Below are positions 1 through 33,179 of a stretch of 33,179 nucleotides of DNA, one piece after another (the stretch's first letter is position 1; every line of letters starts with the position of its first letter). Below the pieces are notes generated by a model. That model had not been told where the DNA came from. It ran no database searches and saw only the letters and a program-made list of their open reading frames with translations. This DNA comes from Syntrophomonadaceae bacterium (GTDB taxonomy: Bacteria > Bacillota > Syntrophomonadia > Syntrophomonadales > Syntrophomonadaceae): the NCBI GenBank assembly GCA_012729715.1, contig JAAYCQ010000164.1, forward strand, positions 1 through 33,179. The letters run 5' to 3'. Both the position numbers and the translations under genes were made by a program.

Positions 1-1
1 C

Positions 2-649
2 CAAGAGCAAGATAGTCCTTCCGGTTTTTTAGCCCATTCATCAGCTGCAATTCCTGCTCAGGGCTTTTTAGGTGGAAGAGGCAGGCATATGGTTATATAT
101 CATACCCACAGCGATGAGTGTTATCTGTATACTTCCCAAGTTCTTTCCCGGCCGGGTAATGGAGATATCTACAAGGTGGGCGAAGCCTTTAGAGATGCAT
201 TGGAGATGGGGGGTATTAGTACAACCCACAGCTATAATAAACACGATCCACACAATATCAATGCCTATAGCCGCTCCCGGCGTACCGTTTTTCAGCTCTT
301 GAAAGAAAGACCGGATGCTGTTTTTGACGTTCATCGTGATTCCGCCCCCCGGGACGCCTATTTAAGCATTGTTAATGGAGTCGAAATCGGCAGGGTTATG
401 ATTGTTATAGGACGCTCCAATCCTAATATGCAGACTAATCTGGCCTATGCTAAACGGATTAAGGCCAAAGCGGATGAATTACACCCTGGTCTGATGCGAG
501 GAATTTTTATGGGTATGGGAGACTACAACCAGGATCTCTATCCTACTGCACTGCTATTTGAAGTAGGAACCGAAAACTCCACCCAGGATGAGGCCGAAAA
601 ATCTATTCGCTGCCTGGCAGATGCTATTATCCGGGTGCCGATAAAATAG
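2..649 (+). CDS. spoIIP: Stage II sporulation protein P, C-terminal part (5' truncated)
   Basis: The reading frame is open from base 2, so the N-terminal part lies outside the window. About 215 residues remain. They contain the SpoIIP signature: a YHTHSDE block (HTH at bases 101-109), a DVHRDS block and a C-terminal FEVGTENS block, the usual His/Glu metal-binding and catalytic positions. In Bacillus, SpoIIP is a membrane-anchored cell-wall amidase/endopeptidase that works with SpoIID and SpoIIM to thin septal peptidoglycan and drive engulfment of the forespore; that role is family knowledge. The ATG at 89 is internal, since the upstream codons are in frame and the HTH motif begins immediately after it. 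No partner gene is visible downstream. The family call is firm; the upstream structure cannot be judged. Confidence 0.9.
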   Translation, partial: QEQDSPSGFLAHSSAAIPAQGFLGGRGRHMVIYHTHSDECYLYTSQVLSRPGNGDIYKVGEAFRDALEMGGISTTHSYNKHDPHNINAYSRSRRTVFQLLKERPDAVFDVHRDSAPRDAYLSIVNGVEIGRVMIVIGRSNPNMQTNLAYAKRIKAKADELHPGLMRGIFMGMGDYNQDLYPTALLFEVGTENSTQDEAEKSIRCLADAIIRVPIK

Positions 650-734
650 TTTAAGACTTATTCCTTACCCTTACCCCTTCGATAATGCCTTAGAAATCAT
701 GCAGGAAATTTGCTTCCCAACAACTTTAAACTTC

Positions 735-763
735 TTGCTAGAACTCCCAGCAATTAGTATAAT
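735..763 (+). promoter_or_regulatory. Promoter-like sequence in the fossil tRNA unit
   Basis: TTGCTA (735-740) and TATAAT (758-763) are separated by 17 bases, a good sigma-A arrangement. A second TATAAT at 769-774 is the one homologous to the -10 of the intact tRNA-Arg gene. If active, transcription from here would meet the hairpin at 876-902 before reaching the DHHW gene. Confidence 0.4.
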
Positions 764-875
764 TTTGTTATAATCCCTTTAGCATATTGTATGCCTATAT
801 TTAGGTATATAAAGCACCGGGCCTTCGGAGTGGGTTATAAAAAATTCCTCTTAGTGTACTATTTATGAAATTAGG

Positions 876-917
876 CACTTTCAGCAACTGTTGTTGAAGG
901 TGTTCTTATTTGTTTTG
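876..917 (+). terminator. Terminator-like hairpin of the fossil tRNA unit
   Basis: The segment 876-887 pairs with 891-902 (12 pairs, two of them G-U) around a three-base loop, followed by a T-rich tail. It corresponds in position to the terminator of the intact tRNA-Arg gene. It could still limit transcription into the acylation genes. Confidence 0.5.
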
Positions 918-985
918 CTATAAGTTTGGGATCTGTATATACAATTTTACTTATATACTTCTGATCAAAGAATGGAGAGGCTAGC

Positions 986-2233
986 TTGAAAAGAGGGTTA
1001 ATTTTTTTTCTTATTTTATCAGTGATGATTATAGGTTTAACAGGCGGTATATTTGTAAGAGGTACTAAAGCTGAATCTACTTTAGAAAATAGAGAATTAA
1101 AGAGTTTTCCTCCAATTTCACTATCTTCATTTATGACTACAACATATCAAACCAATCTGGAGCAAGCATTATCCGATCAACTTGTTTTCGGACAATCTTT
1201 GAAAAGAATGTACAATAATGTAAAAAATACGAATACTAGATTAGTTGTTTCCGCCTTAAAATATTTAAAAGGAAACCAGGAAAAACCACAAACGGAAAAA
1301 CCAAAGGAGCCGAAACCCGAACCAATAGATAACTTTCCAGTGACATTAACACCCAGAGGTAACGGATTGATGGAGCTTGATGATTCACATCATTTAATAT
1401 TTCCTAAGCACCCAATTGAAAAAGCCAATATACTTTTTGAGAAGAAAGCAAATAATATTAATCGTTTAGTTGATAACTATCCAAGTATTGGATTTTACTG
1501 TTTTTACATAGAAACAGATGTGGACGTAGATTTCATTAATAAGAAAAACGATCATGATTTAGCAGATAGTTTTCAAAGTCGCCTCAATGACCAGATAAAG
1601 TTTGATAATTTAGCTATAAATTCACTTGCGGATTATCAAAGAAGATTTTTTAAAACAGATCACCATTGGAATTATGCTGGACAATATGAAGGATATCAGC
1701 AGATTGTTGCTCTGCTGAAAGGAGATAGCGAAAAGCTATTTGATGCTGAAACCATTATGTTCAATGACCTTAAGTTTAATGGATATAAATCAAGAAAATT
1801 GGATGATTACACTATTTTTGATACTTTTGGGGCATTGAAGGTAACGGTTCCGCAACACAAAGTTTATATTAACCATAAACCAGGATATTATGGGGGAATC
1901 CAAGCCTATGAAAAGGGCAATTATTCACATAAACAAGGATATAATCATTACGGCGCTTGCAATGGCGGTGATCATGGCCTGATTGAGTTTAGATTTAATC
2001 AGCCGGAAAAAGGAAATATCGTTATATTTTCCGAATCTTTTTCCAATCCAATTAACAGGTTGATTGCAGCCCACTACAATAATACCTATATTATAGATCT
2101 CAGGTATTATCAAAGAGATTGTGGGCAGCGTTTTGATTTTGGAAACTTCATCAAGGATAAAAATATTAGTCAGGTTTTATTTTTAGGTTATCTATATTTT
2201 TACGCCAATGATGTTTTTTTGATAAATGACTAG
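986..2233 (+). CDS. DHHW/AlgX-like SGNH-type protein, partner of an MBOAT O-acyltransferase
   Basis: 415 residues starting at TTG, with GGAGAGG at 974-980 five bases upstream. A single hydrophobic signal anchor covers about residues 5-23, so the rest should lie outside the membrane. A Lys/Pro/Glu-rich linker at about 97-115 precedes the catalytic-type domain. The family motif TDHHWNYAG is present (D225, H226, H227, W228), with a possible nucleophile block FSESFSNP (S351). Such proteins pair with MBOAT acyltransferases to add acyl, usually acetyl, groups to extracellular polysaccharide or wall polymers; this is family knowledge. The MBOAT gene starts 12 bases downstream, so the two form an operon. 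The pair is visibly more AT-rich than its neighbours, which suggests later arrival. The substrate cannot be read from sequence. Confidence 0.85.
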   Translation: MKRGLIFFLILSVMIIGLTGGIFVRGTKAESTLENRELKSFPPISLSSFMTTTYQTNLEQALSDQLVFGQSLKRMYNNVKNTNTRLVVSALKYLKGNQEKPQTEKPKEPKPEPIDNFPVTLTPRGNGLMELDDSHHLIFPKHPIEKANILFEKKANNINRLVDNYPSIGFYCFYIETDVDVDFINKKNDHDLADSFQSRLNDQIKFDNLAINSLADYQRRFFKTDHHWNYAGQYEGYQQIVALLKGDSEKLFDAETIMFNDLKFNGYKSRKLDDYTIFDTFGALKVTVPQHKVYINHKPGYYGGIQAYEKGNYSHKQGYNHYGACNGGDHGLIEFRFNQPEKGNIVIFSESFSNPINRLIAAHYNNTYIIDLRYYQRDCGQRFDFGNFIKDKNISQVLFLGYLYFYANDVFLIND

Positions 2234-2245
2234 GGGTAGTAATAG

Positions 2246-3655
2246 ATGGTATTTTCCAGTCTGACGTTTGTTTTCCTATTTTTACCGATTGTACTTATCC
2301 TGTATTTTATAATGCCAAACCGGCAAATGAAAAACCTCCTATTAATGTTGGCTTCTTTTTTGTTTTATGCATGGGGAGAACCGATATATATTGTACTCAT
2401 GCTTTTTTCAATTTTAAGTGGTTTTCTATTTGCTCAACTGGTTGAAAAAGAAAGGCAAAACGGTAATAAAACCAACGCAAAAATTTATTTTGTCTTCTCG
2501 GTCATTATTGCCCTGGGACTGCTAGGTTTCTTTAAATACTCCGGTTTTTTAGTTGATAATATAAACCAGCTTTTTGGCACAAATATTTACCTTCGCAAGT
2601 TACCATTACCAATAGGTATTAGTTTTTATACATTTCAAATATTGTCTTATATTATTGATGTTTACAGAGGAAATATTAAAGCCCAAAAAAATATCATTAC
2701 CCTGGCAACCTATATAGCAATGTTTCCCCAGTTAATTGCCGGCCCTATTGTACGCTATATTACCATTGAAAATGAACTGGAGAATAGAAAAGAGTCCTTT
2801 TCGGATTTTATTACAGGCCTTAAGAGATTTATAATTGGCCTTGGCAAAAAGGTTCTTATAGCCAATCAAATGGGGATTATTGCGGATGCAATTTTTAACA
2901 GCACCAGTGGTGATCCCGGTACTCTATTGGTTTGGTTAGGCGCAATTGCTTACACTTTCCAGATTTATTTCGATTTTTCAGGGTATAGTGATATGGCTAT
3001 AGGCATGGGAAGAATGTTTGGTTTCCATTATCTTGAGAATTTTAATTATCCCTATATTTCCAAGAGTATTACCGAGTTCTGGCGAAGATGGCATATTTCT
3101 TTAGGTACCTGGTTTAGAGATTATCTCTATATACCCCTGGGAGGTAATCGAAAATGGGCTTTGCGTAATATCATTGTAGTCTGGTTTCTCACCGGACTAT
3201 GGCATGGAGCCAGTTGGAACTTTATTCTATGGGGACTTTATTATGGATTATTGCTGATCATTGAGAAATACATAATACGGTCTTATCAGATTCATATACC
3301 AAAATTCTTACAGCACATTTTTACTTTGTTCTTTGTTGTAGTCGGATGGGTATTATTTAGAATCGAGAACTTAAATAATTTAATTTTCTATCTTGAAAGA
3401 ATGTTTTCCTATCATAAAACTGCCGTAGATTCATTACTGTTTACTTATCAAGATATGTTACATGCATTGCCATTTTTGATTATTGCTTTTATTGCATCGT
3501 TACCTTTCTTTAAAAATGTTGTGAAAAGGATTGAATTTGGAAGTAACAACCGGCTCAAATACATGTATGATTTTTGTCTTCTAGCTATCTTTGTAGTTTC
3601 ACTAATATTTTTGATGGGTGAAAAATTTAATCCCTTTATTTATTTCAGATTTTAA
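2246..3655 (+). CDS. MBOAT family membrane O-acyltransferase (AlgI/DltB-like)
   Basis: 469 residues, a polytopic membrane protein with many hydrophobic segments. It has the MBOAT signatures LPIGISFYTFQ, FPQLIAGPIVRY, IYFDFSGYSDMAIG, FWRRWHISLGTWF (H283) and TGLWHGASWNF (H320, the expected catalytic histidine). The ATG at 2246 has AGGGGTAG upstream (2232-2238). The family moves an acyl group from a cytoplasmic donor across the membrane to an outside acceptor; the DHHW protein encoded immediately upstream is the likely extracellular partner. AlgI, PatA and DltB are related. There are no dltA/C or alginate genes nearby, so the polymer modified is unknown. Start and end are clear. Confidence 0.92.
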   Translation: MVFSSLTFVFLFLPIVLILYFIMPNRQMKNLLLMLASFLFYAWGEPIYIVLMLFSILSGFLFAQLVEKERQNGNKTNAKIYFVFSVIIALGLLGFFKYSGFLVDNINQLFGTNIYLRKLPLPIGISFYTFQILSYIIDVYRGNIKAQKNIITLATYIAMFPQLIAGPIVRYITIENELENRKESFSDFITGLKRFIIGLGKKVLIANQMGIIADAIFNSTSGDPGTLLVWLGAIAYTFQIYFDFSGYSDMAIGMGRMFGFHYLENFNYPYISKSITEFWRRWHISLGTWFRDYLYIPLGGNRKWALRNIIVVWFLTGLWHGASWNFILWGLYYGLLLIIEKYIIRSYQIHIPKFLQHIFTLFFVVVGWVLFRIENLNNLIFYLERMFSYHKTAVDSLLFTYQDMLHALPFLIIAFIASLPFFKNVVKRIEFGSNNRLKYMYDFCLLAIFVVSLIFLMGEKFNPFIYFRF

Positions 3656-3758
3656 GATTATTTTCTTTACCCCGTATTACATCTTCAACTACTATTACCT
3701 TGCTTTAATCCATTTTCTATCAACATATTTTTGTTCCCCAACTCTAGCCAAAAACAAG

Positions 3759-3793
3759 GTATTCTTTGCACAGTTAAAGAATGCTTTTATAAA
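3759..3793 (+). promoter_or_regulatory. Promoter for the MFS gene overlapping a terminator-like hairpin
   Basis: TTGCAC (3766-3771) and TATAAA (3788-3793) are 16 bases apart, about 75 bases before the MFS start. The same bases form a hairpin (3759-3767 with 3776-3784) followed by TTTTA, which could end the DHHW-MBOAT transcript. The rest of the 214-base gap shows nothing else I can support. Confidence 0.4.
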
Positions 3794-3869
3794 TATGTAT
3801 GTACTTCAGTTTTTTACATAATTATTCTAGAGAAGTCCTTATATTTTCGATCATACAAACGAAAAAGGA

Positions 3870-5276
3870 ATGGTAGCCCTGGAAGCTAAATGGAAGGTAT
3901 TAATTGTAATTTGTGTCGGCATATTCATGTCCACCCTGGATGGCAGTATACTTAATATTGCCAACCCCACTATTGCCAGAAGTATGTCAGTCTCCATGCA
4001 GCAGGTGCAATGGGTGGTTACCGCTTATATGCTGGTTATTACTGCTACCCTCTTATTTTTTGGCAAATTGGGTGATCAAAAGGGCAGCAGCAAGATTTAC
4101 ACCTATGGTTTTCTGGTATTTACCATAGGTTCCTTCCTTTGCAGCCTGGCCTCTGCCCTGCAGTTTTTGATAGCTGCCCGGATATTTCAAGCAATTGGAG
4201 CCAGCATGATGATGGCTACCGGTATTGGTATTGTATCCAATGCATTCCCGGCTAAAGAGCGGGGCAAAGCCCTGGGTATTACTGGCAGTATTGTTGGTAT
4301 AGGTAATATGACTGGTCCCAGCCTGGGAGGACTGCTAGTAGCCCAATTTTCCTGGCCGGTAATATTTCTCCTTAACATCCCCATTGGCCTGGCTGGCTTT
4401 ATTCTGGCTACCCGCTACCTCCCGGTTGACTCCCCTGCCTCGGGGCAAGCGCAATTCGATCTGCGCGGTAATCTGCTATTTGCTCTGGCGGCTACCCTGC
4501 TGCTGCTGGGCCTTTCTCAAAGTGCATCAATAAACTACAACCTCTTTTTCCTGGGTATCCTCTTTTTGTTGCTATTCATACTGGTGGAGAAACGGCACCC
4601 TTATCCACTGCTGGATTTCCATCTTTTCTACATAAAGAATTTTACCTATGGAAATATAATGTCCTTTCTTTCTTATGCTACCCAAACTGGTGCCATCTTC
4701 TTATTGCCATTTTATATGGATAAGTTGCTGCATCTCTCCCCCGCTACATCCGGTTTGATTATGACTATTACTCCCGTATCTATGGCTCTAACTGCTCCTT
4801 TAGCCGGCAATCTTTCTGATAAGATTGGTGCTCCCCGACTGACTTCCGCAGCCTTTTTGCTCATGAGCTGCGGGCATATTATTCTTTCAACCCTGAGTAC
4901 TAATTATGATTTGCCCCGGATAGCTGCAGGCCTGCTGCTGCTGGGTATAGGAATGGGCAGCTTCGGTTCCCCCAATAACAGTTCCATCCTGGGGTCTATA
5001 TCTAAAGAAAAAGCGGGCTATGCCGGGGGTTTTATTGCAACTGTAAGAAACTTCGGATTTGCCCTGGGTATTGCGGCTTCTGTCAGCACCTTTACCATAT
5101 TGTTTAATCATAAACTACAGGGCCTGCCTTATATGCTAGCTTATACCGGGGCCAGTGCCTGGGTATATCGGATAAATGCTGCTATTTGTTTGCTCGGCCT
5201 GTTGTTATCAGTTGTCAGCAGCCAGCATCGGCAACCAGTTCAAAAATCTTGCCAGAACTTTGACCAACCACAATAA
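3870..5276 (+). CDS. MFS drug efflux transporter, DHA2 (EmrB/QacA) type
   Basis: 468 residues, with hydrophobic segments throughout consistent with 14 membrane spans. The first span contains the DHA2 signature around STLDGSILNIANPTI (motif D1). Motif A follows as GKLGDQKGSSK, and the antiporter motif C appears as a GSIVGIGNMTGPSLGG block, typical of proton-driven drug export. Members expel lipophilic cations, dyes or antibiotics in exchange for protons; the substrate here is not predictable. The ATG at 3870 follows AAAAAGGA directly, an unusually tight Shine-Dalgarno, but no other start in the frame fits. The stop codon lies inside the promoter of the tRNA-Arg gene, so the two genes abut closely. 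No regulator is adjacent. Confidence 0.88.
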   Translation: MVALEAKWKVLIVICVGIFMSTLDGSILNIANPTIARSMSVSMQQVQWVVTAYMLVITATLLFFGKLGDQKGSSKIYTYGFLVFTIGSFLCSLASALQFLIAARIFQAIGASMMMATGIGIVSNAFPAKERGKALGITGSIVGIGNMTGPSLGGLLVAQFSWPVIFLLNIPIGLAGFILATRYLPVDSPASGQAQFDLRGNLLFALAATLLLLGLSQSASINYNLFFLGILFLLLFILVEKRHPYPLLDFHLFYIKNFTYGNIMSFLSYATQTGAIFLLPFYMDKLLHLSPATSGLIMTITPVSMALTAPLAGNLSDKIGAPRLTSAAFLLMSCGHIILSTLSTNYDLPRIAAGLLLLGIGMGSFGSPNNSSILGSISKEKAGYAGGFIATVRNFGFALGIAASVSTFTILFNHKLQGLPYMLAYTGASAWVYRINAAICLLGLLLSVVSSQHRQPVQKSCQNFDQPQ

Positions 5277-5288
5277 TTTTGGTATAAT
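5260..5288 (+). promoter_or_regulatory. Promoter of tRNA-Arg
   Basis: TTGACC (5260-5265) and TATAAT (5283-5288) with a 17-base spacer, a near-consensus sigma-A promoter. The -35 box lies within the last codons of the MFS gene. The tRNA starts 14 bases after the -10 box. Confidence 0.85.
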
Positions 5289-5302
5289 CATTAATGCATT
5301 AT

Positions 5303-5377
5303 GCGCCTGTAGCTCAGTGGATAGAGCACCGGCCTCCGGAGCCGGTTGCGGAGGTTCGATTCCTCTCAGGCGTACCA
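5303..5377 (+). tRNA. tRNA-Arg, anticodon CCG
   Basis: The acceptor stem GCGCCTG pairs with CAGGCGT (the first pair is a G-U). A D arm with AGCTCAGTGG follows, then an anticodon stem CCGGC/GCCGG around the loop CTCCGGA (anticodon CCG), and a T arm GAGG-TTCGATT-CCTC. ACCA is encoded, so the 3' end needs no CCA addition. It reads the rare CGG codon. The gene has its own promoter and terminator, so it is a single-gene unit. A decayed copy of the whole unit lies at 719-925. Confidence 0.97.
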
Positions 5378-5387
5378 TATGAAAAAC

Positions 5388-5426
5388 AAGCACTTCCAGG
5401 GGTATTAGGAAGTGCTTTTTGTTTTT
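5388..5426 (+). terminator. Rho-independent terminator of tRNA-Arg
   Basis: AAGCACTTCC (5388-5397) pairs perfectly with GGAAGTGCTT (5408-5417) around a ten-base loop, followed by TTTGTTTTT. Confidence 0.9.
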
Positions 5427-5462
5427 ATAGAAAATTTTAAAGATTTAAGCAATCATTGTTAT

Positions 5463-6212
5463 TTATAAAAAGGTCCTCTGTAACCAGTTTAAGGTTAAGT
5501 CTTCTCGTTCTTTAATATATTGGGTAAAACGGTGATCAGCACCGGAAATGATATGCAACTCGGTATGCGGGGTGTTTTCATAAATGTACAGGGCATTGGC
5601 GGGGTCCACCACCTCGTCTGTAGCGCCGTGAATGACAAGTGCTGGACAGGTTTCAATTTTTTGCAGATAGTTTTCCATGTCATGATGAGCTAAGTCTTCT
5701 ATAAAAGAAGGTTTGAGCCAAAAGCTGCCGGCCTCATCTTTGATTTCCAGTTCTTCGCCGGCCTCCAGACGAGCGAATTCCTCTACTATGCCGGTAAAGG
5801 TCTCATAAAGCTTGACCGGTGTGGACCAAAAGATATATCCAGCCACTTTTTCATTATAACCGGCTGCCGCCAGTACCGTACTCCCCCCGAAACTACGCCC
5901 TAACAGTATCAACTGCCGATTGTAGTTTGAGTCCACGTAATCAATAACCTGGCGCAGGTCGCTTACCTGACTGGAAAGACTAATATTGGCAAAATCTCCA
6001 TCACTGGCCCCACTGCCGGAAAAATCAAAAACCAGCACTCCCAAGCCCAGCTTATTTAACTTTTCGGCAAAGGTAAATATGCGTCCACCGTTTTCTTTAG
6101 CACCCCGAAAACCGTGACAAATTATAAGTATGTAGCGGCACTCATTTTCTGGCATAAAGCAATAGGCCGCCAGCTTACCCTGCCCGTCTCCAATTATACT
6201 AATGTTCTCCAC
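5463..6212 (-). CDS. Alpha/beta hydrolase (serine esterase/peptidase-like)
   Basis: 249 residues with the complete alpha/beta hydrolase pattern: HGFRG near residue 33 (oxyanion-hole region), nucleophile elbow GRSFGG (S107), catalytic-type aspartate in HGATDEVVD (D199) and histidine in GADHRF (H227). No signal peptide, so it is cytoplasmic. It resembles the short YtmA/dienelactone-hydrolase-like esterases of Firmicutes; the substrate cannot be assigned. The start is GTG at 6212, supported by GGGAGGT five bases upstream. It lies 17 bases after the small DUF2197 gene on the same strand, so both are probably one transcript. It converges with the tRNA-Arg terminator. Confidence 0.85.
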   Translation of the reverse strand: MENISIIGDGQGKLAAYCFMPENECRYILIICHGFRGAKENGGRIFTFAEKLNKLGLGVLVFDFSGSGASDGDFANISLSSQVSDLRQVIDYVDSNYNRQLILLGRSFGGSTVLAAAGYNEKVAGYIFWSTPVKLYETFTGIVEEFARLEAGEELEIKDEAGSFWLKPSFIEDLAHHDMENYLQKIETCPALVIHGATDEVVDPANALYIYENTPHTELHIISGADHRFTQYIKEREDLTLNWLQRTFL

Positions 6213-6229
6213 TTCTGACCTCCCTGATA

Positions 6230-6409
6230 CTACATTGGTTTTTTGGGCTTTCTCTGTTCATCAGATTCGTACCGTACCCGGTTTCTGCATATATCACAGA
6301 TAAATGTTGGGGCTTTTTCCTGTTTTACTAGTTTAACATAATCTTGGTGGTCTTCACCTACGTCCTCAATTTTCCCACACATTAAGCAGCGAGCCTGAAT
6401 GTAATTCAT
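6230..6409 (-). CDS. Small DUF2197 (YlaI-like) zinc-ribbon protein
   Basis: 59 residues, read from ATG at 6409 to TAG at 6230. It begins MNYIQARCLMCGK and has two Cys-x2-Cys knuckles (C8/C11 and a second pair in FICDIC), with a basic C-terminal tail. Such a four-cysteine layout normally binds one zinc ion. The size and pattern match DUF2197, a family of unknown function that includes Bacillus YlaI. GAGGGG lies about six bases before the ATG, which supports translation. The alpha/beta hydrolase gene follows 17 bases later on the same strand. AT-rich DNA upstream (6410-6480) holds TATAAT-like boxes but no convincing -35 box. Confidence 0.75.
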   Translation of the reverse strand: MNYIQARCLMCGKIEDVGEDHQDYVKLVKQEKAPTFICDICRNRVRYESDEQRKPKKPM

Positions 6410-6495
6410 TTTTACCCCTCCCGGTTAACTTCTTATAATATCATTATACTAATAAATCCACAGTTAGAATATTAATAAACGGCTTGACGTTAATG

Positions 6496-6531
6496 CAAAA
6501 AGAGACCCACCCCGGATTCCCGGAATGGGTC
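6496..6531 (-). terminator. Rho-independent terminator of the chemoreceptor gene
   Basis: On the minus strand, 12 bases pair with 12 (with G-U pairs) around a GAAT loop (6504-6531), followed by TCTTTTT. It lies about 30 bases after the MCP stop codon and ends the long minus-strand gene series. Confidence 0.85.
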
Positions 6532-6561
6532 ATTGCCATTTTTAAATTAATATCCACAATC

Positions 6562-8280
6562 CTAAATTTTAAAATAGGATACAGCCTCTTGCAGATCTCC
6601 TATAATCAGATTCAATTTATCGAGGGAAGCGTTAATTTCTTCAATTCCGGCCATCTGTTCCTGGGCCAGCTGGCTAATGTTTTCGGCAATTTGGGAATTG
6701 CCTTCTGCCGCATCAGTAGTTTTCTCAATAGAATCAATAGCCGTTTCAGCACTGGCAGCCATTTCCTGACTGGCCGCAGACATTTCTTGAATCTGTTCAT
6801 TTACCGTAGAAACTGCCTTAATAATGTGCTCAAATGCTTCTCCGGCACTGGCAACTACTTCGGTACCATTGGCTACTTCCCTGGTTCCATCCTGCATAGC
6901 ACTAACTGCCCGGTTAGCCTCTCCCTGGATTTCCTTTATTAAATCAGCGATACGCTTTGCAGCTTCACCTGATTCTTCTGCTAGCTTCCGTACTTCCTCC
7001 GCTACTACAGCAAAACCTTTACCCTGCTCACCGGCACGAGCAGCTTCTATAGCTGCATTTAAGGCCAGCAAGTTGGTCTGGGTAGCAATATTAGTAATCA
7101 GATCAACAATCTGCCCAATTTCTTGAGATTTGGAACCTAATCCCTCCACTATAGTAGCAGTTGAATTTACCGTATGACTAATCACATTCATCTGATTAAT
7201 CGCTTTTTCAATCTGCTGTTCTCCTTCCTGAGCCTGCGATGTAGCTGATATTGCAGAACCTGAAACCTCCTGAGCATTTTCTGCTACCTGTTGAATAGCT
7301 GCCGACATCTCACCGATAGCGACCTTGGAACGACTGGTCAATTCAGCCTGGGCAGTAGCACTGGCTCTCATTTCGTTAGCCCGGGAGTTCATGTTTTCCA
7401 TAGTTGCTGCACTCATTTCTGAGCTGGTTAAAAGCTGGGAACTGGACTGGCTTACGTTATGTATAAGCTCATTAGTCTTTCTGATTAAATCAGACATTTT
7501 CTCTACCATGATATTTACCCTTTGTGCCAATCTGCCTGGTTCATCATCGGCCCGGGTAGGAATACGCTGGGTCAGGTCGCCTTCACTGGTTTCCTGAACA
7601 GCATTACCAATACGCCGCAGGGGCATATATACGGAAAATGCTATAAGAAAAGCAATTATAAAGCCGGCCACAATACCAATTACCGAATAAATGATCATAC
7701 TGGTACGAAAATGATCGACCAGGTTATCATAAGGGGTCGCAGGTACCCCTACATACCATATACCAATAACATTACCTTCCCGATCTTTAATTGGTTCGTA
7801 CGCTGTCTCATTCCAGGTACCAACTACTTCAGCCCGGCCTATGTATGTTTGGCCATTATTTATAACCGCATCTTTGACCGCAGCGGAAACCTGGGTGCCA
7901 ACCTGTCTTTCCCCATCCTTCATAACATTGGTGGATACCCTGGTATCACCTTTAAATATAGTTACCGTATCCCCGGTTAGTTTACCAATTTCGTCAACAA
8001 CCTGATAGTTCTCTTCCATTAAGACTCCGCCTTTGTATAAAAGGCCACCCTTTATTTCCCAATCGCCAGGAAAAACCATATCAATAATATGTTCACCTAA
8101 TGCCAGATCAGATTTCAACTTTTCCTGGGCGGTAAAAGTAATTTTATCCTGCATTACCCAGGTGGCATAAATCCCCATAACACCTGTAACTGCAGCCAAT
8201 ATCAAAGTAAACGCCAGAATCAGGCGTACCTTAACAGAGGTTTTGCGAAGTAATTGTTCAACTTTTTCCAGTAAATTCAT
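6562..8280 (-). CDS. Methyl-accepting chemotaxis protein with an extracellular Cache sensor
   Basis: 572 residues. Order: membrane span at about 19-40, an external Cache-type sensor (about 45-185, with [17 protein letters not shown] and IGIWYVGVP typical of Cache_3/Cache_2 receptors), second span about 195-219, HAMP domain about 220-275, then the cytoplasmic signalling coiled coil. The conserved hairpin tip is complete ([20 protein letters not shown]). It should sense a small ligand outside the cell and control CheA. There is no C-terminal NWETF-like tether. Transcription could come from the upstream lipoprotein/Lon genes (57-base gap). The ligand is unknown. Its linkage to a protease and a lipoprotein is unusual. 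Confidence 0.93.
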
Positions 8281-8337
8281 TTCTTGCCCGACACTCCTTT
8301 CTCCCTGACTGTCCTACCTTGACCTGGGTGCCCAAGT

Positions 8338-8670
8338 TTAATTACTGCCGCTATTCCTTTCGCCTTCAGGTAATAACCTGATGTAAAGAACCCGCTGGTA
8401 ATTAAATACCCCCATCACGTTACCACGGGCATCGTAGTAATAATTAGTGGAAGGCCCTCCTACATAGACTCGGGCATCACTTTCAAGGCCCAGCTGCTTA
8501 AGATAAGTGACCAGTTTTTCCCCATCGGTAAATACAATTTCAACCTTAATAAGTTGCTCTTTTTTTTCCTTGCTGGGGTGGATTAGCTTACTGGTATCCA
8601 GTTTACAACCACTTAAAGCTATTATTGTGACTAACAGGAGGCAGGCACAAAATAGTTGCGTTTTTTTCAT
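8338..8670 (-). CDS. Small lipoprotein of unknown function
   Basis: 110 residues with a type II signal peptide: MKKT, a hydrophobic stretch and lipobox ALSGC (C22), so the mature protein should be lipid-anchored on the outer face of the membrane. The mature part has a beta-rich look, with VEIVFTDGEKLVTYLKQLG and a C-terminal VFNYQRVLYIRLLPEG. I do not recognise a named family. The ATG overlaps the TGA of the upstream Lon-type gene as ATGA, and GGAGGAGGGG lies just upstream, so translation is probably coupled to that gene. The chemoreceptor gene follows after 57 bases. Confidence 0.75.
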   Translation of the reverse strand: MKKTQLFCACLLLVTIIALSGCKLDTSKLIHPSKEKKEQLIKVEIVFTDGEKLVTYLKQLGLESDARVYVGGPSTNYYYDARGNVMGVFNYQRVLYIRLLPEGERNSGSN

Positions 8671-11114
8671 TTTCCCCTCCTCCTTCTTATCCTTTGCATT
8701 TCCCGATTGGGGCGATAGCCGGGCCTAACCGCACTACTACTCCTTTTATAACTCCACCCGGTCAATTTGTTGTTCACCAGATAATGCACACTATCTGTCG
8801 GAAACTTACCTCCTTCATCTCGCTCCCCTGCTATTCTGCCAGTTAAAATCTCCAATCCTTCATCAATACGCTCTATCGCCCAGACATTAAACATTCTATC
8901 CTTAACTGCTTCAACTACTTCCGGGTCCAGCATTAATTGTTCCACGTTTTGTTGGGGAATAATTACCCCTTGTTTACCATTTAGACCTCTTTCTTTACAT
9001 ACTTTAAAAAATCCTTCTACCTTCTGGTTTACGCCACCTACAGGTTGTATTTCACCATTCTGGTTTACTGAGCCGGTAACGGCTATTCCCTGGTATATGG
9101 GTACTTCTGCCAAACTGCTTAACAATGCATATAGTTCTGCACTGGAAGCGCTATCTCCTTCAATCCCCTGATAACTTTGTTCAAAAGTCAGGCTGGCCGA
9201 AAGTGATAAGGGTTTATCCTGGGCATACTGGGCTCCCATATAACCATTCAGGGTCAAGACCCCTTTGCTATGTATACTGCCACTCATTAATATCTCTCGT
9301 TCAATATTTACCAGACCCTTTTCTCCCATGAAGGTCTTGGCAGTTATTCTCACCGGGCGTCCAAAAGTGTGGTCTCCCACCTCATAGACAGCCAGACCAT
9401 TTATCTCCCCAATACTCCATCCATCTACATTAATCAGTAGTATATTTTGTTTTATTAATTCCAGAGACCTTTCCTCCAGCATAGAAGAGCGATATTTTTT
9501 CTCCTCTATGGCTTTAATGACATGCTGTTGCTCAACCAGCCCGGAAGCATCCCGCCTGGCCCAGCTATTAGCCTCATAAATGATTTCTACCAGCCGGTTA
9601 AACAAAGTAGTTAATTTATTCCGGTCATCCGCCATGCGACTGCCATAATCGACCACCTGCGCCACTGCCCCGGGGGTAAAGTGTCTTAGTTTTTCATTCT
9701 CACAAACCGAGCTGATCAGCCGGGCATAATCGCTCACATGTTTACGACTTCGTTCCATCTCCACGTCAAAATCGGCTCTGATTTTAAAAAGTTTTTGAAA
9801 TTCTTCATCATAGGCATAAAGCAAATAATAATATATAGGTTCACCAATTAAAATAACCTTTATATTGGCCGGTATAGGTTCTGGTTGCAGGGTTTCGGTA
9901 TTACTTATGCCCATCATGCGGCTTATACTTTCCAGGTTTATGGCCTGGTTTTTTAATACCCTTTTCAGGCTGTCCCAGACGTAATAATTCCTGACAATAT
10001 CATATACATGCAACAAAAGATAACCGCCGTTAGCCTGGTGGATTGATCCGGCCTTAATTTTGGTAAAATCAGTAGCCAGAATACCGAACTCACCTTCATA
10101 CTCAATTTGTCCGAAGAGGTTGGAGTATGTAGGATTAGTTTCAAAAATAACCGGAGCATGTTTTAATGCGGAATTATCTATAGCCAGGTTGACCTGATAA
10201 CGACGTTCCAGGCTGCGCCGGCTAACATGCCGAAACAAGTTAAAAGATGATGTGTCCTCCGGCTTGGTAAATACCTCCAGATTCTCCAGCAAATCCTGCT
10301 GTATATCTTCCAGGTAAGTAATTACTTTACCAAAAGCACGATACTTTTTCAGCAATTTATTAAAGTTAGGGGCAATTACACTACGGGCAGTTTCCTGCTC
10401 AAGTTCTTTAATCCTTACTTTTATATCTTTCTCCAATTCCCGGTACTGGCGAAAGGCTTCATTAAGTTTTTCCTGTACCAGGGAACTTCTCTTCATCAAT
10501 TCATCCCGTTCTTCTTCCGACATATTCAGGTATTCTTCCTGGCTTAAGGCCTCCCCATTTTTTAATGGAACACTGCTTATCCCATTCTGATTACGAGATA
10601 TCATAAATCCATAAGTTCGGGCTTCTTCATCTGCCTTAATATACATACGGTTGGTCTCTTCAACAAACATGGTCAGGATTTGATTCTTTTTATACTCAAA
10701 ATCCTCGCCTTCAAAAGCCTGGCTTATATGAGCAATAGAATTCTGTACCTGAAGCTCCAGGTCTTTTTTAAATTCCTTTCCTTTTCCGGCAGGAAGTTCT
10801 AATGCCTGTGGACTATCAGGTTTTTTAAAATTATGAACATAGCACCAATCCGAAGGCACTGGTTCCCGGGCGGCTTTTTTCTCCAGCATCTCCCGGGCCA
10901 GAGTAGTCTTACCGGTACCAAATACTCCGGCCAGATAAATATTATAACCGGGGTTATCGATATTTAGCCCAAAATCCAGAGATCTGACGGCCCGATCCTG
11001 TCCGATAATACCTCGCAAAGGTGTTATCTCGGCTGTACTATTGAATTTGAAAATATTCGTACTACATTCCTTACGCAGATCTTTAGCATTAAGGCGGAAT
11101 TTTTTATTATCCAA
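8667..11114 (-). CDS. Lon-family ATP-dependent protease (AAA_32 + Lon proteolytic domain)
   Basis: 815 residues from the preferred TTG start. A Walker A box LAGVFGTGKTT lies at about 61-71. A long coiled, charged region is inserted in the AAA part (about 150-290). The C-terminal Lon domain has the catalytic serine in GDSASSAEL (S655) and lysine in NQKVEGF (K698). Their 43-residue spacing equals that of E. coli Lon (S679/K722). This architecture is the LonB/LonC-like type of Firmicutes and archaea, without the classical Lon N-terminal substrate domain. Start choice: the frame stays open upstream to 11441, but that part overlaps the MBL gene. TTG at 11114 has GGAGGTG six bases upstream, while the in-frame ATG at 11129 lacks a good site. 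The lipoprotein gene overlaps its stop codon. Confidence 0.88.
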   Translation of the reverse strand: MDNKKFRLNAKDLRKECSTNIFKFNSTAEITPLRGIIGQDRAVRSLDFGLNIDNPGYNIYLAGVFGTGKTTLAREMLEKKAAREPVPSDWCYVHNFKKPDSPQALELPAGKGKEFKKDLELQVQNSIAHISQAFEGEDFEYKKNQILTMFVEETNRMYIKADEEARTYGFMISRNQNGISSVPLKNGEALSQEEYLNMSEEERDELMKRSSLVQEKLNEAFRQYRELEKDIKVRIKELEQETARSVIAPNFNKLLKKYRAFGKVITYLEDIQQDLLENLEVFTKPEDTSSFNLFRHVSRRSLERRYQVNLAIDNSALKHAPVIFETNPTYSNLFGQIEYEGEFGILATDFTKIKAGSIHQANGGYLLLHVYDIVRNYYVWDSLKRVLKNQAINLESISRMMGISNTETLQPEPIPANIKVILIGEPIYYYLLYAYDEEFQKLFKIRADFDVEMERSRKHVSDYARLISSVCENEKLRHFTPGAVAQVVDYGSRMADDRNKLTTLFNRLVEIIYEANSWARRDASGLVEQQHVIKAIEEKKYRSSMLEERSLELIKQNILLINVDGWSIGEINGLAVYEVGDHTFGRPVRITAKTFMGEKGLVNIEREILMSGSIHSKGVLTLNGYMGAQYAQDKPLSLSASLTFEQSYQGIEGDSASSAELYALLSSLAEVPIYQGIAVTGSVNQNGEIQPVGGVNQKVEGFFKVCKERGLNGKQGVIIPQQNVEQLMLDPEVVEAVKDRMFNVWAIERIDEGLEILTGRIAGERDEGGKFPTDSVHYLVNNKLTGWSYKRSSSAVRPGYRPNREMQRIRRRRGK

Positions 11115-11176
11115 CCATTGCACCTCCATAGGATATAATTCCAGCTGCCTGGTTTTATATTTTAAGCCCTGACCGT

Positions 11177-12007
11177 TTAAAATTCGAATCTCATTCCCGT
11201 TTCTCCTTTTATAACCCGCTCTCCCAGTGCATTGTAAAGACGGGCGGCGGCATAGAAACCGGTGCAGTGTGACACTATAATTTTGGAGATTAAGGGGGAT
11301 TCCAGAGCTGCTATAGTATGACTTATTCTTTCCTGGGATGCAGTTATTAAATGGGTTCCACCAATAAAGGCAAGTACCTGGGACTTCCCGGTTTGCTGGC
11401 GGGCATGCTCGATAATGTTTATTACTCCGGCATGAGCACAACCGCTCACAATAATTAATCCCTCGGGGTGATCAATAATCAGAGCACTGTCGTCAAGCAG
11501 GGGGTCATCCTGCGTCTCCCCATTAATAACCATTTTGAAATTACCTCCGGTATCCTCAAACTGGCTGTTCCTTGGAATTGCTCCACTAATATATACTTCA
11601 GGAAAAATCGAACTGAATTCATCGCGTAGATGAAGTTTAGCCCCGGCCTTAAGCAGTTCCTCCTGACTAAAGCCGCAGCCTATTTCTTTAAAATTATTTC
11701 CTCCCAGGGGTAGCGGACGGCTGACAAAAATACCGGAATGGGCATAAACCGGACGGGCTCCATACTGCTTGAAATATGATAATAGTCCACCCGTATGGTC
11801 AAAGTGGCCGTGACTTATGAAGATAGCATCAACCGTATTTAAATCAATGCCCAACCTGGCAGCATTATGATATAATGCCTGATCGCTGCCGGTATCAAAG
11901 AGTATCTTATGATCTTCTACTTCAATCAGGGCTGAAAAACCATATTCTCCGATGAATGCCGGTGCAGGAGTACTGTTTTCCGCCAATATAGTAACCGCAG
12001 TTTTCAT
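11177..12007 (-). CDS. MBL-fold metallohydrolase (DHPS-like / MTH1-type)
   Basis: 276 residues with a full metallo-beta-lactamase metal site: SHGHFDHTGG (H66, H68, D70, H71), GCAHAG and a later SHCTG. The early LFDTGSD strand is typical. This arrangement matches the branch annotated as 7,8-dihydropterin-6-methyl-4-(beta-D-ribofuranosyl)aminobenzene-5'-phosphate synthase-like. That name comes from an archaeal enzyme and says little about the bacterial substrate. It is probably cytoplasmic and binds two metals. The Shine-Dalgarno is part of a run of nine G residues (12013-12021 on the plus strand are C). The Lon-type gene follows after 62 bases on the same strand. Confidence 0.85.
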   Translation of the reverse strand: MKTAVTILAENSTPAPAFIGEYGFSALIEVEDHKILFDTGSDQALYHNAARLGIDLNTVDAIFISHGHFDHTGGLLSYFKQYGARPVYAHSGIFVSRPLPLGGNNFKEIGCGFSQEELLKAGAKLHLRDEFSSIFPEVYISGAIPRNSQFEDTGGNFKMVINGETQDDPLLDDSALIIDHPEGLIIVSGCAHAGVINIIEHARQQTGKSQVLAFIGGTHLITASQERISHTIAALESPLISKIIVSHCTGFYAAARLYNALGERVIKGETGMRFEF

Positions 12008-12077
12008 TAACTCCCCCCCCCTTCAACATATAATGTTTATTCTTATATATTGCCCTGTTATATTCCTGCTATTTCTT

Positions 12078-12407
12078 TCATATTCCTGCAAAATTATATA
12101 ACAAGGCCATAGTTATTATACCGACTAGCAGGGTGTAAAAAAGGCTTCTCGTTTTTATAGCTACTATAAAAGTAGGAATACATGCCCATAGATAGAGATT
12201 ACTGGGGCTAAAGTGGATAAATCCTTTTGGGGCCAGAATGCTTAATGCAGCCAGGCCTCCCAGAACTGCCGGGGCCACAAATGACAACCATTTTTGCAGT
12301 AATTGCGGGAATTCCCAGCGGGATAATATGGCTACCGGGAGCATACGCGGTAAAAGGCTTACAACGGAAACTCCGAATATCATTAAAAGTATGCTAGTAT
12401 CGCTCAT
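12078..12407 (-). CDS. azlD: AzlD family branched-chain amino acid export subunit
   Basis: 109 residues, four hydrophobic segments, with the AzlD block SLLPRMLPVAIL followed by FVAPAVLGGLAAL. AzlD is the small partner of AzlC; together they export branched-chain amino acids or their analogues. ATG at 12407 is preferred over the adjacent in-frame TTG at 12410 because GGGGT lies at a good distance. It overlaps the end of azlC by 14 bases, so the pair is translationally coupled. Confidence 0.87.
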   Translation of the reverse strand: MSDTSILLMIFGVSVVSLLPRMLPVAILSRWEFPQLLQKWLSFVAPAVLGGLAALSILAPKGFIHFSPSNLYLWACIPTFIVAIKTRSLFYTLLVGIITMALLYNFAGI

Positions 12408-13086
12408 CAATTACTACCCCCAGAGTAGCTGCAATCATTGTAGCTATAATAATGTTAGACATATTGGCCATAGTTGATGGAAAAATAAAGCCAAATAATA
12501 GGCAAAGGGTGGCGCTAATTCCTGCTACCAAAGCATCACTTCGTTTACCTACTACAAATACCAACAAGCATATATACATAGCCGGCAAAGCAAAGTTTAA
12601 ACCAATTTTATCAGTATTGCTAATAAAGGTTCCCAGAATAGCACCGGCCAGGCTGCTGCTAATCCAGCCAATATGTGAAGTAATGTTAAGCCCGGCCATA
12701 TAAGATGCAGTGGCCTCATGGTTCTGGTAACGGGTCATAGCTACAGCATAAGTCTCATCAGTCAGACCGTACGATAATAATGTAGCCAGACTGGGAGGAA
12801 CATTTTTTAGATGTGGTACCATAGAGGTGGCAAATAGCAAGTACCGCAGGTTAACCAGCAGGTTAGCCATAATGATAGTAAAAATTGCCCCTCCGGCCTG
12901 CATAACCCCAATAGCAATATATTGACCGGCTCCGGTAAAACACATCAGTGACATTAGCCCAGCCTGAAACACCGTCATCCCCACTTGATTGGCCAACACC
13001 CCAAAGGCGAAACCTAAAGGCAGGTAACCAAGGACAATGGGAAAGGCGTCCTTAATTCCAGTTAATAGTTCTTCATTTTTTATCAT
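12394..13086 (-). CDS. azlC: AzlC family branched-chain amino acid permease
   Basis: 230 residues, hydrophobic throughout. Family blocks are clear: PIVLGYLPLGFAFGVLA near the N-terminus, CFTGAGQYIAIG, NLRYLLFATSMVPHL and GLTDETYAVA. With AzlD it forms a two-component exporter in the cytoplasmic membrane. Start ATG at 13086 has only a weak Shine-Dalgarno (GGG about ten bases upstream), so it may depend on the upstream PBP gene, which ends 34 bases earlier on the same strand. No azlB-like regulator is visible. Confidence 0.9.
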   Translation of the reverse strand: MIKNEELLTGIKDAFPIVLGYLPLGFAFGVLANQVGMTVFQAGLMSLMCFTGAGQYIAIGVMQAGGAIFTIIMANLLVNLRYLLFATSMVPHLKNVPPSLATLLSYGLTDETYAVAMTRYQNHEATASYMAGLNITSHIGWISSSLAGAILGTFISNTDKIGLNFALPAMYICLLVFVVGKRSDALVAGISATLCLLFGFIFPSTMANMSNIIIATMIAATLGVVIDERY

Positions 13087-13120
13087 TGTTTATAATACCC
13101 GCGAAAATTATGATAATTTA

Positions 13121-15088
13121 TTAGGGCCACCAGTTACCGGGTAGCCTGTAGTTATTCTGCTCTTTATTATCTTCATTTTTAAGCATCCATTCAAGGCCTG
13201 ATAAATGATAATAGCAAATATCTTCAGGCTCGGTGCCCTGGTAAAAAGCCATTTCTATATTACGGGGGCAGGCTTCGGTGGCTACCAAACCACTATCCAG
13301 GCAGATATTTACGATATCTATACCAGCAGGACGGTCAAAATCTTCATCGGGAGCACCTACTGATGCTTCCCGCATAAAGTTAGCCCATATAGGACCGGCT
13401 ATGGCTCCCCCGGTCAAATTGACATTTCTGTTTAAATCATAACCTACCCATATAGAACAGCATAAACGAGGTGTAAATCCGGTAAACCAGGCGTCCTGGT
13501 ACTCATCTGTGGTTCCCGTTTTACCAGCGGCGTTTCGTCCTACAATGTTTTTTAGATGGGACCCGGTTCCCCCAGGTTCCAGCACCCCCTTGAGCATATC
13601 ACATATTATATAAGCATTTTCTTTGTTAATAACCGATTTTTGCGAAATATGGTTCTCTTCCAGGATCTGGCCTCGTTTATCAGTTATTTTTAGGATATAG
13701 ATTGGTTTACTGTACACTCCCCGGTTGGCAAAAGTCGCATAAGCCGCTGCCATTTCAATCGGTTTAACTGCTATTGGCCCTAGCGGCAAGGATAATACCG
13801 GACTCAGGTCAGGGAAGCCAAACCTTTTTACATATTTTGCGGTATTTTTAGGTCCCAGTATATCATTTACCTGTACTGCCACTACATTGTCGGAAATCAT
13901 AACTGCTTCCTTAAGCGTAAAGGGGCGCCAGTGATAATGTTCACTTCCGTAATCTGTGGGACGATATACCTGACCATTACTTAGTTTATAGCTAACTTCT
14001 TCGCACATTATAGTGTCAGCCGGGGTAAAGCCCTGATCTATAGCCAGAGAATACATAAAGGGTTTAAAGGTCGACCCGGGTTGGCGCAGGGAATATACCC
14101 GGTTATAGGATGAGTGGCTAAAATTACGTCCTCCTACCATAGCTCTTAAATGCCCGTTCCTTATATCCAAAGCCACCAGGGCTACCTGTAATTCCTCGTC
14201 CTGCCCTTGAAGCCCTGAGGCCACTGCCTGATTAGCAACCTTTTGCATATTAATATCAAGGGTAGTATAAACCTTGAGGCCGCCTTGATAAACCATACGT
14301 TGTCCATATTTCTCTATCAGATAGTCTTTTACCATCGCAGTAAAATAGGGGGCATCACCAGCTACGGTGGAATTACGAGCATATACCATTTTTTCCTGTA
14401 GAGCTACCTCTTTTTGTCTTGCATTTATTTTACCTTCTTCTAGCATGCGCTGTAAAACCACAGCCTGCCGCTTTTTAGCTGTATCCGGATGCAGATAAGG
14501 ATTGTTATTACCGGGTGAATTAGGTAAACCGGCCAGTAAAGCACACTGAGCCAGGCTTAACTGGTTAGCACTGCGGGCAAAAAAGGTTCTAGCCGCTACC
14601 TCTACCCCATAAGCACCCTCGCCAAAATAAATAGTGTTGCAGTACATGGTAAGTATTTCGTCTTTGCTGTATTTTCGTTCTAATTGGATAGCATAGACCA
14701 ATTCTTTAATCTTACGGGTAAAGGTTTTCTCATTACTGAGAAAAAGATTCTTTGCCGTTTGCTGGGTTATAGTGCTCCCACCGGCCAGTATTTTCCTGTA
14801 CTTGATGTTGGTAATTATGGCCCGAGCTATACCACTGGGATCCACACCCGGATGGTGATAAAAATTTTTATCCTCTACCGCAATAATAGCGTTTACGAAA
14901 TCCGGTGGGATTTGCTCTCGTTTCAGATTTAACTGGTTTTCCCGGGTAAGCCCGTTAATTACTTCGCCATTAATATCCAGGACTATGGAAGCTTCAGGTA
15001 ATTGGGCCTTCGGCAATTTCCAGGTAAAAGCACAGTTTCCCATTCCCAGTAAAACAATAATAATTAACAGGCATAGTTTATGGCGCAT
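13121..15088 (-). CDS. Class A penicillin-binding protein (PBP1A-type transglycosylase/transpeptidase)
   Basis: 655 residues from ATG at 15088, which has a perfect AGGAGGTG five bases upstream; an earlier in-frame start at 15118 lacks this. An N-terminal membrane anchor covers about residues 4-21. The GT51 domain has VEDKNFYHHPGVD (catalytic E72) and GGSTITQQTAKN (about 103-114). The transpeptidase domain has STFK (S339/K342), SDN (399-401) and KTGT (523-526). It polymerises and crosslinks peptidoglycan outside the membrane. The C-terminus is short, without PASTA or FN3 domains. azlC follows at 34 bases. It is divergent from corA, and I saw no convincing promoter of its own in the shared gap. 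Confidence 0.95.
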   Translation of the reverse strand: MRHKLCLLIIIVLLGMGNCAFTWKLPKAQLPEASIVLDINGEVINGLTRENQLNLKREQIPPDFVNAIIAVEDKNFYHHPGVDPSGIARAIITNIKYRKILAGGSTITQQTAKNLFLSNEKTFTRKIKELVYAIQLERKYSKDEILTMYCNTIYFGEGAYGVEVAARTFFARSANQLSLAQCALLAGLPNSPGNNNPYLHPDTAKKRQAVVLQRMLEEGKINARQKEVALQEKMVYARNSTVAGDAPYFTAMVKDYLIEKYGQRMVYQGGLKVYTTLDINMQKVANQAVASGLQGQDEELQVALVALDIRNGHLRAMVGGRNFSHSSYNRVYSLRQPGSTFKPFMYSLAIDQGFTPADTIMCEEVSYKLSNGQVYRPTDYGSEHYHWRPFTLKEAVMISDNVVAVQVNDILGPKNTAKYVKRFGFPDLSPVLSLPLGPIAVKPIEMAAAYATFANRGVYSKPIYILKITDKRGQILEENHISQKSVINKENAYIICDMLKGVLEPGGTGSHLKNIVGRNAAGKTGTTDEYQDAWFTGFTPRLCCSIWVGYDLNRNVNLTGGAIAGPIWANFMREASVGAPDEDFDRPAGIDIVNICLDSGLVATEACPRNIEMAFYQGTEPEDICYYHLSGLEWMLKNEDNKEQNNYRLPGNWWP

Positions 15089-15192
15089 AGTCCACCTCCT
15101 ACTGCCTAAATTACCCATTTACCTGATAATTAATCATAATTTTAATTCTATTTCGGGAGACTATACATATTCATGGATTATTGTACCCGGGG

Positions 15193-15222
15193 TTGACACC
15201 ATTGCTTTATTAAAGGTATAAA
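15193..15222 (+). promoter_or_regulatory. Promoter of the corA leader transcript
   Basis: TTGACA (15193-15198, perfect) and TATAAA (15217-15222) with an 18-base spacer. Transcription would start near 15229, leaving about 155 bases of leader before corA. Confidence 0.75.
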
Positions 15223-15261
15223 ATATAAGGACTCTACCTTTAATAGAAAGGCGGTGGTGAA

Positions 15262-15357
15262 ATGGAACCTATACCCCGATCATCATATTTATCTTTATTT
15301 ACCGACATGGATAAGTTAATAAGGAGGGTTACATTGCGCCATCGGAGTTTTAGATAA
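15262..15357 (+). CDS. Putative corA leader peptide (31 codons)
   Basis: ATG at 15262 with AGGCGGTG (15249-15256) five bases upstream; stop TAA at 15355-15357, 27 bases before corA. The peptide begins MEPIPRSS and ends LRHRSFR, so it starts with an acidic-Pro-x-Pro stretch and finishes basic. From memory, the enterobacterial MgtL leader peptide also starts Met-Glu-Pro and is proline-rich. Its early acidic and proline codons destabilise ribosomes at low magnesium. Codons 21-24 form one arm of the stem that competes for the corA ribosome-binding site. An internal AAGGAGG (15321-15327) could also start a seven-codon product at TTG 15334. Coding is inferred from position, Shine-Dalgarno and motif only. 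Confidence 0.5.
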   Translation: MEPIPRSSYLSLFTDMDKLIRRVTLRHRSFR

Positions 15358-15378
15358 CCCTCCAGCTAAACGGAGGGG
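15323..15378 (+). promoter_or_regulatory. Two mutually exclusive RNA stems controlling the corA Shine-Dalgarno
   Basis: Stem A: GGAGGGTTA (15323-15331) with TAACCCTCC (15355-15363), nine pairs, which leaves the corA Shine-Dalgarno GGAGGGG (15372-15378) free. Stem B: CCCTCC (15358-15363) with GGAGGG (15372-15377), six G/C-rich pairs over an eight-base loop, which hides it. Both use the same CCCTCC, so only one can form. A ribosome finishing the leader ORF would cover the arms of stem A. There is no T run after either stem, so control of translation is more likely than termination. Confidence 0.6.
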
Positions 15379-15384
15379 ATAAGT

Positions 15385-16362
15385 ATGATTAAAACCTATT
15401 TCTACGACTATGCTGAAGATACTATGTTCCACGATGTCGACCTGTCCCAAAAAGAAACCCTGCTAGCCAATCCTAACAGCTTACTTTGGATTGATTTATA
15501 TGACTGTTCTTATAATGAACTAAACTATATCGGTGAAATTTTTGATTTCCATCCTCTGGCTTTAGAAGACTGTTTACAGCTTAACCCGCGGGCCAAAATA
15601 GATAATTATGATGATTATAACTTCTTTGTTTTTCATGCCTTGCGCTATTTTGAAGATGCCGAAGAAGAGGATGAAATCAGCAGCATCGAATTAGATGTTT
15701 TTATGGGCCAAAATTATTTGGTTACGATTCATCCGGTAGCATTGGCAGCAGTAGGTAAAGTTGCCCGAGTTTGCTTGAAAGATACCGACCCCATGGGCAG
15801 GGGACCAGAATATTTGCTGTACCGCATAGTTGATAATATTGTAGATGATTGCTTCCCTATTATTCATCGGTTAGGTGAGAGAATAGATGATTTGGAGGAC
15901 AATATTTTCCTCAACCGGGGACAGACCATTACCGAGGAAATATTGGCTTTAAAAAGAACGGTAATTCTGCTGCGAAAAGTGTTAATTCCCCAGAGAAGAA
16001 TTTTTGGCAGTATTAATGGACGCTACTCATTTCTAGTTAATGAAGATAATGTTCCTTACTATCTGGATCTCGTGGATCACCTGGATAATATACTGGATAA
16101 TGCCAATACCTACCGAGATCTGTTAAACAGCTCAACCGAAACTTATTATTCCATAATTACCGGCAGAACCAGCGAAATAATTACGGTACTAACTATCATT
16201 TCTATTATTATGATGCCATTAACGGTGATAACCGGCTTCTTCGGTATGAATGTCACCATTCCCGGCAGTGAAAACCCTTTCTATATATGGTATATAGTAG
16301 CGGGAATGGTAGCCCTGGTTGCTAGTATGCTAGCCTTCTTCCGCTATCGCAATTGGTTATAA
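15385..16362 (+). CDS. corA: CorA family Mg2+/divalent cation channel
   Basis: 325 residues, normal CorA length. A large acidic cytoplasmic N-terminal domain is followed by a long helical part (about 150-255) and two C-terminal membrane spans. The signature GFFGMN is at G287-M288-N289 at the end of the first span, followed by the short periplasmic-side loop VTIPGSENP. The C-terminus is basic (RYRNWL). It forms a pentameric magnesium channel, which may also carry cobalt or nickel. The ATG has GGAGGGG six bases upstream. The long leader with an ORF and alternative stems suggests control by magnesium or by translation rate. It is transcribed alone and ends at a shared bidirectional terminator. 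Confidence 0.95.
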   Translation: MIKTYFYDYAEDTMFHDVDLSQKETLLANPNSLLWIDLYDCSYNELNYIGEIFDFHPLALEDCLQLNPRAKIDNYDDYNFFVFHALRYFEDAEEEDEISSIELDVFMGQNYLVTIHPVALAAVGKVARVCLKDTDPMGRGPEYLLYRIVDNIVDDCFPIIHRLGERIDDLEDNIFLNRGQTITEEILALKRTVILLRKVLIPQRRIFGSINGRYSFLVNEDNVPYYLDLVDHLDNILDNANTYRDLLNSSTETYYSIITGRTSEIITVLTIISIIMMPLTVITGFFGMNVTIPGSENPFYIWYIVAGMVALVASMLAFFRYRNWL

Positions 16363-16368
16363 AAAAAT

Positions 16369-16425
16369 AAGAGGTCAGGGTTAAATAACTAAAATTATTA
16401 AACCCTGACCTCTTTCCCTTTTATT
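16369..16425. terminator. Bidirectional terminator between corA and the DUF47 gene
   Basis: AAGAGGTCAGGGTT (16369-16382) pairs perfectly with its complement at 16401-16414; inner AATAA/TTATT pairs extend the stem. On the minus strand it is followed by a T-rich tail (TTATTTTTTT), and on the plus strand by TTTCCCTTTT, so it can serve both converging genes. Confidence 0.85.
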
Positions 16426-17052
16426 TTAGGAGTACTTTATACAAATGTCACTCATTAACTGACCTATTTCATCGATATAATCCTGAGCCATTTCTATATG
16501 CTCATATACTTCCCGCCATTTTATAATGACTATCGGGTCTTTGACATTATCAAATAGATAAGCCAATCCGTTGCGATAGAGACTATCCTGTTTGCGTTCC
16601 AGTTTATTAATCTCCTCACAGCATAAGAGGATTTCTTTCTTGTTGCTTTCCAGTGATTTAAGCAGATTAAGCGCCTTTTCCTGCAGTTTCAAAGCCTGAC
16701 ACAAAACATCTACCATTTCCTTGACTAACTCATCCGGTTCTCCCGTCTTATACAGTATCATGCGGTCGATAATACCAGTTATATAATCCAATGTGGTCGC
16801 CAGTTTTTGAACCAATTGAAAGGCATCTTCTCTATCAAAGGGAAGTATAAAACTGGTATTTAACCTGCGCACCAGTTCCTGAATAATGCGGTCACCTTCG
16901 TGTTCCATAGCTGTTAGTTTAGCCATTTTAATATCCAGGTCTTTGTAATCATAGACCACATTCTGGAGAATGTCACCCCCTCTTACGACTACCCGGGCAC
17001 TTTCGCTGAACAGCATAAATAGTTCTTCATCTTTTCTACCAAACAACCGCAT
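16426..17052 (-). CDS. DUF47 / PhoU-like protein (Pit accessory type)
   Basis: 208 residues, almost all helical. It begins MRLFGRKDE and has the family blocks EHEGDRIIQELVRRLNTSFILPFDREDA (about 51-78, metal- and phosphate-related acidic positions), LATTLDYITG, and a C-terminal KWREVYEHIEMAQDYIDEIG. DUF47 proteins are PhoU-like bundles usually encoded next to a Pit phosphate transporter and thought to modulate it. Here no pit gene is adjacent, so the partner must be elsewhere or different. The Shine-Dalgarno GGGGGTGG lies upstream of ATG 17052. The radical SAM gene lies 87 bases upstream on the same strand, and the two may be cotranscribed. Confidence 0.85.
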   Translation of the reverse strand: MRLFGRKDEELFMLFSESARVVVRGGDILQNVVYDYKDLDIKMAKLTAMEHEGDRIIQELVRRLNTSFILPFDREDAFQLVQKLATTLDYITGIIDRMILYKTGEPDELVKEMVDVLCQALKLQEKALNLLKSLESNKKEILLCCEEINKLERKQDSLYRNGLAYLFDNVKDPIVIIKWREVYEHIEMAQDYIDEIGQLMSDICIKYS

Positions 17053-17139
17053 CTTTCCACCCCCCTCTAAGCCTTCAACTTTTTTACAAAACCTGCTAAG
17101 TATTTATCATATACTATAGGTTTATTTATATCAAGATTT

Positions 17140-18018
17140 TTAGAGGGCACGCAGGTAATCGGGGCGAAGATATCTACGGTCGTTTTTACTAATAATATCA
17201 TTAATCAGGTCCAGCATCTTTTGTTTATCCTCCGGTAAACGCCCTTTTATAGGCAAATAATTGGAGGCATGGTTACTGCGAAATTCTGTTCCTTCCACTT
17301 CTAAATGTTGTATCATAATACGCATTTCATCCAGAATTTCAAACGGTCCCGGAAGCTCGAATTCTTTTCTCTCCATCCTGCGGTATAATTCGGTACGAGG
17401 TACCAGCATAAGGGTTAAAGCACCAATATAATCAGGGTTCATTTCATTACATATCTCAGCTGTTTTAATCGCATGATCCACCGCCCGGGGAGTTCTCCCG
17501 GCCAATCCCAACAATACTGTAACTGACAATAGGATTCCCGCCTGCCTTACCCTTTTGCCTGCTTCTACCATTTCCTCATAGGTTACACCTTTGCGGATAT
17601 CCTTCAATAACTCCGGATCTCCCGTTTCTACTCCCAAATAAGCAATGGTCAGACCTGCTGCTTTTAGGGCTGTAAGCTCGGATATCTCCTTTTTAATAAT
17701 ACTGTCGGGACTAGCATAAATACCCACATGATGAAGGCTGGGAAAGGTTTTGTATAATGCACTCAGTACTTCCAAAAGATCACTGGTATCCATAGCCAGG
17801 GCATCCCCATCGGCCAAGAATACCTTTTCCAGATCACCATAATAACTACCGGCCATTCGAATATCTGTCATAATTTCTTCCAGTGGCCTCACCCGATATT
17901 TTTTATCTTTGTACATGGCACAAAAAGTACAGCGATTGTGAGTGCACCCCACCGTACATTGTAAAATATAACTTCTGGCTTCGCTGGGAGGCCGAAAAAT
18001 ATTACCTTCATATCTCAT
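17140..18018 (-). CDS. Radical SAM protein with an atypical cysteine spacing
   Basis: 292 residues. The cluster motif VGCTHNRCTFCAMYKDKK gives C25-x4-C30-x2-C33, with a further C21; the common pattern is Cx3Cx2C. The stretch VFLADGDALAMD is the strand corresponding to the family GGE region, and YLGVETGD and LLSVTVLLGLAGR are later radical SAM barrel blocks. The resemblance is to uncharacterised, Elp3/HemN-like radical SAM proteins of anaerobes that carry VGCxHNxCTFC. The reaction is unknown. AAAGGAGG lies a suitable distance before ATG 18018. It may share a transcript with the DUF47 gene. It is divergent from the spore SASP gene. Confidence 0.85.
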   Translation of the reverse strand: MRYEGNIFRPPSEARSYILQCTVGCTHNRCTFCAMYKDKKYRVRPLEEIMTDIRMAGSYYGDLEKVFLADGDALAMDTSDLLEVLSALYKTFPSLHHVGIYASPDSIIKKEISELTALKAAGLTIAYLGVETGDPELLKDIRKGVTYEEMVEAGKRVRQAGILLSVTVLLGLAGRTPRAVDHAIKTAEICNEMNPDYIGALTLMLVPRTELYRRMERKEFELPGPFEILDEMRIMIQHLEVEGTEFRSNHASNYLPIKGRLPEDKQKMLDLINDIISKNDRRYLRPDYLRAL

Positions 18019-18184
18019 AAGCTTGAACCTCCTTTATTTGTCTTATAGTTTATACAAAATAACTATTTTTGTGAAATACTTTACTTTTTTTAAATTATAA
18101 TCTAGCTATAATTTTTTTACATCGTACCACAATAGTAACAGGTGCGAGTTTTAATTTCTATTATTTTGAGGGGGGTTATTTCTA

Positions 18185-18367
18185 ATGGCACGGAACAAAG
18201 GCCTTATGTCCGAACAACTCAAGTATGAAATCGCCCGGGAACTTGGAGTAGATCAAATTGTAGCTTCTGAGGGCTGGGGCGGTGTAAGCTCGAGAGACTG
18301 TGGTAGAGTTGTAGCCAAAGCAATTGAAATAGCGGAAAGAAGCATTTCCCAGCAGAATACGAAATAA
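18185..18367 (+). CDS. Alpha/beta-type small acid-soluble spore protein
   Basis: 60 residues: MARNKGLMSEQLKYEIARE, then GVSSRDCGRVV and a closing EIAERS helix. The segment YEIA is the usual cleavage site of the germination protease, and the two conserved DNA-binding segments (KYEIARELG and the glycine-rich SSRDCG region) are present. SASPs coat spore DNA and protect it from UV and heat. The GW between the two segments departs from the Bacillus consensus but occurs in clostridial types. GAGGGGGG precedes ATG 18185. In the 166-base gap upstream, CATCGTA (18120-18126) looks like a sigma-G -10 box, but no matching -35 box was found. A terminator follows immediately. Confidence 0.9.
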   Translation: MARNKGLMSEQLKYEIARELGVDQIVASEGWGGVSSRDCGRVVAKAIEIAERSISQQNTK

Positions 18368-18378
18368 CTCGCATCATT

Positions 18379-18410
18379 CGGGGGTTAAAAACCCCCGGAT
18401 AATTTTTATC
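18379..18410 (+). terminator. Terminator-like hairpin after the SASP gene
   Basis: CGGGGGTT (18379-18386) pairs with AACCCCCG (18390-18397) over an AAA loop, followed after a few bases by ATTTTTAT. The next gene starts 28 bases after the stem, so this may limit rather than stop transcription into it. Confidence 0.7.
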
Positions 18411-18424
18411 CAGGAGGTGTTTTG

Positions 18425-18622
18425 ATGATAAATGGTCAAACTCCGTTGGAGGACGTACTGGAAATACCGGGAGCCATCCGAGTTTTCGAAAAGTATGGAA
18501 TCAAATGCCTGGGTTGAATGGGTTTAAGGTTCGAGACTATCGAGCAGGGTGCTCGTGCTCACAACGTTGACCTGGAAAAACTTTTAAATGACCTGCGTCA
18601 ATTACAAGGCAATAAGGGGTAA
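18425..18622 (+). CDS. Probable selenoprotein: DUF1858-like redox protein with in-frame TGA (CxxU)
   Basis: 65 codons from ATG 18425 to TAA 18620-18622, with TGA at codon 31 (18515-18517). Upstream it reads LEDVLEIPGAIRVFEKYG-IKCLG, and downstream MGLRFETIEQGARAHNVDLEKLL. Both halves match the DUF1858 / hybrid-cluster-associated redox disulfide family in one frame, with TGA exactly where the second cysteine of CLGC belongs. This gives CLGU if read as selenocysteine. The Shine-Dalgarno AGGAGGTG (18412-18419) is perfect with five-base spacing. A six-pair hairpin with a GGG loop at 18541-18555 lies at a suitable distance for a bacterial SECIS. The family is thought to be a small thiol-redox domain. 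The alternative is a cysteine-to-stop mutation; intact downstream coding argues against an old pseudogene. No sel genes are in the window. Confidence 0.75.
18541..18555 (+). promoter_or_regulatory. Candidate bacterial SECIS hairpin
   Basis: CGAGCA (18541-18546) pairs with TGCTCG (18550-18555) around the loop GGG. The loop starts 29 bases after the TGA codon and begins with G. This agrees with the general bacterial SECIS pattern as I know it (apical loop roughly 16-37 bases after UGA, G among its first bases). A smaller competing stem TCGA/TCGA lies just upstream. Confidence 0.55.
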
Positions 18623-18640
18623 AACCCCTTATTCCTCTTT
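18611..18640 (+). terminator. Terminator of the TGA-containing gene
   Basis: AATAAGGGG (18611-18619) pairs perfectly with CCCCTTATT (18625-18633); the stop codon lies in the five-base loop. The tail CCTCTTTA is only moderately T-rich. That the stem overlaps this stop codon supports the TAA at 18620 as the real end of the gene. Confidence 0.65.
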
Positions 18641-18682
18641 ATGTTAATGTAGAAGGAACGGATATTATAATTTTTTTAAATT

Positions 18683-19078
18683 TCAAAGTTTTAACGTAAA
18701 CAGTAAATATCCAATTACCAAAATAATTACTGTAATCAGACTTGCAATTCCTTGCCCACAACCTATAAGTATCCCCAGAATTGCCGTTAACCATATACTA
18801 GCTGCAACTGTTAACCCTTTTACCTCTTGTTTTTCTGAGACCCATATTAATCCTGTACCCAAAAATCCCAAAGCAACAATAACCTGAGCTGATAGCCGAC
18901 CTGGATCGCCAAGCCAAGGATAATCAACTACTTTATAAAACTCGGTTGACACTATGGTTAAAAGTGCTGCGCCGGTACATACAATAGCAAACATTCTAGA
19001 AGCAGCAGAATTAGTTCTAATTCCTATAATACTACCAACAATAGCAGCAATTGTAATCCGTAATAAAAAATTGCCCAA
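18683..19078 (-). CDS. MgtC/SapB family membrane protein
   Basis: 131 residues, about four hydrophobic segments. MgtC family blocks are visible: RITIAAIVGSIIGIRTNSA, the DPGRLSAQVIVALGFLGTGLIW segment (canonical DP-R-AAQ-V-GIGFLGAG) and GLTVAASIWLTAILGI. The usual long soluble C-terminal domain of Salmonella MgtC is absent, so it is the short form. MgtC proteins are linked to growth at low magnesium and to control of ATP synthase and phosphate uptake; its job here is unknown. The TTG at 19078 begins two bases after the guaB stop, so translation is probably coupled to guaB. It is the last gene of its series. Confidence 0.82.
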   Translation of the reverse strand: MGNFLLRITIAAIVGSIIGIRTNSAASRMFAIVCTGAALLTIVSTEFYKVVDYPWLGDPGRLSAQVIVALGFLGTGLIWVSEKQEVKGLTVAASIWLTAILGILIGCGQGIASLITVIILVIGYLLFTLKL

Positions 19079-19080
19079 TA

Positions 19081-20547
<1,467 letters not shown>

Positions 20548-20625
20548 CTAATAAAATTTAGAATATATTATATTATTATAAGCTAATTTTCAATACTCTG
20601 AAAGCTTTTGAGTTTTTAGTATTTT

Positions 20626-20856
20626 TTAGTCTCCTCCCATTACCGAGCTTAGACCGTATTTTATAAAATGTTCTTGCAACAGGCTTATGGTTTCGGTACT
20701 AACCCCATATTTGACTGCCATATCCTCTAGCCCAGCACCATTTTGGATATCCTCGATAAAGCTGTCAAAATCAACCCCGGCTTCTTCACACATCTCGTTA
20801 AGCCCGGGCATTCTGCTCCAGGGCGGAAAGGAACCTTTACCATTATCATTTGTCAT
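20626..20856 (-). CDS. Small helix-turn-helix protein
   Basis: 76 residues from ATG 20856, chosen because AAGGGGG lies seven bases upstream; an earlier in-frame start at 20904 would begin within the inverted repeat. The protein opens MTNDNGKGSFPPWSRMPGL and has an acidic helix (CEEAGVDFDSFIEDI). It ends in a resolvase-like HTH: LEDMAVKYGVSTETISLLQEHF. I know of similar short HTH proteins in spore-forming Clostridia but no assigned function. The cell may use it as a DNA-binding regulator. It sits alone between the ymxH terminator and guaB, with a perfect 13-base inverted repeat just before its Shine-Dalgarno. Confidence 0.65.
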   Translation of the reverse strand: MTNDNGKGSFPPWSRMPGLNEMCEEAGVDFDSFIEDIQNGAGLEDMAVKYGVSTETISLLQEHFIKYGLSSVMGGD

Positions 20857-20870
20857 AAAGATACCCCCTT

Positions 20871-20907
20871 TGTATGAATAGCTTCCCCAGATCCAGCTAT
20901 TCATACA
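20871..20907. repeat. Perfect 13-base inverted repeat before the small HTH gene
   Basis: TGTATGAATAGCT (20871-20883) is the exact reverse complement of AGCTATTCATACA (20895-20907), with an 11-base centre. It lies between the ymxH terminator and the Shine-Dalgarno of the HTH gene, so it is placed to be an operator or an mRNA stem. Confidence 0.7.
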
Positions 20908-20934
20908 AAAAAAACCGCAGCAAACTGCTGCGGT
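20905..20934 (-). terminator. Terminator after ymxH
   Basis: On the minus strand ACCGCAGCA pairs with TGCTGCGGT (20914-20934, three-base loop), followed by eight T residues. A strong intrinsic terminator that ends the series running down through dut and ymxH. Confidence 0.92.
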
Positions 20935-20953
20935 AAAGTAGATTCACGTCTGT

Positions 20954-21223
20954 TTATATGGAACTGTTTTTTAATCGCATATGGGTGGCATCAAGGTCTA
21001 CTACAATAACTTCCCGGCCTACCTTTTTTACTGCCTCCCAGGGTATGACCAGTTTTTGCCGGTCGGCCCAGAAGTTAAAAGCGTTGCCCCGGTTGGGAAG
21101 TATTATTGATATTATATCTCCACTTTCCTGGTCTACCAGCATATCCGATTCCCCAACTGTACCCATGCGCATCCCATCATATATGTTTACAATTTCTTTA
21201 CCTACCAGCTCATTTAGTCTCAT
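20954..21223 (-). CDS. ymxH: YlmC/YmxH family PRC-barrel sporulation protein
   Basis: 89 residues: MRLNELVGKEIVNIYDGMRMGT, ESDMLVDQESGDIISI and VIPWEAVKKVGREVIVV. It is a small all-beta PRC-barrel protein, cytoplasmic. The YlmC/YmxH family occurs in endospore formers, and ymxH of Bacillus lies directly after the M16 peptidase gene; the exact role is unknown. Here dut separates the two. A strong GGGGGG Shine-Dalgarno precedes ATG 21223. The dut stop is 15 bases upstream and a strong terminator follows. No dipicolinate synthase genes follow as in Bacillus. Confidence 0.87.
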   Translation of the reverse strand: MRLNELVGKEIVNIYDGMRMGTVGESDMLVDQESGDIISIILPNRGNAFNFWADRQKLVIPWEAVKKVGREVIVVDLDATHMRLKNSSI

Positions 21224-21238
21224 TTGTACCCCCCTGTT

Positions 21239-21676
21239 CTATGTACCCGTGTGGCCAAAACCTCCTGAACCGCGATTAGTATCATCTAATTGCTCCACCT
21301 CTACTAATTCGGCCTTTTCCACCCGGTTAAATATCATCTGGGCGATGCGCTCACCCCTATGTAAAATATACTCTTTGTCCCCCAGATTTATAACAATAAC
21401 CTTAATTTCTCCCCGGTAATCCCAATCAATGGTTCCAGGGGTATTTAACAGGGTCAAACCATATTTTAACGCCAGGCCACTACGTGGTCTTATCTGGGCT
21501 TCATAGTTTTCCGGCAGAGCAATAGCAATACCGGTAGGCACCAGGACCCGTTGACCAGGTGCAATCGCCAGGTCCTGCTCCACAGCAGCGTACAGGTCAA
21601 CCCCTGCTGCCCCTGCTGTCATATAACGGGGCAAAGGCAGGTCAAACGAATGTAATCTTTTTATATATACCCGCAT
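21239..21676 (-). CDS. dut: dUTP diphosphatase (dUTPase)
   Basis: 145 residues, the standard trimeric dUTPase length. Motif 1 AGAAGVDL (21-28), motif 2 PRSGLA (64-69), motif 3 [13 protein letters not shown] (78-90, catalytic aspartate probably D84), motif 4 RGERIAQM and the C-terminal motif 5 GSGGFGHTG are all complete. It hydrolyses dUTP to dUMP and diphosphate, keeping uracil out of DNA and supplying thymidylate synthesis. AGAGAGG precedes ATG 21676. That ribosome-binding region is present a second time on the other side of a palindromic element just upstream. Confidence 0.97.
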
Positions 21677-21769
21677 AATTTAAACCTCTCTTTGTTGTCA
21701 TTGCCATAATTATGGGACAAGGGACCTGTCCCTCTGTCCCACGTAACTTAAACCTCTCTTTGTTGGTCA
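21677..21769. repeat. Palindromic element flanked by a duplicated dut upstream segment
   Basis: A nested palindrome at 21713-21741 (TGGGACA ... TGTCCCA with inner GGGAC/GTCCC) lies between two near-identical copies of about 24 bases (21677-21700 and 21745-21769) that share TTAAACCTCTCTTTGTTG exactly. On the minus strand this shared block is the dut Shine-Dalgarno region. The layout looks like insertion of a small repeat element with duplication of the target. GGGACA/TGTCCC palindromes of this kind are, from my general knowledge, common scattered repeats in Clostridia. Confidence 0.7.
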
Positions 21770-21770
21770 C

Positions 21771-23039
21771 TTACTTCCACCATTTTTTATATTCACTCTC
21801 CACCATTGTAAGAACCTCGGCATTCCCAACAGTGGCCAGAGAAAAGCGGGGTAAATCCAGAACTTCATTAGCAAAATGGTTGACCTTCTCAGGAGTGACG
21901 GCATAGATTTGTTCAAGTACTTCATCTACCGGAATTACCTGTCCATACATTAAAATCGATTTGCCCAACCGGTTCATACGATTCATAACACTCTCCATAC
22001 CCATAAGCATACTGGACTTAATTAATTGTCTGGTTCTTTCCACCTCACCTGGTATAACTCCCTGCTGCCTGAATTTATCAATCTCAGCATGAAATACTTC
22101 AAAAAACTGCGCTACCTTACCTGGTCCGGTACCTATATGAATTACATAAGAACCAGTATCGGAATAATTGGAAGGATACGAATATACTGAGTAGGCTAAA
22201 CCCAATTCTTCCCGTATAGTTTGAAAAAGCCGGGAACTTATCCCCCCACCCAAAATACTGTTCATTATATTCAGAGTATATCTACGCTTATCGTGGTAAG
22301 ATATCCCGGGTAATCCCAGGCAAATTTGTACCTGTTCCGTATCTTTGGCTACCGTTTTGATGAAAGGCACATAATCTGGTATTTCAATATTGGCAAACGA
22401 AGCATCATCAGGCATATCCAGATGAAGATAGCTTTCCACCTTCTCCTTTACCCTGAGAGTATCCACATTACCGGCTATTGCTATAATCATGTTTGCAGGA
22501 ACATAAGATCGCCGGTAGAAATCAAATAGTTCTTCCCGTTTAAAACCCTGTACCGAATTTAATGTCCCCAGAATGGGTCGGCCCATACTATGTCCCTGCC
22601 ATAGTTGTTGGCTAAAAACATCGTGTACCAAATCATCCGGGGTATCTTCATACATATTGATTTCCTCTACAATTACCCCTTTTTCAGTCTCGAAATCTTT
22701 AGGGGCAAAAGAGGAATTAAAAAGCATATCAAAGATGATGTCCATTGCAGTATCCAAATGCTCATCAAGGGTACGAGCATAAACACAGGTATGTTCTTTT
22801 GCAGTAAAAGCATTTAACTGCCCGCCAATACCTTCAAAACTCTCAGCTATTTCCCGGGCACTGCGCCTATTTGTACCTTTAAAAAGCATATGCTCAATAA
22901 AATGGCTCGCCCCTGACATAGACAAGTCTTCATGGCGCGAGCCTACCTTGATATATACGCCAATAGCAACTGACCTTACATATGGAATCTCCTCTACCAC
23001 CAGGTTGGCCTTACTGTCCAACTCCCAGCAATTAATCAC
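21771..23039 (-). CDS. mlpA: M16 family zinc peptidase (processing peptidase-like)
   Basis: 422 residues, one M16 unit pair. The inverted zinc motif is HFIEH (H46, E49, H50), with the third ligand in VIVEEINMYEDTPDD (E125/E126). The second half is the inactive-like M16_C domain (LGGGISSRLFQTIREELGLAYSV). In Bacillus the equivalent (ymxG/mlpA) lies between ylxY and ymxH, as here apart from dacF and dut. The substrate is unknown. Start GTG at 23039 is supported by GGAGGTAG seven bases upstream; no start closer to it is better. No signal peptide is visible, so it is probably cytoplasmic. Confidence 0.93.
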   Translation of the reverse strand: MINCWELDSKANLVVEEIPYVRSVAIGVYIKVGSRHEDLSMSGASHFIEHMLFKGTNRRSAREIAESFEGIGGQLNAFTAKEHTCVYARTLDEHLDTAMDIIFDMLFNSSFAPKDFETEKGVIVEEINMYEDTPDDLVHDVFSQQLWQGHSMGRPILGTLNSVQGFKREELFDFYRRSYVPANMIIAIAGNVDTLRVKEKVESYLHLDMPDDASFANIEIPDYVPFIKTVAKDTEQVQICLGLPGISYHDKRRYTLNIMNSILGGGISSRLFQTIREELGLAYSVYSYPSNYSDTGSYVIHIGTGPGKVAQFFEVFHAEIDKFRQQGVIPGEVERTRQLIKSSMLMGMESVMNRMNRLGKSILMYGQVIPVDEVLEQIYAVTPEKVNHFANEVLDLPRFSLATVGNAEVLTMVESEYKKWWK

Positions 23040-23069
23040 ATTTCTACCTCCATTTTATAATACATAATA

Positions 23070-24230
23070 TTAAGTATTCTTAACTGGATGAGCTAATCCT
23101 TTTTGCTGGTTAAGATTTTGCAAAAACCTGGTTAGTGGATTTTTATCCCGCTGCACCTGCTGGCGGCATATTAAATCCGTACTCATTATAGGTTTTTGAT
23201 CTGCATATATGGTCAGGCTGCCCAGCTTCTGCCCCGGATATACTGGTGCTTCTACTTCATAGTTTACCTTTACCCTTTTTTGAATATCCGGAGTAGATGT
23301 TGTTTTCCAAATATAAATGTCCTGGGCTGGATATAACTCTATGGTGGGGTATTTTCCATAGGTAACTTGCAGTTGTTTAAAAGGCTGGCTCTTGTCTACT
23401 ACTTTAGTTAGCATACTGTTTTTAAAGCCGTATTCCATTAAGGAGGCACAATCTCTTTGCCGGTCAGCGGACTTTAGACTAACAGCTATCAACTGACGTT
23501 TATTACGGGAAGCAGAAGCTACCAAACATTTACCCGCGGCATTAGTAGTACCGGTCTTTATACCGTTAGCTCCAGGATATGTAGTCAGCAGCCCGTTGGT
23601 ATTGTTAATAATCATGGGCTGTCGGTAGCCAGGGTGCTTAAAAGTAGTCTGGCGGGTAGCAACAATAGACCTGAGATAATCATTTTGTAAAAGATAACGG
23701 CCTATCCGGGTCAAATCGTAAGCAGTACTATAGTGTTCTGCCGCCGGTAGACCCGAAGCATTGCGAAAATGGGTATTAACCGCACCAATAGCAAAGGCCT
23801 TTTTGCTCATCAAGTGAGCAAAAAACTGCTCATCACCGGCAATATGCTCGGCTAGAACCACTGCAGCATCATTGGCTGAACGTATTAAGGCTACTTTTAA
23901 GAGCTCAGAAACTAATATTTTTTGCCCTGCTCGCAATCCTATGGAATACTCTGGAGTTCGATCAGCATGTTGGCTAACTACAGCTATTTCGTCCGGGTTG
24001 GCATATTCTACTACCAGGATAGCCGTCATCATTTTGGTAGTACTGGCTACAGGCCGCATAACGTCAGCATTCTGTGATATAATAACCTGCCCGCTTTTTC
24101 CATCTACCAGGCAGTAATATGAAGAGTTAATGTTAGGTAGTGCTGATGCCGGTACTGTAAAAAAGAACAGACCGAAAATAATCCCGGTCAAACATATAAG
24201 TACTTTATTTCCTGGTCTTATCTTTTTCAT
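23070..24230 (-). CDS. dacF: D-alanyl-D-alanine carboxypeptidase (DacF-like, S11 family)
   Basis: 386 residues from ATG 24230. Signal peptide of about 30 residues ending near ASA. Penicillin-binding motifs: STTK (S63/K66), SAN (118-120) and KTG (225-227). The C-terminal S11 domain follows and ends in a short basic tail. It trims the terminal D-alanine from peptidoglycan stem peptides outside the membrane; DacF types act in spore cortex formation. An alternative start TTG 24254 adds eight residues but has a poor ribosome-binding site; that at 24230 is also not strong (AAGGAT 13 bases upstream). Its start overlaps the end of the ylxY-like gene by 26 bases, which implies coupling. Confidence 0.92.
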   Translation of the reverse strand: MKKIRPGNKVLICLTGIIFGLFFFTVPASALPNINSSYYCLVDGKSGQVIISQNADVMRPVASTTKMMTAILVVEYANPDEIAVVSQHADRTPEYSIGLRAGQKILVSELLKVALIRSANDAAVVLAEHIAGDEQFFAHLMSKKAFAIGAVNTHFRNASGLPAAEHYSTAYDLTRIGRYLLQNDYLRSIVATRQTTFKHPGYRQPMIINNTNGLLTTYPGANGIKTGTTNAAGKCLVASASRNKRQLIAVSLKSADRQRDCASLMEYGFKNSMLTKVVDKSQPFKQLQVTYGKYPTIELYPAQDIYIWKTTSTPDIQKRVKVNYEVEAPVYPGQKLGSLTIYADQKPIMSTDLICRQQVQRDKNPLTRFLQNLNQQKGLAHPVKNT

Positions 24231-24960
24231 CCGGTAACTTATTATCCTTATCAATTATAATTTTCTCTATAGTCACCATCTTGTAACCTTCTTCTTTTAG
24301 CTGGTTCAGCATTCCCGGAAGTGCTTTAACAGTTGGATCAGTTGGATGCATCAATACAATGGCATCATTATGAACCCGATTTGTTACCCTCTTAATAATA
24401 GTCTCTGGTGCCGGGCGCTGCCAATCGATAGTATCAATACTCCACATTATCAAATCATAATCAAGCCCACCTATCGCCTGCATCAACTTCTTATTTTGTT
24501 CCCCGTAGGGCGAGGCAAAAAACCTACTTCTTTTCCCGGTTATTTCCTCAATTATCTTCTCCGCTTTCTTTATCTGTTCCTGGGCCTGGGCCTCAGAAAG
24601 CTGATTAAAATGAAGGTGCTTATAGCCATGGTTTTGGATACTGTGTCCCGCCTTACTCATTTGTTTTAATAGTTCCGGATTTTTTTCCGCCCACCTGCCG
24701 GTTACAAAAAAGGTTACCCGGGCATCATTTTTTTTAAACTCTTTTAACATGGCGGGGATATATTCTTCTCCCCAGTCAACATTTACCGTCAGAGCTATGG
24801 CTTTTTCACCACTATTACCCTGATATATTGGTTCCCGGGAATGTGACGCTATACCAGCATTATTAAAATATAACAAAGAAAATCCCAGAAACCCACATAG
24901 CACAAGAAAAACAATAGCAACTCCCCGCAACGAATTTTTTGGAAAATAGTAAATCCTCAT
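24205..24960 (-). CDS. ylxY: Polysaccharide deacetylase-like sporulation protein (YlxY type)
   Basis: 251 residues with an N-terminal membrane anchor (about 13-33). NodB domain: ALTVNVDWGEEYIP replaces the canonical TFDDG, then RVTFFVTGRWAEKNPEL, HSIQNHGYKHLHF (second metal motif), FFASPYGEQNKK, MWSIDTIDW and IVLMHPT. The altered first motif fits the YlxY sporulation subgroup; whether it is active is uncertain. In Bacillus, ylxY directly follows pnpA, as here. The expected role is modification of spore peptidoglycan or a related sugar polymer outside the membrane. GGAGGAGGAA precedes ATG 24960. Confidence 0.88.
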   Translation of the reverse strand: MRIYYFPKNSLRGVAIVFLVLCGFLGFSLLYFNNAGIASHSREPIYQGNSGEKAIALTVNVDWGEEYIPAMLKEFKKNDARVTFFVTGRWAEKNPELLKQMSKAGHSIQNHGYKHLHFNQLSEAQAQEQIKKAEKIIEEITGKRSRFFASPYGEQNKKLMQAIGGLDYDLIMWSIDTIDWQRPAPETIIKRVTNRVHNDAIVLMHPTDPTVKALPGMLNQLKEEGYKMVTIEKIIIDKDNKLPDEKDKTRK

Positions 24961-25051
24961 TTATTCCTCCTCCTATATAATTAACTCTTTAATTAATATT
25001 CCAGGATTAGTTAACCTATGCGAGTTTCCTTTTAAGCAAGTAGGGAAGGTC

Positions 25052-25094
25052 CTCGGAGCAAAGGGGGGACGGTTCTTGCCTTGCGTCTCTCGGA
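25052..25094. repeat. Degenerate small inverted-repeat element
   Basis: The run GGGGGGACGGTTCTTGCC (25063-25080) can pair with CGTCTC (25084-25089) through GGGACG. CTCGGA occurs on both sides (25052-25057 and 25089-25094). It resembles decayed GGGACGGTTCT-type scattered repeats of Clostridia. It occupies part of the 227-base gap between pnp and ylxY; otherwise I see only the pnp terminator there. Confidence 0.35.
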
Positions 25095-25109
25095 TTTAAG
25101 ACATTAACC

Positions 25110-25145
25110 CCAGAAAATGCAAATAAACCGAGACAACTCGGTTTA
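25110..25145 (-). terminator. Terminator after pnp
   Basis: TAAACCGAG pairs with CTCGGTTTA (25124-25145) over a four-base loop; the minus-strand tail reads TTTGCATTTT, moderately T-rich. Lies about 40 bases after the pnp stop. Confidence 0.65.
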
Positions 25146-25187
25146 CTTGGAAAGTTTGTATTTCGTTTTCCGGTTTAAACTTAAGGA

Positions 25188-27302
25188 TTAGGATTTAACT
25201 GTATTCTTTAACACCGCTTTACGGGAAAGATTTACCCGCCCCTGTCGGTCTATTTCAGTTACCTTGACTAGAATTTGGTCGCCTATATCCACAACATCCC
25301 GCACTTTATTAACTCTTTCCTCAGCCAGCTGGGATATGTGAACCAGGCCTTCCTTGCCCTGGGTACCCAAAACACCAGGAATAATCTCTACAAAAGCACC
25401 AAAATCCATTATGCGTTTGACTGTTCCCATATAGGTCTTGCCTACTTCTACTTCAGCTACAATAGATTCAACCAGAGACCTTGCCTTTTGGGCGGCTTGC
25501 TCGTCAACAGCCATAATGAACAGACTACCATCATCTTCAATATCTATCTTGCAGCCGGTTTCATCTACAATCTTATGAATGGTCTTGCCGCCGGGTCCAA
25601 TGACTTCTCTGATTTTATCAGGATGAATTTGCATTTTGATAAGCCGTGGGGCATAAGGTGAAAGTTCCGAATTGGGCTTATCAATTGCTGCCATCATTTT
25701 ACCCATAATAAACATACGACCTTCATGGGCCTGTTTCAGGGCTGTCTTAACAATATCCTTATTTACACCTGTTATCTTGATATCCATCTGAACTGCGGTT
25801 ACCCCTTTTTCAGTACCTGCCAGCTTGAAATCCATATCGCCCAGAGCATCTTCAATTCCCTGGATATCGCTTAGTATGGCAAAACCATCTTCGCTTTTCA
25901 CCAGCCCCATAGCTATTCCTGCTACCGGAGCTTTGATGGGAACACCGGCATGCATCAGGGACAAAGTACTTCCGCAAACGCTCCCCATGGAACTGGAGCC
26001 ATTGGATTCCAGTACTTCGGAGACTACCCGAATAGTATAGGGAAAGTCTTCTGCGGACGGAAGCACTGCCAGCAAGGCTCTTTCAGCCAGAGCCCCGTGG
26101 CCAATTTCTCTTCTTCCCGGTCCCCGCATAGGTTTAACTTCACCGGTACTATAGGGGGGAAAGTTATAATGGTGAATATACCTTTTGCGGTCGGCATTAC
26201 CCAGACCATCCAAAATCTGCTCTTCACTGGCCGCTCCCAGTGTAGTAACCGATAATACTTGAGTTTGTCCCCGGGTAAACAACCCTGAACCATGAGGTCG
26301 AGGTAATATGCCTACTTCACAGCTAACTTGCCTGATTTCATCCAGCTTACGCCCGTCAACCCGGTCTCCCTGCTCCAAAATCATCTTTCTAACAACTTCT
26401 TTGAGCAACTTATCAACCAGTGTTTTTATATTCTTTTCCTCTTCCGGATAAATCTCCAGGAAGTGGGCGATGATTTCATCATTTGCTGTATCCATATGAT
26501 CTTCCCGGGATTTTTTATCTGGATTCTTGACGGCCTCTTCCAGGAGCGGCAAAGCATATTCGCGTACTGCAGCAGCCATTTCGGCATCAATTTCTACTTC
26601 GGGAACCTCAATTTTGGTTTGCCCCAATTCAGCAATAATTGGTTCCTGAAATGCTACTATCTTTTTAATTTCTTCATGGGCGAAGAAAATAGCCTCCAGC
26701 ATAGTCTCCTCCGGCACCTGGTTGGCATGACCTTCTACCATCATTATGGCCTCTTTGGTTCCTGCAACTACCACGTGCATATCAGAAGACTCAGACTGCT
26801 CCAGTGTAGGGTTAATAATAAGCTCTCCATTCACCATACCAACAATAACTGCTCCTATAGGTCCGGCAAATGGTATATCCGAAACCCCAAGAGCCATTGA
26901 AGCACCAATAGTTGCGGTAACATCAGCCGGGCAGTCTTTTTCTACTGACATTATTGTAGCAACTACGTGGATATCATTTTTAAATCCTTTAGGAAATAGT
27001 GGACGAATAGGCCTGTCTAGCTGCCGAGCAGAAAGAGTAGCCAGTTCAGTAGCTCTACCTTCTCTTTTGATAAAACCACCTGGAATTTTCCCTACTGCGT
27101 ATTGTTTTTCCTCGTAGTCAACGGTTAATGGGAAAAAGTCAATTCCCTCACGGGGAGCTTTGGAGGCGGTTGCCGTAACCAGAACAACGGTATCACCATA
27201 TCTGACCAATGCTGCCCCGTTAGCCTGCTTGGCTACTTGTCCAATTTCAATAATCAATGGGCGACCAGCTATTTCCATTTGATATTTGTGGACTATATCC
27301 AT
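25188..27302 (-). CDS. pnp: Polyribonucleotide nucleotidyltransferase (PNPase)
   Basis: 704 residues. Order: first RNase PH domain (about 10-145), helical linker (about 150-300), second RNase PH domain with [16 protein letters not shown] (catalytic aspartates, phosphorolytic site), KH domain with [12 protein letters not shown] (about 560) and C-terminal S1 domain ([15 protein letters not shown]). It degrades RNA 3' to 5' using phosphate, in the cytoplasm and the RNA degradosome. GGAGGAG lies very close to ATG 27302. That start is kept because the usual PNPase N-terminus (hydrophilic residues, then EIAGRPL) matches. rpsO lies just upstream and separated by a short hairpin, as in many bacteria. 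Confidence 0.98.
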
Positions 27303-27331
27303 CTCCTCCTTTCAATTAATTTATGATAAAG

Positions 27332-27359
27332 ATAAAGAGCGGCTTTCCCGCTCCTTTAT
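27332..27359 (-). terminator. rpsO-pnp intergenic hairpin (partial terminator)
   Basis: On the minus strand ATAAAGGAGCGG pairs with CCGCTCTTTAT (one bulged base), with tail TTTATCTTTATC; the stem overlaps the rpsO stop codon. Such a hairpin between rpsO and pnp commonly reduces read-through or is an RNase site. Confidence 0.6.
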
Positions 27360-27625
27360 CTCCTCAAACCAAGTCGGGCAAGAATAGTACGGTAACGATC
27401 AAAGTCTTTATCTTTTAGATAATCTAAAAGAGAGCGACGTTGACCAACCATTTTTAAGAGCCCCCGGCGGGAATGATGATCCTTTTTATTGGCCTTGAGA
27501 TGTTCATTAAGATAATTGATTCTTTCCGTCAGAATAGCTATCTGAACTTCGGGGGAACCAGTATCATTCTCATGTATCTGGAAGGCTTTAATTAATTCTT
27601 CCTTTCTTTCCGGCGATAGTGCCAT
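27356..27625 (-). CDS. rpsO: Ribosomal protein uS15
   Basis: 89 residues from ATG 27625, the normal S15 length. The frame remains open upstream to 27685, but GGAGGAGGTGAGAGC directly before 27625 fixes the start. Family blocks: [35 protein letters not shown] and [12 protein letters not shown]. It binds 16S rRNA in the central domain of the 30S subunit. A promoter is placed at the far end of the gap upstream, and pnp follows. Confidence 0.98.
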
Positions 27626-27703
27626 GCTCTCACCTCCTCCTCCATTAATCGCCATTAACCAAGACCAGCGCCGGTGAATCGCCAACCCGAGCCAATGGTT
27701 CAG

Positions 27704-27724
27704 GGCAGGATATTTTATCCTGCC
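27704..27724. repeat. Perfect 9-base stem before rpsO
   Basis: GGCAGGATA and TATCCTGCC around TTT. On the minus strand there is no T run after it, so it is not a terminator. It lies about 80 bases before rpsO in the untranslated leader, where S15 autoregulation sites are found in other bacteria; this is only a positional hint. Confidence 0.4.
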
Positions 27725-27790
27725 GGTAATTACAATTTTATTAAATTAAGCAGGTTTTAACTGCCGCTCTACATTAAACAGCATAAACCG

Positions 27791-27850
27791 TGTCATCCTG
27801 AGGCAAAGCCGAAGGATCTTAAAGATTCTTCGCTGACGCTCAGAATGACA
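27791..27850. repeat. 60-base imperfect palindrome (TGTCAT...ATGACA element)
   Basis: Begins TGTCATCCTGAG and ends CTCAGAATGACA, with GAAGGATCTT / AAAGATTCTTC at the centre, so the two halves pair over nearly the whole length. Elements with TGTCATTCTGAGC-type ends recur in many bacterial genomes (general knowledge), which suggests a MITE-like repeat. It occupies the rpsO leader within the gap 27626-27956. Confidence 0.7.
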
Positions 27851-27927
27851 TATTCATATCGCTTTGTATATTTTACCAGATAAGCTATGTTCTTATACCC
27901 GAGAAACTTAAAAATAGCCAAGGTAAA

Positions 27928-27955
27928 TTGTAGCACAGGCCGAAAAAAAAGTAAA
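27928..27955 (-). promoter_or_regulatory. Promoter of rpsO-pnp
   Basis: On the minus strand TTTACT (27955-27950) and TACAAT (27933-27928) with a 17-base spacer, starting at the end of ribF. A leader of about 295 bases to rpsO follows, holding the two repeats. Confidence 0.6.
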
Positions 27956-27956
27956 C

Positions 27957-28889
27957 TTACTGGCTCGAGGCTATTTGTATGGCCCTATCCCTATCCTTGC
28001 TTATCTGCCTGACTAATTCCTCTACATTATTAAACCGGCGTTCATCCCTAATTTTATCTATAACGTATAAGCGCATTTTTTCACCATATATATCATCACC
28101 GAAATCAATTAAATGGGCTTCAATAGAAATAGGATATTCCTCATGAAAAGTGGGCTTAGTACCAATATTGACTACCGCTGTGTAAATACGCTCTTTAATT
28201 TGGGCATGGGCTGCATAAACACCATTTCCTGGTACATTTAGTTCACTGCTCACAGCCAGGTTGGCAGTAGGAAAACCAATAGTTCTGCCTCTTTGTTCTC
28301 CTTCGATAACCTGTCCTTCCAGCATAGGGTCGTATCCCAGCATAGCCCGAGCCTGTTTTATTTCCCCGCTATCAAGAGCTTTACGAATCAGGCTGCTTGA
28401 TATCACCTGACCGTTAACCTGGACCGGTGGTATAACCTTTACCCCGAACCTGTATTTTTCACCTAATTCCTGCAGCAATTCAGGAGTGCCGGCTCCCTTG
28501 TGTCCGAAGGTATAATTGAACCCCACGAAAGCCTGCTTTATCTTAAGCTTATTAATAAGAATATTCTGTACAAATTCCTCCGGTGAACACTTGGAAATGG
28601 CCAGGGTAAAACTATTATAGATCAATAAATCCAAACCCAATTTTTCCATAAGTTCTGCCTTATGTTGGGCTGTTACTAGCAGTTTGGGAGCACGTTCCGG
28701 AAACAATACTTTGGTGGGATGGGGCTCGAAGACAAACGCTGCCGCTATTCCATTACCGTTCCTGGCCGCAGTAACTGCTTCATTTATTAATTGTTGGTGA
28801 CCTTTATGGAGTCCGTCAAAATTACCCAGCGCTAAATAAATAGGCCCTGCCCCGAGCTTAAAGTTTTCAATTTCCCTTACTATCTGCAT
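27957..28889 (-). CDS. ribF: Bifunctional riboflavin kinase / FAD synthetase
   Basis: 310 residues. The N-terminal FMN adenylyltransferase domain has LGNFDGLHKGHQQLI (HxGH-type nucleotide motif) and AFVGFNYTFGHKGAGT. The C-terminal riboflavin kinase domain has GRTIGFPTANLAV (PTAN motif) and IEAHLIDFGDDIYG. It phosphorylates riboflavin to FMN and adenylates this to FAD in the cytoplasm. GAGGAG precedes ATG 28889. It follows truB after 24 bases in the translation-factor series, a common arrangement. Confidence 0.97.
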   Translation of the reverse strand: MQIVREIENFKLGAGPIYLALGNFDGLHKGHQQLINEAVTAARNGNGIAAAFVFEPHPTKVLFPERAPKLLVTAQHKAELMEKLGLDLLIYNSFTLAISKCSPEEFVQNILINKLKIKQAFVGFNYTFGHKGAGTPELLQELGEKYRFGVKVIPPVQVNGQVISSSLIRKALDSGEIKQARAMLGYDPMLEGQVIEGEQRGRTIGFPTANLAVSSELNVPGNGVYAAHAQIKERIYTAVVNIGTKPTFHEEYPISIEAHLIDFGDDIYGEKMRLYVIDKIRDERRFNNVEELVRQISKDRDRAIQIASSQ

Positions 28890-28913
28890 TACTTGAACTC
28901 CTCAATTTCAATG

Positions 28914-29804
28914 TTATTTGAAAACCCTTTCCGGTTTGATTAGACTTTGCTTGCCGCTGCCGGTAGATACAGCCAGAGCCAGCAGCTTTTGATTATTGGC
29001 ATAAACCCGAAACATTCCATCAGGTAGTTTAGTACTGGTCTTAATTATTCTGCCATTTAATATGGCCTCTATTTCGTCCGGGGATTCAATGCTAAATGCT
29101 GGTATTGCTGTAATGGGGTAATCTATGCCCAGGAGATATTCTTCAATATTTTTCGTATGTAATAATTCCTCCAACAGGCAGCTTTGTTCAACAGTAAACT
29201 CCCCGGAACGAAGCCGTATTAAATTTGATAATAGGGCGCCGGTACCTAATTTCTGGCCAATATCATGGCAAAGTGTCCTTATATAAGTACCTTTAGAACA
29301 ATCTACTCTGATTTTGACGGTTGGTAGATCCTTCTGGTTATCAATATCCAGCAGATCTATAGAATATACTACGATATCCCTTTCTTCCCGGCTCACTTCT
29401 ATTCCTTGCCGGGCCAATTCGTATAAACGCTTTCCCTCATGGTGAACTGCAGAATACATTGGAGGAAGCTGCTTAATATTCCCGATAAATTCTTTTAAAA
29501 TATCTGTTAATTGTTCCACGGTAAACCTGGTTTTGCCGGTATAATCAATTTGTCCCCAAGCGTCAAGGGTGTCTGAAACTGCTCCCAAAGTCATAGTAGC
29601 CAGATAAGTTTTGTTTTCATTTTTTATAAATGGAATAACCCGGGTAGCTTTTCCCAGTGCTAACGGCAAGACCCCACTCGCCATAGGGTCAAGAGTACCC
29701 AGATGACCTATTTTGGTCTTGTGGGGTATAAGCGGTTTTATTCTTCTAATTACATCATAAGAAGTCATTCCCCCGGGTTTATTAATATTTAGAAAACCAT
29801 GCAA
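28914..29804 (-). CDS. truB: tRNA pseudouridine(55) synthase
   Basis: 296 residues. Begins GFLNINKPGGMTSYD, then GHLGTLDPMASGVLPLALGKATR with catalytic D39, MYSAVHHEGKRLYELARQG and RVDCSKGTYIRTLCHDIG. A short C-terminal PUA-like part follows. It converts U55 in the T loop of tRNAs to pseudouridine. The start is TTG at 29804, one base after the nrnA stop; no better start exists because the family N-terminus begins right there. The Shine-Dalgarno is weak, so coupling with nrnA is probable. Confidence 0.97.
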   Translation of the reverse strand: MHGFLNINKPGGMTSYDVIRRIKPLIPHKTKIGHLGTLDPMASGVLPLALGKATRVIPFIKNENKTYLATMTLGAVSDTLDAWGQIDYTGKTRFTVEQLTDILKEFIGNIKQLPPMYSAVHHEGKRLYELARQGIEVSREERDIVVYSIDLLDIDNQKDLPTVKIRVDCSKGTYIRTLCHDIGQKLGTGALLSNLIRLRSGEFTVEQSCLLEELLHTKNIEEYLLGIDYPITAIPAFSIESPDEIEAILNGRIIKTSTKLPDGMFRVYANNQKLLALAVSTGSGKQSLIKPERVFK

Positions 29805-29805
29805 G

Positions 29806-30771
29806 TTAAGAAATCACGTCCTTGACCATTTTTATTACCCGTTCCCTGACTTCTTCCAGTCTGCCTTCCTGTCTGGCTCCAGCAGCCTGGCGGTGGCCCC
29901 CTCCATTTAATGATTGGGCAATAGCTGCTACATTGGTTTGCCCCTTGGAACGAAAGCCAATTTTTATAACTTCGGGTTCTATTTCGCGGAAAAGCATGCC
30001 AACTTCCACCTCGGCAATCATACGGGTATAGTTAATTATACCTTCAGGATGAAAATCCAGAGCATCAATCGATTTAGCGTCTTCGTAAGAAAGGCTCATC
30101 CAGGCAATCCGGCCATCTTCGCTAAAATCTATATGTTTTAAAGCTTGCCCTAATAACAGTACTTCCAGGTGGGATTTGGATTCAAACAGATTAACCCGGG
30201 CCTGGTCAATATCAGCACCAAGGTCAATCAGCTCGGCGGCTACACGCATGGTTGTTGGGGTGGTATTGTTATTCATAAACCTGCCCGTGTCCATTAGAAT
30301 GGCAGCGTAAAGGCAATTTGCTATTTCTGGAGTTATTTTAACCTCTATGGCTTGAAGTAGATTAAATATGATTTCTCCGGTGGCAGCCGCTACCGGAGAA
30401 ACGTAATTATAAGCAGCATATGGTTTATCCTGCAGGTGGTGGTCAATGTTGATAAACACTGGTCTGTTCTCAATCCGCTGCAGTATTTTATCGCCTACGC
30501 GTTCCCGGTCGGCACAATCCAGCAAAATAATATTTTCCAGACTGGGTACCAATTCGTCTGCAGGTTTAATCTCCTCCCAGCCTGCCAGATAATGATATAT
30601 TGATGGTACAGCTCCATCAAGAAACATCTGTACCTGCTTTCCGCTGGCTTTAAGTCCCCAATAAAGCCCTAACATGGAGCCTATACAATCACCATCAGGA
30701 ATAGTATGTCCTATGATAATAAAGTTATTGGAGTTTTGAAGTTGTTCAGCTATCTCGGCGATGCTGTTCAT
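29806..30771 (-). CDS. nrnA: DHH/DHHA1 phosphoesterase, NrnA type (oligoribonuclease / pAp phosphatase)
   Basis: 321 residues. DHH motifs: GHTIPDGDCIGS (H22, D26, D28), LLDCADRERVG (D85), NIDHHLQ (D110, H111, H112) and a later MDTGRF. DHHA1 domain with the GGGHRQAAGA motif near residue 291. It degrades very short RNAs and, in the NrnA group, dephosphorylates 3'-phosphoadenosine 5'-phosphate. Manganese-dependent, cytoplasmic. It lies between rbfA and truB, the usual place in Clostridia. AAGGGGAAAAG precedes ATG 30771, which follows the rbfA stop by three bases. Confidence 0.94.
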   Translation of the reverse strand: MNSIAEIAEQLQNSNNFIIIGHTIPDGDCIGSMLGLYWGLKASGKQVQMFLDGAVPSIYHYLAGWEEIKPADELVPSLENIILLDCADRERVGDKILQRIENRPVFINIDHHLQDKPYAAYNYVSPVAAATGEIIFNLLQAIEVKITPEIANCLYAAILMDTGRFMNNNTTPTTMRVAAELIDLGADIDQARVNLFESKSHLEVLLLGQALKHIDFSEDGRIAWMSLSYEDAKSIDALDFHPEGIINYTRMIAEVEVGMLFREIEPEVIKIGFRSKGQTNVAAIAQSLNGGGHRQAAGARQEGRLEEVRERVIKMVKDVIS

Positions 30772-30774
30772 GCT

Positions 30775-31140
30775 TCACTTTTCCCCTTTATGCTCTTCTT
30801 TTAATTCATCTAATAGAGAAGAAATACGAATACCGTGTTCTATGGACCGGTCCAGGCGAAATTCCAGTTCGGGTGCATGTTTAACCCGTAAATGCTGAAC
30901 CAGCTCAGTTCTTATATAGCCTTTGGCCTTCTGTAAGGCCTGCATGGTTTCATCCTGTTTCTCGTTGTCTCCCAACACGCTTACATAAATGCGGGCATGA
31001 CTCAAGTCATTGCTTACATCAACCCTGGTAATTGATACCGAAGTAAAATCAATGCGCGGGTCTTTTATCTCCTCCTGAATTATACGGGCCATAATTTTTT
31101 GTATTTCTATGGACATTCGTTCTTGCCTGCGTCTACTCAT
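30775..31140 (-). CDS. rbfA: Ribosome-binding factor A
   Basis: 121 residues of the KH-like RbfA fold: RRRQERMSIEIQKIMARIIQEEIKDPRI, VSITRVDVSNDLSHARIYVS, and LRVKHAPELEFRLDRSIEHG. It acts in late 16S rRNA maturation of the 30S subunit and in cold adaptation. It follows infB after 29 bases, the conserved order. GGGGGTAGAATT lies before ATG 31140. Confidence 0.97.
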   Translation of the reverse strand: MSRRRQERMSIEIQKIMARIIQEEIKDPRIDFTSVSITRVDVSNDLSHARIYVSVLGDNEKQDETMQALQKAKGYIRTELVQHLRVKHAPELEFRLDRSIEHGIRISSLLDELKEEHKGEK

Positions 31141-31169
31141 AATTCTACCCCCTTAGCTAGTTGTAAAAG

Positions 31170-33179
31170 TTATAACTCCCGGGGTATTTCTTCCAGGGTA
31201 TAGGCTTCTATTATATCGCCTTCCTTTATGTCGTTAAAATCCTGAATGCCAATACCACATTCATAGTTTTCCACTACTTCCCGAACATCATCCTTAAAAC
31301 GTTTCAGTGATGCCAGTCTACCCTCATAAACAATTACGCCGTCCCGTAAAACCCGCATACTGGCATTCCTTTGAATTTTACCATCAATAACATAAGATCC
31401 AGCTATCATACCCACATTGGGAACTTTAAATGTAGCCCTTACTTCGGCTCGACCCAGGTATTTTTCCCGGTATTCGGGATCAAGTAATCCCGCCATAGCC
31501 TTTTTCACATCTTCAATGGCTTCATAAATAACACGGTAGAGACGGACATCAATACCTTCATCTTCCGCGTATTTTCTGGCTTTTACATCAGGACGGACGT
31601 TAAATCCGATTATTATGGCCTGAGAAGCTGATGCTAGCATAACATCAGTTTCACTTATGGCACCAACCGCAGAATGGATTACGCTTACTTTAACCTCATT
31701 GGTAGCCAATCGCAGTAAGGACTGGGCTAATGCCTCAATGGAGCCCTGTACGTCTCCTTTTATAATCAAGTTTAATTCCTTGATATCAGCATCCTGCATC
31801 TGTTTAAAGAAGTCATCCAGGGAAACCCTGCTGCTTTGTTTCTGTTCTTCTATTTTCTTTTCACTTAAGCGCAGGTTTACAACTTCCTTGGCCACTTTTT
31901 CATCACAGGCCAGGACTTTACCTCCCGCCTCAGGTACTTCCGACCACCCGGTAATCTCAACCGGCATAGAGGGGAAGGCCTGTTCTACTCTTCGCCCTTT
32001 ATGGTCGGTCATAGCTCGAACCTTACAGAAGTTATTGCCGCTAATTATATATTCGCCAATTTTAAGGGTACCTTTCAAAACCAGGACCGTTCCTACAGGA
32101 CCCCGTCCCCGGTCAAGCTGCCCCTCAATGACTACCCCTTCCGCCGAACGGTCAGGGTTAGCTTTAATTTCATGCATTTCTGCTACCAGTAAAATCATTT
32201 CCAACAGGTTCTCGATACCATCACCCCGTTTGGCTGATACCGGAACAAATATTGTGTCGCCACCCCATTCTTCGGCAACTATGCCATATTCAGTAAGCTG
32301 CTGCATAACCCGGTCCGGGTTGGCATCAGGCTTATCTATCTTATTGACTGCCACTACAAAGGGAACATTAGCAGCCTTAATATGGTTAATGGCTTCAACG
32401 GTTTGGGGCATAACTCCATCATCTGCAGCCACTACCAGTACTACAATATCAGTTAAATTTGCCCCCCGAGCCCGCATGGCAGTAAAAGCTTCATGACCCG
32501 GTGTATCAATAAATGTAACCCGGCTATCATTAACGGTAACCTGGTATGCTCCTATATGCTGTGTAATACCGCCGGCTTCACCGGAAACCACATCTGCTTT
32601 ACGGATTCTGTCCAGTAATGAGGTTTTACCATGGTCAACATGCCCCATAACCGTAACCACCGGCGGACGTGATTTAAGGCTGGCTTCCTCGTCATGTATT
32701 TCTTCCAGCAGTTTTTCTTCTTCCGATATGGCCCGTTCAACCTTAACTTCATAAAGGCTGGCAACAATTTCAGCAGTCTCAAAATCTATACTCTGATTAA
32801 TAACTGCCATGATACCTAATTCCATTAATTTTTTAACAATCTCAGCTGACCCTCGATGCAGCTTTTCAGCCAGATCCCTTACTGTGATATTATCCTCTAT
32901 ACTAATGCGATCCGGCAGTTGAACTACAACATCTTCTTTTTTCCGTTTATGTTTTTGCTTTTTGCCAGGCCGGCTATAGTCTTTTTGTATTACAGCGGAA
33001 CCGGTTTTCTTGGGCCCTTTGGTTTTATCATATTTACCCGGTTTAGCTGGCTGAACATTGCGATTATCTTTTGATTTCTGAATATCAGTACTTTTCTTAT
33101 CTGTAGGCAGCTTATTATCACGCCCTGGCTGTTCTTGCCGCTGCTGAGGTGGTCTCTGCTGAGACGGCCTTTGCTGAGG
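31170..33179 (-). CDS. infB: Translation initiation factor IF-2 (N-terminus outside the window)
   Basis: About 669 codons are present; the frame runs to the window edge. From the N-terminal side: a Gln/Pro/Arg-rich low-complexity linker ([13 protein letters not shown]), a Lys-rich stretch, an IF2-N domain ([26 protein letters not shown]), then the GTPase domain with G1 [10 protein letters not shown]3 DTPGHEAF and G4 NKID. Domains II-IV follow, ending in [26 protein letters not shown]. It places fMet-tRNA on the 30S subunit and drives subunit joining. The ATG at 32825 is internal. Transcription units upstream (nusA and others) cannot be seen. Confidence 0.98.

Follow-up and report, generated by a model that had tools for sequence, protein, structure and literature searches.

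Background: described DUF1858 proteins

DUF1858 proteins (PF08984) with a CxxU motif are already a catalogued selenoprotein family, exemplified by WP_012065717.1, and CxxU is the only arrangement listed for this domain in the accessible parts of the two catalogues (PMC9312934, PMC13188914); DUF1858 is not named in the main text of PMC2398784 or PMC5029168. Two DUF1858 genes have been placed in denitrification contexts: bsl7085, a member of the NnrR regulon of Bradyrhizobium (PMC6710368), and the gene of Thermus DrpB (PMC6282519).

We studied a stretch of 33,179 nucleotides from a Syntrophomonadaceae bacterium (hereafter the window), in which a DUF1858 gene runs across an in-frame TGA codon. 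The protein read through this codon matched in sequence the solved TIGR03980 Cys proteins 2K5E (GSU1278; E 5e-10) and 2K53 (A3DK08; E 2e-5), both of which carry Cys where the window gene has TGA. A weak match was obtained with the N-terminal domain of YtfE/RIC/ScdA (PF04405, ScdA_N; 23.4 bits, below the cut-off of 32.5), which has a similar fold. In this case, however, only the N-terminal part of the larger proteins was matched: the window protein has no hemerythrin-like di-iron domain and is a stand-alone protein of 65 residues with a CxxU motif.

The gene and its reading frame

The gene extends from 18425 to 18622 on the forward strand and comprises 65 codons plus TAA (18620-18622), an assignment based on profile scores across the TGA and on 16 intact relatives (see below). 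A Shine-Dalgarno sequence, AGGAGG (18412-18417), precedes the ATG (18425) by 7 nt, and a terminator-like stem (18611-18633, forward strand) overlaps the TAA. The sole in-frame TGA of the frame (18515-18517) lies in a CxxC-type redox motif, CLGU (18506-18517, forward strand), in which TGC at 18506-18508 encodes Cys28 and the TGA would encode Sec31. With the TGA translated as Sec, the protein scored 60.8 bits against the TIGR03980 profile (curated cut-off 44.95 bits) and 52.1 bits against that of PF08984 (cut-off 32.2 bits), in both cases over nearly the whole domain; a six-frame search of the organism's own genome also gave a DUF1858 match spanning the TGA.

The first-pass annotation of this DNA had described a perfect Shine-Dalgarno sequence with a 65-codon frame, a TGA replacing the second Cys of a CLGC motif, family-like sequence beyond the TGA and a terminator stem over the stop codon. 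All these elements were recovered here, and the TGA column is occupied by Cys in the alignment with 2K5E and 2K53 as well as in the paralogues of group D (see below).

Conservation of the TGA codon in relatives

The comparison covered 63 genomes of the order, and a class-level search returned the same 63. The contig scan gave two close relatives, a Syntrophomonas MAG and a Syntrophomonadaceae MAG, which are the nearest named ones. The clade containing the window gene, designated A/B, was represented by 18 loci in these genomes: besides the window, there were 16 intact relatives and a single decayed copy. TGA was found at the same codon in 17 of 17 intact copies, distributed over three families of the class, and Cys in none of them. 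A gene caller taking TGA as a stop would trim the genes of this clade to about 30 codons.

The first-pass annotation had proposed looking for a TGA at the same site in other genomes, and had held that random stops or frameshifts in the second half of relatives' genes would speak against a selenoprotein; the TGA was present in the 16 intact relatives, whose copies were uninterrupted across it. Between the window gene and its nearest intact relative (L024), dN was 0.014 and dS 0.62 after the TGA (Ka/Ks ~0.02), versus 0.080 and 0.526 before it (Ka/Ks ~0.15). Judging by these substitutions, the segment 3' of the TGA is under strong purifying selection.

A decayed second half was found among the relatives only in L039/L071 (G057:C271), whose start is decayed too: the ATG is lost, the Shine-Dalgarno sequence is weakened (AGGAAG), and the second half and the hairpin (see below) are replaced, with the upstream SASP gene and the terminator still in place. 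The gene can therefore be lost, and such a copy lends some colour to the view that the window gene is itself a decayed DUF1858 gene, in which the TGA, arisen by mutation or through a sequencing error, is a true stop and the product is either a fragment of 30 residues or absent. We consider this highly improbable, in view of the same TGA in 17 intact copies from three families, the low Ka/Ks downstream and the conserved hairpin.

The SECIS-like hairpin

Downstream of the TGA lies the hairpin CGAGCA-GGG-TGCTCG (18541-18555, forward strand), with stem arms at 18541-18546 and 18550-18555 and the loop at 18547-18549. The loop is separated from the TGA by 29 nt, just as the first-pass annotation had reported. 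In the accessible part of PMC13188914, the rules for bacterial SECIS elements concern loop, stem, loop G, spacing and an energy limit of -7.5 kcal/mol. The hairpin fits these rules on loop, stem (6 bp), loop G (GGG) and spacing (29 nt); its energy was -10.0 kcal/mol with flanks (18531-18570), inside the limit, and -6.5 kcal/mol for the bare 15-mer, short of it. Five of the stem pairs had probabilities of 0.97-0.995, and the innermost had one of 0.65. Among synonymous recodings of the window gene an equally good hairpin appeared in 0.8%, and an MFE as low in 11% (P 0.11), i.e., the MFE is unexceptional.

The hairpin codons GAG-CAG-GGT-GCT were identical in 16 of the 17 intact A/B copies (the exception is L030), and the adjoining Glu and Thr codons varied among the 17. 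For the same residues, the group D paralogues, which have no TGA at the second Cys, used GAA/GAG, CAA/CAG, GGA/GGG/GGT and all four GCN codons, and the hairpin stem was found in none of them. The next stem pair was C-G in seven of the intact A/B copies and U-A in nine. The observed covariation score was reached by 0 of 500 column shuffles, which leave relatedness in place; in 312 of 500, at least as many pairs had changed on both sides as in the real alignment. The putative SECIS is a clean case of one written into a conserved protein motif (EQGAR/Q).

Selenocysteine machinery and probable decoding of the TGA

In the organism's own genome, selA (570 bits) adjoins selB (394 bits) on contig C177, and selD (382 bits) is of the Sec type, itself carrying an in-frame TGA close to its N-terminus. 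Across the order, 55 of the 63 genomes yielded a tRNA-Sec and 58 a selB. The search for the four sel genes that the first-pass annotation had suggested was thus positive for selA, selB and selD, but an intact selC was not found in this draft genome, where the gene is represented only by a fragment beside a likely assembly gap. Contig C177 is collinear with the selAB region of genome G055 as far as the contig reaches, and the collinearity is taken up again on C18 some 0.6 kb past the selC of G055. Because selC falls in the interval between the two, an intact copy most likely lies, as far as contig comparison can tell, in the assembly gap that separates C177 from C18; the alternative, that this species alone has lost selC, we do not favour.

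The fragment (L148, C18:2054-2142) aligned with 89 nt from the 3' portion of the selC region in G055 at 84% identity and represents the 3' end of a tRNA gene that resembles selC and has the anticodon TCA. Two ORFs beside it look RloA/RloB-like, and the arrangement possibly represents a mobile island inserted at selC. The best RF01852 match in the genome (47.1 bits) was rejected as selC since ARAGORN identified it as tRNA-Ser(TGA).

Because the family match runs through the TGA, the codon is conserved in 17 copies, purifying selection acts beyond it, and the hairpin and selA, selB and selD are present, all of them computed results together with the frame, we infer Sec insertion: the TGA at 18515-18517 is very probably decoded as Sec in a 65-residue DUF1858 protein. 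SelB carrying Sec-tRNA, placed by the GGG-loop hairpin, would insert Sec at the UGA at 18515 rather than allow termination, and the product would be a selenoprotein that consists of one DUF1858 (TIGR03980) domain with the motif CxxU. That the TGA is read otherwise, through genome-wide reassignment to some amino acid or by simple read-through, would agree with the open and conserved frame past it but is scarcely credible, as TGA is the ordinary stop for 3 of 30 window genes and so is not simply reassigned, the aligned residue is Cys, and the gene has a SECIS-like hairpin and the genome Sec machinery.

Fold and probable function

The AlphaFold2 model of the window protein was a helical domain (pLDDT 85.6, pTM 0.74), with 2K5E as its best fold match (TM 0.81, Foldseek E 0.003); comparison with the N-terminal domain of YtfE (5FNY) gave a TM of ~0.7 and a Foldseek E of 0.85. 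The selenoprotein would thus be predicted to form a small helical domain resembling 2K5E and the N-terminal domain of YtfE/RIC, a protein of Fe-S repair. Cys28 and Sec31 probably alternate between the thiol/selenolate and the selenenylsulfide forms, and the product would be a fast small redox carrier or sensor serving a partner. Selenol/thiol redox chemistry is probable, and a selenol/thiol redox carrier or sensor appears the most likely role; that the partner acts in nitrosative or oxidative stress or in Fe-S repair can be suggested only tentatively.

A dedicated partnership with the hybrid cluster protein (Hcp) is brought to mind by the name of the TIGR03980 model, 'hybrid cluster protein-associated redox disulfide domain', and by the occurrence of hcp: the organism itself has it, as do 16 of the 18 genomes that carry the A/B clade. 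We regard it as unlikely: hcp occurs in 46 of the 63 genomes of the order, so this linkage is not discriminating, and the organism's hcp is on contig C48, whereas the selenoprotein gene is on C133.

The SASP gene upstream

An alpha/beta-type SASP gene (18185-18367, forward strand; PF00269, 31.2 bits) is the conserved upstream neighbour of the selenoprotein gene, and the scan of the window located a terminator-like stem between the two (18376-18400, forward strand). The SASP gene was directly upstream on the same strand at 18 of 18 A/B loci over three families. It was assigned by a sequence motif at 17 loci and by direct reading at L024; of the ten upstream ORFs compared with Pfam, eight were supported, L035 among them at a score just below the cut-off. 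Beyond the SASP gene, a divergent radical-SAM gene was present in the loci of family f1 and in some others. The terminator scan proper covered the window's own terminators only; in the relatives, spacers read by eye showed terminator-like inverted repeats between the SASP and DUF1858 genes at most A/B loci, followed in most loci of families f2 and f3, also by eye, by a TGnTATAAT motif. A promoter scan of the window region returned no more sites than expected.

This neighbourhood bears on the role in spores about which the first-pass annotation had asked. A redox protein linked to spores, expressed in the forespore together with the SASP gene ahead of it or acting during germination, would be consistent with the SASP gene at every locus of the clade, and in the window only ~45 nt lie between the genes, with no promoter-like site found there. 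The usual terminator between the genes and the TGnTATAAT after it in two of the three families argue against joint expression, and we hold the spore-linked role to be doubtful.

Paralogues and first-Cys TGA genes

Besides clade A/B, the order contains eleven group C loci with TGA at the second position as well; eight of them have a hairpin with the same core, a GGC loop and a distance of 26 nt, and it is missing from L050, L055 and L060. Group D is of the CxxC type, but TGA occupies the first Cys (UxxC, ULGC) in L046 (G014), L052 (G011) and L056 (G018), whose frames are intact. A clear SECIS was not found for these three genes (synonymous-recoding P 0.19-0.46), which are possible UxxC selenoproteins. 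In a 71-row tree, a 100/99 branch had all 28 rows with TGA at the second position on the same side. The three UxxC rows fell among the Cys rows; the tree has few columns and many weak forks.

One could imagine a Sec-only DUF1858 clade tied to one SASP gene for a spore-linked redox task, while a separate lineage independently recoded the first Cys (UxxC). Such a history is rather improbable; if true, selenium would have been placed at one end of the motif in the first lineage and at the other end in the second. With a constant SASP neighbour, and with Sec possible at two positions of a single small domain, the function becomes testable.

Other DUF1858 genes showed further variation. L031 and L050 contain the TGA without the first Cys (RFGU and YTGU, respectively), and Sec may act there without a partner Cys. 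Note that L055 (G051:C71) is a group C gene with TGA in a genome said to be 92% complete, in which selB and tRNA-Sec were not found; this may reflect a gap in the assembly, or Sec decoding may have been lost. The organism's own genome has just one further DUF1858 match (L002, G000:C44:4920-5093), which forms the N-terminal end of a protein of 401 residues lacking CxxC; a nearby gene resembles those for periplasmic metal-binding proteins. Plasmids gave only three DUF1858 matches, with 33-43% identity.

Comparison with the catalogued family

The first-pass annotation had called this gene a probable new selenoprotein. A Sec-decoded DUF1858 CxxU gene with a SECIS and with selA, selB and selD is well supported, but the word 'new' has to be withdrawn, the family being already in two catalogues (PMC9312934, PMC13188914). 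Going by the catalogue description, the listed DUF1858 CxxU family has the same domain and the same Sec position as the window gene, which is part of a large clade inside this known family. The class-wide clade, the SASP linkage and the SECIS are absent from the descriptions of the listed family in the accessible parts of PMC9312934 and PMC13188914, and a limited literature search found no description of the class-wide clade and its SASP linkage. What the present results contribute to this selenoprotein family, so far documented chiefly through catalogue entries, is a class-wide and well-supported clade: a selenium form common to a whole class of fermenting bacteria and always located behind a spore-protein gene.
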